Origin: Sphingobacteriia bacterium
GTDB lineage: Bacteria > Bacteroidota > Bacteroidia > Chitinophagales > Chitinophagaceae
Direction: 5' to 3'
Length of the DNA: 64,000 nucleotides
Assembly (NCBI GenBank): GCA_015999745.1
Contig: JAECQP010000001.1
Coordinates: 1-64,000 of the forward strand
Part shown: piece by piece, positions 1 to 64,000 of the stretch
Layout: the number at the start of each line of letters is the position of its first letter
Numbering within the stretch: position 1 is the first letter of the stretch
The notes under the pieces: generated by a model
Database searches by the model: none
What the model was told of the DNA's origin: nothing
What the model saw: the letters and a program-made list of their open reading frames with translations, nothing else
Made by a program: the position numbers and the translations under genes

Positions 1-22
1 CTTCCTGCCAGGCCCCGCAAAT

Positions 23-60
23 AAAAAATGGCTCATCGGCTGCGAACAACCCGATGAACC
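23..60 (-). terminator. Rho-independent terminator after the SurA-like gene
   Basis: Read on the minus strand, two 10-base arms (51-60 and 30-39, one G-U pair) enclose an 11-base loop and are followed at once by a run of six T. It lies about 35 bases past the stop codon of the minus-strand gene ending at 95. Confidence 0.75.
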
Positions 61-94
61 ATTAATATTAAATAAATTAAAAATTTATAACTAC

Positions 95-1498
95 TTAATT
101 CTCTCTTGACTTGGCGGCATTTTCTGCTGCTTTGCGCCAATCTTCCAATCCTGCACAGTTGGAATAATCCTTATCTATCAGTACATAATAAGTGGGAATA
201 TGATCCTTGAACCATTTTTCCAGCGTACTGGTTTTTTTCTCTTCCAACGCACGCTGCGCTATCCGGTTATAATCTTCCTTGAGATTTTCACGGTGCGGCT
301 CTTTCCGGGTTTTATAGTAGATGATCCGTACCACTTTGCGGTTACGATCGTCTACATAAATCTGTGATGCGGAAATATCTCCCGGTTTCATTTCGCTGAT
401 GGGCTTGATCATTTCCTTATCCAGCATATCCAAAGAAATAAAAGTAGATCCGTCTCTTCCGGCAAATGCGCCGGCGCTGAATTTACTGGATTCATCATCG
501 CTGTATTTATTAACCGCCTCCGCAAAACTGATTTTACCTGTTTTAATATCGGTACGGATACTGTCTAGTTTTTCTTTGGCTTCTTTTACTTCATCATCGG
601 TTACCGGAGGAATGCGCAGGATATGTCTCACAATGGCTTCGTCGCCTGAACGGCTGATCATCATAATGATGTGCAAACCAAACTTGGATTTGATCACAGG
701 AGAAATCTGCCCTTCTTTTAAGCGGAAAGCGCCTGCCAGGAATGCAGGGTCCCAGAATTTATCATTTCTGTTCAATGTATACTGTCCGCCATTTTCTTTT
801 ACAGCAGGGTCTTCGGAATAATTTTTTGCAAGTTGTTCAAATTTTTTAGCGCCTAAAGCCTCTGCCTGCTTTTTGTAATCATACATCTGCTTAGACACGT
901 AGTCTTCCACATCTTTATTGGCCTTGGGGTATACCACAATCTGGCTTACTTCAATTTCACTTTCATAAAACGGCAGGCTGTCTTTGGGGATTTTATTGTA
1001 GTAGACTTTTACTTCTGTAGGGGTAATCTTAATAGCATCCACTATTTTGCGCTGCATCTGATCGGCCAGCTTTTGTTCGCGGAACGCTTCCCTGAAATCA
1101 TCCTTTAACTGGTATACCGTTTTGCCGGCAATCTCTTCCAGGATATCTTTTGAACCGTACTGTTGTATGGTTTGACGAATCCGGTTATCCAGTTCTCCCT
1201 CAATCTCATCATCGCCAACAGTAATGGAGTCTTTCTGTGCCTGTAACAACAGGGCTTTTCTGATCAGCTGGCTTTCCAGTACCTGGCACTCGTTGGGAAT
1301 ATTCGGATTGTCCTGACCCTGCGACTGACGCCTGATATCGGCGATGGTATTCTGTATGTCGGAACGGAGGATAATTTTATCACCCACCTGTCCCACAATT
1401 TTATCTGCCACCACTTTTTTGGTTTGCGCCTGTACCGCAGAAAAAGTGCCGGAGGCCAGTAAGGCGCCTATGATTACCAGTTGCTTCATCAATTTCAT
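95..1498 (-). CDS. SurA-like periplasmic peptidylprolyl isomerase
   Basis: Periplasmic chaperone/prolyl isomerase that helps unfolded outer-membrane proteins reach the BAM machinery. The protein (467 residues) has a signal peptide ending in AVQAQ, a SurA N-terminal helical region (about 30-170: KIVGQVGDKIILRSDI, then LRKALLLQAQKD-like helices) and two parvulin-type rotamase domains (about 180-290, with the FGLHIIMM motif, and about 290-400). This matches SurA architecture, at slightly larger size than the E. coli protein. The ATG at 1498 is chosen; the open frame reaches a TTG at 1507, but the signal peptide starts well from MKLMKQL. The gene has its own terminator and is separated by a terminator from infB, so it is probably transcribed alone. 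Function follows from family membership; the particular clients cannot be read from sequence. Confidence 0.88.
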   Translation of the reverse strand: MKLMKQLVIIGALLASGTFSAVQAQTKKVVADKIVGQVGDKIILRSDIQNTIADIRRQSQGQDNPNIPNECQVLESQLIRKALLLQAQKDSITVGDDEIEGELDNRIRQTIQQYGSKDILEEIAGKTVYQLKDDFREAFREQKLADQMQRKIVDAIKITPTEVKVYYNKIPKDSLPFYESEIEVSQIVVYPKANKDVEDYVSKQMYDYKKQAEALGAKKFEQLAKNYSEDPAVKENGGQYTLNRNDKFWDPAFLAGAFRLKEGQISPVIKSKFGLHIIMMISRSGDEAIVRHILRIPPVTDDEVKEAKEKLDSIRTDIKTGKISFAEAVNKYSDDESSKFSAGAFAGRDGSTFISLDMLDKEMIKPISEMKPGDISASQIYVDDRNRKVVRIIYYKTRKEPHRENLKEDYNRIAQRALEEKKTSTLEKWFKDHIPTYYVLIDKDYSNCAGLEDWRKAAENAAKSREN

Positions 1499-1504
1499 AT
1501 TTAT

Positions 1505-1512
1505 CAAAAATA
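1505..1512 (-). promoter_or_regulatory. Possible -7 box of the SurA-like gene
   Basis: Minus-strand TATTTTTG fits the Bacteroidota TAnnTTTG -7 element. No good TTTG lies at the expected 19-21 bases upstream, and the implied transcript would begin within a few bases of the ATG at 1498, so this would be a nearly leaderless message. Weak support. Confidence 0.3.
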
Positions 1513-1550
1513 AACAAACAATACCTGTTTTATCCAGCCCAAACCGCTTT

Positions 1551-1620
1551 TAACAAAACATAAAAGCCTCAAACCACCCGCCGGTAATGAATAGAACGAG
1601 GCGTAAGGCTTGAGGCTTTA
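1551..1620 (-). terminator. Terminator of the rimP-nusA-infB operon
   Basis: Minus strand: the arm AAAGCCTCAA (about 1620-1611) pairs perfectly with TTGAGGCTTT (about 1572-1562) across a loop of roughly 37 bases and runs into a T-rich stretch (TTTTATGTTTTGTT). It starts just downstream of the infB stop at 1634. The long loop makes it less canonical than the one at 23-60. Confidence 0.6.
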
Positions 1621-1633
1621 GTTAAACAATTTC

Positions 1634-4600
1634 CTAGAGCGTACGCTTCACTTCTTCTTCTTCAAATGCTTCCACTATATCACCTACTCTTATATCGTTG
1701 AAGTTTTTGATGGTCAGACCACACTCCATATTGGATGCAACTTCTTTTGCATCGTCCTTGAAGCGTTTCAGGCTGCCCAGTTCTGCACTCTGGCCTTCTC
1801 CTTTAGGATATTCCACAATACCATCCCGAATAATCCGGATCTTACTGTTACGGGCAATCTTTCCCTCCAGTACATAACATCCTGCAACGGTTGCCTTATC
1901 AAACTTGTACACTTCACGGATTTCAACGTTGGCAGTGATTTTCTCCTGGTATTTAGGTTCGAGCATACCCTCCATCGCACTCTTAATCTCATCGATTACG
2001 GTGTAAATGATGGAGTATAACTTGATCTGTACGCCTTCTGTTTCCGCCAGCTTGTTAGCCTGCATGGAAGGACGAACATTAAATCCGATAATAATGGCGT
2101 CTGAAGCAGTAGCCAGCAGTACATCACTTTCAGAGATTTGTCCTACACCTTTCAATACCACTCTTACAGCAATCTCTTCGGTAGATAGTTTTTGTAATGA
2201 GTCACTAAGGGCCTCTACAGAACCATCCACGTCCCCTTTGATGATAATATTAAGTTCCTTGAAGTTTCCGAGCGCCAAACGACGGCCAATCTCATCCAGT
2301 GTAATATGTTTTCTTGCACGAAGACCCTGTTCACGCAGAATCTGTGCACGTTTGGTTGCCACTTCTTTTGCTTCAGCCTCTTCGTGGAATACTTTGAACT
2401 TCTCACCAGCCTGTGGAGCTCCGTTCAATCCGAGTATCACTACCGGGGTTGATGGCGGCGCATCATCAATACGCAGGTTCCTTTCGTTAAACATGGCTTT
2501 CACACGTCCAAAATGCTGACCGGATACAATCAGGTCTCCCTGACGCAGTGTGCCGTTCTGAACCAGGATGGTGGCTACATAACCACGACCCTTATCAAGC
2601 GATGCTTCAATGATTGTTCCGCTTGCCTCCCTGTTCGGATTGGCTTTCAGATCCAGCAGATCGGCTTCCAGCAATACTTTTTCCAGCAACTGGTCTACAT
2701 TCAATCCCTGTTTGGCAGATAATTCCTGGTTCTGGAATTTACCACCCCAGGCTTCCACCAGGATATTCATCTGAGACAGTTGCTCGTATATTTTCTGCGG
2801 ATTGGCTCCGTCTTTATCAATTTTGTTCACCGCAAATATCATCGGTACACCAGCTGCCTGCGCGTGGCTGATGGCTTCCCTGGTTTGAGGCATTACTGCA
2901 TCATCTGCTGCAACCACAATAATAGCGATATCGGTTATTTTCGCACCACGGGCACGCATGGCGGTAAACGCTTCGTGGCCCGGTGTATCCAGGAATGTGA
3001 TGGCTCTGCCATTCGGAAGTGTTACCTCGTAGGCGCCAATGTGCTGGGTAATACCACCGGCCTCACCGGCAACCACATTGGCATTTCTGATATAGTCGAG
3101 CAGAGATGTTTTACCGTGATCCACGTGACCCATGATGGTTACAATCGGCGCACGCTGCTGCTGGGCGGCTTCATCATCGGCTTCTTCTTCTTCCTCCATT
3201 TCATCTGCATCTTCCACACCAATGAATTCCACTTCGTAACCAAACTCACCCGCTACCAGTTCAATTACTTCCGCATCCAGGCGCTGGTTGATGGATACCA
3301 TGATACCGAGGTTCATACACTTACCGATTACATCGGCAAAGCTTACATCCATCAGGTTAGCCAGCTCACTCACAGTAACAAATTCTGTTACCTGCAGTTT
3401 GTTGTCTTCCATCATTTCCTCGCCCATTGCTTCCGCAGCTTCATCTCTCTTGGCTCTTCTGTATTTGGCTTTCAGGCTCTTTCCTCTTCCCCCGGTTCCG
3501 GCAAGCTTGGCCTGCGTTTCGCGGATCTTTTCCTGAATAGCTTTCTGATCTATTTCTTTGTCTTCATGACGAGGAGCGTTTCTGTCGTGACGGCCACCGC
3601 CACGGTTTCCGCCCTGACCGCCTCTGTTAAATCCACCACCCTGCTGTCCACCACGGTTGAACCCACCACCGCCGCCGGTATTGTTGCGGGCCGGAACAAT
3701 CGGACGGTTAGGTCCGGTCAGCGGCCTGCCTTCTGCATCTTTTGCAACCGGTGCAGTGGGAGTATTATCTCCTTTTTTATCTACAGGAATACGTTTGCGT
3801 TTGCGCTTCTCATCCCTTCCAACCGGTTTAGGACGGGTATCGCTGTTCACCGGAAGTTCAATTTTCCCTAAAATCTTTGGGCCTTCGAGTTTCTCGGCAC
3901 GGATATTCTCGATGGTTGGAGTTGTTGGTTCCGCTTCTACTACAGGAGGTACTGGTTTAGGCGCTTCCGCAACAGGAGCCGGAGCTTTTACAACCGGTTC
4001 AGCAGGTTGTGGAGGAGCTGCCGGAGCAACGGGCTCTACTGGTTTTGCCGGTGCTGCCGGTTCTACCTTCTTCACCGTTTTCTTAGGACGGGTTGAAGAG
4101 TCGATGGTAGAAAGGTCTATTTTATTGATCACGCGCGGCCCTTCAATGCCGGTTGTTTCTGTTTTGATTTTTTCCGGTTCAGCAGCGGGAGCCGGAGGCG
4201 GTGTTACGGGAGCGGGTGCTTCTGCTTTTACTTCCACTACAGGTTTCTCCTCAACCGGAGCGGGTGCTTCTACCACTACCGGGGCAGGGATAGGTGCTGG
4301 TGCAGGCACAGGTACAACAACAGGCTCCTCTGCCTTCACTTCTTCCTTAGCCGGTGCAGGAGCCGCTTTTTTCTCCTCTTTCCTGAAGGTGATTTCTTCC
4401 TCATCCTTCTTCTTACGCGCTTCGGACTGTGCCACTTTCGGGATTTCCACCTGGTCCGCCTTGTTCTTGGCAACCTTATCGCTCTGGAACTCTGCCTGCA
4501 GGGCACGATACTGGTCTTCCTGAAGCTTTGCGGTAGGTTTCAGGTCATCTCGGTTAAATCCTCTTTTCACCAGGAATTCGATCAGGGTATCCTGACCAAT

Positions 4601-4651
4601 GTTGAATTCCTTAGCGGCTGCTAACAGTCTGGGTAATTTCAGTTCTGACAT
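1634..4651 (-). CDS. infB: Translation initiation factor IF-2
   Basis: GTPase that places initiator tRNA on the 30S ribosome and drives subunit joining. The 1005-residue protein starts with an IF2_N helical domain ([19 protein letters not shown], residues 1-55), followed by a long low-complexity Pro/Ala/Val/Glu region (about 60-300), a glycine/arginine-rich stretch (about 320-360), a second IF2_N-like domain (about 420-490), and the GTPase core with G1 GHVDHGKT near residue 507, G3 DTPGHEAF and G4 NKID, then domains II-IV to the end. Length and linker composition are usual for Bacteroidota IF-2. Last gene of rimP-nusA-infB; a 136-base spacer with inverted repeats separates it from nusA. Confidence 0.98.
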
Positions 4652-4663
4652 TCTTTGTTTTTA

Positions 4664-4715
4664 AGTCCATGGTCCATTCGCTGCTGCCCATGGCTATGGA
4701 CTATTGTCCACGGGC
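4664..4715. repeat. GTCCAT/ATGGAC inverted-repeat tract between nusA and infB
   Basis: Within the spacer of nusA and infB, AGTCCAT (4664-4670) is matched by ATGGACT (4696-4702), with further copies of the same words (GGTCCAT at 4671-4677, CCCATGG, TTGTCCA at 4704-4710) in between and after. The tract can fold in more than one way. A TAnnTTTG-like word (TATCTTTG, minus strand, 4771-4764) lies upstream, so an internal promoter for infB is possible but has no convincing -33 box. It may be one copy of a short interspersed repeat; no second copy was found in this window. Confidence 0.45.
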
Positions 4716-4787
4716 ATCTCTTATGGCACCAATCAATGACTTGAAGCTGGTTACGCTCCAAGACAAAGATACGTGCTTATTAGCTGC

Positions 4788-6038
4788 TTATTCTTCTCTA
4801 TCAAATTCTTCCTGCAACACCTTCCTTACTTCCTCAATCGTTTCACGCTCCAGGTCCGTTCTTCTTTCCAGTTCATCCACGGTAAGTTTCAGAATACTGC
4901 GGCCGGTATCACAACCAATTTTCTTGAACTCATCAATGATCCAGGGTTCAATCTCATCGCTAAACTCATCCAGGTCAATATCAAACTCATCGCTCACTTC
5001 TTCATCTTCGCGGTAAACATCAATCTCATAACCGGTGAGCTCACAGGCCAGTTTAATGTTTACACCACGGCGTCCGATGGCCAGGGAAACCTGGTCGGCC
5101 TTAAGATAAACATTGGCTTGTTTCTTCTCATTGTCCAGCTCCATGTAGCTGATTTTGGCCGGCGTTAAGGAACGCTGGATCAACAACTGGATATTGGTGG
5201 TAAAGTTGATTACATCAATGTTTTCATTCTTCAGTTCACGAACAATTCCGTGAATACGGCTACCCTTCATACCTACGCAGGCGCCAACCGGATCAATACG
5301 GTCGTCATAAGATTCCACGGCAACCTTGGCGCGATCTCCCGGATCACGTACAATTTTCTTAATGGCAATAAGTCCGTCAAAAATTTCCGGAACCTCAATT
5401 TCAAGCAATTTAGCCAGAAACAGCGGGCTGGTCCTGGACAGGATGATTACCGGTGAGTTATTTTTCATATCCACGCGCGCAATCACGGCACGGATATTCT
5501 CTCCTTTTTTAAAGTAATCCTGGGGAATTTGCTCAGATTTTGGCAAAATCAGCTCATTGCCTTCTTCATCCAGCAATAACACTTCTTTTTTCCAAACCTG
5601 GTAAACCTCGGCACTGATGATTTCTCCAATACGATCTCCGTATTTCTTCACCAGTACGTTCTTTTTCAGATCGCTGATCCGGCTTGCCAGGGTTTGTTTG
5701 GCAGCCAGGATGGCGCGACGACCGAAATCAAGGATATCCACTTCTTCGTAAAGTTCTTCCCCTACTTCAAAATCGGGTTCAATTTTAGCTGCATCTGTAT
5801 AGGCAATTTCGGCGAGCGGATCCATTACTTCTCCATCTTCCACAATCATACGACGGCGGATGATTTCAAGGTCACCCTTCTCTGCGTTTACAATTACATC
5901 GAAGTTTTCATCGCTTCCGAATTTCTTGCGCAACAAGGTCTTGAATACATCTTCAACCACTTTCATCATCGTGGGACGATCTATATTTTCTGCGTCTTTA
6001 AATTCCTGAAACGCCTCTATTAGATTGATACTGGCCAT
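4788..6038 (-). CDS. nusA: Transcription termination/antitermination factor NusA
   Basis: Binds RNA polymerase and nascent RNA to control pausing, termination and antitermination. The 416-residue protein has the NusA N-terminal domain (1-130), an S1 domain (about 130-200), two KH domains (about 225-345, including VGACVGMKGSRI and SLAIGRRGVNIKLA), and a short acidic tail with one helix-hairpin-helix-like repeat (about 370-415) instead of the two acidic repeats of E. coli. That size is normal in Bacteroidota. Starts 20 bases after rimP stops, so it is co-transcribed with it. Confidence 0.98.
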   Translation of the reverse strand: MASINLIEAFQEFKDAENIDRPTMMKVVEDVFKTLLRKKFGSDENFDVIVNAEKGDLEIIRRRMIVEDGEVMDPLAEIAYTDAAKIEPDFEVGEELYEEVDILDFGRRAILAAKQTLASRISDLKKNVLVKKYGDRIGEIISAEVYQVWKKEVLLLDEEGNELILPKSEQIPQDYFKKGENIRAVIARVDMKNNSPVIILSRTSPLFLAKLLEIEVPEIFDGLIAIKKIVRDPGDRAKVAVESYDDRIDPVGACVGMKGSRIHGIVRELKNENIDVINFTTNIQLLIQRSLTPAKISYMELDNEKKQANVYLKADQVSLAIGRRGVNIKLACELTGYEIDVYREDEEVSDEFDIDLDEFSDEIEPWIIDEFKKIGCDTGRSILKLTVDELERRTDLERETIEEVRKVLQEEFDREE

Positions 6039-6058
6039 AACGCTGTTTTTTGTGTCTG

Positions 6059-6529
6059 CTAAAATTTAATTTGAACGGTTGTTGATTTTATATTGCTGAA
6101 TGGGATTACCAGTTGTCCGGTAACCGCTTTTTTTCCTTTCCCTGTTGTTGTTGCAAGAATAATATCCGCTTCTGCCACGGCCTCCAGCACTCCTTCCTTT
6201 TCAGTGCCATCCAGGAACTTTACTTCCACTGTTCTGCCAATGTTTTTGGCATACTGGCGATGCAGTTTCAGCGGTTCATCAATTCCCGGTGAGGAAACTT
6301 CCAATGAAAAATCCCCTTCGGGATATAAACCTGATTCTTCAATAAGTTTATAAAGCTTCCTGTTGAAGGAAACGCATTTTTCAATTTTGATCCCCTCGTC
6401 CCCGTCTACAAAAACCTTGATATTATGGGTGGGTTTAATCGTAACGGATACCAGGAAATAAGCAGGTTCCTCCGCTAAGATGCTGTTTAGCATCTGTTCA
6501 ATCTTCGGAATATTAAGGTCTGTTGCCAT
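6059..6529 (-). CDS. rimP: Ribosome maturation factor RimP
   Basis: Small-subunit assembly factor (156 residues), classic first gene of the nusA-infB operon. The N-terminal alpha/beta domain (about 1-85, FSLEVSSPGIDEPLKLHRQYAKN includes the family signature) and C-terminal SH3-like domain (about 90-156) are both present. The frame is open further to 6655, but the ATG at 6529 (MATDLNIPKIEQML) is preferred because the family begins here and the probable promoter (6586-6618) lies downstream of the longer start. A hairpin followed by six T ends 3 bases before this ATG, so translation or transcription of the whole operon may be gated there. Confidence 0.95.
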   Translation of the reverse strand: MATDLNIPKIEQMLNSILAEEPAYFLVSVTIKPTHNIKVFVDGDEGIKIEKCVSFNRKLYKLIEESGLYPEGDFSLEVSSPGIDEPLKLHRQYAKNIGRTVEVKFLDGTEKEGVLEAVAEADIILATTTGKGKKAVTGQLVIPFSNIKSTTVQIKF

Positions 6530-6532
6530 GGT

Positions 6533-6567
6533 AAAAAAGGAGAAGGGAACGATAGTCGTTCCCTTCT
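6533..6567 (-). terminator. Terminator-like hairpin (possible attenuator) in the rimP leader
   Basis: A perfect 12-base inverted repeat (6541-6552 and 6556-6567, three-base loop) is followed on the minus strand by CC and TTTTTT (6538-6533), then ACC and the rimP ATG at 6529. It lies between the rimP promoter and start codon, so it cannot end a neighbouring gene's transcript: the only upstream neighbour is divergent. As seen, it has the form of an intrinsic terminator; its role as an attenuator is inference. Confidence 0.65.
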
Positions 6568-6585
6568 GTTGATTCTTTGATGGTG

Positions 6586-6618
6586 CAAATATACGAAACG
6601 GGAGGGGTATTCTCCAAA
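6586..6618 (-). promoter_or_regulatory. Promoter of rimP-nusA-infB
   Basis: Minus strand: TTTG (6618-6615), 21 bases, then TATATTTG (6593-6586), a full match to the Bacteroidota -33/-7 consensus. Predicted start near 6580, giving a leader of about 50 bases that holds the 6533-6567 hairpin. Confidence 0.7.
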
Positions 6619-6690
6619 TTTTTAGCGCCCTTGTCATTTTTAGGCATTTTAACAAAAGGATGACCGCTTTCTTGGTAATTTTATGTCCTT

Positions 6691-6951
6691 ATGTTTAAGA
6701 TACTATTCTGGTGTTTATTAATTTACCTGGGCTACCGCTTTATATTCGAGCTGGTAATCCCTGTAAGCAGAACGGCCGGCCAGTTAAAAAAGAAAATGGC
6801 CGAAATGCAGGAGCAACAAGCATTTCAACAACAGTATACCCGTCAAAGTTCCGGGCAAACAACCCAACAACCCCAATCTGGCGGCGCTACCGGTAATCCC
6901 GGCAGGGATGCCGGAAGGGACGATTATATCGATTTCGAGGAAATCAAATAA
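6691..6951 (+). CDS. DUF4834 family small membrane-anchored protein
   Basis: Small protein of 86 residues with one N-terminal membrane segment (LFWCLLIYLGYRFIFELVIPV, about 5-25), a short basic/coiled stretch (KKKMAEMQEQQ), a Gln/Gly-rich linker and an acidic end (DYIDFEEIK). This is the layout of the DUF4834 family of Bacteroidota, which has no established function. It is divergent from rimP and converges with the HAD gene, whose stop lies 3 bases away. Confidence 0.8.
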   Translation: MFKILFWCLLIYLGYRFIFELVIPVSRTAGQLKKKMAEMQEQQAFQQQYTRQSSGQTTQQPQSGGATGNPGRDAGRDDYIDFEEIK

Positions 6952-6954
6952 GCC

Positions 6955-7569
6955 TTACAATGCCAGGTCCAGCACGGTTTTGGGCGCTTCCAGATGAATC
7001 GTCCGGAGTCCTGCCTGTTGAGCGCCTTCAATATTCTTAAAAGTATCGTCAATAAAAAGCGTTTCTGCAGGATTCAGCTGTTGCTCCGTCAGAATCTGCT
7101 GAAAAGATGCAACATAAGGCTTTCTCAGGCCAAGCGTCTGGGAGTAATAAGCATGGATGAAATAGCTGTTAAAATCCTTATCGGGAAAGGTCCGGGCAAA
7201 ATCAGCAATGAACTGGTCGTAATGGATCTGATTGGTATTGGAGAACAGGTAAATATGGTACCGCTCCCGTATTGCATCCAGCCAGTTGATGCGTTCCGCC
7301 GGAAAATCGAGCAACAAAGCATTCCAGGCTGTTTTGATCTGTTCATCTGTCAGATCCAGCGCGGTTTCTTTCCTGAAAGCATCATAAAACTCGCCGGGAG
7401 ACAGGCGGCCTGTTTCCAGTAGTTCAAAAAGATCATTGGAATGCTGCTGGGTAAACATAGCATCAAACTGATGCACCCCAAGGTCTCTGAAAGCCTTGCT
7501 GGTTAATTGATAATCGATGTTCAGAAACACACCGCCTAAGTCGAAAATGATATTTTTTACCGGTTCCAT
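6955..7569 (-). CDS. HAD superfamily hydrolase (phosphatase, subfamily IA)
   Basis: Haloacid-dehalogenase-type phosphatase of 204 residues. Motif I is NIIFDLGGV (residues 6-14; the second Asp position is Gly, so not the strict DxD, as in the YihX-like phosphatases whose motif is FDLGxVxxxxD), motif II is LFSNTN (about 111-116), motif III a Lys in LRKPYVASF and motif IV FIDDT. The YihX/alpha-D-glucose-1-phosphate phosphatase type is a plausible relative, but the substrate cannot be read. It stands alone, 29 bases upstream-side from the DUF6370 gene on the same strand, possibly co-transcribed with it. Confidence 0.85.
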   Translation of the reverse strand: MEPVKNIIFDLGGVFLNIDYQLTSKAFRDLGVHQFDAMFTQQHSNDLFELLETGRLSPGEFYDAFRKETALDLTDEQIKTAWNALLLDFPAERINWLDAIRERYHIYLFSNTNQIHYDQFIADFARTFPDKDFNSYFIHAYYSQTLGLRKPYVASFQQILTEQQLNPAETLFIDDTFKNIEGAQQAGLRTIHLEAPKTVLDLAL

Positions 7570-7598
7570 ACCGGCAAAACTAAGAAGGACCGATAAAT

Positions 7599-7961
7599 CT
7601 ACTCTGCTTTTTCTTTGGAAGCCCCTTCCGTAATTAACTGAAAATAGCTTGCTTTAAACCGGTTGTTCACCAGCTTACCCTGTACCCTGGCATTACGGAC
7701 AGCATTACAGAAACCGTCTGATGCATGCGCATCGCCATGGGAGTCTATATCTGTTCCTGTTACAAAATAAGCCTTCCCCTTTATGCGGATAGCAAGATCG
7801 CAGGTTTTACCCGGGAGGCCCAGCTGGCATTGCCCACAGCCCACTTCTGCAATAAATACCGGGCTGTTTTTTTCAGGCTGAAGCGGCGGCTTACCAAGGG
7901 ATTGCGCAGCTAAAGCAGTTAGTGAAAAACAAGTCAGCAAAAGGATCAGTAAATGTTTCAT
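7599..7961 (-). CDS. DUF6370 family secreted protein
   Basis: Secreted protein of 120 residues: signal peptide (MKHLLILLLTCFSLTALAAQ), then a compact domain with conserved cysteines in GCGQCQLGLPGKTCDLAI and DGFCNAVR, and the GDAHASDGFC motif seen in the DUF6370 family. The Cys/His/Asp pattern suggests metal binding or disulphides, but no function is established. Upstream of the HAD gene on the same strand with a 29-base gap. Confidence 0.75.
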   Translation of the reverse strand: MKHLLILLLTCFSLTALAAQSLGKPPLQPEKNSPVFIAEVGCGQCQLGLPGKTCDLAIRIKGKAYFVTGTDIDSHGDAHASDGFCNAVRNARVQGKLVNNRFKASYFQLITEGASKEKAE

Positions 7962-8000
7962 TCATCACAATTTTACGTTTCAATATAAGCAAATAAAAGG

Positions 8001-8016
8001 TTACAAAATGTTGTAA
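8001..8016. promoter_or_regulatory. Short inverted repeat upstream of phnA
   Basis: TTACAA, four bases, TTGTAA: a perfect 6-base inverted repeat between the divergent DUF6370 gene and phnA, 50 bases before the phnA start. A TACCTTG word at 8041-8047 could be the phnA -7 element. Possible operator; no further support. Confidence 0.3.
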
Positions 8017-8066
8017 TTTTCACATCTTTTTTTTGTTTCGTACCTTGCGCCTTCAAAATCAACACC

Positions 8067-8651
8067 ATGACAACAGAACAGGTATTGCGCAACAGAAGCG
8101 AAAACAAATGTGAACTCTGCGAATCGGCCAGTGAGTTAAAAGTTTATGAAGTACCTCCGCAAGACAGCAGCAATGCAGAAAACAACATCCTTGTTTGCGC
8201 TACATGCCTTTCTCAAATTGAAAAAAAAGCAGAACTGAACCAGGATCACTGGAAGTGTTTAACAACATCCATGTGGAGCGAAGTCACTGGTGTTCAGGTA
8301 GTTGCGTGGCGTATGCTGAACCGGCTGCGTACAGAAAGCTGGGCAGCGGATTTACTGGACATGCTGTACCTGGACGATGAGAACCTGGCCTGGGCCAAGG
8401 CAACCGGCGACCATGAAAGTGATGGCAGTGTAGATCTTCATAAGGATTGTAACGGAGCAATGCTGCAACAGGGAGATACGGTGGTGTTGACCAAATCACT
8501 CGATGTAAAAGGATCAACACTCAATGCTAAAATGGGTACCGTAGTAAAAAATATCCGCCTGGTACCCGACAATACCGACCAAATTGAAGGAAAAATTGAA
8601 GGCCAGGTGATTGTGATCCTCACAAAATACGTTCGTAAGCAGGGAAGCTAA
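8067..8651 (+). CDS. phnA: PhnA-domain zinc-ribbon protein
   Basis: Protein of 194 residues with an N-terminal zinc ribbon (CELC at residues 16-19 and CATC at about 52-55) and the C-terminal SH3-like PhnA (YjdM) domain (about 125-194, NGAMLQQGDTVVLTKSLDVKGS and GTVVKNIRL). Despite its historical name it is not a phosphonatase and lies outside phn operons, as here; the biochemical role remains unclear. Length is greater than the 111-residue E. coli form because of a central insertion typical of Bacteroidota. Single gene. Confidence 0.88.
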   Translation: MTTEQVLRNRSENKCELCESASELKVYEVPPQDSSNAENNILVCATCLSQIEKKAELNQDHWKCLTTSMWSEVTGVQVVAWRMLNRLRTESWAADLLDMLYLDDENLAWAKATGDHESDGSVDLHKDCNGAMLQQGDTVVLTKSLDVKGSTLNAKMGTVVKNIRLVPDNTDQIEGKIEGQVIVILTKYVRKQGS

Positions 8652-8806
8652 CCGGATTACCTTTTTTATACCAAGATTTGATGCCCTTTTGTTAAGGTCC
8701 TGAATTTCAGCGTAAACCATGTAAAAAAAACTGCAAGTGTCAATAAATACGGCTTTGCGGGGTTAAATGCTGCAAATGATGAGTAACTTTAAGAAAAGGA
8801 CTGTTT

Positions 8807-11800
8807 ATGAGTATCCATACAAATAAACAAGTCAGCAAATCAGGGGAATCTTCTACAGACGAACAACTATTCAAAACGCTTTTTAAAAGAATGGCGAAGG
8901 GGATTGTATGCCAGGATGGAGAGGGCAAAATCATCACCGCCAACCCTGCCGCTGAAAAAATGTTAGGACTGGATGTAGACCAGATACAAGGTATTATTGA
9001 CAATAAAAAGAACTGGGATATTATTCATCAGGACGGGAGCCCTTTCCTGCCTGAGCAGCATCCTTCTATCCAGGTTCTTCACACAGGCAAACCGGTACAC
9101 AATGTAGTGATGGGCGTTTACCATCCGGGAAAAAAATCACATACCTGGATCCTCATCAATGCTGAACCCGAGTTTAAAGAGAATAAGTTAAAGCCCTATC
9201 AGGTCTTTACAACATTTACAGATATTACCGATCAGATTAACGCGGAAAGGGAGCTTCGCTTTCAAACAGGTCTTCAGTACCTGCTAACGAAGATTTCCAA
9301 AACCTATATCAATCTTTCTATTGAACAACTGGATCAGGCCATCAATACCTCTCTTGCGGAATTGGGTGAATTTATAGGTGCAGACCGGTTTTATATATTT
9401 GATTATAATCCTGGGGAAAATACGTTTAGCAATACGCATGAATGGTGCGCCGGGGAGATAAGTCAACAGATCAATCAATTGCAGAACCTGCCGATTGAAG
9501 GGGTTCAGGAATGGGCAGATCTGATCAGCAGAGGGGAAACCTTGCATATTCCCGATGTATCTGAATTACCTGAAAGAAGCGCATTGCGAGTATTTCTGGA
9601 ACAACAGGAAATCAAAAGCATGGTCTCCGTTCCGCTTATGAACAATGGGGTCTGCACAGGATTTATTGGGCTTGACGCTGTCAGGAGTAAGCATATTTTC
9701 TCTGAACCAGAACAAATGTTGCTCAAGGTTTTTGCGGAAATGCTGGTGAATGTAGCAAGCAGGAACCGTACATTGGAGCTTTTGCAGAAAAGTGAAACAA
9801 AATACCGGGAAATCACAGAGAATATGTCGGATATGGTATGGACCACCGATATGAATTTACAGCCCACCTTCTGCAGTTCTTCTATTGTGAAAATATTTGG
9901 ATACAATGCTGAAGAGTTTAAAAAGATGCCGCTTTCAAAGCTATACCCTCCCGAAACTATCCTTCAGATCAACCAGCTTCAACAGGAAATCAAACAAAAA
10001 AATGATAAAAACGAGCTTACCGGCAACGATAGCTGGACAATAGAAGCTCAGGCATTCAAAAAAAACGGGGACCGTTTCTGGTTTTCCACCACCATTCACC
10101 CTCATCACAATGAGGACGATGTAATGACGGATTTTATTGCTATCACAAGAGATATTACCAGCAGTAAACTGGCTGAAGTAAAACTTTCCGGTAGCGAGCA
10201 GAAATACAAAACCTTGTTTTATGATTCGCCGGATGGTTACTTGATTATTAAAGACGGGGTTTTTATTGAATGTAATAAAGCTGCAGAGTTATTACTGGCC
10301 GGCGACAGATCAATGATCCTGGGGAAAAGGCCTGAAGCTATTTCACCGGAGCTTCAACCCGATGGCAGGAGATCTGATGAAGCGGCCAGGGAGGTGATCA
10401 ATGAAACCTTTAAAAAAGGAAGGACTTCTTTTGAGTGGGTACATACCCGGTTTGACGGAACACCCATACAGGTACAGGTTAATCTCACCTCTATTGAATA
10501 TGAAGGCGACAACCAGGTGCTCTTTACCACCTGGCGTGATATTACGGCCCAGCGAAAAGCAGAAGAACAGGTCAGAAAATTATCCAGGGCGGTAGAACAA
10601 AGCCCGGTAAGTATTGTAATCACCAACCTAAATGGGAATATTGAATATGCCAATCTCAACACATTCAGAACCACGGGTTATACACCCGAAGAATTGATCG
10701 GTAAAAATCCGAGAATATTGAAATCCGGGAAAACCTCATCTCAAGAGTATACGGAGTTATGGAGCAATATTACTGAAGGAAAACAATGGAAAGGTACTTT
10801 TCATAACGTTAAAAAGAACGGAGAGCTTTATTGGGAATATTCCGCCATCAGCCCCATCTACAATGATCGGGGAGAAATTACGCACTTCCTGGCTATTAAG
10901 GAAGATATCACCGAAAGAAAAAGAATTGAACAGGAAATCAAGGACCTGAACCAGAATCTTGAGGAGAAAATATTGATCCGCACAGCAGAATTAGAGAAAT
11001 CCAATACTGCTCTCGAGAAAGCAAGAACGGAGGCAGAGCAGGCCAACCTCGCTAAAAGTGATTTCCTGTCGAGAATGAGTCATGAACTCCGGACACCAAT
11101 GAATTCGATTCTCGGTTTTGCTCAATTACTTGAAATGGGCGAGTTAAATGCGGCGCAGCAGAAAGCAGTGAACCATATACTCAGAAGCGGCAAGCACCTG
11201 CTGGATCTGATCAACGAAGTGCTGGATATTGCAAGGATTGAAGCCGGTCGTATATCCATCTCGGTGGAACCGGTGGAAATAAACAGTATCCTGCGGGAAA
11301 TCTCCGATACACTCAGCCCGGCTGCTGCTGCCAATGGAATCACCATTCAGATAGCGCCAACTATAATGGAACCCTTGTATGTACGTGCCGACTGCCAGCG
11401 CCTGAAACAGATACTTCTGAACCTGGTGAATAATGCCATCAAATATAACCTGCCTGGCGGGTGGGTATCATTAAAACTGGAAATCAGGCCGGGGAACGAA
11501 AAGGAAATTGTGCCAGTCAGAATTTCTGTGACCGACGGAGGAATGGGTATTGCAGCAGATGATCTTCTTAAAATCTTTACGCCATTTGAACGGGTTGGCG
11601 CAGAGAAAACAGCCATTGAAGGTACAGGTCTCGGTCTTGCTGTAGTGAAGCAGCTCACTGCATTAATGGGAGGGGAACAGGGAGTTGAGAGTGAGATCGG
11701 AAAAGGAAGCAATTTCTGGATCGAGTTACCCAAAACCATCAAGGAGCTGGACAGGGTTCAACAAAACGGGGATCTTCAGAACGGGTATCAGAAAGAAGTT

Positions 11801-12175
11801 GAGAAAAAGGGTTCTATATTATATATTGAAGATAACGTGTCTAACATTGAACTGGTTGAACAAATCGTCTCAACCAACAGGCCTGGCATTCGCCTGATCA
11901 CCAACATGTTTGGAAAACAGGCATTTCAACTTGCCCTACAGCATAAACCCTTATTGATCCTCCTGGATCTCAATTTACCGGATATGCATGGCTCAGCTGT
12001 ACTGGAACAGCTGAAGGAAAATGAAGAAACCGGTTCCATACCGGTGGTAGTAATCAGCGCAGATGCCATGCCCAATCAATTAAACGCCCTGATAAAGGCC
12101 GGAGCCAAAAATTATCTTACCAAACCATTTGATGTCAGCGCCTTTATTAACATACTGGATAGCTATATCAAATAA
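8807..12175 (+). CDS. Hybrid sensor histidine kinase (PAS-GAF-PAS-PAS-PAS-HisKA-HATPase-REC)
   Basis: Cytosolic hybrid kinase of 1122 residues with no membrane segment. Domains in order: PAS (about 25-140), GAF (about 155-325), three more PAS domains (about 330-465, 470-590 and 600-720), a coiled coil, HisKA with H-box SHELRTP (His759), HATPase with the N box (NLVNNAIKYN) and G boxes (DGGMGIA, GTGLGLAV), and a C-terminal receiver with phosphoacceptor Asp1054 (LLDLNLPDM) and the TKPF motif. The GAF plus several PAS domains imply soluble or redox/light ligand sensing; the ligand cannot be read. The next gene, 12 bases on, is the probable partner regulator. Confidence 0.93.
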   Translation: MSIHTNKQVSKSGESSTDEQLFKTLFKRMAKGIVCQDGEGKIITANPAAEKMLGLDVDQIQGIIDNKKNWDIIHQDGSPFLPEQHPSIQVLHTGKPVHNVVMGVYHPGKKSHTWILINAEPEFKENKLKPYQVFTTFTDITDQINAERELRFQTGLQYLLTKISKTYINLSIEQLDQAINTSLAELGEFIGADRFYIFDYNPGENTFSNTHEWCAGEISQQINQLQNLPIEGVQEWADLISRGETLHIPDVSELPERSALRVFLEQQEIKSMVSVPLMNNGVCTGFIGLDAVRSKHIFSEPEQMLLKVFAEMLVNVASRNRTLELLQKSETKYREITENMSDMVWTTDMNLQPTFCSSSIVKIFGYNAEEFKKMPLSKLYPPETILQINQLQQEIKQKNDKNELTGNDSWTIEAQAFKKNGDRFWFSTTIHPHHNEDDVMTDFIAITRDITSSKLAEVKLSGSEQKYKTLFYDSPDGYLIIKDGVFIECNKAAELLLAGDRSMILGKRPEAISPELQPDGRRSDEAAREVINETFKKGRTSFEWVHTRFDGTPIQVQVNLTSIEYEGDNQVLFTTWRDITAQRKAEEQVRKLSRAVEQSPVSIVITNLNGNIEYANLNTFRTTGYTPEELIGKNPRILKSGKTSSQEYTELWSNITEGKQWKGTFHNVKKNGELYWEYSAISPIYNDRGEITHFLAIKEDITERKRIEQEIKDLNQNLEEKILIRTAELEKSNTALEKARTEAEQANLAKSDFLSRMSHELRTPMNSILGFAQLLEMGELNAAQQKAVNHILRSGKHLLDLINEVLDIARIEAGRISISVEPVEINSILREISDTLSPAAAANGITIQIAPTIMEPLYVRADCQRLKQILLNLVNNAIKYNLPGGWVSLKLEIRPGNEKEIVPVRISVTDGGMGIAADDLLKIFTPFERVGAEKTAIEGTGLGLAVVKQLTALMGGEQGVESEIGKGSNFWIELPKTIKELDRVQQNGDLQNGYQKEVEKKGSILYIEDNVSNIELVEQIVSTNRPGIRLITNMFGKQAFQLALQHKPLLILLDLNLPDMHGSAVLEQLKENEETGSIPVVVISADAMPNQLNALIKAGAKNYLTKPFDVSAFINILDSYIK

Positions 12176-12187
12176 ATTGCTGCAAGC

Positions 12188-12970
12188 ATGAACATCCATT
12201 TAACAGATGCCCGTATTTTAATTGTAGACGACCAAACTGCCAATATTGAAATACTGGAGAACCTCCTGCTTATTAAAGGATATAAAAATATCTGGGCTAC
12301 CACTGATCCCAGAGAAGTATTACCCATTGTAAAAAATTTTAATCCTGATTTGCTTTTATTAGATCTCATGATGCCGCATTTATCCGGTTATGATATCATG
12401 GAACAACTTAAAGAAGATGTTTTAGCAACCCGGCTTATGCCGATACTGGTACTGACTGCTGATGCAACGCCGGAAGCTAAGAAAAAGGCATTAACCGAAG
12501 GTGCAAGTGATTTTCTGACCAAGCCTTTTGACCTGGCCGAAGTGGATCTTCGAATCAAAAACTTATTACTGAATGTATACCTGATGGATCAACTCAGGAA
12601 TCAGAACCACCTGCTGGAAGAAAAAGTAGCAGAACGCACTGCAGCGCTCAGCCAGATGAACCGGGAACTGGTTATTGCCAAAGAAAGGCTCGAAGGGAAT
12701 ATAAAAGCCATACAGTTACAAAATAATATGTTCAGGGAAATTGGATGGATACAGTCGCACGTAGTAAGGGCCCCGCTTGCACGGCTGATGGGCGCCATTG
12801 CGGTATTACAAATGGAAAATGCCACTGAAACAGATCGGGGCGAAATGATTGACATTATCCTTACTTCCGCCAAAGAGCTGGACCTCGTGATCCGTGATAT
12901 TTCCGAGAAAAGCCATCTGGCCAAAATTTTGGATGAAGAAAACGCCGGACAGCTATCCGCCCCCGCCTGA
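12188..12970 (+). CDS. Response regulator with a C-terminal DHp-like helix pair, no ATPase
   Basis: Protein of 260 residues in operon with the hybrid kinase. Residues 7-125 are a receiver (DD at 14-15, phosphoacceptor Asp59 in LLLLDLMMP, TKPFD at 111-115). A coiled coil (about 135-180) leads to IQSHVVRAPLARLMG (188-202), which has the form of a HisKA H-box with His191, followed by a second helix ending near 247 (ELDLVIRDISEK). There is no HATPase domain and no DNA-binding domain: the protein stops. So this is a receiver joined to a bare dimerisation/phosphoacceptor domain. It may pass phosphate (Asp to His or the reverse) or act as a dimer scaffold. The same tail occurs in PAS proteins of Bacteroidota as I recall, with no known role. 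Confidence 0.85.
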   Translation: MNIHLTDARILIVDDQTANIEILENLLLIKGYKNIWATTDPREVLPIVKNFNPDLLLLDLMMPHLSGYDIMEQLKEDVLATRLMPILVLTADATPEAKKKALTEGASDFLTKPFDLAEVDLRIKNLLLNVYLMDQLRNQNHLLEEKVAERTAALSQMNRELVIAKERLEGNIKAIQLQNNMFREIGWIQSHVVRAPLARLMGAIAVLQMENATETDRGEMIDIILTSAKELDLVIRDISEKSHLAKILDEENAGQLSAPA

Positions 12971-13021
12971 GTGGATTACCACCCCGCCTCTTTTTTTACA
13001 CGGCGGAAACCAATATTTCAT

Positions 13022-13029
13022 TATTTTTG
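13022..13029 (+). promoter_or_regulatory. -7 box of tRNA-Ile
   Basis: TATTTTTG matches TAnnTTTG and sits 30 bases before the tRNA. The -33 region is only a T-run (12991-12997) at slightly long spacing. Confidence 0.45.
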
Positions 13030-13040
13030 CCTCCCTTATA

Positions 13041-13056
13041 AGAACAGTACTGTTCT
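13041..13056. repeat. 16-base perfect palindrome just upstream of tRNA-Ile
   Basis: AGAACAGTACTGTTCT is its own reverse complement and ends 2 bases before the first tRNA base. It lies downstream of the -7 box, so it would be in the 5' leader that RNase P removes, or it could be a protein-binding site. Confidence 0.6.
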
Positions 13057-13058
13057 TC

Positions 13059-13132
13059 GGGCCTATAGCTCAGTTGGTTAGAGCACCTGACTCATAATCA
13101 GGGGGTCCCAGGATCATGCCCTGGTGGGCCCA
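13059..13132 (+). tRNA. tRNA-Ile (anticodon CAU, lysidine-modified type)
   Basis: A full cloverleaf of 74 bases: acceptor GGGCCTA/TGGGCCC, D-arm GCTC/GAGC, anticodon arm CCTGA-CTCATAA-TCAGG, variable GGGTC, T-arm CCAGG-ATCATGC-CCTGG, discriminator A, CCA not encoded. The CAU anticodon with the GGGCCTATAGCTC start and CCTGACTCATAATCAGG arm is the form of the minor isoleucine tRNA whose C34 is changed to lysidine by TilS, rather than a methionine tRNA. The T-loop is abnormal: positions 54 and 58 are A and T instead of T and A. Confidence 0.85.
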
Positions 13133-13142
13133 CTTGAAAATC

Positions 13143-13180
13143 AAGCATTTACACGGTTTCCCCGGGTAGGTGCTTTTTTC
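13143..13180 (+). terminator. Terminator after tRNA-Ile
   Basis: AAGCATTTAC (13143-13152) pairs over its full length, with two G-U pairs, with GTAGGTGCTT (13166-13175), followed by TTTTTTC. It begins 11 bases past the tRNA. Confidence 0.75.
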
Positions 13181-13311
13181 TTGCCGGAAAAACCTCCTTA
13201 AGCAATTACTTATTGTGAGTGAGGTTAAGCCAATTTATTATTCTCTTTGATTGGCAGTGGTTAAACCACCATTAAAGTCAACTAAAAGTATCATAATTAA
13301 AATTCTCATCC

Positions 13312-13550
13312 ATGATGCCGGTAAAAAAGGGGTTGAGCAGTAATATTGATGACAAGGATGGCTTGCTCAATATTATAAAAGCAGGTGCATCCGCAGGTGG
13401 GGTAAGGGCCTAAGCAGTTATCGCATACAATCCGAAAACAAAAGAGGTCAGATCGGGGCAATTAGAGGTGCCGGCCGGTTTCGCCCACTGGCTGCCTAAA
13501 TTGGACGGTGTGCCAAATGATGAACTGGGTGACCCGAGTTGCTTTAAACA
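13312..13550 (+). pseudogene. Remnant of a HipA-family kinase gene
   Basis: Reading in one frame from ATG at 13312 gives a stretch ending IIKAGASAGGVRA, then a TAA at 13411, then, still in frame, AVIAYNPKTKEVRSGQ, a Pro-Ala-Gly-Phe motif, HWLPKLDGVPNDELGDP and so on. This order (xGxSxGGARxKA, then EVRSGQ, then wLxKxDGvxDxELGdP) is that of the HipA toxin kinase N-lobe. The in-frame TAA sits exactly where the conserved Lys codon should be (AAA to TAA). About 80 of some 400 residues remain; no partner antitoxin gene is present. The rest of 13181-13656 shows nothing else. The position directly behind a tRNA gene suggests decay of an acquired toxin-antitoxin gene. Confidence 0.7.
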
Positions 13551-13656
13551 ATCTTTTTCCAGGCATCTCATGGTTCGCGGGAGGTCCAATTTGGATATAC
13601 GTTCTAACAGTTACTGTTCGTTGGAAAAAATATTAACAAAATGATCGCTACCTAAA

Positions 13657-14553
13657 TTAGTTAAGTGAACGGTACTCATTGGGTGAAACCCCAACCTTCT
13701 GCTTAAACAACCGGGTAAAATGTTGAGGATATTTGAACCCTAAATCTGTAGCGATCTGCGCAACAGATTTACTGAGATCAAATACTTTTTCTTTTGCCAG
13801 ATCAATCACTTTAGACTGTACATATTCCTGTGCTGTGCGACCGGTCTCTTTTTTGATGAGATCGCCAAAATAACCGGCGGACAGGTTCAGTTCATTTGCA
13901 CAATAGCTTACTGACGGCAAACCTAATGACTGGGGCTTATCAGATAGAAAATAATCTTTGAGTAACACTTCAAAACGTTCCAGTACGCCCTTGTGCGGCG
14001 TGTCGCGGGTTAGGAACTGGCGGTCGTAAAATCGGATGCAATAATTCAAAAAAAGTTCAATATTGGCAATGATCAGGCGTTTGCTGTGCTTATCAATTGC
14101 ACCTTCCAATTCGTACTTAATCTTAGTAAAGCAATCCAGAACAATCTCCCTTTCTTTCGTAGATAGATGCAGCGATTCGTTGGATTGATAACCGAAAAAG
14201 GTATAATCTGCAATATGCCTTCCAAGTGCTGTACCATGTATGAAATCGGAATGAAAAATCAAAGCATATCCTTTCGGCTGATATGTTTCACCGTTGCTGT
14301 TCATTCCAACCACTTGTCCCGGTGAGAAGAATACCAACGTTCCTTCCTGGTAGTCATAGGTATGTCTTCCATAAGTTAGGTCTCCGCATACAACATCCTT
14401 CAAAAAGACCGTATAAAATCCAAAATACATTTTGCAACCCTGGCGCGGGTCGGCTTTGGATAGATCCACAACACTCACAAGGGGGTGCAAGGTTTCATTT
14501 TTATTAAAAACATTGTAATCATTGATCGTTTCAAACCGCCGCATTTCTTTCAT
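13657..14553 (-). CDS. AraC family transcriptional regulator
   Basis: DNA-binding regulator of 298 residues. The N-terminal part (about 20-170) is a cupin-like sensor fold (TLVFFSPGQVVGMNS) and the C-terminal 100 residues carry two helix-turn-helix motifs (LNLSAGYFGDLIKKETGRTAQEYV and VAQIATDLGFKYPQHFTRLFKQKVGVSPNEYR). The ATG at 14553 (MKEMRRFETINDYN) is chosen over an upstream start at 14592. It is divergent from the two aldo/keto reductase genes, the usual arrangement when this type of regulator controls them; the inducer is unknown. Confidence 0.9.
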   Translation of the reverse strand: MKEMRRFETINDYNVFNKNETLHPLVSVVDLSKADPRQGCKMYFGFYTVFLKDVVCGDLTYGRHTYDYQEGTLVFFSPGQVVGMNSNGETYQPKGYALIFHSDFIHGTALGRHIADYTFFGYQSNESLHLSTKEREIVLDCFTKIKYELEGAIDKHSKRLIIANIELFLNYCIRFYDRQFLTRDTPHKGVLERFEVLLKDYFLSDKPQSLGLPSVSYCANELNLSAGYFGDLIKKETGRTAQEYVQSKVIDLAKEKVFDLSKSVAQIATDLGFKYPQHFTRLFKQKVGVSPNEYRSLN

Positions 14554-14639
14554 AATAATGAATATTGTAGGTGACAAAATTACCCTTTTCAACCACTTTT
14601 CATAGATACGGAGCCCAAATCAGCAATAGTGGTAGATAA

Positions 14640-15962
<1,323 letters not shown>

Positions 15963-15987
15963 ATTATCTAACACCAAAAACAAACTT

Positions 15988-16437
15988 ATGAAAGCATTTA
16001 TTCTTGGGCTCTGCTTCTTCGCAATGGCATTGTATGTAGCAAATGCACAATCTATGAACGATGAACAAAAGATACTCGCGCTCTCCAAACAAAAATGGGT
16101 ATGGATGGCCGATAAAAATGTCGACGCCCTCAATGCCTTGTTCGATACGAAATCAGTCTTTGTTCACATGGGTGGCAGTTGGGGCAAAACTCAGGAATTG
16201 AGCATCATTAAAAGCGGAGGTATCTGGTATAAAAAAGCCGGGGTCTACACAGCTTCCGTGAATATCATAGGCAACACTGCGATTTTATTAAACGACATTG
16301 ACCTATTGGCAGTAGTAGGCGGAAACGAAGTTACACATGCTTTTATGGTGACTGAAGTATACATCAAGGAAAATGATACATGGAAAATGGGGTCACTTAC
16401 TTTCTCCCAACTGCTCAGACCGGTTAAAATGAAATAA
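15988..16437 (+). CDS. Secreted NTF2-like (DUF4440-type) protein
   Basis: Exported protein of 149 residues: signal peptide (MKAFILGLCFFAMALYVANAQ), then an NTF2-like cone fold (KQKWVWMADKNVDALNALFDTKSVFVHMGG, ending TEVYIKENDTWKMGSLTFSQLL). Such proteins bind small hydrophobic molecules or act as isomerases; no catalytic residue can be assigned. The open frame reaches 15919 inside the reductase gene, but the signal peptide fixes the start at ATG 15988. Probably co-transcribed with the reductase. Confidence 0.85.
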   Translation: MKAFILGLCFFAMALYVANAQSMNDEQKILALSKQKWVWMADKNVDALNALFDTKSVFVHMGGSWGKTQELSIIKSGGIWYKKAGVYTASVNIIGNTAILLNDIDLLAVVGGNEVTHAFMVTEVYIKENDTWKMGSLTFSQLLRPVKMK

Positions 16438-16527
16438 TAAATAAGGATCTAATTCCCCGATATGAATATATAACCTTTCCCTGCCTAAATGATAATTATT
16501 CATTTTTAGGTATATAAATAACAGGTA

Positions 16528-17115
16528 TCATTTTTGGGACCGTAATAATTCACTGCGCATTTTGCTCAGGAACTCAGGCGTTACACCTATATATTCCGCA
16601 ATTAATTTTTGGGGAATATCATTAATGATGGAGGGATAGGTATTGCAAAAAATACTGTAACGCTGTTTAGCGGTGAGGCTCATATTATCAATCAATCTTT
16701 GGCGGCTGCTTACTAAAGAATTTTCAGTTAATATTCTGAAATATCTTTCCAGCTTTGGGACCTTATCAAATAAATCCAACTGATCAGCCCTGCTTAATAA
16801 AGCAACCTCACTATCGGTAATTGCTTCCACATTCAGGAAAGCGGGTTTTTGCGAAATAAAACTATACATATCCGTAATCCACCAATCAACAGGTGCAAAT
16901 TGCAATATGTGTTCAAAACCGTTTTCGTCCACCGAGTAGGATCTCAAACAACCAGACAAAACGAAAGCAACGTCACGCGCCGCCTGCCCCTCTTTCATAA
17001 TCAGTTTTTTGCGCTTTACCTGCACAATCCTGAATTTGGAAGCAACCAGTTCAGATTCCTCCTTTGTGAGAGAAATATGTTTTGTTAGGCTGGCAATTAT
17101 ATTGGCACAAGTCAT
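16528..17115 (-). CDS. Crp/Fnr family transcriptional regulator
   Basis: Regulator of 195 residues with an N-terminal cyclic-nucleotide-binding-like beta barrel (about 25-125, KLIMKEGQAARDVAFVLSGCLRSYSVDENG) and a C-terminal helical segment that includes IPQKLIAEYIGVTPEFLSKMRSEL as the helix-turn-helix. It lacks the cysteines of Fnr, so no iron-sulphur sensing. This subtype is very common in Bacteroidota, often next to its target. It is divergent from the DUF2891 gene. Confidence 0.88.
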   Translation of the reverse strand: MTCANIIASLTKHISLTKEESELVASKFRIVQVKRKKLIMKEGQAARDVAFVLSGCLRSYSVDENGFEHILQFAPVDWWITDMYSFISQKPAFLNVEAITDSEVALLSRADQLDLFDKVPKLERYFRILTENSLVSSRQRLIDNMSLTAKQRYSIFCNTYPSIINDIPQKLIAEYIGVTPEFLSKMRSELLRSQK

Positions 17116-17209
17116 CTGTAAATATACTTATAAAAGCAGGAAAGGGGTGCTGGCTATTGGGTGTATATATTCGGTTATTTATCTTTAGCTTTATACAAAC
17201 CTCCACTAC

Positions 17210-18316
17210 ATGAGAATTTTTTTGCTGTCTCTGCTCTTATGCATATCCTCTGCTCTCCAGGCCCAGAAAATTTCCTTTTTCACCGTCAGCCCCGACAGCA
17301 CAAGATTTGCTTTAACAGCAGAGGGAGCATCCCACCTGGCTTCTCTGCCTATGAAATGTATTTTACAGCAGTATCCTAATAAGATCAATCATACAGCTGT
17401 CAGTGACAGCGACCAGGTTTTAACGCCCATACAACAGCACCCCAGTTTTTATGGTTGCTTCGACTGGCACAGCAGTGTGCACGGCCATTGGATGCTGATT
17501 CGTTTATTAAAACAATTTCCTGAACTGAAAGAGCAGGCTGCCATCAGGAAACTGATATCCACTACTATTACGGCAAATAATATCAACCAGGAAGCAAGGT
17601 ATTTTAGCAGTACGCTCAGCAAAAGTTTTGAACGAACCTATGGCTGGGCGTGGACCCTTAAACTCCAGGAAGAATTAATTACCTGGAATGATCCGGATGC
17701 ATCAAAATGGCGTACTGCATTACAACCGCTTTGTGATACAGTGATACAACTTTGGAGAAAATTTCTTCCCAAACAAACCTATCCAAACAGAACCGGCGTG
17801 CATGGCAATACAGCTTTCGGGTTGAGTTTTGCCATCGACTATGCCCGTACCACCAAAAACCACTTATTTGAAGAAGAATTGATACAGGTTGCAAAAAGGC
17901 TCTATCTGAAAGACAAAGCAGCTCCGGCTGTTTGGGAACCTGACGGGTCCGATTTTTTTTCTCCCGCTCTCATGGAAGCCGACTTAATGAGGCGGGTTCT
18001 CCATAAAACCTCTTTTCTGAACTGGTTCAACAATTGGTTGCCCGTTAGCGCCCTAAAGCATTTAACCGTATTACCAGTGGTATCGGACAGAACCGATTTA
18101 CAAATCGTTCACCTGGATGGATTGTGCTTCAGCAGAAGCTGGTGCATGTCTGGTATTGCCAGGCAATTGCCCAATGCCGACAAAAGAAAGTCGTTGTTAC
18201 TCAATGCAGCTGTAAAGCATTTGAACCAAAGCCTGTCCTCCGTTGCTTCCGGTCACTACGGCGGAGAGCATTGGCTGGCTAGTTTTGCGGTATACGCAAT
18301 CAATGCAGAGAATTAA
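17210..18316 (+). CDS. DUF2891 family secreted protein
   Basis: Exported protein of 368 residues: signal peptide (MRIFLLSLLLCISSALQAQ), then the DUF2891 domain with HPSFYGCFDWHSSVHGHWML, FERTYGWAWTLKLQEEL, RTGVHGNTAFGLSFAIDYAR, EPDGSDFFSPALMEADLMRRVL, all matching the family's conserved His/Glu/Asp-rich motifs. The all-helical barrel and acidic motifs recall glycoside-processing folds, but no activity has been established. It converges with the LytTR gene. Confidence 0.88.
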   Translation: MRIFLLSLLLCISSALQAQKISFFTVSPDSTRFALTAEGASHLASLPMKCILQQYPNKINHTAVSDSDQVLTPIQQHPSFYGCFDWHSSVHGHWMLIRLLKQFPELKEQAAIRKLISTTITANNINQEARYFSSTLSKSFERTYGWAWTLKLQEELITWNDPDASKWRTALQPLCDTVIQLWRKFLPKQTYPNRTGVHGNTAFGLSFAIDYARTTKNHLFEEELIQVAKRLYLKDKAAPAVWEPDGSDFFSPALMEADLMRRVLHKTSFLNWFNNWLPVSALKHLTVLPVVSDRTDLQIVHLDGLCFSRSWCMSGIARQLPNADKRKSLLLNAAVKHLNQSLSSVASGHYGGEHWLASFAVYAINAEN

Positions 18317-18348
18317 AATATTGTTTTTTGATAAGTTTTTAAAAAATC

Positions 18349-19110
18349 TCAGGCCTTCAACCAATTCAGGAAGGATGGCGCCTTAACCTTGTTGATAATA
18401 ATCTCTTCAGGAACTTCGGGAACAAGACTTACAAACAGCTTTCGAAATCCGTAATGGATCACCTCCCTAATGCTTTCCCTGTTAATAAGGTATTGACGGT
18501 TGGCCCTGAAAAAACCGGATCCGCATATGACTTCCAGTTCATCAAGGGTATAATTAAGACTGAATTTTTGATTTTGAAACGTTATCAGAGAAGTGCTTTT
18601 TTGCTCCACATAAAACAATGCAATAGCACTAATCTTAACCGGTATGATTTTATTTTTACTATTCACCAGCAGAGATTGAGGCCTGGCATTGCTATTCTGG
18701 CTGATCGAAGCAAGAAGATCGGCGTGATTCAATGGGTTTGAAAATGATTGTTGTAATTTTTTGTATTTATCCAATGCCTCGGCAATCAGTTGTATACTAT
18801 AAGGTTTTAACACGTAAGCAATTCCGTTATTGTCAAATGCTTCAAGCGCATGTTGGTTATAGGCTGTACAATAGATCACTGGTGTGGTTGCATTGATAGC
18901 AGTAAATATTTCAAAGCTATACCCATCGCAGAGTTGAATATCACTGAAAATTAATTGTACGGAATGATTACTCCTAAAATAGGCCTGCCCTTCCTGAACG
19001 GAACCGATGGTTTTAATAATATTGATGTTTCCGTCGATTGTTTTCAACATTTCGGCCAGATCATCAGAGGTCATTTTCTCATCTTCAATTATCACTATAT
19101 TGAGACTCAT
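18349..19110 (-). CDS. LytTR family response regulator
   Basis: Regulator of 253 residues: receiver domain (1-120; phosphoacceptor Asp in LIFSDIQLCDG, Lys in YVLKPYS) and a LytTR DNA-binding domain (about 150-253, VKISAIALFYVEQKSTSLIT ... FFRANRQYLINRESIREV). ATG at 19110 (MSLNIVIIEDEK) is preferred to 19149 because the receiver starts there. LytTR proteins bind paired direct repeats about 21 bases apart. Such a pair lies in the region between this operon and the kelch gene (20469-20503). Forms a two-gene operon with the kinase upstream (13-base gap). Confidence 0.93.
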   Translation of the reverse strand: MSLNIVIIEDEKMTSDDLAEMLKTIDGNINIIKTIGSVQEGQAYFRSNHSVQLIFSDIQLCDGYSFEIFTAINATTPVIYCTAYNQHALEAFDNNGIAYVLKPYSIQLIAEALDKYKKLQQSFSNPLNHADLLASISQNSNARPQSLLVNSKNKIIPVKISAIALFYVEQKSTSLITFQNQKFSLNYTLDELEVICGSGFFRANRQYLINRESIREVIHYGFRKLFVSLVPEVPEEIIINKVKAPSFLNWLKA

Positions 19111-19123
19111 ACAGTTGTTTGTA

Positions 19124-20323
19124 TCATTTTGGTTCAAGTTGCGTATCAATAGGTATCGTATTGCCAGGCAGTATCGGAATGGTTACGGAAAATTCAATCC
19201 CGCTGTTGGAAATAATTACCCGCTTTTCGCTAAGCAACCTGTACCGTTCAGTCAGGTTTTTCAATCCAACCTTACTCGTACTCTCCGAAAAGTTTCTTCG
19301 GTTTATTCTATTGTGAACAGTTATTGATTGAGTTGTTTCATTATAGTCAATAGAAATATGCAAAGGCGTTTCTGCTGAAAATGCATTATGCTTAATGGCA
19401 TTCTCAGCAAGCGTTTGTAGTGCGTAAACGGGAAGCTTCCCTTTAACGGAAAATATTTTTTCATTATTAACACCAAAACTGATCATATTTCCAAATCTTA
19501 CTTTCTGCATTTCCAGGTAACTGATACATAACTTTAATTCATCGCCGGTATCTACCAGTGTATCCAGGGCGATACTCGTGGAAAAGCGCAGGATATCAGA
19601 AAGTTTCAACAGGTAATCTTCAGCTTGATTCGGGTCTTTTTTCAGCAATAACCGCAAGGTGTTGAGAGAATTAAATAAGAAATGTGGGTGAAGCTGCATT
19701 TTCAACTGATTATTCTTTGCTTCCAGGTTAGACTGTTTCAATAAAATATTTTCATCTTCTACTTTTTGTTTCTTAAAATAGAGTGTCACCAATTCACATA
19801 AAATGAGAATAATAATATTCGTCATTAACGCATTCACCAGGGGAGGTATAAAGAACCCTCTTTTTTCAGGTCGCTTGTGTATCAGTTGCATTCCTTCTTT
19901 AAATTCTGGCGGCGTCTTTGCAAATGCCGTATCTGCAAAATGCCTGGTTATCACCGGGAGGCCGCTCTCTTTTTGTATAACTTTTTCAGAAAAACGTATG
20001 CTGGGGGGTGGAAGGTTTCTAAAGAAATAGCTGAATAAGAGAGAAGAAAAAGCCAGGCAAAGTATACTGCTGAAAAGTAAACGGATAATCAACTTTCCTA
20101 AAAATTGAATACGAAACCCGGCTAGTAAAAGAGCAATATTAAGAACCCAGAAAAAAAGAGTCGTAAAAAGATTAAAAGCAATAACCGGGAAAAAATACCG
20201 CAGCTTGGAGAATTCAATCCTCAGTAATGGGGTTCCTCCAAGCAAACCAAGCAATGGAGTAGTGATCAGGGCTATTATAATCAGCCTGTAAAGTAGTTTT
20301 CGTTCTTTAAGCAGTTCGGTCAT
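19124..20323 (-). CDS. LytS-type membrane sensor histidine kinase
   Basis: Sensor kinase of 399 residues from ATG 20323. Four membrane segments are visible (about 15-35, 45-65, 75-100, and 155-180) with a loop of some 60 residues between the third and fourth that probably faces the periplasm. Then a coiled coil and a His_kinase domain with HPHFLFNSLNTLR (phosphoacceptor His) and a C-terminal ATPase (AENAIKHNAF, VGLKNLTERYRLL). Typical partner of a LytTR regulator, which follows it. The signal sensed is unknown. Confidence 0.92.
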   Translation of the reverse strand: MTELLKERKLLYRLIIIALITTPLLGLLGGTPLLRIEFSKLRYFFPVIAFNLFTTLFFWVLNIALLLAGFRIQFLGKLIIRLLFSSILCLAFSSLLFSYFFRNLPPPSIRFSEKVIQKESGLPVITRHFADTAFAKTPPEFKEGMQLIHKRPEKRGFFIPPLVNALMTNIIILILCELVTLYFKKQKVEDENILLKQSNLEAKNNQLKMQLHPHFLFNSLNTLRLLLKKDPNQAEDYLLKLSDILRFSTSIALDTLVDTGDELKLCISYLEMQKVRFGNMISFGVNNEKIFSVKGKLPVYALQTLAENAIKHNAFSAETPLHISIDYNETTQSITVHNRINRRNFSESTSKVGLKNLTERYRLLSEKRVIISNSGIEFSVTIPILPGNTIPIDTQLEPK

Positions 20324-20468
20324 GCTGTTTCCGGTAGGCCGCAAAGTTGCACCAGTCAGCTAATTTTATAAAAAAATCCGGCAAGCTTTAACTATAATAA
20401 ATGTTAATCTGCTGTATAACAAACCACCTCTGAACAAGCCGGAAATCAGGTATTTATTTCAGCGCATG

Positions 20469-20503
20469 TTTTGTCCAATTCAACTGTTGTTTTGCCCCAT
20501 TCA
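20469..20503 (+). promoter_or_regulatory. Direct repeat with 21-bp period, probable LytTR binding site
   Basis: TTTTGTCCAATTCA (20469-20482) and TTTTGCCCCATTCA (20490-20503) match at 12 of 14 positions and start 21 bases apart, two helical turns. LytTR domains are known to bind pairs of 9-10 base direct repeats at about this period (for example AgrA and YpdB sites). A degenerate third copy (TTTGGCTCCATT) lies at 20521-20532. The site is 60-95 bases before the kelch gene start and in the region shared with the divergent lytS-lytTR operon. Confidence 0.55.
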
Positions 20504-20562
20504 GTCCCTTTAACATTTCCTTTGGCTCCATTTTGGAAAAATTTGTGCCGAAATCAAAGCGT

Positions 20563-21591
20563 ATGAAAAAAGTCAACAATCATTTACGTACATCACTTTT
20601 ATTATTCCTGTTAATAGCCGGAATTACGTCCTGCAGCAAAAGTGACAGCAGTAGTACAGATATCATCGGGAACTGGAAAAGAGGTTCTGAATTTGAAGGG
20701 GTTGGAAGGACAGAGTCCGTCACTTTTACGATTAACGACAAGCTTTACATTGGAGGAGGCTTTGATGGCACCAACCGATTGAACGACTTCTGGGAGTTCA
20801 ACCAGTCTACCGGAAGCTGGATCAGAAAGGCAGACTTTCCCGGAACTGCCAGGAGTAGTGCGGTAGCATTTACCATCAACGGAAAAGGATATGTAGGTAC
20901 CGGTTTTGACGGAATCAAAAAACTAAAAGACTTCTGGGAGTATAACCCCGAAACCAATACCTGGAAACAGGTTGCCGACTTTGCCGGAACTGAAAGATAC
21001 GGGGCAGTAGGTTTTTCTATTGGCAACAATGGGTATGTATCCACTGGTTATGATGGTAATTACCTGAAGGACTTATGGGAGTATTCGCCCGCATCCAATA
21101 GTTGGACACAGAAAGCAAGCTTAACAGGTAGCAAAAGAACAGATGCTGTTGTTTTTGTTTACAATGACAAAGCCTATGTGCTCACCGGCATTAATAATGG
21201 CAGTTACCTGAATGATTTCTGGGTGTATGATCCCGCTACAAATGAATGGGCGGAGAAAAGAAAGATCACCAGTGTCAGCGATGATTCTTACGATGATGAT
21301 TATGGTGCAAATATCACCCGAAGCAATGCGGTTGCATTTGTAATGAGCGGGGGTAAAGCTTATCTGGCTTTAGGGAGCATTAGTGGTGTAACCGGCACTA
21401 CCTGGGAATATGATATTGCTACCGATTTATGGATTCAGAAAACAAGCTTTGAAGGATCTGCAAGAGAAGGTGCTTTATCATTTACATTGAACAACAGGGG
21501 ATATGTCACCACCGGGCACAACAGCAGTTACCGATTTGACGATTTATGGGAGTTCCTGCCTTTTGCAGAACAAGACGACAATGACAACTAA
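20563..21591 (+). CDS. Kelch-repeat surface lipoprotein
   Basis: Lipoprotein of 342 residues: signal peptide with lipobox ending GITSC, then at least five to six kelch motifs of about 45-50 residues (for example GKGYVGTGFDGIKKLKDFWEY followed by NPETNTWKQ), which should close a single beta-propeller. Each repeat holds the paired Gly and the spaced Tyr/Trp of kelch blades. It lacks galactose-oxidase catalytic residues, so a binding or adhesion role is more likely. First gene of a four-gene operon facing lytS-lytTR; the next start is 1 base beyond its stop. Confidence 0.88.
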   Translation: MKKVNNHLRTSLLLFLLIAGITSCSKSDSSSTDIIGNWKRGSEFEGVGRTESVTFTINDKLYIGGGFDGTNRLNDFWEFNQSTGSWIRKADFPGTARSSAVAFTINGKGYVGTGFDGIKKLKDFWEYNPETNTWKQVADFAGTERYGAVGFSIGNNGYVSTGYDGNYLKDLWEYSPASNSWTQKASLTGSKRTDAVVFVYNDKAYVLTGINNGSYLNDFWVYDPATNEWAEKRKITSVSDDSYDDDYGANITRSNAVAFVMSGGKAYLALGSISGVTGTTWEYDIATDLWIQKTSFEGSAREGALSFTLNNRGYVTTGHNSSYRFDDLWEFLPFAEQDDNDN

Positions 21592-21592
21592 G

Positions 21593-22915
21593 ATGACTAA
21601 GCGCCCGCGGTTTTTATTGATACTGGTACTATTATTCACTATTTTCAGTGCATGTGAAAAGGTAAATGTGGGTTTTGGTGATGCTGCTACATCCACAGAT
21701 CCAAATCTCACCTATATTGATAATTATAGTGTGGAATTATCGACCTACAAACCTGATTCATTTCTGACCTCTTCACATCAGGTATTCAGCATTGGGCATC
21801 ATACTGATCCGGAACTTGGAATAACCAGGGCAGGTTCTTTTGCACAGATCAATATGCCTGTATCGAACCCACTTGCAGATGTGGATGCGGAATTTGACTC
21901 GCTGGAATTGATTATAAAACCTACTGGCCAATTTTATGGAGACAGCTCAGGTACCATGAAAATAAATGTATACCGGCTCACAGAAAATATTAAAGATGAT
22001 TTCCTGGGAGATTATTATTACAACAGCTCTTCCTTTGCCCATGATCCGGTTCCGATCGGTCAGAAAGAAATCAATTTATCCGGAAGAACAGGAACAGAAA
22101 TACACATTAAGCTTTCCGATGCACTGGGGCAGGAATTACTGAATAAATTCAGGTCGGGCCATACAGATATAGCAAGCGAAGCTGCATTTCTGGATTATTT
22201 TAAAGGGATTTATATTAATACCGATTCCATACAAACCAATACAATCGCTTATTTCAAAGCACCCTCAGACTCTGTTTTGCTGCGACTCAACTACCAGGAA
22301 AAGGGGTTATACACCGAAAAAAAATCGTTGAATTTCAGCTTTACGATTGCAAAACAGTTTAATCAGATTGGCTTTAGAAAAACCAATGTGAAACTATCTG
22401 CTTTTGAGGACCAGAAGATTCAGTTAATCGACAGCAGGTATTCTGGAAACCAGGCTTTTTTTCATTCATCAATGTCTTCCAAAATAAAAATATCGTTCCC
22501 CACTTTATTAAATCTAAAAGAGCTGCACCCCTATATAAAAATCATCAAAGCCATATTGGTACTGAGACCGGATCCTGTTTCATTATTGAAGCCCTATCAG
22601 CTGCCATCCGCCCTGAACCTTTATTCCACCGATGAAACCAATACGGCAATTGCAGGTATAACGGATGCCACAGCTACCGGAACACTCCAAACAGGAAACT
22701 TGTTTATAGATGGTTTGTATGGAGAGGAGACAAATTACAGCTACGATATCACTTCTTTCATTACAGCAAAGATGGCTGAAGGACAGTTTTCAACATCAGC
22801 ATTGTTACTTACCTCCACGCAAACAAGTATTGATGCTGCTACGGAACGGCTGATTCTGAATAATCAGAGTAATAAGCAGCCGGTTCAATTGAAATTGTAT
22901 GTGTTGGGTCTATAA
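21593..22915 (+). CDS. DUF4270 family lipoprotein
   Basis: Lipoprotein of 440 residues: lipobox LLFTIFSAC, then a beta-rich domain of the DUF4270 family (NYSVELSTYKPDSFLTSS, DVDAEFDSLELIIKPTGQFYGDSSGTMKINVYRL, and a C-terminal ITSFITAKM segment). The family is confined to Bacteroidota and unstudied; its fold resembles repeated carbohydrate-binding-like modules. Start is ATG 21593 or, overlapping the kelch gene, 21581. Second gene of the kelch operon. Confidence 0.82.
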   Translation: MTKRPRFLLILVLLFTIFSACEKVNVGFGDAATSTDPNLTYIDNYSVELSTYKPDSFLTSSHQVFSIGHHTDPELGITRAGSFAQINMPVSNPLADVDAEFDSLELIIKPTGQFYGDSSGTMKINVYRLTENIKDDFLGDYYYNSSSFAHDPVPIGQKEINLSGRTGTEIHIKLSDALGQELLNKFRSGHTDIASEAAFLDYFKGIYINTDSIQTNTIAYFKAPSDSVLLRLNYQEKGLYTEKKSLNFSFTIAKQFNQIGFRKTNVKLSAFEDQKIQLIDSRYSGNQAFFHSSMSSKIKISFPTLLNLKELHPYIKIIKAILVLRPDPVSLLKPYQLPSALNLYSTDETNTAIAGITDATATGTLQTGNLFIDGLYGEETNYSYDITSFITAKMAEGQFSTSALLLTSTQTSIDAATERLILNNQSNKQPVQLKLYVLGL

Positions 22916-22924
22916 ATACTCGTT

Positions 22925-24178
22925 ATGAAATGTAAACATCTTTTGCTGTGCTGGATCATGCTGGATATCTCTCTCAGCACATCCGGGCAGAATGTCTCCT
23001 CTCCCTATTCAATTATTGGCATCGGTGATATTGAAACCACAGATAATGGAAGATTCGGCGCCTCCGGAAGTACCGGTGTTTCAAGAAGAGAGATCGGTTT
23101 TTATAATTTCTCTAACCCTGCATCCTTAACAGTTATTCCATATAAATCGGTGAATTATGATATACTGATCAGGGGCAGAAACAGTAAATTTAAAGCACCC
23201 GAAACAGATACCTTCACCAGTACATCAAAAGATTTTGTTGTCAAAAGAATTGCCCTTTCCTTTAAGGTAACGCCAAAAATTGCTTTTTCTTTCGGACTAA
23301 AGCCTTTCAGTAGTGTTAACTATCAATATACAGGAGGTTCCTCTGCAAATGATCAGAACATAGACTATACCCGTTATATAGATGGTAGCGGGGGAATCAA
23401 CCAGGTTTATTTTTCGATTGCCCGTGAAATCAGTAAAGGCTTATCTGCTGGGCTTACCGCTTCCTGGTTGTTTGGCTCACTGAAAAGGAGTACTGCTTAT
23501 TCCAATGATGCGCTCGGGCTGGATGTAGTAAAGAAGGAATATGACTTTTATGCCGGGGCCGGGTTGCAGGGCGGTATTCAATATTATCCTGCAAGCTCAG
23601 GAAACTGGCAACAATCAGCTGGTTTAACAGCTACTGTATACAACAGTCTCAAAGGAGAAAGGACCATCGATTATCTGGAAAACAATACTGCTGTAAAATC
23701 ATTGGGGCCCGAAAAAATCCAGTTTAGAATGCCGGTATCTGTTGTTGGAGGATACAGGATTGCCAACAAAAACGGTTTGGGTTTTCAGGTCCAGGGTAGT
23801 TATCACCAATGGCCAAAGCAGCAGCTTAACCTCAACAATGCTACCATATCTAACGCGTTCGGGTTGAGCACAGGAATCGAATACAGCAAAAGAACAATGA
23901 TTTCGGGTTACGCACTTGAGCAATATTACCTGGCATGTGGTTTCCGATTTGAACAATCCTATATCAGGCTGAACAACAATAGTTTAAATGAGTATGCCTT
24001 CACACTTGGCGGCGGAAAAAATGTCTCCCCTGTCATTAGTATCAATGCGGGTATAGAGATTGGCAGGAGAGGGCAGATATCACTTAAGCAGATCAGTGAA
24101 AATTACTTTCAGTACTCAATAGGAATTACTTTAAAAGATATATGGTATGGTACCAGGAATTTCAGAAAATACGACTAA
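22925..24178 (+). CDS. Outer-membrane beta-barrel protein (FadL/PorV-like)
   Basis: Exported protein of 417 residues: signal peptide (ending LSTSGQ), the opening VSSPYSIIGIGDIETTDNGRFGAS found in a Bacteroidota outer-membrane family, then alternating amphipathic strands to the end (final strand FQYSIGITLKDIW). Probably a barrel that serves the two lipoproteins encoded before it, either as their surface anchor or as a channel. No exact family was recognised. It starts 9 bases after the DUF4270 gene. Confidence 0.75.
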   Translation: MKCKHLLLCWIMLDISLSTSGQNVSSPYSIIGIGDIETTDNGRFGASGSTGVSRREIGFYNFSNPASLTVIPYKSVNYDILIRGRNSKFKAPETDTFTSTSKDFVVKRIALSFKVTPKIAFSFGLKPFSSVNYQYTGGSSANDQNIDYTRYIDGSGGINQVYFSIAREISKGLSAGLTASWLFGSLKRSTAYSNDALGLDVVKKEYDFYAGAGLQGGIQYYPASSGNWQQSAGLTATVYNSLKGERTIDYLENNTAVKSLGPEKIQFRMPVSVVGGYRIANKNGLGFQVQGSYHQWPKQQLNLNNATISNAFGLSTGIEYSKRTMISGYALEQYYLACGFRFEQSYIRLNNNSLNEYAFTLGGGKNVSPVISINAGIEIGRRGQISLKQISENYFQYSIGITLKDIWYGTRNFRKYD

Positions 24179-24191
24179 GTCTTACATAAAA

Positions 24192-24599
24192 ATGAAATGG
24201 ATTTTTCTGCTGGCCTTTTGTATCAGCTTTAACAGCATAGGAGCGCAGAATCTTATTGGAACATGGTATTCGGAAGATGGTACCAGGCAGTATGAAATAC
24301 ACCGGTCGTTAGAAAACAAGTACAATGCTGTCATCAAATCTTCGGCAAGACCCGGTGATATTCAAGGCTTTGAAGTATTACGTGAACTGACATACAATTC
24401 ACAGAAAAACAGATTTGAGGGATACATTTATACAGCTTCGGAAAGAATTCCCTCATTTGTAACGATTCATATTTCTTCCTCCAACCCTTTGCTCCTCCAG
24501 CTATCCATCAATGGCATTTTATTCACCCGGGTACAAATCCGCTGGTACAGAACCGCTCCGGGATCAGATGCAGGAATACCTTCTTCCGGAAACAATTAG
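24192..24599 (+). CDS. Small secreted protein (DUF2147-like)
   Basis: Exported protein of 135 residues: signal peptide (MKWIFLLAFCISFNSIGAQ), then LIGTWYSEDGTRQYEIHRS and a run of beta strands (FEGYIYTASERIPSFVTIH, LLLQLSINGILFTRVQIRWYR). The GxWxxxDG opening recalls DUF2147 and lipocalin-like folds. The frame continues upstream to 24147 inside the barrel gene; the signal peptide sets the start at ATG 24192. Last gene of the kelch operon. Confidence 0.7.
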   Translation: MKWIFLLAFCISFNSIGAQNLIGTWYSEDGTRQYEIHRSLENKYNAVIKSSARPGDIQGFEVLRELTYNSQKNRFEGYIYTASERIPSFVTIHISSSNPLLLQLSINGILFTRVQIRWYRTAPGSDAGIPSSGNN

Positions 24600-24607
24600 T
24601 CTATTGA

Positions 24608-24639
24608 TTTGGTAGGATTATATAATTCCCCTATTTTTG
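24608..24639 (+). promoter_or_regulatory. Promoter of the TonB-dependent receptor gene
   Basis: TTTG (24608-24611), 20 bases, TATTTTTG (24632-24639). This is a full match to the Bacteroidota consensus. The implied leader is about 155 bases and contains short hairpins such as TTCGTT/AACGGA; no known riboswitch was recognised. Confidence 0.7.
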
Positions 24640-24803
24640 TGCCTCAAAAGTAAAATTTGATGATCATGATTTCTTTGCGGCACTTTGTACGATGTTGATG
24701 CAGATCTAAACACTCCCCTACACCAATCCTTATTTTTTACACCATTAACCGTCCGGACCGGAGTGCAACTTCGTTTCCCGAACGGAAGAAAAATCTATTC
24801 TTT

Positions 24804-27566
24804 ATGCGAGAAAGAAACTATTTAACCCTCCTCTTAACCCTCTTTTTAACACTGGCTTCCCTCCAGGTGTTCGCTCAGTCGGCCACAATTAAGGGAACTG
24901 TAAGAAGCGGTACAACCTTGCTCTCCGATGCTGCTGTACGCGTTGGAAAATCCGGAACCACTACCAATACGCAGGGTACATTCAGCATCTCCCTGAATCC
25001 GGGTAGATACACCATTACAGTTTCCTATACAGGATACAATGTGCAATCCAAAACAATTCAGCTGGCTTCGGGTGAAACCATCACCAGCGATTTTAATCTT
25101 GAGCCGTCCGAAAGTTTGGATGAGGTAGTGGTATTGGGTAGCCGCGCTACTCCCAGAACACAACTCGAAACAACTGTTCCAATTGACGTACTGGATATTA
25201 AAAAACTGGCAGGAGTGGGTGCGCAGGTAATCCTGAACCAGATCCTGAACTTTGCGGCTCCTTCATTTACTTCCAACACACAGTCACTGGGAGATGGTAC
25301 CGATCACATAGATCCGGCATCTTTACGCGGATTGGGACCGGATCAGGTGTTGGTCTTGGTGAATGGCAAGAGAAGGTACAATTCTGCATTGATTAATGTA
25401 AACGGAACCTTCGGCAGAGGCAGTGTTGGTACAGATTTGAACGCCATTCCGGTTTCTTCCATTGAAAGAATTGAGATTCTGAGAGACGGCGCTTCTGCAC
25501 AATATGGAAGCGATGCCATTGCAGGCGTTATCAATATCGTATTGAAGAAAACGGTCAATAAATTATCTGCTTCAGTAACCTATGGCGGGCACAACTCCAA
25601 ATCGAACGGACAAAAATATACAGACGGACAAAATATTCAGGCGGCTGTTAACTTCGGTTTACCTATTGGCGGTAAAGGAGGCTATATCAATTTCTCCGGT
25701 TCTTTTGATGACCGCAAACCAACCGACAGAGGTGGGGCAAGAACGGATGCCATCTACAAACGCTATCCGGGTGGTGTAGACAGGACCGACTCCTTCCTGG
25801 TTGCTACCAATACTACCCGAAAAGATTACAGTCTCGTGGTAGGCCAGTCACAATACAGAAGCGGTCAGTTTTCCTTCAATGCCGCTATCCCGCTGTCAGA
25901 AACCGCAACGTTTTATTCTTTTGGGGGATTGGGTTACCGAAAAGGTAAGTCCGGCGGTTTTTATCGTTTACCCAATGAATCCAGAAACATCCTCGACATC
26001 TATCCACTGGGTTTCCTGCCGTATATTGGCTCTGATGCATATGATCGCTCTTTTGTAACTGGCATCCGGGGTAAAGTAGCCGATTGGGATGTTGACTTCA
26101 GCAATGCCTATGGACAAAACCAGTTTGACTTCAGCGTGTTAAATTCTTTAAATGCTTCTTTGGGAAAAACGTCCCCCACCAACTTCTACGCCGGTGGCCC
26201 TAAATTTACCCAGAACACAACCAACATTGATTTCAGCAAAGGATTTGACTGGTTAAGTGGCGCCAACCTTGCTTTTGGTGGTGAATTCCGTTATGAAAAT
26301 TATCAATTGAGCGCTGGTGATCAGAATTCCTATGCCAACTACGGTTTAGCCCGTCAGGTGGGTGTAGATGGAAGTGGCAACCCGATTCTTGTACCAGATT
26401 TTTCCGGTAGTGTAAATACTTTATTTGGCCCGGATGGCTCACCAAGGCCGGGCGGCGCACAAGTGTTCCCCGGATTCAGACCGGAGAATGCAGTGAATGC
26501 CAACAGAACTGCAGCAAGTATTTATGCAGATGGTGAATTTAATTTTACCAAATCCTTCCTGGTGAATGCAGCCGTTCGTTATGAGAACTACAGCGATTTC
26601 GGTTCAACCACCAATGGTAAAATTGCGGCACGCTACAAACTGAATAAAACATTCACAATCCGCGCATCAGCAAGTACAGGATTCCGTGCGCCTTCTTTGC
26701 AACAGCGTTATTATGCAAACACATCCACTGTTTTTACCAGCGGTGTTCCGGCTGAAGTGGGTACTTTCCCTAACGACAGCCGCCCTGCACAATTACTGGG
26801 CATTCCGAAGCTTAGTCCGGAAAAATCAAAAAGTGTAAGCCTTGGATTCACCGGAAACTTAGGAAAACTAAAGGTCACCCTGGATGGTTACTACACCAGG
26901 ATTGATGACAGGGTTATTTATACAGGCCAGTTCACCGGAAGCAATTCACCAAGTGCATCACCGGTAGACAAGGAAATTTATCAGTTGCTTTCCCTGGCAA
27001 ACGCTACCGGCGCTGCATTTTTTGCCAATGCGCTTAATACGGAAACCAGGGGTATCGACCTGATCATCTCCTATAAATTCAAACTGGGTAAAGGAACGTT
27101 GAATGCTGACTTTGCAGGAAATGCTTCCAAAACCAACCAGGTGGGGCCAATCCATGTTTCCGAAAAACTGATTGGAAAAGAAAGCACATACTTCAGCAAC
27201 TCCAGCAAAGTGTATCTTGAAAATGCAGTACCCAACACCAAGGCCAATCTTGCTTTAAACTATACCATTCATCAATTCAATATCTTCCTCCGGAATAACT
27301 ATTTCGGCGGTGTAATTGAAGCAACCAACACCATTGCCAACCAGCAATTCTATGCTCCTAAATGGGTAACGGACCTGTCTGTTGGATATAAGCTCAGCAA
27401 ATTTGCCAGCATTACCCTTGGCGCCAACAATCTACTGGATATTTATCCGGACAAGATTGCTATTGCAGGTAATAGCAATTCCGGCAACTTCATTTACTCC
27501 AGAAGTTCCCAGCAATTTGGATTTAACGGTCGCTACCTCTTTGGTAGAATCGATATTTCATTATAA
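24804..27566 (+). CDS. TonB-dependent outer-membrane receptor
   Basis: Receptor of 920 residues: signal peptide (ending VFAQ), CarboxypepD-regulatory-like domain (about 27-110), plug domain (about 125-245, with VLVLVNGKRRYN and ERIEILRDGASAQYGSDAIAGVINIVLKK) and a 22-stranded barrel ending in aromatic residues (FNGRYLFGRIDISL). No SusD partner follows, so it is a stand-alone siderophore, vitamin or saccharide receptor; the ligand cannot be read. It has a strong promoter and terminator of its own. Confidence 0.93.
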   Translation: MRERNYLTLLLTLFLTLASLQVFAQSATIKGTVRSGTTLLSDAAVRVGKSGTTTNTQGTFSISLNPGRYTITVSYTGYNVQSKTIQLASGETITSDFNLEPSESLDEVVVLGSRATPRTQLETTVPIDVLDIKKLAGVGAQVILNQILNFAAPSFTSNTQSLGDGTDHIDPASLRGLGPDQVLVLVNGKRRYNSALINVNGTFGRGSVGTDLNAIPVSSIERIEILRDGASAQYGSDAIAGVINIVLKKTVNKLSASVTYGGHNSKSNGQKYTDGQNIQAAVNFGLPIGGKGGYINFSGSFDDRKPTDRGGARTDAIYKRYPGGVDRTDSFLVATNTTRKDYSLVVGQSQYRSGQFSFNAAIPLSETATFYSFGGLGYRKGKSGGFYRLPNESRNILDIYPLGFLPYIGSDAYDRSFVTGIRGKVADWDVDFSNAYGQNQFDFSVLNSLNASLGKTSPTNFYAGGPKFTQNTTNIDFSKGFDWLSGANLAFGGEFRYENYQLSAGDQNSYANYGLARQVGVDGSGNPILVPDFSGSVNTLFGPDGSPRPGGAQVFPGFRPENAVNANRTAASIYADGEFNFTKSFLVNAAVRYENYSDFGSTTNGKIAARYKLNKTFTIRASASTGFRAPSLQQRYYANTSTVFTSGVPAEVGTFPNDSRPAQLLGIPKLSPEKSKSVSLGFTGNLGKLKVTLDGYYTRIDDRVIYTGQFTGSNSPSASPVDKEIYQLLSLANATGAAFFANALNTETRGIDLIISYKFKLGKGTLNADFAGNASKTNQVGPIHVSEKLIGKESTYFSNSSKVYLENAVPNTKANLALNYTIHQFNIFLRNNYFGGVIEATNTIANQQFYAPKWVTDLSVGYKLSKFASITLGANNLLDIYPDKIAIAGNSNSGNFIYSRSSQQFGFNGRYLFGRIDISL

Positions 27567-27585
27567 ACTTAAACAGGAGAAAAGG

Positions 27586-27620
27586 AGCGCCATGCATGAA
27601 TTTGTATGGTGCTTTTTTTA
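27586..27620 (+). terminator. Terminator of the TonB receptor gene
   Basis: AGCGCCAT (27586-27593) pairs with ATGGTGCT (27606-27613, one G-U) and is followed by seven T. It begins 20 bases past the stop codon. Confidence 0.75.
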
Positions 27621-27632
27621 TTGCATTTTCCA

Positions 27633-28119
27633 ACCGGCTTAACCCATCTTACCGTTTTATCTATCCTTTCGATGATCACATTTCTGGATAGAATTGCACT
27701 CTCCTCTGCCAGTTCATCAATCATGGACGACTTGCAGATCAACACGGTACAATGGGGATGGATTCTGGGCATCTTTACCATTGCCTACGGGGCGTTTGAA
27801 GTTCCAACAGGCTGGCTGGGAGATTAGATTAGGTGGGAAAAAGGTATTGACCAGGGTCGTTTTATGGTGGTCCTTTTTTACCATACTTACCGGTTTTTCA
27901 ACAGGATTTATCATGCTGCTCGTGGTCAGGTTTTTATTTTGGATCGGGGAAGCCGGCGCCTATCTGAGTACGGTTGTATTTGGATACCTTGCTGCTTCAT
28001 ATGGCTATTACCTGCCTTTATTACTGATTGGTATAATTGTATTGACCGGTGCCTTTATCTGGTTTAAAATTGATGCCACCAAAAAATTAGCAGAGCTCCC
28101 GATGAGCTGGCACTACTAG
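27633..28119 (+). pseudogene. Remnant of an MFS transporter gene
   Basis: The first part encodes MFS helices 1-2 (LTVLSILSMITFLDRIALSS, then WGWILGIFTIAYGAFEVPTGWLGD). A single extra T near 27822-27827 breaks the frame; in the next frame RLGGKKVLTRVVLWWSFFTIL and RFLFWIGEAGAYL follow, as expected for helices 3-4 with the MFS signature. At about 27968 the sequence jumps to the end of the protein (STVVFGYLAASYGYYLPLL, helices 11-12), so roughly 280 residues are deleted. The N-terminus is also lost into the terminator of the receptor gene. It most resembles the ACS (sugar acid) branch. Not functional. Confidence 0.8.
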
Positions 28120-28136
28120 GTTAAAGTGATCCGAAT

Positions 28137-28808
28137 CTAATTAATCAACTGAGAATTACTGAGGTATTGCTGATCGGGAGCGTAGATGAACAGACAGGAT
28201 TCTCCCTGAATTGTTTGAATGATGTTCTTTACCAGATTATTGGGAACGGCCGGACAACCCAGGCTTCTTCCCAGGTAACCCATTTGACTGATTGCGTTAT
28301 TACTTACATAATCTGCGCCATGTAATACAATTGCCCGATCTTTTGCCTGATCGTTGATACCAGGCTCAATACCCTGTAAAATCAGGGATTTCCCGTGCTT
28401 ACCTGAGTAAGGCATGCCGGTAATGTAAAATCCAAGGCTGCTCTGATTAGAGGAATTTCTGTTGGAGAAATGTTTTGCAAATAAGGTCCCGGAATTCCTG
28501 CCATGGGCCACAAAGGTCTGAAGCACCATTTCCTCCTGCTCCATATCAATGATGTATAAACGCTCCTCACTGCTGGGTTTACTGAAGTCGGCAATGGTCA
28601 GGTAACGATGGTTGGTTAACCTGCCCTGCTCCTTTAGTTTGTTGTAACCGTTTACGGCAAAGGCAACTGCCTGGCTGTTGATATTCAACTTTTCGGACAG
28701 GGTTACGGCAAGCGGCTCACTTGCTTTCGGGGATAGGGTTGGCTTATACGTGTAGGACTGCAATGTGATGAACGAGAGCAGTAAAATAAGTATTAACTGT
28801 TTTTTCAT
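28137..28808 (-). CDS. Murein L,D-transpeptidase catalytic domain protein
   Basis: Exported protein of 223 residues: signal peptide, then a YkuD-like catalytic domain of the PF13645 type. Visible motifs are LYIIDMEQEEMVLQTFVAHGRNSG, SLGFYITG, AIVLHGADYVSN (His163) and SLGCPAVP with the nucleophile Cys185. It would cut or form peptide cross-links in peptidoglycan, or act on a related amide. Single gene, convergent with the MFS remnant. Confidence 0.85.
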   Translation of the reverse strand: MKKQLILILLLSFITLQSYTYKPTLSPKASEPLAVTLSEKLNINSQAVAFAVNGYNKLKEQGRLTNHRYLTIADFSKPSSEERLYIIDMEQEEMVLQTFVAHGRNSGTLFAKHFSNRNSSNQSSLGFYITGMPYSGKHGKSLILQGIEPGINDQAKDRAIVLHGADYVSNNAISQMGYLGRSLGCPAVPNNLVKNIIQTIQGESCLFIYAPDQQYLSNSQLIN

Positions 28809-29011
28809 GGAATAACGGGGGGTATTCTGTAATTGGTTGCAAAACTAAGGCAGATATCATGCCAAAAGGGCTCAGGAGACTGAAATAATCGTTAAAACCT
28901 TTGCTTTTTGGGCAGGTTTTTTTCATAAATAATTGATTATCAACAAATAAATTTGAGCCTGAACTTATGTCTGGATTTTCAGACAATGCCGGATCAATTG
29001 AAATTCACCTG

Positions 29012-29046
29012 ATTAAAATAAAAAAGCACCTGCAATGCAAGTGCTT
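29012..29046 (-). terminator. Terminator of the SusC/SusD operon
   Basis: Minus strand: AAGCACTTGCA and TGCAGGTGCTT form an almost perfect stem (29046-29024) with a tiny loop, followed by TTTTATTTT. It starts 25 bases beyond the susD stop. Confidence 0.8.
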
Positions 29047-29070
29047 CCCCCTAAACAATCCTATTCATAC

Positions 29071-30759
29071 TTAATACCCCGGATTTTGCTTCAGATATCC
29101 CGGAAGATTCGTTGCACCATCAATCGCAGTTTGCGGTATCGGGAAAAGGCGCTTGTTTTTATCCGTATTAGTTTTTTCAGTCCAGGTGCCTTCATATTTT
29201 CCAAAACGGATCATATCAGTTCTTCTATTCATCTCCCAGTACAATTCAAATCCCCTTTCTCTAAAAAGTAGATCAAGCGTAAGTGCACCTGTTAAAGAAG
29301 ACGGTTTTACATTATACGCTGTTCTGGAAAGGCGAACCGTATTTACATCGGTAATGGCTCCCGCTGCATCATTTTTGCGCAATTTTGCTTCAGCACGCAT
29401 TAAAAAAATATCTGCCAGGCGAACAATAGAAATATCAGCTTCTCCAAAATTTCTTCCACTGGAAGACTTTCTGCTGAATTCATATTTTTCTACGCGAAAT
29501 CCGGTAGAATAATCACTTCCTGCTGTGGTAAAATCAACCTGTTCCGTAAAATTTACCGGCAGTGTAGGTTTACTCCTTGTATCATTGTACAATGGACCCA
29601 CTTTATAACCTCCGGAGGCGCATTTAACAAATACACCATTCTTTCTGATCAAACCATATTGCTGCCCGCGCAAAATACCACGATCTATATTAAAATCTGC
29701 AACACATGAATCTCCCGGATTAGTGTAGATGGAAATATTCTGTTTATAAAATCTTGGATCTGCCTTAGCAGGGTCTACTGCACCATAAGCATTTACCCAT
29801 GTTCTGTAAAAATCGGAAGTAATGGCAGGGCCATCCGTACCGTTTGCACCGGGGAATGCAGGTAATGGAAACTGGTCGCCGGAAAGAGAGAAATAAGCGA
29901 GGCGGTTATGGCCGTTGAGATCCGCACGCTGATCAACTGCAAAGATCAGTTCTTTATTAGTATTGTTAGCATCACCAAAAATGGCAAAATAATCAGGAGA
30001 CAAAGCGTACTGACCGGAAGTAATGATTTTATCACAATATTTGATAACCTCATCCATATCCGCAGCTTTGAAATCAAAACTGGAAGCATAGATATCACGA
30101 TATACCGGTGCATTGAGATGTAATCTTGCCAATAAGCCCCAGACTGCAGCTTTGGTTAATCTCCCCGGTCCATTGGTGGTACCCAGCTGGAGTTCAACCG
30201 CCAGTAACTCATTCTTAATATAATCAACAGCCGCGCTTCCTCGAATAATTGCGGACGTTTGTCCGGGATCTTCTTTTACAAATACAACTCCGAATAAATC
30301 GAGGCTGAGTAAGTTATAGAATGCACGCATCCCTCTTGCTTCAGCAGCATAAGCTACAGCATTGGCATCTGTACTTCCCTTTAAAGAACTAATAGCGGTA
30401 ATGGACCTGGAGAGTCCCTGTGCAATCAGGTTCCAGGTATCCTTTACATTGGGATCTGTTGTGGCTGTTTCATGCTTGTGTAAAGATATATATATCCCGT
30501 TATCACCCCAATCGGTACCACCCCGGTAAGGGAGGATTGCTTCATCGGTAGAAATTTCCTGCAGGGCAAAATAAGTTGTATGACGATAGATGTCCGGCAG
30601 TCTTGCATATACCGGAGCAATCAGGCCATCAGCAATCTGCTTCTCGGTTAACCCTGTTACAGAAGATTCATCCAGCACATTCTCCTGTAATTTACTACAG
30701 CCGCTTGCAGAAAGAATCAGCAGCGAAAGTATGGAGAGTTTAACTATATATTTTTTCAT
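29071..30759 (-). CDS. SusD/RagB family nutrient-binding lipoprotein
   Basis: Surface lipoprotein of 562 residues: lipobox ILSASGC, SusD-like N-terminal part (about 30-200) and RagB/SusD C-terminal domain (about 290-562; DIFLMRAEAKLRKNDAAGAITDVNTVRLSR and LTLDLLFRERGFELYWEMNRRTDMIRFGKY are the classic tetratricopeptide-like end). It captures a ligand at the mouth of the SusC-type barrel encoded 9 bases upstream. The neighbouring divergent phosphoesterase suggests a phosphorylated or lipid-derived ligand rather than a glycan; this is inference. Confidence 0.95.
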   Translation of the reverse strand: MKKYIVKLSILSLLILSASGCSKLQENVLDESSVTGLTEKQIADGLIAPVYARLPDIYRHTTYFALQEISTDEAILPYRGGTDWGDNGIYISLHKHETATTDPNVKDTWNLIAQGLSRSITAISSLKGSTDANAVAYAAEARGMRAFYNLLSLDLFGVVFVKEDPGQTSAIIRGSAAVDYIKNELLAVELQLGTTNGPGRLTKAAVWGLLARLHLNAPVYRDIYASSFDFKAADMDEVIKYCDKIITSGQYALSPDYFAIFGDANNTNKELIFAVDQRADLNGHNRLAYFSLSGDQFPLPAFPGANGTDGPAITSDFYRTWVNAYGAVDPAKADPRFYKQNISIYTNPGDSCVADFNIDRGILRGQQYGLIRKNGVFVKCASGGYKVGPLYNDTRSKPTLPVNFTEQVDFTTAGSDYSTGFRVEKYEFSRKSSSGRNFGEADISIVRLADIFLMRAEAKLRKNDAAGAITDVNTVRLSRTAYNVKPSSLTGALTLDLLFRERGFELYWEMNRRTDMIRFGKYEGTWTEKTNTDKNKRLFPIPQTAIDGATNLPGYLKQNPGY

Positions 30760-30768
30760 GCGTTTTAA

Positions 30769-33700
30769 TTAAAGGGATATATTCAGGCCGAAAATGATTG
30801 ATTTTGCTTTTGGATAACTCTGGTAATCAATGCCATAAGAAGAAACGCCATTAATGGTTCTGTCTGCATTTACATCAGGATCATATCCATTGTATTTAGT
30901 AATCACAAACAAGTTCTGACCAGTTACAGACAGACGAACTCCGGAAATCCATTTACTGATCCCCAGCTTATCTACATTCAGACTATAACCGATTGCCAGA
31001 TTATTCAATCGCAGGTACGCCCCATTCTTTAAAAAACGGGTACTTACCGGTGCAGCATTATTCACCGACTCCTGCGGATTAGTCACGGCTTCAGGCGTGG
31101 TATTAATTCCCTTTGAAAGGCGAAGCTTATAAAAATTTGCATTTGCCGTATTGTCGTAAACTTTATTTCCGGAAACGCCATTGAAATTCACAGCGAAGTC
31201 AAACCCTTTATAAGAAATGGTCCCGAAGAAATTGTAAAGAAGATTTGGCAGGGCCGTTCCTGCAGCTATACGGTCCTTATCGCTTACAATACCGTCACCA
31301 TCCGTATCGCGGTAGGTGCTTAATCCTGCATTATCAAAACCGGTAAACTCTTTCAGGTAAAAAGTACCGATAGGCTGATTGTTAATGTAACCGTTAATAG
31401 TCGCAGAAGTTAATCCGGAACCGGATGCAGACCCTGAAGGAATGACTGTGTATGGAGAGCTAGTCACTTTGTTACTGATGGCTGTAATGTTTCCGCCAAT
31501 GGAATAGTTAATCCCCTTTTGTGTACGCACTTTGTATTCCAGTTCAAATTCCACCCCTTTGTTAGTGATTTTCATATCCTTTACATTCGTCCAGAAGCTT
31601 CCTGCAGGCTGAACAGGATCAGCAGGAATCACTTCTAATAAAATATTGTCGGATACTTTATTAAACAGGTCGATTGATCCATTCAGTTTTCCGTTCAGGA
31701 AGCCAAAATCCAATCCGACATTTGTTTGCGTGGAAACCTCCCACTGAATATCAGGATTGGCCAAACGGGAGAAAGTGGTTCCTGCCGGGTATGCTCCTGT
31801 TGCGTAAAGCGGATAACTTGTTGTGGCAGATACTGAAGATGTATAGAGCGCCTGTGTAATTTTTGAAGGGATTTCCTGATTCCCTGTTTTACCCCAACCT
31901 GCTCTTAACTTCAGGTTACTAAAGGGACTGTTGCTCATAAAATCTTCTTCCGAAATTTTCCAGCCGAGTGAGAAAGACGGGAAAACACCATACTTATTAT
32001 TGGCACCAAATTTAGAAGAGCCGTCTGCTCTGACATTTACAGTAGCCAGGTATTTGTTTTTATATTGATAGTTTACCCTTCCAAAAAAAGATTGCAACTC
32101 ATTTTCCAAAGCATATCCACCGGGCTTATTATTAGCAAGAGTCAGGTCCTGGCCAAGACCTGGGTTGTACTGTGGCTCAACAGGAGAAATAGGGAATTTG
32201 TTAATGCTGTAATTTCTGCCTTGCAGGAAGATTTTCTGAAAAGAATGACCTGCAAGGGCAGACAGATTATGGTTGCCTTTGTTCAGGGTATAAGTGAGGT
32301 AGTTTTCAATCAGCGTGTTTCTGTTGGTAGTATAATAAGTTTCCAGTCTTCCCTCCCTAAAGGGGACTGCGTTGGGTAAAGACTGTATGTCTCTTGTGCC
32401 CGTAGAATTATCTACTCCAAAGTTCAGCTTGTATACAAGCCCTTTCGTGATTTTAAAAGAAGCTGAAATATTTCCAATTACCCGATTAATTTTAGCAATA
32501 TCCTGTTCCAGCTTAAACGACAATAATGGATTTGAAATACTCTGGTACTGAGCAGGATTTCCACTGGCATCGAGTGCCGGATAAGTTGGGTTATTTGAAA
32601 TAGCATCACCAATTACACCATTTATAGGAGGCCGCTTATTATAAGTGCTGGTTGCATTTAAATTCAGTTCTATTGTTAACCGGTCTTCCAGTAATTTTTG
32701 TGTTGCATTAAATCGACCTGAATACCTTTTAAAATCATTGAACCTGATAATACCTTCCTGGTTCTGCAAACCCAATGAAGCATAATAAGTTAGCTTATCG
32801 GAACCGCCGCTTAGGGTAAGATTATGATTTTGTGTGAGCGCTGTTCTGGTGATCTCTTTCTGCCAGTCGGTGTTACCGCCTTTGTCATCCAGCACGCCGC
32901 CTACTGCAGGTACTTGTTTTCTGTATTCGTCTGCAGAGAAAACAGGAAGTGCTCTTGCTATATTGGATAAACCAAAACTTGCTGAATAGCTCATTGTTGA
33001 GATGCCGGCTTTCCCTTTTTTAGTGGTAATCAGAATTACTCCATTTGCACCACGCGCACCATAAATAGCAGTAGCAGAAGCGTCTTTCAGCACATCCATA
33101 GACTCAATATCGTCCGGATTAAGGAAGTTGAGCGGGTTTCCGCCGCCTGTACTGGAATTATCAAGGGCCAATCCATCTATCACAAACAAAGGTGTACTTC
33201 CTGTTCTCACCCCACCAGGCCCACGTACACTTATTGACAATATTCCACCGGGTTCACCACTGGCTGCAGTTACATTAACACCTGCAACCTTTCCTTGTAA
33301 CAACTGTTCAGGTGAATTGATAATCCCTTTATTAAATGATTCGCTTTTGATTGATTTAACGGCACCGGTTACATCCTTTTTGCTTTGTGTACCATACCCT
33401 ACCACTACCACCTGCGTAAGATCACTTACTGTAGTTTTTAATTCCACATTTAATGTGTTTATGCCATTCACAGCAATTTCCTGCGAAGCATATCCTATAT
33501 AAGAAAAGATCAACACTACATCTGCATTACTGATCTTTACCGAATACATACCATTTGCATCAGCAGATGTGGTTGTTTTTCCTCCTTTAATGGTAACAGT
33601 TGCCCCCGCCAATGCCCTGCCTGTAGTAAAGTCTGTTATTTTTCCGGTAATTACTTCTTCCGTCTGCGCCTCATCTCTATATGCTGTAAGTCCTGTTGCA

Positions 33701-33786
33701 TAAGTGGGCACCATATTGAAAGTAAGAAGCAACAAGAACAACGATCTACAGAGAGTTCGAATGCTGTATGATTTAAATTTAGTCAT
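30769..33786 (-). CDS. SusC/RagA family TonB-linked outer-membrane protein
   Basis: Transporter barrel of 1005 residues from ATG 33786 (MTKFKSYSIRTLCRSLF). Signal peptide, CarboxypepD-like domain (about 45-125), plug with VVVGYGTQSKKDVTGAVKS and GVNVTAASGEPGGILSISVRG (about 130-245), then the barrel. It lacks an N-terminal STN domain, so no direct anti-sigma signalling is expected, and no ECF sigma/anti-sigma genes are nearby. Forms a two-gene operon with susD. Confidence 0.95.
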   Translation of the reverse strand: MTKFKSYSIRTLCRSLFLLLLTFNMVPTYATGLTAYRDEAQTEEVITGKITDFTTGRALAGATVTIKGGKTTTSADANGMYSVKISNADVVLIFSYIGYASQEIAVNGINTLNVELKTTVSDLTQVVVVGYGTQSKKDVTGAVKSIKSESFNKGIINSPEQLLQGKVAGVNVTAASGEPGGILSISVRGPGGVRTGSTPLFVIDGLALDNSSTGGGNPLNFLNPDDIESMDVLKDASATAIYGARGANGVILITTKKGKAGISTMSYSASFGLSNIARALPVFSADEYRKQVPAVGGVLDDKGGNTDWQKEITRTALTQNHNLTLSGGSDKLTYYASLGLQNQEGIIRFNDFKRYSGRFNATQKLLEDRLTIELNLNATSTYNKRPPINGVIGDAISNNPTYPALDASGNPAQYQSISNPLLSFKLEQDIAKINRVIGNISASFKITKGLVYKLNFGVDNSTGTRDIQSLPNAVPFREGRLETYYTTNRNTLIENYLTYTLNKGNHNLSALAGHSFQKIFLQGRNYSINKFPISPVEPQYNPGLGQDLTLANNKPGGYALENELQSFFGRVNYQYKNKYLATVNVRADGSSKFGANNKYGVFPSFSLGWKISEEDFMSNSPFSNLKLRAGWGKTGNQEIPSKITQALYTSSVSATTSYPLYATGAYPAGTTFSRLANPDIQWEVSTQTNVGLDFGFLNGKLNGSIDLFNKVSDNILLEVIPADPVQPAGSFWTNVKDMKITNKGVEFELEYKVRTQKGINYSIGGNITAISNKVTSSPYTVIPSGSASGSGLTSATINGYINNQPIGTFYLKEFTGFDNAGLSTYRDTDGDGIVSDKDRIAAGTALPNLLYNFFGTISYKGFDFAVNFNGVSGNKVYDNTANANFYKLRLSKGINTTPEAVTNPQESVNNAAPVSTRFLKNGAYLRLNNLAIGYSLNVDKLGISKWISGVRLSVTGQNLFVITKYNGYDPDVNADRTINGVSSYGIDYQSYPKAKSIIFGLNISL

Positions 33787-33921
33787 TGAGTTCTTTTTGT
33801 GGTATTTTACTGACAACGAAAGTATATTCCTGAATGCTCAATAATAGCCTGTCATTTAATTGTAAACATTTGATAACACAAAAGAAACAAAAACATAATA
33901 TGTTGAGCAAAGCCTTAGATT

Positions 33922-33929
33922 TATGTTTG
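33922..33929 (+). promoter_or_regulatory. -7 box of the three-part phosphoesterase gene
   Basis: TATGTTTG fits TAnnTTTG. A TTG at 33903-33905 is the nearest -33 candidate, at a short spacing of 16. The implied start lies at about 33936, so translation from ATG 33946 would have a leader of about 10 bases and ATG 33937 would be leaderless. Confidence 0.4.
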
Positions 33930-33945
33930 ACTAAATATGAACAAC

Positions 33946-36900
33946 ATGAAGTTTCTGCTGCAAATCGTTTGCCTGCTTTCTTTTTCATTTACTGCTCTCC
34001 GGGCTCAACCCCATATCTATTCTGCGTCCAACGCTCATTCACATAACGACTACAGGCAGGACAGGCCTTTTTATCATGCATTCAATGAGGGTTTTGGTTC
34101 CATTGAAGCAGATATACATTTGCTGAATGGAATGCTTTTGGTTGGTCATGATTCAACTGACCTCACTATAGACAGAACACTGGAAAAAATGTACCTGCAG
34201 CCCCTGACAGAAGTAAACTTTGCGGGCAGAAAACTGCAATTACTGATAGATATTAAATCAGCGTCAGAACCTACCTTAAAAGCATTGGTGGATTTATTGA
34301 AAAAATATCCGACATTAATCAATCACCCGTCTCTGCGCATCATTATATCGGGTAACGGCCCCGATACGCATCGTTATAAAGACTATCCTTCTTTTATCTG
34401 GTTTGACGGAAAGCTTAAAGATCATTATAGCCCTGAAGCACTTTCAAGAATCGCATTATTGAGTGAAAACCTGAATGATCTCGGAGATTGGAAAGATCAC
34501 TGGCCGCTTAATAAAGCAGAGTTAAAAAAAATCAATGAACTAATTACGAAAGCACATGCCTTACAAAAACCTGTTCGATTCTGGACCAATCCGGATCACA
34601 AGGAAGGGTGGGAAGCAATGATTGGATTAAAGGTTGATTACATCAACACAGACCGTATTAATGATCTTTCTGACTATATCACCAAAAGAAACCTCACCAC
34701 CCATGTATTGCCCTATAACCGAATAATACGTTCCGCCGGGAATGTTGTCCGTTTTGGAAATCCCGATCTGGAGAATCATGCATTGGATGTTGCTTCTTTA
34801 GATGAAGAAGGTATGGTAGTCATCGAAGACCGATATGGGATAGCCGCTTTAGATATTCATACAAAAACCATCCGCTCGAGATGGAGTTTTCAGGATGTTG
34901 TTCAATATAAAAATTACATGAGTACCTATTCAGGTATTCAGTGTTTCAGGGAAAAAGACAAAACATGGGTTATATGGAGCGCGGCAGATAAAAACGGGAA
35001 TGGCGCAGCTGTTATGATTGCAGAATGGAACAATGGTTTTACAAATATTTCAGAAATACCCGTCAGCAAAAAAGCGCCCGCCCGAAATGCTATTCCCAAT
35101 GAGGTGGTCAGTGTAGTGGAAAATGGAGAAAGATATATTTATCTTGTATTGAATGGTAATGACGAATTACTGAAATTAAACTGGAATAAACGTTCCATTG
35201 TTTGGAACGTACCTACATCAGTGGCTCCATATGGCCTCGCGCTTGCAGCAAATAAAGTGTACGTAAGCAACTGGGCAGGCGAACAGGCTTCTGATTCTTT
35301 GAAAGAAAGGGCAGGTGTTCCCTGGGGACTGGCCTATACAGATCCGCGCACCGGAGCCACTTCAAACGGCACTGTAAGTGTTTTTGATCAGCAATCCGGA
35401 AAAAAGCTTCATGAAATAAAAGTGGGCCTGCACCCCAATGTGGTAAGGGCTTCTTCAGACGGACATTTTATATTTGTAGCCAATGGCTCAGATGATCATA
35501 TATCCGTGATTCAAACAAAATCTGACCGGGTTTCCGAAACCATTCCTGTGGGGCTGTTAAATGATAAAAGAGGGGCACAGGGAAGTACTCCTAATGGATT
35601 ACTGCTAAACAAGGATAATTCACTATTATATGTTTCAAACGGGATGGATAATGCAGTTGCAGTAATACAATTGGGTAAAAATGCGTCCCTTCATGGGAAA
35701 TTAACCTCGCATATTAAAGGATATATTCCAACGGAAGCATACCCGGCAGGCTTATTGATCTCAAACGGTCAACTGGTTGTTGCTAACCTGGAATCAGATG
35801 GCGCCAATGTAATCCACAAAATTAAAGGAGCTCGTTCCATCCACAATCAACTCGCATCTGTAAGTATTATTCCGGTTCCGGAGCAGGCTGTATTGCTTAA
35901 CTATACAAAAGAAGTTGCACAGTTGAATTTGATCAACAGAACAGAACAATTACTGTTACCTGCCAGGCAGAATATGGCTCCTGTTCCCGTTCCGGAAAGA
36001 ATCGGAGAACCATCCGTATTTAAACACGTAGTTTATATCATCAAGGAGAATAAAACCTACGACCAGGTTTTTGGTGATATCAACATTGGAAAGGGTGACT
36101 CTTCGCTCTGTGTATTTGGAGAAAAAATAACACCCAACATGCACGCCTTGGCTAAACAGTTTGGATGGATGGACGATTATTATGCCTCCGGTAAATCTTC
36201 TGCAGAGGGGCACCAGTGGACAGATGCCGGTATGGTTTCAGATTATGTTGAAAAAAATGTTCGGGCATGGTTCAGAAGTTATCCGCACAGGCAGGAAGAT
36301 GCCCTGGTATACAACAAAGCCGGTTTCATCTGGAACCATGCCATGGATCATGGTAAAAAAGTGCGGATATTCGGAGAAGCCTGCGAAACAGAGTACGACC
36401 GAAAACTTAAATGGGCAGAGTTGTACAAAAGGTATCAGGCGGGTATTCAACCGGATTGGTATAATAAAAGTACAATCAACAGGATTCTGCCCGTTATTTC
36501 TCCGGACTTTCCTGATTGCGACAATATGGTATTCAGTGATCAGCAAAGGGCCGATATCTTTATTAAGGAATGGAAGCATTTTGAAGCAAAGGACAGCATG
36601 CCTCATCTCATGATTCTATCCCTGCCTAATGATCACACTGCGGGTACATCTCCTAATTTTCCTACTCCCAATGCAATGGTGGCGGATAATGATCTTGCTG
36701 TTGGACGGATTGTAGAAACAATTTCTAAAAGCAGGTTTTGGGATTCTACTGTAATATTCATCACACAGGATGATTCTCAGAGCGGTTGGGATCATATTTC
36801 CGCTTACAGAACCATCGGGCTTGCCATCAGCCCTTACAGCAGCGGGAAACTGGTATCAAGTAACTATAATCAGACATCTATGCTCAGAACCATTGAGCAG

Positions 36901-37185
36901 ATACTGGGTATTCCTCCAATGAACATCATTGATGCTACGGCACGTTTGATGACAGATTGTTTTCAGCTCAAAAAAAATATGGATTCATATACCTCCCTAC
37001 CTAATAATGTTCCTTTGGATCAAATGAACAAACCGCTAAAAGGTCTTACTGGCAAAACCAGGAAAATGGCTTTAATTTCTCAAAACGAAGTGTTCAATGA
37101 AGTAGACGGCGGAAAAGATGATGCCATGAACAGGATCTTGTGGTATTATGCAAAAGGAAACAAGAAATACCCGGTTTCAAAATAA
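33946..37185 (+). CDS. Three-domain secreted protein: PI-PLC/GDPD-like, beta-propeller, phosphoesterase
   Basis: Exported protein of 1079 residues with a signal peptide (ending ALRAQ). Part 1 (about 25-245) has SNAHSHNDYRQDRPFYHA, GSIEADIHLLNGMLLVGHD and LLIDIKS, which give the His, Glu, Asp and His of a phosphatidylinositol-phospholipase C/glycerophosphodiesterase-type barrel. Part 2 (about 255-685) is a YVTN/YncE-like beta-propeller (VYVSNWAGE, FIFVANGSDDHISVIQT, LLYVSNGMDNAVAVIQL). Part 3 (about 690-1010) is a phosphoesterase of the phospholipase C/alkaline-phosphatase type (YIIKENKTYDQVFGD, EGHQWTDAG, FITQDDSQSGWDHI). Parts 2 and 3 together are a known pairing; part 1 in front is unusual. 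It is divergent from SusC/SusD, which suggests joint use in lipid or phosphate scavenging. ATG 33937 is an alternative start. Confidence 0.85.
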   Translation: MKFLLQIVCLLSFSFTALRAQPHIYSASNAHSHNDYRQDRPFYHAFNEGFGSIEADIHLLNGMLLVGHDSTDLTIDRTLEKMYLQPLTEVNFAGRKLQLLIDIKSASEPTLKALVDLLKKYPTLINHPSLRIIISGNGPDTHRYKDYPSFIWFDGKLKDHYSPEALSRIALLSENLNDLGDWKDHWPLNKAELKKINELITKAHALQKPVRFWTNPDHKEGWEAMIGLKVDYINTDRINDLSDYITKRNLTTHVLPYNRIIRSAGNVVRFGNPDLENHALDVASLDEEGMVVIEDRYGIAALDIHTKTIRSRWSFQDVVQYKNYMSTYSGIQCFREKDKTWVIWSAADKNGNGAAVMIAEWNNGFTNISEIPVSKKAPARNAIPNEVVSVVENGERYIYLVLNGNDELLKLNWNKRSIVWNVPTSVAPYGLALAANKVYVSNWAGEQASDSLKERAGVPWGLAYTDPRTGATSNGTVSVFDQQSGKKLHEIKVGLHPNVVRASSDGHFIFVANGSDDHISVIQTKSDRVSETIPVGLLNDKRGAQGSTPNGLLLNKDNSLLYVSNGMDNAVAVIQLGKNASLHGKLTSHIKGYIPTEAYPAGLLISNGQLVVANLESDGANVIHKIKGARSIHNQLASVSIIPVPEQAVLLNYTKEVAQLNLINRTEQLLLPARQNMAPVPVPERIGEPSVFKHVVYIIKENKTYDQVFGDINIGKGDSSLCVFGEKITPNMHALAKQFGWMDDYYASGKSSAEGHQWTDAGMVSDYVEKNVRAWFRSYPHRQEDALVYNKAGFIWNHAMDHGKKVRIFGEACETEYDRKLKWAELYKRYQAGIQPDWYNKSTINRILPVISPDFPDCDNMVFSDQQRADIFIKEWKHFEAKDSMPHLMILSLPNDHTAGTSPNFPTPNAMVADNDLAVGRIVETISKSRFWDSTVIFITQDDSQSGWDHISAYRTIGLAISPYSSGKLVSSNYNQTSMLRTIEQILGIPPMNIIDATARLMTDCFQLKKNMDSYTSLPNNVPLDQMNKPLKGLTGKTRKMALISQNEVFNEVDGGKDDAMNRILWYYAKGNKKYPVSK

Positions 37186-37230
37186 GGTTATCGTTCAATC
37201 ATCAATTGAAACATCAGGCGGTTCTTGGCC

Positions 37231-38226
37231 TTATTGATTTTGTTCGGCCTGTTTTTTCTTCTCTTTTTCCAATTTTCTAAAATAACCCCTGAAGAAGAAA
37301 TTATGCTTTAGCGCTTCCATATTCTGATTGAAACCATCTGTACCTTTCTGAATATTCTCCAGGCTTCTGTTCAACTTATTAGCCATGGCGCTGTCTTTCA
37401 GCAAGGCGTTTACAGTTCCTGGTCCCTGATCAATATCTTTTTGTATTCCTTTCACTGCGGAACTAATCTGTTGTGAAAGCCGGTCGGCCTGATCGCCAAC
37501 TTCTTTGATCTTTAAAACAGCCGCATTCAGATTTTGTCCCAGCGCTGTATCTGTAACGATGGCGCCCAAAGATCCTTTCCCATTTTTTACACCAAGTACA
37601 ATCGATTGCAGGTCGGCGATCATCCTATTGGCCTTATCGGTAGCCTGATGTATATTGTATGCCGACTTCTTTAAATGGTTGGGGATTCCTTCCTCGTTCA
37701 GGAGATTCCACAAAGCAGTACTGTTGTTTATTTTACCAATTGTTGTTTTTAACCCCTCGGTAATAATAGCCAGGTCGTTATTCGTTTTACTGAGTGTCCG
37801 CAGCATTTCATCGGTATCAATCGATTTCCTGGCGCTTAGCACGTCTCCATCTTCCACGGGTGAAGCGGGTGTTTTTGAGCTGGAGATCTCTACTACTTTA
37901 TTACCCACCAGCCCATCAGTACGAATAGAGACAATGGCATTTTTACGGATCACCGGTTTAACCAATTCATCAATCACCATTTCAACTTGCATTGTCGTGT
38001 CGTTCAGGATATTGATTTTTTTAACCGTACCCACATCAATGCCCGCGTAACGTACATTGTTGCCCGACTTCAAACCCTGCACATTATCCAATTGCACTTT
38101 TAATACAAAAGAGGATCCAAATAAATGCTGGTTTTTCCCTATCAGGTACAACAACACTATAATAAAAGTCAACCCGGCTAATACGAATGCGCCAAGCCTG
38201 ACATTGTTGAAAGTTTGCTTTGCCAT
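37231..38226 (-). CDS. MlaD family (MCE) lipid-transport protein
   Basis: Protein of 331 residues with one N-terminal membrane anchor (LGAFVLAGLTFIIVLLYLIG, about 10-30), an MCE domain (about 37-115: FVLKVQLDNVQGLKSGNNVRYAGIDVG, the family hallmark) and a long helical, coiled-coil tail. It forms the periplasmic hexameric ring that passes phospholipids between membranes. Last of a three-gene operon permease-ATPase-MCE (gaps 9 and 6 bases). No MlaA, B or C genes are adjacent, as usual in Bacteroidota. Confidence 0.92.
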   Translation of the reverse strand: MAKQTFNNVRLGAFVLAGLTFIIVLLYLIGKNQHLFGSSFVLKVQLDNVQGLKSGNNVRYAGIDVGTVKKINILNDTTMQVEMVIDELVKPVIRKNAIVSIRTDGLVGNKVVEISSSKTPASPVEDGDVLSARKSIDTDEMLRTLSKTNNDLAIITEGLKTTIGKINNSTALWNLLNEEGIPNHLKKSAYNIHQATDKANRMIADLQSIVLGVKNGKGSLGAIVTDTALGQNLNAAVLKIKEVGDQADRLSQQISSAVKGIQKDIDQGPGTVNALLKDSAMANKLNRSLENIQKGTDGFNQNMEALKHNFFFRGYFRKLEKEKKKQAEQNQ

Positions 38227-38232
38227 TTATGC

Positions 38233-38985
38233 TTACTGTTTAAATTCTTGTTCAAAAAACTGTTTTACCTTCGGATCTGTATGATGTTGCAGTTCTGCAT
38301 ACGTTCCCGCTGCATAACAGGTTCCGTCGTACAATACCACCACCCGGTCGCTGGCCCTTCTCACACAATTCATATCGTGTGAAATGATCAGCGACGAAGT
38401 ATTGTATTTCTTCTTGATTTCTATCATCAAACTAATGATCTCACTTCCGGTAATCGAATCCAGACCGGTGGTGGGCTCATCATACAAAATAATATCCGGC
38501 TTTAAAATAAGTGTTCTTGCCAAGGCAATCCTTTTTCGCATTCCTCCCGATAACTCAATCGGCATCATATCTATTGTATGTGCCAACCCTACATCTTCAA
38601 GCGCTTCCATCACCATGTTATTCACCTCCTCCTGCGAAACTTCAATCCAATGCCTGCGCAGCGGAAATTCAAGGTTTTCTCTCACCGTCATGGAATCATA
38701 TAAAGCATTGCTCTGAAACAGGAACCCTACTTTTGCCCGGATTTTATCCAGCTCTGTGTCATCCATATCATTGATACACTGATCAAACACATCGATGGTT
38801 CCCTCGTCTGGTTTCAGCAACCCGATAATGCATTTGATCAAAACGGATTTTCCCGAGCCGGACTTACCCAGCACCACCACATTCTCACCCTTGTATAATT
38901 CAAAATTGAAATCAATCAGCACATGATTGTTACCAAATGATTTATACAGATGCGATATTTTCATGACCGATTCAGACGGTGTCAT
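38233..38985 (-). CDS. MlaF-type ABC transporter ATP-binding protein
   Basis: ATPase of 250 residues for the Mla lipid transporter. Walker A is GKSGSGKS (about 39-46), signature LSGGMRKRIALAR, Walker B DIILYDEPTTGLDS, and the switch His in LIISHDM. The MKISHLYKSFG start at 38964 is an alternative. Central gene of the mlaE-F-D operon. Confidence 0.93.
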   Translation of the reverse strand: MTPSESVMKISHLYKSFGNNHVLIDFNFELYKGENVVVLGKSGSGKSVLIKCIIGLLKPDEGTIDVFDQCINDMDDTELDKIRAKVGFLFQSNALYDSMTVRENLEFPLRRHWIEVSQEEVNNMVMEALEDVGLAHTIDMMPIELSGGMRKRIALARTLILKPDIILYDEPTTGLDSITGSEIISLMIEIKKKYNTSSLIISHDMNCVRRASDRVVVLYDGTCYAAGTYAELQHHTDPKVKQFFEQEFKQ

Positions 38986-38994
38986 ACTACTGGT

Positions 38995-39771
38995 TTAATT
39001 AAATCCTAATAAATCTGTGATCTGCACAGCCAACAGATCCAGGATAAATATCACAACAGAAGAAAGCACCACCGCCGAGTTGGCGCTGTGTCCCACACCT
39101 TCTGTTCCCTTTTTACTGTTATACCCCTTGAAACATCCAATGATTCCAACCGCAAATCCAAAGAAAAAAGTTTTGATAAACGCCGGTAGCACATCATTAA
39201 AAGCAAGGCTGTCTATTACTTCAACCCAAAAAAGATGGAAGCTGGTAGCGCCTCTTACATTAACGCCAAGATAGGCCCCATATAAAGAGATGGCATCGCT
39301 CAGCACCGACAGGATCGGCAGCATACAAACTGCCGCCATTACCCGGGTTACAACCAGGTATTTAAAGGGATTGGTTCCACTTACTTCCATGGCGTCAATC
39401 TGTTCGGTTACCTTCATGGAACCTAATTCTGCACCAATACTGGAGCCGATTTTACCTGCAAAAATCAATGCGGTAATGACAGGCCCTATTTCACGCACAA
39501 TGGCAATGCCAACGATTGCCGGCAATTGGGATTCCACACCATAATCTACCATGGATGGGCGCAATTGCAAGGTGAGTACGAGCCCCATAATAAAACCGGT
39601 CAGTCCTACCAGTGGCAAGGACTGGTATCCAATAATATAACATTGCCTTATAAACTCCGACACCTCATATCTCGGCCTGAAACATTGCGCAAAAAAACGG
39701 GCTGCAAATCGGGAGAGTTCGCCTGCTTCGGAAAGAAATGCCTGAAATCTGGTTTGGTTGCTCATTTGCAT
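38995..39771 (-). CDS. MlaE family ABC transporter permease
   Basis: Inner-membrane permease of 258 residues with about five to six membrane helices and MlaE signatures (LVGLTGFIMGLVLTLQ, ELGSMKVTEQIDAMEVSGTNPFKYLVVTRV, the EQIDA coupling helix, and FKGYNSKKGTEGVGHSAN). First gene of the operon; the preceding 157 bases separate it from a divergent ATP-grasp gene. ATG 39765 (MSNQTRF) is an alternative start. Confidence 0.93.
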   Translation of the reverse strand: MQMSNQTRFQAFLSEAGELSRFAARFFAQCFRPRYEVSEFIRQCYIIGYQSLPLVGLTGFIMGLVLTLQLRPSMVDYGVESQLPAIVGIAIVREIGPVITALIFAGKIGSSIGAELGSMKVTEQIDAMEVSGTNPFKYLVVTRVMAAVCMLPILSVLSDAISLYGAYLGVNVRGATSFHLFWVEVIDSLAFNDVLPAFIKTFFFGFAVGIIGCFKGYNSKKGTEGVGHSANSAVVLSSVVIFILDLLAVQITDLLGFN

Positions 39772-39928
39772 GAAGTTACCAAATAAACAGGAAGAATCAG
39801 AACCGGTTATCTTATAAAACTGTTCGGGTTATTTTGCTGCATGTATTAGGATAAAATGGTAACTTCAAGTGTTGGTTTTTTGCCCACTTATTCACTAAAA
39901 AATTCGACCAAAATCCTTCAGCATTTGT

Positions 39929-41011
39929 ATGGTGTACAATTCAAAAAAATCTATTCTTCTTATAGGTTACGACTCAAATATCGGGCTTGGAGTGCTTTTT
40001 TGCCTCCGGTCCCTGGGATACGATTTTTACCTTCTCTCACACAATGCCAGGAATGCCGCACGATATTCCAGATTTACCAAAAAATCATTCCTGTATCACG
40101 CAGAAAAAGACAACCTCACCGAAAAAATTATTGCCCTTGTAGACCGGTATAAGATTGATCTTATTATGCCTTACGACGAGCTGGAAACCAGGGAGGTTAC
40201 CAAAAACAAGGAGGTTCTGAGCCAATATGCACCCTGCCTTTTAGGAACAGACCCCGCTTATTTTGATATAGGCATTCACAAACTGAGGCTGGCAGAATTC
40301 CTGACCGAAAAGGGAATATCCTGCCCTGCCTTTGCCACTTTCGACAATAAGGCACAGCTCGAAAAGCTCATTGAGCTGGCCGGGTTCCCTTTACTGCTAA
40401 AACCGGTGAGGCAATCTGCAGGCAGGATGATTCAGAAATTTCACGACCCGGAATCTCTCCAGGTTTTTTTTGCAGAAAGACCAAATGAACTGAGAGACTT
40501 TATACTCCAGCCCTTTATCATTGGTTCCGATGTTACCTGCAATGTGATTTGCAGGAATGGCGAAATCATCTGTTATACCATTCAGGAATCCCCCATCAAA
40601 ACAGGCTCCAATTTCAGCACAAATGATACGCTGGAATACCACAATGACGAAGAGGTGATTGGCGTGGTCAGTAGCATGATGAAAGAACTGCATTGGAACG
40701 GAGTTGCCTGTGTGGATATGAGAAGGGACGCGCAAACCAGAAGGGTGTACGTGCTCGAGATCAATGGCAGGTTCTGGGCTTCTGTTGTTCCATCCTTTTT
40801 AAAAGCAGGAGTTAACTTTCCGCTGATTCTCGCTAAACTTTCCCTGGGAGAGCAGGTGGAAATTCCAAAAATGAGGTCTGCAAAACAGGTTTCATTTAAA
40901 GAATATCTGCATTCGCTGTTTACCGGAGGCAAGCTGAGGTTCAGGGATACCAAATATGAAAGCTACCTCTGCGACCCCATCGCAAGATTCATACAGGTAT
41001 TTATCAAATAA
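39929..41011 (+). CDS. ATP-grasp domain enzyme
   Basis: Enzyme of 360 residues with a preATP-grasp domain (about 8-110), then ATP-grasp lid and core: FPLLLKPVRQSAGRMIQKF (ATP-binding Lys), FILQPFIIGSDVTCNVICRNGEI, GVACVDMRRD and YVLEINGRFWASV with the metal-binding Glu/Asn. Such enzymes join a carboxylate to an amine or thiol through an acyl phosphate; the substrate is not readable. No biotin-carrier or carbamoyl-phosphate domains are present. It stands 44 bases ahead of a hexapeptide acyltransferase, a pairing seen in cell-surface polysaccharide or peptide-sugar loci. Confidence 0.85.
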   Translation: MVYNSKKSILLIGYDSNIGLGVLFCLRSLGYDFYLLSHNARNAARYSRFTKKSFLYHAEKDNLTEKIIALVDRYKIDLIMPYDELETREVTKNKEVLSQYAPCLLGTDPAYFDIGIHKLRLAEFLTEKGISCPAFATFDNKAQLEKLIELAGFPLLLKPVRQSAGRMIQKFHDPESLQVFFAERPNELRDFILQPFIIGSDVTCNVICRNGEIICYTIQESPIKTGSNFSTNDTLEYHNDEEVIGVVSSMMKELHWNGVACVDMRRDAQTRRVYVLEINGRFWASVVPSFLKAGVNFPLILAKLSLGEQVEIPKMRSAKQVSFKEYLHSLFTGGKLRFRDTKYESYLCDPIARFIQVFIK

Positions 41012-41055
41012 AGTATCCCCGAGCATTTACCCTGTTCAGATCAAATATTGAGGCA

Positions 41056-41679
41056 ATGAGTATTGTAGAAAAAATAAAGTCGAACGAGAAACTGAAATCA
41101 TTTGTATTGTGGACCATCATGGCCAGGGGCGCCGCACAATGCAGGTGGTGGGTAGTGCTCTTTGTGCATCCTTTTATCCACAAGCGGGGAAAGGGGTCCA
41201 TTATCCGGCGCAGTACCAGGCTGGATGTGATTCCCTGGCGGAAATTCAATATCGGAAAGAATACGGTGGTAGAGGATTTTGCCTGTGTAAACAACCAGGT
41301 AGGTGATGTTTTTATTGGCGACAATTGTACCATTGGAATAGGGAATATAGTGATAGGACCGGTAAGTATTGGTAACAATGCCATACTGGCCCAGCATGTG
41401 TGCCTGTCCGGATTAAATCACGGGTATAAAGACATCCATGTACCCATCCGCAACCAGAAATGTTCCGTAGCCATGATTACACTGGAAGATGATTGCTGGA
41501 TTGGCGCCAACTGTGTAATTGTTTCAGGAGTAACCATTGGCAAACACGCCATTGTTGCTGCGGGTAGCGTAGTCACCAAAAACGTGGCGCCATTTACTAT
41601 TGTAGGGGGCAATCCTGCCAAATTACTAAAGCAATACAACACTGTTACCGGAGATTGGGAAAGTCCCCGGTCTAATTGA
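41056..41679 (+). CDS. Hexapeptide-repeat acyltransferase
   Basis: Acyltransferase of 207 residues of the left-handed beta-helix type. Hexapeptide repeats run from about 65 to 190 (IGDNCTIGIGNIVIGPVSIG, ITLEDDCWIGANCVIVSGVTIG, KHAIVAAGSVVTKNV), with an active-site-like His in LNHGYKDI. It ends like CysE/WcaF sugar or serine O-acetyltransferases. Co-directional with the ATP-grasp gene; acceptor unknown. Confidence 0.9.
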   Translation: MSIVEKIKSNEKLKSFVLWTIMARGAAQCRWWVVLFVHPFIHKRGKGSIIRRSTRLDVIPWRKFNIGKNTVVEDFACVNNQVGDVFIGDNCTIGIGNIVIGPVSIGNNAILAQHVCLSGLNHGYKDIHVPIRNQKCSVAMITLEDDCWIGANCVIVSGVTIGKHAIVAAGSVVTKNVAPFTIVGGNPAKLLKQYNTVTGDWESPRSN

Positions 41680-41719
41680 TTCCAACTATTCAGTCCACCA
41701 TTCAGATACACGCTTATCT

Positions 41720-42883
41720 ATGTTACCATTATTCCATTTGATGAATCGCCTGGCATTTTTACTGATACCGATAACCCAACTCATTGCTACCCGCAATTTT
41801 GCCCAGGTAAACAACAAAACAGCCAATGAATTCCGGTTAGTGATTGGCACTTATACCAACAGCGGTAAGAGTGATGGAATCTATACCTACCGCTTCAACG
41901 GCAATGACGGGAGTGCTGTTTTTCTCAATAAAACAACCACAGCCGATCCTTCTTTTTTAACAATGGGAAAAAATAACCGGTTTCTTTATGCAGTGAATGA
42001 ATTGGGAGGAGGAAAGGGAAGTGTAAGCGCTTTCCGTTATGAACATAGCAATGGGGAAATTACACTATTGAATACGGTTCCTTCAGGAGGAGATCATCCC
42101 TGTTATATTACCACCGATCGTAAGCATCGGTATGTATTTGTTGCCAATTATACCGGAGGCAGTTTCTCCGCAATCCGCATCAAAGAAAACGGGGTGCCGG
42201 ACAGTGTAATTCAAACCATTCAGCACAACGGTAAAAGTATTACTGCAAGGCAGGAAAAAGCACATGTACATTCAACTGTTCTGTCTCCCGACGAAAAATA
42301 CCTGTTGGTGCAGGATCTCGGCACAGACCGTATCACTATTTATGCAGTCGACCTTACTGCAGCGGCCAACCCTGTTGCAGTAACACCTGTTTCCGTTTAC
42401 AACACCGTTGCGGGAAGCGGGCCAAGACACCTGGTATTTCATCCCAATAAGAAATGGGCTTATGTGATACAGGAATTAAATGGAACAGTAACTGGTTTGT
42501 CTTTTGAAAAAGGAGCACTCAAAAAAATACAGGATATTTCCCTGCATGCTGCAGCAGTAACAGGAAATGACGGAGCCGCGGATATTCATATTTCTCCCGA
42601 TGGAAAATTTCTCTATGCATCCAACCGGGGAACTTTCGATGAGATCACTATTTATAGCATAAATGCAAAAGGGAAGCTCAATTATAGAGGCACAGCATCC
42701 ACACTGGGAAAGGCCCCCAGAAACTTTGGTATTGACCCTTCCGGCAATTTCTTACTGGCGGGGAATCACCTGAGTGATGAAATCGTTGTATTTAAACGCA
42801 ATCGATCCACGGGATTATTAACCGATACCGGAAAAAGAATTAAGACAGGTGCTCCTGTTTGCATCCGGTTCATCCCGGAATAA
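41720..42883 (+). CDS. Lactonase family protein (6-phosphogluconolactonase-like)
   Basis: Exported seven-bladed propeller of 387 residues of the cytoplasmic YbhE/3-carboxymuconate-cyclase superfamily: VIGTYTNSGKSDGIYTYRF at the start, KAHVHSTVLSPDEKYLLVQDLGTDRI and GSGPRHLVFHPNKKWAYVIQEL in the middle, GKAPRNFGIDPSGNFLLAGN near the end. The N-terminus is hydrophobic and ends FAQ, so it is probably periplasmic. ATG 41741 is an alternative start. Its stop abuts the stop of rhlE on the other strand. Confidence 0.9.
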   Translation: MLPLFHLMNRLAFLLIPITQLIATRNFAQVNNKTANEFRLVIGTYTNSGKSDGIYTYRFNGNDGSAVFLNKTTTADPSFLTMGKNNRFLYAVNELGGGKGSVSAFRYEHSNGEITLLNTVPSGGDHPCYITTDRKHRYVFVANYTGGSFSAIRIKENGVPDSVIQTIQHNGKSITARQEKAHVHSTVLSPDEKYLLVQDLGTDRITIYAVDLTAAANPVAVTPVSVYNTVAGSGPRHLVFHPNKKWAYVIQELNGTVTGLSFEKGALKKIQDISLHAAAVTGNDGAADIHISPDGKFLYASNRGTFDEITIYSINAKGKLNYRGTASTLGKAPRNFGIDPSGNFLLAGNHLSDEIVVFKRNRSTGLLTDTGKRIKTGAPVCIRFIPE

Positions 42884-44200
42884 TCAACTTCCTGAAGCAC
42901 CCTGTTCCCTGCTGCTGCGATTTCCATCGGCTCTGTTTCCTCCCCCCGCACCACGATTGCCTGCGGGTCTGTTACTACCTGGCCGGTTACCGCCGGGCCT
43001 GTTGCCTGGGGGCCTGCCTCCTCCGGCGCCGCTTCTGCCACCAGACTTTGGCGCATATGCAGGGGCAGGGCCAAATTCTTCCGGTACAGCTACTTTGGTA
43101 ACGGGCTTGCCCAATAGTTGTTCAATAGCGGCAAACTTTCTTTGTTCCGCTTCGCTGATAAAAGTAATGGCCGTTCCCTTGGTTTCTGCGCGGGCTGTCC
43201 GACCAATGCGGTGAATATAATCTTCTCCGTCATTGGGTACATCATAGTTGATGACCAGTTCAATTTCTTCAATATCAATTCCACGGCTGAGAATATCCGT
43301 TGCAACCAGGATCTTTAATTTCTTGTTGCGGAAATCCTGCATTACCTGTTCCCGTTTATCCTGCAACAGGTCAGAGTGAATTTCTTCAATGGAGAAACGG
43401 GCGCGTTTTAATTCGGAAGCCAGCTGTTTTACATGCTGTTTTTTGGAGCAGAAGATAATGACCCTGGTATATGCTTTGCTATTCAGCATATGTTTAATCA
43501 GTGGAATTTTCTGCGGTTCAAATACCACATAGGCTTCCTGTACAATTTGCTCCGGAGGTTTGGATACGGCAATATTGATTTCTACCGGATCATGCAATAA
43601 CTTACGGGCGAGGTCGCGCATCTTCTGGGGCATGGTTGCTGAAAACAGCAGGTTCTGGCGCTTCTTGGGAAGAAAGGAAATGATCTTCATGATATCATCA
43701 TTAAAACCCATATCCAGCATACGATCTGCCTCATCCAGCACCAGGTAGTTCACCTGGTTCATTTTAACATACCCCATATTAAGGTGGGCAATCATCCGGC
43801 CTGGCGTACAAACCACCATGTCTACCCCGCTGCTCAATGCCTTTTTTTCCGTAACAAACGAATTACCATCCCCGCCTCCATAAACGGCAATACAACTGAT
43901 ATCTGTAAAGTATCCCAGGCCTTCCATCGTTTCTGCAATTTGAATAGCCAGCTCCCTCGTAGGAACAATGATCATTGCATTAATATGGTTGGCGGGATGT
44001 GGAGAAGTGAGCATCTTATGAATGATCGGCAAGAGGAAGGCGGCTGTTTTGCCTGTTCCTGTTTGTGCAGATGCAATAATATCTCTCCCTTCTAAAATGG
44101 GTTGAATTACCTGGGCCTGAACGGGGGTCGCTGTTTCGTAACCCATGGCATCAATGCCTTCCAGTAATCTTTCGTCTAATCCTAGTTCTCTAAAATTCAA
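42884..44200 (-). CDS. rhlE: DEAD-box RNA helicase (RhlE-type)
   Basis: ATP-dependent RNA helicase of 438 residues. Q motif GYETATPVQAQ, motif I AQTGTGKTAAF, Ib, motif II VLDEADRML, motif III SATMP, motif V ATDILSRGIDI, motif VI HRIGRTAR are all present. The tail (about 375-438) is a Gly/Arg/Asn-rich low-complexity segment (GGNRPGSNRPAGNRGAGGG) that should bind RNA nonspecifically. Role: ribosome assembly, mRNA turnover or cold adaptation. It follows the REC-HPt gene by 58 bases on the same strand; a short hairpin (CAGCGA/TCGCTG, 44219-44235) lies in that gap. Confidence 0.93.
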   Translation of the reverse strand: MNFRELGLDERLLEGIDAMGYETATPVQAQVIQPILEGRDIIASAQTGTGKTAAFLLPIIHKMLTSPHPANHINAMIIVPTRELAIQIAETMEGLGYFTDISCIAVYGGGDGNSFVTEKKALSSGVDMVVCTPGRMIAHLNMGYVKMNQVNYLVLDEADRMLDMGFNDDIMKIISFLPKKRQNLLFSATMPQKMRDLARKLLHDPVEINIAVSKPPEQIVQEAYVVFEPQKIPLIKHMLNSKAYTRVIIFCSKKQHVKQLASELKRARFSIEEIHSDLLQDKREQVMQDFRNKKLKILVATDILSRGIDIEEIELVINYDVPNDGEDYIHRIGRTARAETKGTAITFISEAEQRKFAAIEQLLGKPVTKVAVPEEFGPAPAYAPKSGGRSGAGGGRPPGNRPGGNRPGSNRPAGNRGAGGGNRADGNRSSREQGASGS

Positions 44201-44258
44201 AATAATTAATCATTAATTCAGCGAAGATATCGCTGCTGTCAAAGTACACTTTATCTCA

Positions 44259-45053
44259 TCAGGATAAAGCCGATATTTCCTTATTCAGAGCAGTTTTGAC
44301 CTGTTCAAAATATTTTTTAAAAATGGTAATCATGCCAGGTACGGTTTCCAGGCTGGTTTGCTGCCGTGCATTCCGCTCCATGGCCTGTGCGAGCTTATGC
44401 ATTTCCGGCACCTTTACAACAGACAGAGAGGATTTTGCATAGTGTGCCGTTTTGTAAAAGTTCTCCCAGTCTGCCGCAGCAAGGTATTCATCCATTTTTT
44501 GCATGGTTTCCGGCATGGTTTCCAGAAACATGTTCATAATCGTCACCTTGTATTCATTGTCTCCCTCCGCAAGTTCATTCAGCATGTCCAGGTCAACCAG
44601 CGGATCTTCGCCTGTTGAGGCTACTTCGGCAGCAACAATGGGTTCGGCCAGTGCCAGTGGAACCGAGGGGGCCTGTAAAATGGCATCCAGTGTTTTATAC
44701 AAAGCATCCAAACCAAAAGGCTTGGCCAAACATCCATTCATCCCGACCTGGGTGAATTTATCGCCTTCCGTACGGCTGCTCCAACCAGTCATTGCAATGA
44801 TGGGAATGGACGAACTGATCTCTTTCCGGATCACCTGGGTAGCTTCAAAGCCATCCATTTCAGGCATATTGATGTCCATCAGAATCAGGTCATAATTACC
44901 GGATTTCAGCAACTCGATTGCTTCCAGGCCATTTCCTGCAATATCAAAAATGGCGCCGGTGGTGTTCAGCGAATGGGTGATCAGTTTCTGGTTCACAAAG
45001 TCGTCCTCTGCTATCAATATTCGCTTCCCCTTTAAAAAATCCGTGTTCATCAA
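44259..45053 (-). CDS. Response regulator with HPt domain
   Basis: Protein of 264 residues: receiver domain (about 10-125; phosphoacceptor Asp60 in LILMDINMPEMDG, Lys in AKPFG) joined by a short Ala/Pro-rich linker to a histidine phosphotransfer domain (about 155-260) whose phosphoacceptor is His204 in AHYAKSSLSVV. No kinase core. It could serve as the phosphotransfer step for a hybrid kinase elsewhere, such as the one at 8807; this is inference. It is divergent from the small outer-membrane barrel gene. Confidence 0.88.
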   Translation of the reverse strand: MMNTDFLKGKRILIAEDDFVNQKLITHSLNTTGAIFDIAGNGLEAIELLKSGNYDLILMDINMPEMDGFEATQVIRKEISSSIPIIAMTGWSSRTEGDKFTQVGMNGCLAKPFGLDALYKTLDAILQAPSVPLALAEPIVAAEVASTGEDPLVDLDMLNELAEGDNEYKVTIMNMFLETMPETMQKMDEYLAAADWENFYKTAHYAKSSLSVVKVPEMHKLAQAMERNARQQTSLETVPGMITIFKKYFEQVKTALNKEISALS

Positions 45054-45128
45054 TGCATATTTTGTGGTAGTTGAGGCATAAAGATAAAAAATTATATGCC
45101 CAAAGGCCCGAATTTAGTCATTATAAAG

Positions 45129-45149
45129 GTCAAAAGCAGCTATTTTGAC
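45129..45149. promoter_or_regulatory. Inverted repeat between the REC-HPt and barrel genes
   Basis: GTCAAAA, seven bases, TTTTGAC: perfect 7-base arms. It lies in the 175-base gap between two divergent genes, 35 bases upstream of the barrel gene's -7 box. Possible operator. Confidence 0.35.
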
Positions 45150-45183
45150 TAATTTTTAACCGTTATAATGCGTTCAATTCTAT

Positions 45184-45191
45184 TATTTTTG
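45184..45191 (+). promoter_or_regulatory. -7 box of the outer-membrane barrel gene
   Basis: TATTTTTG matches TAnnTTTG, 38 bases before the start codon. The -33 region has only an A/T-rich stretch. Confidence 0.45.
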
Positions 45192-45228
45192 CCACCTGCC
45201 AGGGTATTAATCCGGCAAACAACCGAAA

Positions 45229-45945
45229 ATGAAAAAAACATTACTACTGCTTTCAGTGCTGATAAGTGTGGGTGCAATGGCTCAAACCAGCAATAGCAAG
45301 AAATTTGATTTAGCAAACCGTACCAAAGATCATTTTATGATCCAATTTGGCTCTGATACCTGGACCAACCGTCCGGACAGCGTCAGAACCGGCGGATTCA
45401 GCAGACACTTCAATCTCTATTTCATGATGGATAAACCCTTTAAAAACAACCCTAAAATGAGTGTTGGTTTTGGAGCTGGTTTAGGATATAGCCATATGTT
45501 TTTTGATAATGTGAATGTAGATGTCAAATCTACCGCTTCCACCCTGCCATTTACCATTGCAGACAGCATCAACCACTTTAAGAAGTTTAAAGTAACCAAT
45601 ATTTACCTGGAAATACCGGTGGAACTTCGTTATTTCACTAACCCGGCCAATCCTAACAAATCATGGAAGTTTGCCTTAGGTGCGAAAGTAGGAACCCTGC
45701 TGAAATCCTTCTCCAAAGGAAAGAACCTGGTGAATAAAAGCGGGCAGTCTATTTATGGAACATCCTATGTTGCCAAAGAGCAAAGCAAAAAATTCTTTAA
45801 TGGTACTGAAGTAGCTTTAACAGGGCGGGTTGGTTACGGATTTTTATCCCTTCACGGAAGTTACCAGCTAACCAGTGTACTGCGTGATGGTGCAGGTCCA
45901 AACATGAATAAATTCAGTATTGGCGTGGCTATCAGCGGATTATAA
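45229..45945 (+). CDS. Small outer-membrane beta-barrel protein
   Basis: Exported protein of 238 residues: signal peptide (MKKTLLLLSVLISVGAMAQ), then an eight- to ten-stranded barrel of the outer-membrane porin-like type common in Bacteroidota (MSVGFGAGLGYSHMFF, IYLEIPVELRYFTNP, WKFALGAKVGTLL, ending KFSIGVAISGL). No ligand assigned. Own promoter and terminator. Confidence 0.85.
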   Translation: MKKTLLLLSVLISVGAMAQTSNSKKFDLANRTKDHFMIQFGSDTWTNRPDSVRTGGFSRHFNLYFMMDKPFKNNPKMSVGFGAGLGYSHMFFDNVNVDVKSTASTLPFTIADSINHFKKFKVTNIYLEIPVELRYFTNPANPNKSWKFALGAKVGTLLKSFSKGKNLVNKSGQSIYGTSYVAKEQSKKFFNGTEVALTGRVGYGFLSLHGSYQLTSVLRDGAGPNMNKFSIGVAISGL

Positions 45946-45963
45946 TAAAATCTTTCTTTCAGT

Positions 45964-45998
45964 AAAGCCTCTTTGTAACCAGAGAGGCTTTCTTGTTT
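45964..45998 (+). terminator. Terminator of the barrel gene, overlapping the hflX promoter
   Basis: AAAGCCTCT (45964-45972) pairs with AGAGGCTTT (45983-45991) over a 10-base loop and runs into TTTCTTGTTT. The T-tract includes the TTG that serves as the probable hflX -33 box. Confidence 0.65.
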
Positions 45999-46025
45999 AT
46001 AAGACCCGCTGAAAGACTAACTTTG
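45993..46025 (+). promoter_or_regulatory. Promoter of hflX
   Basis: TTG (45993-45995), 22 bases, TAACTTTG (46018-46025). The predicted transcript starts near 46032, about 10 bases before the TTG start codon. Confidence 0.5.
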
Positions 46026-46040
46026 TAAAAACAGAACAAT

Positions 46041-47228
46041 TTGATTGAAAAGAAACAACTGATCGCCAGGGAAGAAAAAGCAGTGTTAGTGGGAGTTATT
46101 TTAAAAGATCAAACCATAGAACAGGCGGAAGAGTATTTGGATGAACTGGCGTTCCTGTCTGAAACTGCAGGAGCAACTGCAGTGAAGCGATTTACCCAGA
46201 AACTGGCGCATCCCGACAGCAGAACTTTTGTGGGAAAGGGTAAACTGGAAGAAATTAAGGACTATCTCAATGGAAAGGACGTTACCCTGGTTATTTTTGA
46301 CGACGAACTCACCGGTTCGCAAATCTCCAATATTGAAAAGGAACTGAACGTAAAAACCATCGACCGGAGTGATCTGATCCTGGATATTTTTGCCAGAAGG
46401 GCAAGAACGGCTCAGGCCAAGGTACAGGTAGAACTGGCGCAATATCAATATTTATTACCCCGGTTAAAAGGTATGTGGAAACATCTGGAGAGACAGGGTG
46501 GGGGTATTGGTACAAGAGGCCCCGGTGAAACAGAGATTGAAACGGACAGGCGTATTGTAAAAGACAAGATATCCTTACTACGCAAACGCCTGAGCGAAAT
46601 AGACAAGCAGGCATTTACACAACGCAAGGAACGGGGCGAACTGATTCGGGTGGCATTGGTAGGATACACCAACGTGGGTAAGAGTACACTGATGACAGTA
46701 TTGAGCAAGAGCGAGGTATTTGCCGAAAACAAACTCTTTGCAACACTGGATACGACCACCCGGAAAGTAGTATTTGAAAATACCCCTTTCCTGTTAAGCG
46801 ATACGGTTGGATTCATCCGTAAGTTACCCCACCACCTGGTAGAAAGCTTTAAGAGTACCCTGGATGAGGTAAGAGAAGCAGATATTTTGTTACATGTGGT
46901 AGATATATCTCACCCGCAGTACGAAGAACAAATCGGTGTAGTAAATAAAACACTGCAGGAACTGAAGGCATTTGAAAAACCCATTCTTACCATCTTCAAT
47001 AAAATGGATCTTTACGAGGAAAAAACATTCGACGAATGGCTGGATGATGCTGTAAAGCAGGAGATACTGCACGATCTGAAGGAGAAATGGGAACTGGCCA
47101 CCAACAATAACTGTGTATTTATTTCTGCATTGGAGAAAAAAAACCTGGATGCCCTGCGCGAATTGATTCTGGAGAAAGTAAGAGACATGTACCATGTGCG
47201 TTACCCCTACAAGACAATGTTATATTAA
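46041..47228 (+). CDS. hflX: Ribosome-splitting GTPase HflX
   Basis: GTPase of 395 residues that rescues or splits stalled ribosomes. The N-terminal HflX domain (about 1-110; ATAVKRFTQKLAHPDSRTFVGKGKLEEI) and middle coiled region (MWKHLERQGGGIGTRGPGETEIETDRR) precede the G domain: G1 GYTNVGKST, G3 DTVGFI, G4 NKMD. The reading frame begins with TTG at 46041 (IEKKQLIAREEKAVLVGV); no ATG occurs before the conserved domain, so TTG initiation is likely. The Rieske gene follows by 10 bases. Confidence 0.96.
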   Translation: MIEKKQLIAREEKAVLVGVILKDQTIEQAEEYLDELAFLSETAGATAVKRFTQKLAHPDSRTFVGKGKLEEIKDYLNGKDVTLVIFDDELTGSQISNIEKELNVKTIDRSDLILDIFARRARTAQAKVQVELAQYQYLLPRLKGMWKHLERQGGGIGTRGPGETEIETDRRIVKDKISLLRKRLSEIDKQAFTQRKERGELIRVALVGYTNVGKSTLMTVLSKSEVFAENKLFATLDTTTRKVVFENTPFLLSDTVGFIRKLPHHLVESFKSTLDEVREADILLHVVDISHPQYEEQIGVVNKTLQELKAFEKPILTIFNKMDLYEEKTFDEWLDDAVKQEILHDLKEKWELATNNNCVFISALEKKNLDALRELILEKVRDMYHVRYPYKTMLY

Positions 47229-47238
47229 TTGGTATAAT

Positions 47239-47592
47239 ATGGCAGAAAAGAAAATCAGCTGGGTTAAAGTAGCCGAAAGCCTGTCAGAAATTTCCTGGCA
47301 GCCCAATGATATGTGCATTATCCCGGCCGGGGGAAAGATGATTACGCTGGCCAGGCACAAGGGCAGTCTATACGCGTTTGCCCAGAAATGCCCTCATGCC
47401 GGCGGTATTATGGCCGATGGCTTTCTGGATGCTATGGGAAATGTGGTTTGCCCCATCCACCGGTACAAATTTTCTGTGGAAAACGGCCGAAGCATTAACG
47501 GAGAAGGCTATTACCTTAAAACCTACCTGGTAAAAACCGAGGATGCAGGGGTGTATATTGGATTCGAAAAAACTACTTTTTTTAATTTTTAG
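47239..47592 (+). CDS. Rieske [2Fe-2S] ferredoxin-like protein
   Basis: Small electron carrier of 117 residues. The cluster ligands are visible: Cys51 and His53 in CPHAGG, Cys71 and His74 in CPIHRYKF. It resembles the small-subunit ferredoxins of nitrite reductase or dioxygenase systems, but no partner enzyme is near. The frame is open upstream into hflX; ATG 47239 (MAEKKISWVKVAE) is the natural start, 10 bases after hflX. Confidence 0.9.
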   Translation: MAEKKISWVKVAESLSEISWQPNDMCIIPAGGKMITLARHKGSLYAFAQKCPHAGGIMADGFLDAMGNVVCPIHRYKFSVENGRSINGEGYYLKTYLVKTEDAGVYIGFEKTTFFNF

Positions 47593-47601
47593 TGTATTTT
47601 T

Positions 47602-47631
47602 TTTGTAAGAAAGGGGAAACCCCTATTTTTG
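47602..47631 (+). promoter_or_regulatory. Promoter of tRNA-Asn
   Basis: TTTG (47602-47605), 18 bases, TATTTTTG (47624-47631). The spacer contains GGGGAAACCCC and the leader contains CCCCGAAAGGGG, so two small hairpins flank the -7 box. The first may also end transcripts from hflX. Confidence 0.6.
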
Positions 47632-47650
47632 CATCCCCGAAAGGGGAAAT

Positions 47651-47727
47651 TCCTCCTTAGCTCAGTTGGTTAGAGCATCTGACTGTTAATCAGAGGGTCT
47701 CAGGTTCAAGTCCTGAAGGGGGAGCCA
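47651..47727 (+). tRNA. tRNA-Asn (anticodon GUU)
   Basis: Full cloverleaf: acceptor TCCTCCT/AGGGGGA, anticodon arm TCTGA-CTGTTAA-TCAGA, T-arm TCAGG-TTCAAGT-CCTGA with a normal T-loop, discriminator G and encoded CCA (47725-47727). The recombinase frame on the other strand ends inside its 3' half. Confidence 0.95.
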
Positions 47728-48487
47728 CTCTAGACAGCTCGATTTTTTGGTCGGGCTGTTTTCTTTTAAAAGCCTTGTCTACATTGAGTAATAGGCTGAA
47801 TACTTGGTTTATTTTTTCGGTTCGATACTTTTCTCCATCGAAAATTAATTTTTCAGGGTATATCGAACCAATCAGCTTTGGTTTGCCCATCAAACTAGCC
47901 TTAGAGTAGAATCCACTTACATCTGATAAAAGGATATTGGTTGTGGCTACGTACTTTTCATAATCAGCCGATGCCTTTCCTAAAGTGGCATGTTCCATTA
48001 CAAGCTCATTTTCCCTATCCTCTAAGTTCTGAGAAAGACGGTTATACCTTTCGACGGGTAGATTACCTGATGCAAACCTTTCATCTAAAACACCAATTTG
48101 TTCTTTAACTTGTTTTATAGATGCTTCAAGGCTTTTTCTTTTTATATCTCTTTCCGTATCACTAGTATTAAAAGTATCTCTTAGAATCATGTTGTACAGG
48201 TCTAAGGCCTCCTTTCTAACATTAAATTGGGTTAACTCTTTCTCAAAAGCATCATTGACAATATAAGCTTTATAAGATTTACTACAACCGTATTTTCTTT
48301 GGCAATAATAGTAACTATAATGCCCACCATTTCCCTTTGATGTACTACCTGTCATCAACTTACCGCAATTGGGGCAAATGACATAACCTTTTAGTGGGAA
48401 AGCATCGTTCCTCGTTTTTCCTTGATAGGGTTTCTTTTTGCCCTTAATGCTTGTTTCATGCAATCTTTTGTTCTTACTTACCTTCAA
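47690..48487 (-). pseudogene. Truncated large serine recombinase (zinc-ribbon and coiled-coil part)
   Basis: The frame (265 residues, TTG at its upstream end, stop codon a few codons before) matches the C-terminal half of large serine recombinases: FPLKGYVICPNCGKLMTG and YYCQRKYGCSKSYKAY form the zinc beta ribbon, followed by a coiled coil and RLIGSIYPEKLIFDGEKYR. The resolvase catalytic domain and recombinase domain are missing, so the protein cannot recombine DNA. The last 12 codons (APPSGLEPETL) are antisense to the 3' half of tRNA-Asn, a hallmark of integrases whose gene ends at a tRNA attachment site. It marks one end of a former integrative element. Confidence 0.8.
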
Positions 48488-48540
48488 TATCTGAAAAAGG
48501 TAAGATCCTTATTATTGGTTGAAACCATTCTCGGTAACTT

Positions 48541-49578
48541 TTAGTTATTATCAATGATGATTTTCAGAGCCTTTTCTTTTGCCCCATTCAAGAAAATCTG
48601 ATATGCTTCTTCAATTTCATCCAATTTGTAATGGTGGGTAATCAGCTTTTTCAAATCAAAACGATTGGCAGATACTGCTTTAATCAACATTGGGGTAGTA
48701 TTTGTATTTACAAGCCCGGTAGTAATGGTCAGGTTCTTGATCCATAGTTTTTCTATTTCAAAATCAACCTTTACGCCGTGTACGCCTACGTTTGCAATAT
48801 GTGCCCCTGGTTTTACTATTTTCTGGCAAATATCCCAGGTTGCCGGGATTCCCACGGCTTCAATAGCTACATCTACGCCATCACCTACAATACTTTGTAT
48901 GGTTTCCAAAACATTTTCCGTACCTGAATTAATAGTGTGGGTTGCACCTAGTTCCTTAGCCAGGCCTAATCTGTTTTCATCCATATCAATCATAATAATA
49001 ATTGATGGCGAATAAAATTGTGCGGTTAGCAACACTGACATACCAACAGGTCCTGCACCAACAATGGCGATTGCATCTCCGGGTTTTACCTGGCCATATT
49101 GAACACCTATTTCGTGTCCGGTAGGCAAGATATCACTTAGCAAAACAGCCACTTCATCATCAATTGAAGCAGGTATTTTATATAGGCTATTATCTGCATG
49201 TGGAATACGGGCATACTCTGCCTGGACGCCATCAATCATATATCCCAAAATCCATCCACCATCTTTACAATGCGAATACAATTGTTTTTTGCAATATTCG
49301 CAGGATCCACAAGACGTAATACACGAAATCAAGACCTTATCGCCTTTCTTAAACTGTGTTACGCTTTCGCCTACTTCTTCTACCAGCCCTACACCTTCAT
49401 GTCCCAAGATGCGACCATCGGCAATCTCAGGGTTTTTACCTTTATAAATACCTAAGTCGGTACCGCAAATAGTTGTTTTTAAAACCTTGATAATCACATC
49501 CGTTGGTTTTAAAATAGTTGGTTTTGGTTTTTCTTCCAAAGCGATATTGTGGTCTCCATGATAAACTAATGCTTTCAT
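48541..49578 (-). CDS. Zinc-dependent alcohol dehydrogenase
   Basis: Medium-chain dehydrogenase of 345 residues. The catalytic zinc ligands are Cys in TTICGTDLGIYKG, the His-Glu of GHEGVG, and a structural zinc site with four Cys (CGSCEYCKKQLYSHC, about 91-105). The NAD-binding motif is VGAGPVGMS (about 173-181), with Asp in IDMDENR favouring NAD over NADP. It acts on a small alcohol, butanediol or sorbitol-like substrate; not decidable. It lies between the recombinase remnant and an AT-rich non-coding stretch, so it may be cargo of the former element. Confidence 0.92.
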   Translation of the reverse strand: MKALVYHGDHNIALEEKPKPTILKPTDVIIKVLKTTICGTDLGIYKGKNPEIADGRILGHEGVGLVEEVGESVTQFKKGDKVLISCITSCGSCEYCKKQLYSHCKDGGWILGYMIDGVQAEYARIPHADNSLYKIPASIDDEVAVLLSDILPTGHEIGVQYGQVKPGDAIAIVGAGPVGMSVLLTAQFYSPSIIIMIDMDENRLGLAKELGATHTINSGTENVLETIQSIVGDGVDVAIEAVGIPATWDICQKIVKPGAHIANVGVHGVKVDFEIEKLWIKNLTITTGLVNTNTTPMLIKAVSANRFDLKKLITHHYKLDEIEEAYQIFLNGAKEKALKIIIDNN

Positions 49579-50156
49579 ATGTACTTTTTGAGTTTAAAAT
49601 TATTACTATAAAGATACCACTATGTGGATTATTTATCTCTATCTATTTCGACTAAATATTGACTATTTAAGACGGTGTGGCCACTTTTCTAATTCAGCTT
49701 CAAAGCACTATATGTGGGGATCCAACCCAATATTTCATGGAATAAGGTTTTAGTTTATTGCATTTACATATTGGACATTGATAAAGTAATTGCATCTTCG
49801 TTTTTGATTAAGTAAAACTTATCAGAAGTTAATTGACCCTAATGAAAGTATCTTAATTAACCCAAAAAATTACTCATTAACTATCTGACAGTTATGCTTT
49901 CGTATAATTTCCTTATTTATAGTTTTTCTAAACCGGGAGCAAACAGGAAAGTCGATACTTAAAATGCTGGTAAATATAGTAAGCAGAAATTATTGCAGGA
50001 AGTAACACTTTAAACAGCACAACATTTTTGCCGAATTATTTAAATAATTAGTTTATATACAAATAGATAGGTATAACTAAAATAAGTTATTCATTTATCT
50101 GCATTTCCCGGTTGACTAAACCCGCCCTCTTTGAGTGGAAGTTTCTTTCCAAATTT
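49579..50156. other. AT-rich non-coding stretch
   Basis: No open gene is visible here on either strand. On the minus strand, 49780 to about 49700, a short run reads CPICKCNKLKPY and then YWVGSP before stops, which looks like a zinc-ribbon relic but was not identified. CCAC/GTGG half-sites (49618-49628) lie upstream of the alcohol dehydrogenase next to a TATCTTTA word that may be its -7 box. The stretch is visibly richer in A/T than the neighbouring genes. Confidence 0.5.
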
Positions 50157-50157
50157 C

Positions 50158-50188
50158 TTGCATTTTCTGATCTGACTTCCTACATTTG
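50158..50188 (+). promoter_or_regulatory. Promoter of the tetR-efflux operon
   Basis: TTG (50158-50160), 20 bases, TACATTTG (50181-50188): a good match to the Bacteroidota consensus. Transcription would start near 50195, within the operator. Confidence 0.65.
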
Positions 50189-50218
50189 TTAACCAAACAG
50201 TTAAACTAAATGGTTAAC
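50188..50218 (+). promoter_or_regulatory. Probable TetR operator over the tetR start codon
   Basis: Outer perfect arms GTTAACCA (50188-50195) and TGGTTAAC (50211-50218) enclose an inner pair TTAAC/GTTAA (50189-50193 and 50200-50204). The element starts at the last base of the -7 box and covers the ATG at 50210, so bound repressor would block the promoter. This fits autorepression by the TetR protein. Confidence 0.65.
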
Positions 50219-50818
50219 AAACAGGGGGCGGCAGAACACCTGATCCTTTCGGCGGCCAAAAAAATCTTTTCCGCCAAAGGAAAAGATGGCACAACAATGC
50301 AGGAGATTGCCGATGAAGCCGGTATTAACAAAGCTTTGCTTCACTATTATTTCAGGAACAAGGACCTGTTATTCGAGAAAGTATTTTTTGCCGAACTGCA
50401 GAAATTTTCGCCGATCCTGAAAACCGCAATCGCATCGGATGCGCCGCTGTTTGAAAAAATAGAGAAACTCTGTGAAACCTATATCCGGATGGCTATAAAC
50501 AATCCGTTTTTACCTGTATTCGTAATCAGCGAGATCAACAAACAACCTGAAATATTTATACACAGGATGTTTCAGAACAATCTTCCCGATTTCCAGAAAT
50601 TCAGTAAGCAGATAGAACGGGAAATAGAACTGGATACGATAAAGCCGATATTACCGCCACACCTCATCATGAATATCCTGAGTATGTGCGTGTTCCCCTT
50701 TTTACTGAAGCCGATGTTCGTCCACGGCATGAAAATTAATAAGGATCTCTATAATGATCTGATGCTACAGCGAATCCAGGAAGTCCCCGCATTTATCATC
50801 AACTCAATTAAAAAATAA
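50210..50818 (+). CDS. TetR/AcrR family transcriptional repressor
   Basis: Repressor of 202 residues with an N-terminal helix-turn-helix ([49 protein letters not shown], residues 10-60) and a helical ligand-binding part. First gene of a seven-gene efflux operon that it probably controls, as CecR (YbiH) does for ybhGFSR in E. coli. A palindrome covers its own start region. Ligand unknown. Confidence 0.92.
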
Positions 50819-50825
50819 ACCAGTT

Positions 50826-52085
50826 ATGCGATTTATCATTCTGTTCTTTCTGCTGGTTGCAAAAATGGGACTTTCCCAAACCTATACACTGGAAAAGATC
50901 CGGGAATTGGCCCTCAGCAATTATCCGCTTATACACCAGAATAATTTATTAAAACGTTCCGAGTCGCTGAACATAGCAAATATCAAAACATCGTTGCTGC
51001 CGCAAATAACCATTAATGGTCAGGCTACTTACCAATCAGATGTAACAGGATTAACTATCCCGAACAACCTCTTCAAAATAGACGCGCTCTCCAAAGACCA
51101 GTATAAAGCAACTGCGGAAATACAGCAGACCCTGTACGACGGAGGAATGAATAAGAAAACCAGGGAGCTTTCACAGTTGTCGCTGGAAATAGATCTACTG
51201 AAAAACGAAGTGGAACTGTACAAACTAAAAGAGCGGGTAACACAGTTGTATTGCAGTGTTTTATATACCGATGCACTACTGCAGCAGGTAAACTTTATAA
51301 CTACCGACCTGAACAATGGTTTACAGAAAGTGGAAGCTCTCTATAAAAATGGGGTGGCTTTTAAAAGTAATGTACTGCAGGTAAAAGCACAGATCTTAAA
51401 GAATAACCAGAAGACGGAGGAAATTCTTGCCGCAAAAAAAACATTATACGAAGCGCTGGAAATGTTAAGCGGAGAAAAAATGAGCGATTCGGTAGTATTT
51501 GTGTTGCCCGATCAACTGAACCTGCCGAATGAAGGCAGCCAGGTTATGCGACCGGAAGTTTTTTTGTTTGATGCACAGATCAGCAGTATAGACAGACAAA
51601 CCGGACTCATCAACGCCAGAACAAAACCAAGAATGGGCACTTTTTTACAGGGAGGCTATGGAAAACCGGGGCTGAATATGCTAAAGAATGAATTTGCCTG
51701 GTTTTCTCTTGCCGGTATCAGGCTGCAATGGTCACTGGGTGGTTTTTATACCGCAAAAAAAGAACAAATCATCTTACAGAACCAAACTGGGCTCATTAAA
51801 AATCAAAAAGACACCTATCTGCTGAATACAAATATTCAGTTGAAACAACAGCTCAACGAAATCAGCAAACTGGAGAACCTGATCAGCTCAGACAAAGAAA
51901 TAATAGCCATTAGGGAACAGATCAAAAACACTGCGCTGGTTCAACTCACCAACGGTGTCATCAGCGCCAACGATTATTTAAAAGAAGTAAATGAATTTGA
52001 CCAGTCCGGGCAAACGCTGATTCAGCACCAGATACAGCTTGTTCAGTCTAAACTGGTATATCAATTATTAAAAGGGAAAATTTAA
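50826..52085 (+). CDS. TolC-like outer-membrane efflux protein
   Basis: Outer-membrane exit duct of 419 residues: signal peptide (ending GLS), then two outer-membrane-efflux repeats (about 20-210 and 225-410) with long helices (LYDGGMNKKTRELSQLSLEIDLLKNEVELYKLKERVTQLYCSVLY) and barrel strands. It follows tetR by 7 bases and would join the adaptor and ABC transporter encoded next into a trans-envelope pump. Confidence 0.92.
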   Translation: MRFIILFFLLVAKMGLSQTYTLEKIRELALSNYPLIHQNNLLKRSESLNIANIKTSLLPQITINGQATYQSDVTGLTIPNNLFKIDALSKDQYKATAEIQQTLYDGGMNKKTRELSQLSLEIDLLKNEVELYKLKERVTQLYCSVLYTDALLQQVNFITTDLNNGLQKVEALYKNGVAFKSNVLQVKAQILKNNQKTEEILAAKKTLYEALEMLSGEKMSDSVVFVLPDQLNLPNEGSQVMRPEVFLFDAQISSIDRQTGLINARTKPRMGTFLQGGYGKPGLNMLKNEFAWFSLAGIRLQWSLGGFYTAKKEQIILQNQTGLIKNQKDTYLLNTNIQLKQQLNEISKLENLISSDKEIIAIREQIKNTALVQLTNGVISANDYLKEVNEFDQSGQTLIQHQIQLVQSKLVYQLLKGKI

Positions 52086-52089
52086 ATAC

Positions 52090-53019
52090 ATGAAAAAATA
52101 TACACTTCCGGTAATGCTGTTGGCGTTGTTCGGCTGCAGTAAATCCAACTCGGAATTTGATGCACAAGGCGTTTTTGAGTCGGAAGAAGTGATTGTTTCT
52201 GCAGAAGTTCCGGGTAAACTATTGGCCTTTCCTATAAATGAAGGAGATAGCCTGATCAAAGATCAAGTGGTTGCCTACCTCGACTCTGCAGGTTATGTGC
52301 TGCAAAGGGAACAATTGAATGCAACACTTTCCTCTATCAACGAAAAAACAACGGATGTATCGCCACAGGTAGTTTTACTGAATAACCAGGAGCAGGTACA
52401 ACAGACACAACTGAAGAACCTCTTGTTTGAAAAAGAAAGGATAGAAAATCTCTTAAAAAGTGATGCCGCCACCAGGAAGCAACTGGATGATATCAATTTC
52501 CAGATCGAATCAGTTGGCAAACAGATAAAAGTTACGCAACAACAGATTAATGTACAGGTTGCTAACGTACACAACCAGAACAAAGCAGTCTTAAGTGAAC
52601 TTAATCCCGTACATAAAAAAATTGACCAGGTAGAGGACCTGATCCGGAAAACACGGGTATTGAACCCTGTAAACGGAACCGTACTGACCACCTATGCAAG
52701 AGAGGGCGAAATGACTGTCGCAGGGAAACCCCTGTACAAGATTGCAAATGTTCAGGAGCTTACATTAAGGATGTATATAACAGGCGACCAACTGGCAATG
52801 GTGAAGATCGGGCAGAAAGTGAAAGTCTTTATTGATAAGGATAAAAAATCATATAAAGAATACACCGGCGTCATATCGGCCATTGCCGCCAAAGCAGAGT
52901 TTACACCTAAAACCATCCAGACAAAAGACGAAAGGGCCAACCTTGTATACGCCGTAAAAGTGCTGGTAAAAAATGATGGCGATATTAAAATCGGAATGTA
53001 TGGAGAAGTTCGTTTCTGA
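52090..53019 (+). CDS. HlyD-type membrane-fusion/adaptor lipoprotein
   Basis: Periplasmic adaptor of 309 residues: lipobox LLALFGC anchors it, then a biotinyl-lipoyl half (GVFESEEVIVSAEVPGKLLAFPINEGD), a coiled-coil hairpin (about 75-185), the second lipoyl half (ILNPVNGTVLTTYAREGEM) and a beta-barrel domain. Equivalent to YbhG in the E. coli system. It overlaps the first ATPase gene by 20 bases. Confidence 0.92.
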   Translation: MKKYTLPVMLLALFGCSKSNSEFDAQGVFESEEVIVSAEVPGKLLAFPINEGDSLIKDQVVAYLDSAGYVLQREQLNATLSSINEKTTDVSPQVVLLNNQEQVQQTQLKNLLFEKERIENLLKSDAATRKQLDDINFQIESVGKQIKVTQQQINVQVANVHNQNKAVLSELNPVHKKIDQVEDLIRKTRVLNPVNGTVLTTYAREGEMTVAGKPLYKIANVQELTLRMYITGDQLAMVKIGQKVKVFIDKDKKSYKEYTGVISAIAAKAEFTPKTIQTKDERANLVYAVKVLVKNDGDIKIGMYGEVRF

Positions 53020-53923
53020 GCAGTTCCCGATCATTGTTTCATCGGTCAGCAAATCCTATACAACAGGCAAAACTGTGGTGAAAGCTTTGGACAATATCAG
53101 CTTTGAGGTAGAGAAAGGTTCGTTGTTTGGATTAATTGGACCGGACGGGGCCGGTAAAACAACTTTATTCAGAATATTAACCTCCCTGTTGTTATTCGAT
53201 ACCGGCCGGGCATGGGTAGACGGCTTTGATGTAATAACCGGTTATAAAGAGATCAGGAAAAGGATCGGGTATATGCCCGGCCGTTTTTCTCTGTACACTG
53301 ACCTGACCGTACAGGAGAACCTGAATTTTTTTGCCAGCATTTTTGAAACCACAATCGAAGAGAATTACGACCTGATAAAAGGCATTTATGCGCAAATTGA
53401 GCCTTTTAAAAACAGGAGAGCCGGAAAATTATCAGGAGGAATGAAACAGAAACTGGCGTTAAGTTGTGCATTGATCCATCGCCCCTCTGTACTATTTCTA
53501 GACGAACCCACCACCGGGGTTGATGCCGTATCACGGAAAGAATTCTGGGATATGCTTCAAGCGCTGAAAAATGAAGGCATCACCATCCTTGTATCCACCC
53601 CTTATATGGACGAAGCAAATCTTTGTGATAAAGTGGCGCTGATACAGGCGGGCAGGATTCTCGGCATCAACACACCACAGCATATTACTCAAAGCTTCGC
53701 AAAAACAATATACCGGGTAAAGAACGGCAACATGCACGCTTTATTACAGGAAGCCCGGCATTGGGATTTTACAGAACAGGTGTACCCTTTCGGCGAATAT
53801 CACCATGTGGTGATCAGGCAGGGCTCACCGGAACCACAATTCCCTGCAGGGATTGATGCAGGAAAAATACACCCTGGTATTGAAGATGTATTTATAGACC
53901 TAATGCGAAACAATGAACAATAA
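53000..53923 (+). CDS. ABC transporter ATP-binding protein (YbhF N-half type)
   Basis: ATPase of 307 residues with Walker A GPDGAGKT (47-54), signature KLSGGMKQKLALSCAL, Walker B VLFLDEPTTGVDAVSRKEFW. The Asp in the Walker A loop and the GVD switch match the first ATPase half of E. coli YbhF, which is a fused pair; here the halves are separate genes. The H-loop position reads VSTPYMDEA, with Pro/Tyr in place of the usual His, so this site may not hydrolyse ATP well. The start at ATG 53000 (MEKFVSEQFP) overlaps the adaptor gene. Confidence 0.9.
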   Translation: MEKFVSEQFPIIVSSVSKSYTTGKTVVKALDNISFEVEKGSLFGLIGPDGAGKTTLFRILTSLLLFDTGRAWVDGFDVITGYKEIRKRIGYMPGRFSLYTDLTVQENLNFFASIFETTIEENYDLIKGIYAQIEPFKNRRAGKLSGGMKQKLALSCALIHRPSVLFLDEPTTGVDAVSRKEFWDMLQALKNEGITILVSTPYMDEANLCDKVALIQAGRILGINTPQHITQSFAKTIYRVKNGNMHALLQEARHWDFTEQVYPFGEYHHVVIRQGSPEPQFPAGIDAGKIHPGIEDVFIDLMRNNEQ

Positions 53924-54653
53924 GGTGATCATAGTAGAGAAACTAACAAAAATCTTCAATGGGTTTACTGCTGTCGACGGGATTAGTTTTGAAGTGGAGA
54001 AGGGAGAGATCTTTGGCTTCCTGGGCGCCAATGGCGCCGGCAAAACAACAGCTATGAAAATGTTATGCGGGCTGTCTATGCCCACCAGCGGCAAAGCAAT
54101 TATTGCCGGATTTGATGTATACAGGGAAAATGAATCCATCAAAAAGAATATCGGTTATATGAGCCAAAAGTTCTCGTTGTATGAAGACCTTACCATAAAA
54201 GAGAATATCAGGTTCTATGCCGGCATTTATGGTATAGAACCAAAAGTTATTAAAACAAAAACCGCGCTACTGATTGAACAGCTTAGTCTTGAAAAAGAAG
54301 CCAATATGTTGGTGAAGCAATTACCCCTGGGGTGGAAACAGAAACTGGCTTTTTCCGTGGCAATATTTCATGATCCGCAGATCGTTTTTTTAGACGAACC
54401 CACTGGCGGCGTAGATCCCATCACAAGAAGGGATTTTTGGAATATGATCTACGAAGCTGCCGCGAAAGGCATTACAGTATTTGTAACCACACACTATATG
54501 GACGAAGCAGAATATTGCGACAGGGTATCGATCATGGTAGACGGACAGATAGATGCCATGGACACGCCGGGAAATTTAAAACGATTATTCCAGGCAGAAA
54601 GTATGGACCATGTTTTTCTACAGATAGCCAGAAAAGCTAAAAGAGCTGAATAA
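53913..54653 (+). CDS. ABC transporter ATP-binding protein (YbhF C-half type)
   Basis: ATPase of 246 residues. Walker A GANGAGKT (38-45) and Walker B IVFLDEPTGGVD (about 157-168) are intact and the H-loop His is present (VTTHYMDEAEYC). The signature is LPLGWKQ (137-143) instead of LSGGQ, as in the second half of YbhF. Together with the previous gene it should form a heterodimer with one good and one degenerate site. Overlaps the previous gene by 11 bases. Confidence 0.92.
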   Translation: MNNKVIIVEKLTKIFNGFTAVDGISFEVEKGEIFGFLGANGAGKTTAMKMLCGLSMPTSGKAIIAGFDVYRENESIKKNIGYMSQKFSLYEDLTIKENIRFYAGIYGIEPKVIKTKTALLIEQLSLEKEANMLVKQLPLGWKQKLAFSVAIFHDPQIVFLDEPTGGVDPITRRDFWNMIYEAAAKGITVFVTTHYMDEAEYCDRVSIMVDGQIDAMDTPGNLKRLFQAESMDHVFLQIARKAKRAE

Positions 54654-54654
54654 T

Positions 54655-55761
54655 ATGAAGCAGTTTTATCATTTCATCATCAAAGAGTTCTATCACATTT
54701 TCAGGGATCAAAAAACACTGTTGATCTTATTGGGTATGCCAATGGCCCAGATCGTCATATTCGGCTTCGCCCTTTCTAATGAGGTTAAAAATGCACATAT
54801 TACCATCGTTAATCAGTCAAATAGCGCTGCTTCTGTTAAGCTGGTTCAGAAAATAGAATCAAGCAAATACTTTGAGATCTATAATCAAAGCACCCAAACA
54901 ACCGATATTGAAAAAATGTTCAGAAAAGGAAGTATCAAAATAGCGCTGGTGATACCCCCCGATTTTGACAAAGCCATACTTGCACAGAACAGTTCCCGGC
55001 TACAGATCATTTCGGATGCTACAGATCCTAATGTGGCTACCACACTTACCGCCTACCTGTCAATAATAGTGGCCGAGTTCCAAAAAGAAACCAACCAACC
55101 CAACAGCATTCCATACACAATCGACGTTGAGACCCGGATGATGTATAATCCGCAATTGAAAGGTGCTTACAACTTTGTGCCGGGCGTAATGGCAATGGTG
55201 CTGCTGCTGGTTTGTACGCTCATGACCTCTTTAACAGTGGTTAAAGAAAAAGAATTGGGTAATATGGAGATCCTGCTGGCATCCCCGGTAAACCCACTGA
55301 TCATTATCCTGGCTAAGGCAGTACCTTACCTGTTGTTATCCATCATCAATATCATCACTATTTTATTACTGAGTTATTTTATACTGGATGTGCCTATTAA
55401 TGGAAGCCTGGTCCTGCTTTTTTTGGTGAGCATCCTGTTTATCCTGGTTTCGCTGGCACTTGGGTTACTGATCTCTTCGGTCACAGGTTCGCAAAAAGCC
55501 GCCATGTTCATTTCACTGATCGTCATGTTCCTGCCAACAGTAATGTTCAGCGGCTTCATTTTCCCAATCGAGAATATGCCTTTACCATTAAGGGTTATCT
55601 CAAATATTATTCCGGCTAAATGGTATTTTATTATCGTGAAATCGGTTATGATCAAAGGGTTGGGCCTGGCAGTGATCTGGAAAGAAGTTCTGATACTGAC
55701 CGGCATGATGCTGTTCTTTTTTACGATGGCCATCAAAAAATTCAAAATCAGGTTGTCATGA
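54655..55761 (+). CDS. ABC transporter permease (YbhS-type)
   Basis: ABC-2 type permease of 368 residues: membrane helix 1 (about 20-40), a large periplasmic domain (about 45-170), then five helices from about 175 to the end (FVPGVMAMVLLLVCTLMTSLTVVKEKELGNMEILLASPV). Starts 1 base after the ATPase gene and overlaps the next permease by ATGA. Confidence 0.92.
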   Translation: MKQFYHFIIKEFYHIFRDQKTLLILLGMPMAQIVIFGFALSNEVKNAHITIVNQSNSAASVKLVQKIESSKYFEIYNQSTQTTDIEKMFRKGSIKIALVIPPDFDKAILAQNSSRLQIISDATDPNVATTLTAYLSIIVAEFQKETNQPNSIPYTIDVETRMMYNPQLKGAYNFVPGVMAMVLLLVCTLMTSLTVVKEKELGNMEILLASPVNPLIIILAKAVPYLLLSIINIITILLLSYFILDVPINGSLVLLFLVSILFILVSLALGLLISSVTGSQKAAMFISLIVMFLPTVMFSGFIFPIENMPLPLRVISNIIPAKWYFIIVKSVMIKGLGLAVIWKEVLILTGMMLFFFTMAIKKFKIRLS

Positions 55762-56876
55762 GTCCACTGAAATACATATTACAGAAAGAGTTCAAACAGA
55801 TCTTCCGGGATCCTGCCATTATCCGGGTAATCTTCATCCTTCCCATTATTCAGCTGATTGTTTTACCTATGGCTGCCGATTATGAAATCAAGAATATCAA
55901 TATTGCCATTGTAGACAGGGACCACAGCACCAGTTCTGGCAGGCTTGTTCATACAATAACATCATCCGGCTATTTTAGGTTAGTCGATTACAGCAGCAAT
56001 TTCAATCAGGCTATGCAGGGCGTTGATAATGATAAGGCAGATCTGATCCTGGAGCTACCGCAGGGTTTTGAGTCAGACCTGTATGCCCGGAAAGAAACCA
56101 GGGTTTTCCTGGCCGTAAATGCCATCAACGGAGTAAAAGCAAACCTTGGCGCCACATACCTGAGAACAATTATACAGAACTATAATAATGATTTCAGGGT
56201 AGCTGTGCTTACGCCCGGCCGGTTCAACGACCTGCCGGTTATAGAAACCACATCATCAAACTGGTATAACCCAAAAATGAACTATACTTTTTTTATGGTA
56301 CCCGGCATTCTGGTTTTATTAATTACCATGATCGCTCTTAACCTATCCGCGATCAATATTGTGCGCGAAAAAGAGATCGGAACCATTGAACAGATCAATG
56401 TTACCCCAATTAAAAAAGTTCATTTTATCCTGGGTAAACTGATCCCTTTCTGGATACTCGGGCTGGTAGTCATTACAATCGGTTTTTTGATTTCCTGGCT
56501 GGTATACGGCATTATTCCATTGGGTTCATATCTAACAATTTACCTGTTTGCAGCAGTATACCTGCTGGTAATCCTGGGATTGGGTCTCCTCATATCCACC
56601 TACGCCGAAAACCAGCAGCAGTCTATGCTGATCTCTTTCTTCCTGCTAATGATCTTTGTTTTAATGGGCGGGCTTTATACCAGCATCGACAGTATGCCGG
56701 AGTGGGCGCAATGGGTTACCAAATTCAATCCTGTAGCCTATTTTATTGAGGTGATGCGAAGAGTGGTATTAAAAGGAAGCGGGCTGAAAGATATCAGGCA
56801 ACCCATGCTGATTATGCTGGGCTTTGCCCTCGTTATTAATTACTGGGCCGTGTTAAGCTATCGAAAAAGGTCTTAA
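55758..56876 (+). CDS. ABC transporter permease (YbhR-type)
   Basis: Second ABC-2 type permease, 372 residues, same topology (helix, periplasmic domain, then five helices; FFMVPGILVLLITMIALNLSAINIVREKEIGTIEQINVTPI). The ATG at 55758 overlaps the previous stop. Last gene of the operon; no terminator was recognised behind it. Confidence 0.92.
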   Translation: MSPLKYILQKEFKQIFRDPAIIRVIFILPIIQLIVLPMAADYEIKNINIAIVDRDHSTSSGRLVHTITSSGYFRLVDYSSNFNQAMQGVDNDKADLILELPQGFESDLYARKETRVFLAVNAINGVKANLGATYLRTIIQNYNNDFRVAVLTPGRFNDLPVIETTSSNWYNPKMNYTFFMVPGILVLLITMIALNLSAINIVREKEIGTIEQINVTPIKKVHFILGKLIPFWILGLVVITIGFLISWLVYGIIPLGSYLTIYLFAAVYLLVILGLGLLISTYAENQQQSMLISFFLLMIFVLMGGLYTSIDSMPEWAQWVTKFNPVAYFIEVMRRVVLKGSGLKDIRQPMLIMLGFALVINYWAVLSYRKRS

Positions 56877-56934
56877 CGGCTGAGACTAAGCCTACCCTAC
56901 CTGTAACCCGTGTAAACAATTTACGGCTGCCAGT

Positions 56935-59097
<2,163 letters not shown>

Positions 59098-59174
59098 TTA
59101 ACAGTATAAATTTAATGCATTTTTTAAAGATTACACCGGCCCGGATATATAGTATTGGTATAACTTAAATTAAG

Positions 59175-59819
59175 TTAATCCGCTTTCGCTATCGTTTTAA
59201 ATTCATTTTTCTTAAAACTGCAAAACAGGAAATTCTGTGTTGTATTAAATGGAGTCTTGTGCTCCTCTGTTACACATTTTATTCTGTCAAAATTTTTCTC
59301 AAATCTGTCAGACATAGAAGCTTCCGTATATTGTTTTATTTCAAGACCACTACATTTTTGGGGGCCATTCTCTGAGAAAGTACCCAAAACCAGGTAGCCG
59401 CCCGGTTTAATTCCATTTTCAGCGTTAAACACGTATTTATCAATTCGTTCGGGGGTTGTTAGAAAATGAAAAGCAGCTCTGTCGTGCCAGAAATCAAATT
59501 GGACCGGCGGAATAAAATCAACTACATCAGAAACAATCCAATGTACCTTTTCCGCAGTTTTGCCCAGCCGGAGTTTTGCCCTGTTTAATGCTTTTTCTGA
59601 AATATCAAGAATGTATATATTCAGGTAACCCCGCTCAACAAGTACATCAACCAGGTGACTATCTCCACCACCAATATCAATAATATTAGCATCCAACGGG
59701 AGGTTAAACAACTCAAGGAATGCTACTGATGTTGCAGGATAAGCCTGAAACCAACTGAATTCGGTCTCGGCTTTAGTGGTAAACACTTTTTCCCAATGGT
59801 CTTTTTCGATGAGCGACAT
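59175..59819 (-). CDS. Class I SAM-dependent methyltransferase
   Basis: Methyltransferase of 214 residues with motif I NIIDIGGGDSHLVD (about 40-53), acidic motif II in IYILDISEKAL, and motif IV FWHDRAAFHFL. The family member resembles thiopurine-type or small-molecule methyltransferases (FSEKGPQKCSGLEIKQYT-like end, here FSENGPQKCSG). Substrate not readable. Single gene, divergent from the 59963 operon. Confidence 0.87.
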   Translation of the reverse strand: MSLIEKDHWEKVFTTKAETEFSWFQAYPATSVAFLELFNLPLDANIIDIGGGDSHLVDVLVERGYLNIYILDISEKALNRAKLRLGKTAEKVHWIVSDVVDFIPPVQFDFWHDRAAFHFLTTPERIDKYVFNAENGIKPGGYLVLGTFSENGPQKCSGLEIKQYTEASMSDRFEKNFDRIKCVTEEHKTPFNTTQNFLFCSFKKNEFKTIAKAD

Positions 59820-59902
59820 ACACTTGAATTTTGCTGCATGAAGTTAGCATTTAACATTTTGTTTTAAAATCCCGTTAAAATAGGCATCATTTAGAAGATT
59901 TA

Positions 59903-59933
59903 TTTGGAAGTGCCCGTTTTATTTATAACTTTG
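59903..59933 (+). promoter_or_regulatory. Promoter of the 59963-62221 operon
   Basis: TTTG (59903-59906), 19 bases, TAACTTTG (59926-59933), a near-perfect Bacteroidota promoter; transcription would start about 59940, giving a leader of about 23 bases. Confidence 0.7.
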
Positions 59934-59962
59934 AATTACAAAGTACTTTTAAAACAATCAAA

Positions 59963-60598
59963 ATGGATAATCAACAAGAACAGTTAGAAGCAATCCGGGA
60001 TATCCGAACCCTTATGGAACGTTCGTCCCGCTTTTTGCCCCTAAGTGGCCTTTCCGGAATCATCATCGGGATATTGGCAATTACCTGTACCATAGTTGCT
60101 TATTCCGTGCTTGGTCTTTCTTTTAAAGAAACCGGATACCCTGCATTAATAATAAAAAATGGTCATCTCAACCCTTCAACCTTTCCTTTGCTGTTTGCCG
60201 ATTTTATACTAGTGCTGATGGCCTCTCTTTTTACTGGCATGATGATGGCCATGCGAAGAGCAAAAAAAATGGAGTTGCCCGCATGGGACGCTACTGCTAA
60301 ACGCCTGCTTATTAACCTGGTGATTCCGCTGGTGGCCGGAGGCATTTATTGCCTGATACTTCTCTATCATGGGCATATTGCGCTGATTGCTCCGGCTATG
60401 CTCATTTTTTACGGGCTTGCTTTACTGAATGCAAGTAAGTATACGATCAACGACATGCGCTACCTGGGTATTCTTGAAATTGCTACAGGCCTGATAGCAT
60501 CCTTTTTTTCTGACTATGGCCTTTTGTTTTGGGCTTTTGGATTTGGACTACTTCATATGGTGTATGGCATTATGATCTACTTTAAATACGAGAAGTGA
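59963..60598 (+). CDS. Integral membrane protein, unknown family
   Basis: Membrane protein of 211 residues with a polar N-terminus (MDNQQEQLEAIRDIRTLMERSSRF) and about six hydrophobic helices. The NQQEQLEAIRDIRTLMERSSRFLPLSGLSGI opening is found in a Bacteroidota family that occurs with small winged-helix regulators; no function known to me. Overlaps the next gene by GTGA. Confidence 0.75.
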   Translation: MDNQQEQLEAIRDIRTLMERSSRFLPLSGLSGIIIGILAITCTIVAYSVLGLSFKETGYPALIIKNGHLNPSTFPLLFADFILVLMASLFTGMMMAMRRAKKMELPAWDATAKRLLINLVIPLVAGGIYCLILLYHGHIALIAPAMLIFYGLALLNASKYTINDMRYLGILEIATGLIASFFSDYGLLFWAFGFGLLHMVYGIMIYFKYEK

Positions 60599-60897
60599 AA
60601 AATTATATTGAAGATATCAATAAGGCATTTGAAAGCAGGGTTCGATTGGGTATTATGTCTATACTCATGGTGAATGACGTTGTTGATTTTCCATCGCTTA
60701 AAGAACAACTGCAAATCACTGACGGGAATTTAGCCAGCCATTTAACTGCACTGGAAAAATTGGAGTATATACAAGTCAGTAAAAAATTTATAGGGAAAAA
60801 ACCAAATACGTCTTATGCGGCAACCAATATTGGCAGAAAAGCTTTCAGTGAACATCTTAACGCACTTGAAAAGTTAATCAATATATCGAGCCATTAA
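60595..60897 (+). CDS. Winged-helix transcriptional regulator
   Basis: DNA-binding protein of 100 residues, winged-helix of the HTH_34/MarR-like type (VRLGIMSILMVNDVVDFPSLKEQLQITDGNLASHLTALEKLEYIQVSKKFIGKKPNTSYAATNIGRKAF). The GTG start at 60595 overlaps the preceding stop, indicating translational coupling. The set membrane protein-regulator-DUF4153 protein looks like a small self-regulated unit. Inducer unknown. Confidence 0.88.
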   Translation: MKNYIEDINKAFESRVRLGIMSILMVNDVVDFPSLKEQLQITDGNLASHLTALEKLEYIQVSKKFIGKKPNTSYAATNIGRKAFSEHLNALEKLINISSH

Positions 60898-60937
60898 ATA
60901 ATTTATAAGCCCAATGCATACATCAAACCACATTAAC

Positions 60938-62221
60938 ATGAAAGCAACAACGCAACTTTCGGAGGAATTAAACACTATAAAAACCGGGATTCTCGATAAT
61001 ATGGATAATCCCGGTCAGCTTGAGATGTTATTTAGAAAAAACAAAATCACTTTCCAGAAAGTCTTTAATAATCTTTACCCGGAAATAAAAGAAAGTCTGG
61101 TGGCCCAATTCTGGAACGAAAGGTTAAACCAACAACAGGAGGAGATCAACTGGGGCAAAAAGTCTGATCTTATTTTTATTGCCTGTGCTGCTTTCCTTAC
61201 TGGCCTGATTGCCCAGATACCTCAATTTACCGGTATCCGGCCAGATACTTTTTATGCACGGAACATCTCCATACTGGTTTTCCCTGCGTTAATCGTTTTT
61301 TTTGCCAGAAAACAACAACTGCCACTCAATAAATGGATCATGCTGTTGGTGCCTGCAGTTATTACAGCTGTATATATGAACAGCCTGCCGTATAATGACC
61401 ATAGCGATACTTTTGTACTGGCAGCCATTCATATGCCGGTTTTTCTATGGGCAATATTGGGTTATGCATTTACCGGAGGAAATTTAAATGCGCCCCTTAA
61501 AAAGACCGAATTCCTGCATTTCAATGGTGATTTCGTTGTAATGACAGCCATCCTGTTTTTGGCGGGTCTGTTGTTTACCGGAATTACCGTTGCGCTCTTT
61601 GAATTGATCGGAATGAATATCAAAGATTTTTATGTAGAAAATATTGCTGCCTGGGGACTTACCGCCATTCCAATATTAGCAACCTATTTAGTGCAAACCA
61701 ACCCACAACTGGTTAATAAAATCTCACCATTAATTGCCCGCATTTTTACACCATTGGTATTGATTACGCTCATTTCATTTTTATCTGCCGTATTATTTAC
61801 CGGCAAAAGCCTGTACAATGACAGAAATTTTTTACTGGTCTTTAATGGGTTATTAATTGGCGTAGTAGCAATCATTGTTTTTTCCATTTCAGAAACTGCA
61901 AAAAACAGTCAAAATTCATTCAGCTTGTATTTATTGTTCGCACTTTCTGCATTAACTGTTTTATCGGACGCATTAGCGCTTTCCGCTATTTTATTCCGAA
62001 TTTTCGAATATGGAATTAGCCCTAACAGGCTGGCTGTTTTAGGAGGAAACCTGCTCATATTTATTAACCTGGTTTTTGTATCACAGAAATTATTTCTGGC
62101 AATCAGGGGTAAAAATGAAATTCACAAGGTAGAAAACATCATTGCGCTGCTTATTCCTACTTATGGAATTTGGGCTGCTGTAGTGAGCTTTCTTTTCCCT
62201 TTGTTGTTCCAGCTTAAATAA
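60938..62221 (+). CDS. DUF4153 family membrane protein
   Basis: Polytopic membrane protein of 427 residues (435 if the ATG at 60914 is used): a cytosolic N-terminal part of about 85 residues, then some ten hydrophobic helices (for example LIFIACAAFLTGLIAQIPQF, FVVMTAILFLAGLLFTGITVALFELIGM) typical of DUF4153. No transport or enzymatic role has been established. Third gene of the operon; its 3' end overlaps the methyltransferase gene on the other strand by 8 bases. Confidence 0.82.
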   Translation: MKATTQLSEELNTIKTGILDNMDNPGQLEMLFRKNKITFQKVFNNLYPEIKESLVAQFWNERLNQQQEEINWGKKSDLIFIACAAFLTGLIAQIPQFTGIRPDTFYARNISILVFPALIVFFARKQQLPLNKWIMLLVPAVITAVYMNSLPYNDHSDTFVLAAIHMPVFLWAILGYAFTGGNLNAPLKKTEFLHFNGDFVVMTAILFLAGLLFTGITVALFELIGMNIKDFYVENIAAWGLTAIPILATYLVQTNPQLVNKISPLIARIFTPLVLITLISFLSAVLFTGKSLYNDRNFLLVFNGLLIGVVAIIVFSISETAKNSQNSFSLYLLFALSALTVLSDALALSAILFRIFEYGISPNRLAVLGGNLLIFINLVFVSQKLFLAIRGKNEIHKVENIIALLIPTYGIWAAVVSFLFPLLFQLK

Positions 62222-62849
62222 GGTTCCTGGCAAGAACAATGATTCGGATTTCTACCAAGCAATCCTGTTCTGCTACTATTTCCAAAACAGAACGCTTTAT
62301 ATATGGTTCCAGGGCTGCCACGAAGGGACCAGCTGTTATGCGTTGGGGAGTCGACAGAATGATGGTGGCGCCCTGATCCAGAAATTTCCTGATCAATGCC
62401 AGCAAAGATGCAAACTGTTCCTGAGCATAATTGATATCGCTTAATAAAATGGTGTCACCGCTAATATGATCCGGAAAATGGTTCCAGTCAATCTGCTTTG
62501 CCTGTACATGCATCAGACCCAGATATTCGATGTTTTTCTGTGCAAGAGCGATGGCTCCCGGTACGTAATCGCTGATAAGGATACCTGAAGCCAATGAAGC
62601 TGCAAAAAAAGAAGGCAAACCTATACCCGCTCCCAATTCCAGCACATGTTTATTCAATACCCATTCGGGATTGCTTTTGAGAAAAGAAGCCATTGCTCTT
62701 GCAGCAGGCCAGATCTTTGCCCAAAATGGAAAGGCTGTTGACGTATCGTTGGCAAGCAGCTTTTCGTAAGTTGGTTTTACCTGTTCCGGGTCTGGTACGT
62801 AGAGCGTTAATCCTTCCGGTACGTCTGCTAACTTATGGGGGTATGGCAT
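62214..62849 (-). CDS. Class I SAM-dependent methyltransferase (lysine/nicotinamide type)
   Basis: Methyltransferase of 211 residues with motif I VLELGAGIGLPSFFAA (about 68-83) and motif II LISDYVPGAIALAQ. The layout (PFWAKIWPAARAMASFL before motif I) is that of the METTL21/nicotinamide-N-methyltransferase-like family, which methylates proteins or small amines. Follows the ethanolamine ammonia-lyase gene by 14 bases on the same strand, so may be co-transcribed with it. Confidence 0.86.
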   Translation of the reverse strand: MPYPHKLADVPEGLTLYVPDPEQVKPTYEKLLANDTSTAFPFWAKIWPAARAMASFLKSNPEWVLNKHVLELGAGIGLPSFFAASLASGILISDYVPGAIALAQKNIEYLGLMHVQAKQIDWNHFPDHISGDTILLSDINYAQEQFASLLALIRKFLDQGATIILSTPQRITAGPFVAALEPYIKRSVLEIVAEQDCLVEIRIIVLARNLI

Positions 62850-62863
62850 GTGGGTAAATTGTT

Positions 62864-64000
62864 TTAACCCTGTAAATCCTGTGCTGACATTACTTTACAG
62901 ATCTGTATAATTTCACCTGCCGCCCGGGCAGGAAGCAATGATGTATCGGAAATCCCTGAAACGACCCGCGTAATATTATGGTCCACCTGTCCTTTTCTTT
63001 GCCATACTTCTTTAGTGGCAAAAGTTATATAAACCGAAAAGCTGTGATGGCCTGATCCCGGACGCTCCCCTATGATATGTAAAATTCCGTATTTCTTTTT
63101 TGGAGAAGCGGGCTGACTGTTGCCAAATAAAAACTCACCGCATTGGTACCCGGCCCTGACCCTGCCATGAGTGATCACCAGTTTTTCAACAGCCGGTTTA
63201 AAGTTCGCATTAGCCAGCCCCAACTCCAATAATGGAAGAAAGGTATCCAGGTGTCCGGGGTCTGTTAACGACAGAACATTCAAACCATCAGAAATAACGA
63301 TCTGCAGATCCGGAACTTCTTCTGCCCATTTTTTTTGGATTTGTTGCAGTTGCTTTGCTGCATCCTGATTAATCTTTTCACCACGCACCGGGTGATACAC
63401 ATAATCTTTCCGGTTCGCCGCAGTAGTAGTGAGCGCCACAGAACCCTTTACAGAGCGGATCAATGATGGCGGTGTTTCAGTCCAGAGACTTTTCTTTGCA
63501 TCTTCGTACAGTACATGCACTTCTTTATCCAACACCGGCTGCATTTCCCAATAATTTTTTCCATAACCCTCTGCAATGGGAACGCCGCGTTTGCGGATTC
63601 GTTGAAGGATCGCTTTCCCTTCTGCCGCTATTATTTCATAAGACCTTTCATCACCTTTTGCCAGGCAATATTGATAATACACCCATACCGGATCACCGAA
63701 ATGACTGGTTGGTGTTCCGGCCTGATTGATGACTCCTATCCTTTTAAAAAAATCCCACATCCGGTCATTCACTTTGTATCCAAACTGGCGCCTGATCCGT
63801 AAATGATCACTAAACGATGTGGTAAGGTAGCTGAGCATCGGATCATTCTTGGTAGGCAATGCCATAAGGTAGGCCGGGTTAGCCGGCATAATCCGATCCA
63901 TACACCAGTTCAAATCATCCAGGGAAACATCCATGTGCAGGGTGGTGCAAATATCAAGGCCAATGGTCAACCCATGCAGTTTACCCATGATGGTATCTTC
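62864..64000 (-). CDS. eutB: Ethanolamine ammonia-lyase, fused EutB-EutC (partial, runs off the right edge)
   Basis: Adenosylcobalamin-dependent enzyme that splits ethanolamine into acetaldehyde and ammonia. The window shows the last 379 residues. The first part is the end of EutB (KLHGLTIGLDICTTLHMDVSLDDL, IMPANPAYLMALPTKNDPMLSYLT, GVPIAEGYGKNYW, ending near LYEDAKKSLW). It continues without a stop into the C-terminal two thirds of EutC (TTTAANRKDYVYHPVRGEKI, PDLQIVISDGLNVLS, ILHIIGERPGSGHHSFSVYIT, VVSGISDTSLLPARAAGEI). The N-terminal 70-100 residues of a free EutC, including its TPARIxxGRAG-like segment, are absent. The start codon lies beyond base 64000. Confidence 0.88.
   Translation of the reverse strand, partial: EDTIMGKLHGLTIGLDICTTLHMDVSLDDLNWCMDRIMPANPAYLMALPTKNDPMLSYLTTSFSDHLRIRRQFGYKVNDRMWDFFKRIGVINQAGTPTSHFGDPVWVYYQYCLAKGDERSYEIIAAEGKAILQRIRKRGVPIAEGYGKNYWEMQPVLDKEVHVLYEDAKKSLWTETPPSLIRSVKGSVALTTTAANRKDYVYHPVRGEKINQDAAKQLQQIQKKWAEEVPDLQIVISDGLNVLSLTDPGHLDTFLPLLELGLANANFKPAVEKLVITHGRVRAGYQCGEFLFGNSQPASPKKKYGILHIIGERPGSGHHSFSVYITFATKEVWQRKGQVDHNITRVVSGISDTSLLPARAAGEIIQICKVMSAQDLQG

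Follow-up and report, generated by a model that had tools for sequence, protein, structure and literature searches.

By default, SusC/SusD pairs are read as sugar importers. A locus in the 64,000-nucleotide stretch of Chitinophagaceae DNA analysed here (the window) raises the question of what such a pair would carry when it stands divergent from a gene for a multidomain phosphoesterase. In Flavobacterium, according to the accessible text of Lidbury et al. (PMC8115612), phosphate utilisation system (PUS) loci are defined as Pi-induced SusCD genes next to phosphatases. The window likewise has SusCD co-localised with phosphomono-/diesterase domains, and we consider that the locus is probably a PUS-type system in which the phosphomonoesterase partner has been swapped.

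Architecture of the locus

The source genome is 3.03 Mb in size and 98% complete. The features of the locus are:

29071..30759, minus strand: SusD-like outer-membrane lipoprotein, 562 aa; lipobox ASGC read from the sequence
30769..33786, minus strand: SusC-like TonB-dependent transporter, 1005 aa from the ATG at 33786
33787..33936: divergent intergenic region, with a degenerate 11-bp direct repeat, TAAA-N7-TAAC, from 33863
33937..37185, plus strand: predicted exported three-part phosphoesterase (the fusion gene), 1082 aa
33937..34005, plus strand: predicted signal peptide of the fusion, residues 1-23, no lipobox; read from the sequence
34009..34692, plus strand: predicted GDPD-type TIM barrel of the fusion, residues 25-252 (PF13653, model, PDB match, conservation)
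34729..35883, plus strand: YncE/YVTN-type beta-propeller of the fusion, about residues 265-649 (TIGR02276, Foldseek)
36004..37176, plus strand: PF04185 phosphoesterase domain of the fusion, about residues 690-1080

An earlier note on this DNA had described a SusC/SusD pair divergent from one exported three-domain chain, with no glycosidase nearby. The reading frames proved real at these coordinates and the domains scored above their cut-offs; none of the nine window genes scanned with Pfam (the three of the locus and six flanking it) encodes a glycosidase. The susD and susC genes, both on the minus strand, are 9 bases apart, and the fusion gene diverges from them. SusD scored 83.3 bits against PF07980 (Pfam cut-off 23.1) and 139 against the starch SusD model NF033071, a hit that speaks against a phosphate role although it is far below the cut-off of 725. 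SusC scored 738 bits against TIGR04056 (NCBIfam cut-off 368), also satisfied the TIGR04057 signature and matched plug and CarbopepD_reg_2 domains (Pfam). Its reading frame as listed, 30769-33816(-), reaches a TTG at 33816, the first ATG being at 33786. In the fusion, Pfam and NCBIfam models placed GDPD_2, YVTN repeats and PF04185 in that order. An alternative start of the fusion gene at M4 (33946) would agree with the start of several relatives, and its closest named matches are Chitinophagaceae MAGs and Ferruginibacter.

Domains of the fused phosphoesterase

The proposal that the N-terminal region is a GDPD/PI-PLC-type barrel was supported. The region scored 30.6 against PF13653 (GDPD_2; Pfam cut-off 27), with no match to the full, canonical Pfam GDPD model PF03009. 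Modelled alone, it was predicted to fold as a beta/alpha barrel with a pLDDT of 92.1; the full-length model of the fusion was weaker (pLDDT 76). When Foldseek matches of the barrel were re-aligned with VIA-align 2, the tied top ones were mostly GDPDs. These included 3no3 (Z 16.4, rmsd 3.0, 201 aligned), 2pz0 (Z 15.8) and 2o55 (Z 15.7), although one chain titled beta-1,3(4)-glucanase (7wwc, Z 15.5) was among the tied top matches. The Ca-dependent PI-PLC 5fyr gave a Z of 15.0 and GlpQ of B. subtilis, which has the GDPD fold (5t9c), a Z of 14.9. The 3no3 protein, the GDPD BDI_0402 of Parabacteroides distasonis, has the barrel fold in common with the window module at 20% identity.

Conservation within the module was strong. 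Across 22 modules, H34, E57, D59 and K107 are invariant, and H71 and D105 nearly so. A profile of these modules retrieved GDPDs and nothing else from the PDB, three sequences whose E-values were weak (0.015 to 0.78). The catalytic pattern H...ExD...H is present, and the ExD and HD columns align with 2pz0, again at a weak E-value. We take the conserved residues to have catalytic roles and H34 to correspond to the known GDPD histidine. Together, these data support the assignment of the module as a predicted GDPD/PI-PLC-type TIM barrel.

The YVTN repeats scored 40.7 against TIGR02276 (cut-off 27.85), and the best Foldseek matches of the propeller, taken from the full-length model, were E. coli YncE structures (7seu, 3vgz). 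Though the fold matches YncE, the fusion scored 20.4 bits against the YncE seven-blade propeller model NF052280, below the equivalog cut-off of 400. The C-terminal domain scored 39.6 against PF04185 (cut-off 23); against the phosphocholine-specific phospholipase C model TIGR03396, the fusion reached 30.6 bits, with the equivalog cut-off at 580. In 24 aligned proteins, E704 N705, S755, D945 D946 and H953 of the PF04185 domain are invariant. The domain aligned weakly with the acid phosphatase 2d1g (E 7e-5), the EN and DD..DH columns being weakly aligned as well. The conserved residues presumably serve as metal ligands and nucleophile, and we take PhoA and PF04185 enzymes both to belong to the alkaline-phosphatase superfamily.

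Distribution and history of the fusion

The full three-part chain occurs in four of the 37 genus members examined, the source genome included, and in at least seven of the 396 genomes of the order. Counts from the order and class searches are lower bounds, since each genome contributed its top two or three candidates to the scoring. A named collection of 80 related loci comprises 32 with the module, including the broken frames L109 and L150 and cut loci such as L099 and L113, and 48 without it, including L108 and L117, both cut by contig ends. Because the same module is joined to the same phosphoesterase in 32 of these 80 loci, the fusion is not a sequencing accident; it is a family-level variant. 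The 48 module-less propeller-phosphoesterases, from Mucilaginibacter, Segetibacter, Pedobacter and others, differ from it in lacking the N-terminal GDPD barrel and are 48-62% identical to the fusion over about residues 257-1080. No description of the triple fusion was found in the titles and abstract openings of the open-licence papers surveyed.

Elsewhere the module stands alone (L058-L064), is joined to an unassigned domain (L034) or, in a swap of partners among the relatives, is fused to PhoA (PF00245; L037, L038 and many SusCD loci). The idea that a stand-alone module at the murA locus was the ancestor was dropped: L058, L059 and L061 fall within the fusion clade (UFboot 97-100), so these three look like secondary losses. 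FastTree hinted that the fusion arose a second time (L150, L109), but the grouping had a UFboot of 44 and we make no such claim.

Linkage of the fusion to SusCD

In the earlier note the three-part architecture was tied to SusCD, and the comparison made here did not support this for most loci. With over 55% identity as the definition of an orthologous SusD, the named fusion loci had one in four of 32 cases, adjacent in L097, L102 and L127 and three genes away in L105; among the module-less loci the count was one of 48 (L128). The remaining 28 fusion loci had no orthologous SusD in the available sequence. Flanks of 5 kb or more on each side were available for 20 of the 32, and 17 of these 20 were without it. 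One cultured carrier of the fusion, Ferruginibacter paludis CECT 8366 (L111), likewise has no SusCD in its flank. Because only three of 32 adjoin SusCD, with a fourth three genes off, the fusion mostly does without the transporter.

Further cases of SusD beside the enzyme are the window, L066 and, outside the order, L268. The adjacency takes three layouts: divergent (window, L066, L102, L127, L128), enzyme>C>D (L097, the same locus as L031) and C>D>enzyme (L268). L032 and L033 had no SusCD in the available stretch and carry a divergent PHP-domain gene instead. In L128 and L268 this SusCD accompanies phosphoesterases that lack the module, so the module is not the element that binds the system.

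Phosphatase genes near SusD orthologues

Starting from the transporter gave a different picture. SusD orthologues (E<=1e-120) were found at no fewer than 36 loci from at least 35 of the 396 genomes of the order. In 18 of the 36 loci (17 of 35 excluding the window), the GDPD module is no more than 8 kb from SusD, usually fused to PhoA rather than to propeller-PF04185. A module, PhoA or propeller-phosphoesterase gene occurs within this distance in 19 of the 36, window included, and PhoX is next to SusD in L192. None of these four was found within 8 kb in 16 loci, where the flanks of L166, L172, L173 and L187 are short. A metallophosphatase accompanies SusD in five loci (L165, L170, L171, L182, L183), and in L197 a PI-PLC-C1 gene is present together with PhoX.

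By contrast, the 16 other SusD loci of the window's genome, used as controls, had no module, PhoA, phosphoesterase, metallophosphatase, PhoX or PI-PLC gene (0/16); flanks were shorter than 12 of 16 kb in six of these 16 and in seven of 34 fetched test loci. For the module near SusD, 18/36 against 0/16 corresponds to a Fisher p of 0.0003 with or without the window. The value is indicative, since a single genome supplied the controls and the test loci share ancestry. Outside the order there are at least five SusD orthologues; such phosphatase genes occur in L268 and L272, and none was found in L269-L271. The neighbourhoods thus suggest, with fair support, that the SusCD clade of the window serves phosphate.

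That SusCD serves phosphate and not glycans, as first proposed, was supported in its positive half, given phosphatases near about half of the loci and near none of the 16 controls; its exclusion of glycans was weakened by glycosidases near some relatives. Pfam was run on ten genes chosen, for their informative-looking starts, from the neighbourhoods of nine SusD loci, and among these ten were glycosidases in four loci: GH97 (L168), GH16 directly after SusD (L169), an arabinofuranosidase (L176, which also carries module-PhoA) and a GHL10-amidase (L179). Sulfatases were found in L169 and L182. Part of the clade may therefore serve glycans, or these neighbours may be incidental; the glycosidases are the main doubt about the phosphate reading. 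They would fit a SusCD pair that imports phosphorylated glycans or phosphate-substituted polymers (phosphoglycans, or teichoic-acid-like), with the enzyme removing glycerol-phosphate or phosphate decorations for a joint gain of phosphate and carbon. SusCD pairs usually carry oligomers, and B. subtilis GlpQ (5t9c) and the glucanase chain 7wwc are among the GDPD-fold matches; both points favour such a substrate. We nevertheless consider it unlikely, in that none of the six flanking window genes is a glycosidase and the recurrent SusCD neighbours are module-PhoA, PhoA and Metallophos, while the glycosidases belong to four different families. With six window neighbours free of glycosidases and four relatives having one, neighbourhood does not clearly set the gene cluster apart from carbohydrate SusCD clusters.

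Phosphate-box-like repeats upstream of SusC

Motif discovery upstream of 37 SusC genes of the clade yielded a TAAC-N7-TAAC pattern. The 37 regions include the window and the near-duplicates L170/L171, L175/L187 and L180/L181, and exclude L166, L173, L186, L190 and L192; the controls are 12 of the 16 SusC loci, L204, L210, L212 and L213 being excluded. The motif scored 87.9, set against three letter shuffles run with fewer restarts; at width 22 the best motif was a different one. A different motif also emerged from the 12 control regions, its score per sequence being 4.73, versus 2.37 for the clade. Because of the fewer shuffle restarts and the higher control score, the motif score alone proves nothing.

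A fixed-pattern test with control spacings was cleaner; shuffles for this and for the PWM test were first-order Markov samples. Exact TAAC repeats at a spacing of 11 occur upstream of nine of the 37 clade genes (null mean 0.43, largest 3 in 100 shuffles), five have the repeat at a spacing of 12, and zero or one at 8-10, 13 and 14. The pst operons, which come from relatives, had six of ten at 11 and none at the other spacings; the control SusC genes had none of 12 at 11. With one mismatch allowed, the clade count rose to 30 of 37 (null 9.5, largest 15), with 15 at a spacing of 12, the pst count to ten of ten (null 2.6) and the control count to four of 12 (null 2.4). We read the 11-bp repeats as presumed PhoB sites.

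The ten pst loci are nine found through PhoU plus L214; two of the 11 PhoU loci, L253 and L259, were excluded as cut or without pstS. Eight of the ten have same-strand pairs of (T/G)TAACATTnnG-like units, L254 and L260 being the exceptions. As Pho-regulon markers, pstS (PF12849) was rejected in the genus, the neighbour in L231, the one such locus of the window's genome examined, being TPR-type by its sequence start and not pstC, and PhoX was too rare (5/117); PhoU was used instead. The accessible text of PMC3547664 gives no Pho-box sequence.

A PWM derived from the pst sites, which were chosen with the SusC-clade pattern so that the matrix is not wholly independent, scored 27 clade regions above shuffles (p 9e-9) and 12 control regions not (p 0.40). 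Upstream of the fusion genes there was no enrichment (30 loci, p 0.33), and upstream of the module-less phosphoesterases it was weak (46 loci, p 0.0096). The n=10 set labelled 50% clade, with p 0.07, counts the window among its members. Phosphate-box-like repeats are thus enriched upstream of the SusC clade and not of the fusion genes as a group.

For the window itself, a phosphate-regulon site between the divergent genes, which is our own proxy and no part of the published PUS definition, is marginal: the repeat at 33863 is degenerate, and the best PWM site in 33817-33936 lies at 33873-33894 (p 0.078). With 26 other sites in the 64 kb scoring higher, the top one at 10230 inside a coding gene, we rejected the window's own phosphate box as evidence by itself. 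The sequence TAnnTTTG, which we take to be the Bacteroidetes -7 box consensus, occurs at 33922-33929 at a frequency no higher than chance. The strongest new evidence lies in the linkage across the clade and in the 11-bp repeats, rather than in the promoter of the window.

This evidence also bears on whether the adjacency is incidental, the fused enzyme being an independent phosphatase and SusCD a glycan importer that lies beside it by chance. The small number of fusion loci that adjoin SusCD (three of 32, with a fourth three genes off), the 16 of 36 SusD loci without a panel phosphatase and the glycosidases near some SusD loci would all be expected of chance neighbours. Chance appears improbable, however, given that three different layouts preserve the adjacency of enzyme and SusCD, that the module is near SusD in 18/36 loci versus 0/16 controls, and that the 11-bp repeats recur in the SusC clade, their exact form being absent from 12 control SusC genes.

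A phosphate-scavenging reading of the locus

If the locus is a PUS-type system, SusD and SusC, judged by their families, would capture small organic phosphates and import them across the outer membrane with TonB-derived energy. Our best guess for the substrate is small glycerophosphodiester-type organophosphates, cleaved in the periplasm. There, the fold and conserved residues suggest that the GDPD barrel would open phosphodiesters, such as glycerophosphodiester head groups, and that the PF04185 domain would then hydrolyse the resulting monoester to release phosphate, with the propeller as a likely scaffold. We infer Pi induction, substrate, reaction order and location alike.

The freed Pi may cross the inner membrane through a PHO4/Pit carrier, because the genome has no PhoU match and no PstB above the cut-off (best 153 of 343 bits). 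It encodes one such carrier; from their sequence starts, we take the neighbours of its gene to be a DUF47-type protein and a histidine-kinase fragment.

Recycling of the cell's own membrane phospholipid head groups, suggested by the MlaE, MlaF and MlaD genes directly downstream of the fusion gene and convergent with it (37231-39771), is very improbable, as no Mla homologue (>35% identity, E 1e-20) was found in the 103 related loci compared, some of which are the same locus twice and many of which have short flanks.

Extended beyond the PUS-type reading of this one locus, the data allow the more tentative possibility that the SusCD clade, in Chitinophagales and other Bacteroidia, is a phosphate-box-controlled organophosphate importer that replaces an absent Pst system, and that a co-evolved GDPD barrel was joined to PhoA and to propeller-PF04185 to give one-chain diester-to-phosphate enzymes. 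The accessible text of PMC8812569 reports that numerous Flavobacterium lack a high-affinity Pi ABC transporter. Candidate phosphorus-scavenging SusCD pairs outside Flavobacterium, the genus in which the idea was demonstrated, could be recognised by three sequence marks: the SusD clade, a GDPD-phosphatase neighbour and the 11-bp TAAC repeats. If this possibility is correct, a large group of bacteria from soil and freshwater becomes open to tests of how phosphate is acquired in the absence of Pst.

Relation to the PUS loci of Flavobacterium

The combination of the N-terminal module with SusCD, singled out in the earlier note as deserving attention, was anticipated by PUSII of F. johnsoniae: as far as the accessible text of PMC8115612 describes it, the Pi-induced PusCD2 (Fjoh_3250/3251) adjoins PhoA1 (Fjoh_3249), reported with PF13653. 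What differs here is the propeller-PF04185 partner; the pairing of Pi-induced SusCD with a PF13653-bearing PhoA was, by that account, already known. The likeness, with PusCD2 compared by its description, lies in a SusC-SusD pair beside a periplasmic phosphatase reported with PF13653, and the PUSII order C-D-(module-PhoA) recurs in relatives of the window SusCD (L176, L194, L198). The window differs in that its phosphatase part is propeller-PF04185 and not PhoA, its layout is divergent and its SusCD has no adjacent FecR-type regulator.

PUSI, described in the same text as PusCD1 (Fjoh_4168/4169) with two phosphodiesterases, resembles the window in joining SusCD with phosphodiesterases, and PI-PLC-C1-type genes lie near L197 and L272 among the window's relatives; the enzymes of PUSI are separate, whereas the window has one fused chain.

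In the accessible part of PMC8812569, PhoA1 restores phosphomonoesterase activity, and Table 1 assigns PF13653 to PhoA2 (fjoh_3187). As far as their accessible text goes, PMC8115612 and PMC8812569 thus disagree on which PhoA bears PF13653.

Genes around the fusions and the SusCD orthologues

The window's fusion of GDPD module, propeller and phosphoesterase faces convergent genes for MlaD, MlaF and MlaE, which were not found beside other fusions. At three loci, a PHP-domain/DUF5001 gene is divergent from the fusion. A conserved Metallophos protein accompanies five loci with SusCD and GDPD-PhoA (the module joined to a PhoA phosphatase), and glycosidase genes lie near four SusCD orthologues.

Window 37231-39771 (-), MlaD, MlaF, MlaE
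L032 10366-11490; L033 4037-5170; L105 762-1895, PHP-domain/DUF5001
L165 2615-3595; L170 11283-12272; L171 10641-11762; L182 9610-10584; L183 9423-10475, Metallophos
L168 13882-15621, GH97
L169 6646-7539, GH16
L176 1023-2993, arabinofuranosidase
L179 2027-4099, GHL10

Other genes with the GDPD module

Two module-propeller-phosphoesterase genes have broken frames (L150 9989-13289; L109 3-3059). In one tree, their GDPD modules clustered, with weak support, with PhoA-type modules, and the two genes may represent a second fusion event. Another gene (L034 5775-7463, -) joins GDPD_2 to a C-terminal part of ~300 residues without a Pfam match; its neighbours encode a DUF4397 protein and a receptor of the TonB-dependent type. 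Two papers disagree on which F. johnsoniae PhoA protein bears PF13653: Fjoh_3249 (PMC8115612) or fjoh_3187 (PMC8812569).

Phosphate uptake and a candidate phosphate box

The window genome yielded zero PhoU matches, no PstB above the cut-off and one PHO4/Pit carrier; thus, it apparently takes up phosphate without Pst. Upstream of their pst operons, relatives of the same order (L250, L251, L252, L255-L258, L214) carry 11-bp repeats resembling (T/G)TAACATTnnG. The literature passages covered gave no consensus for a phosphate box. These repeats are a candidate phosphate box of the order.
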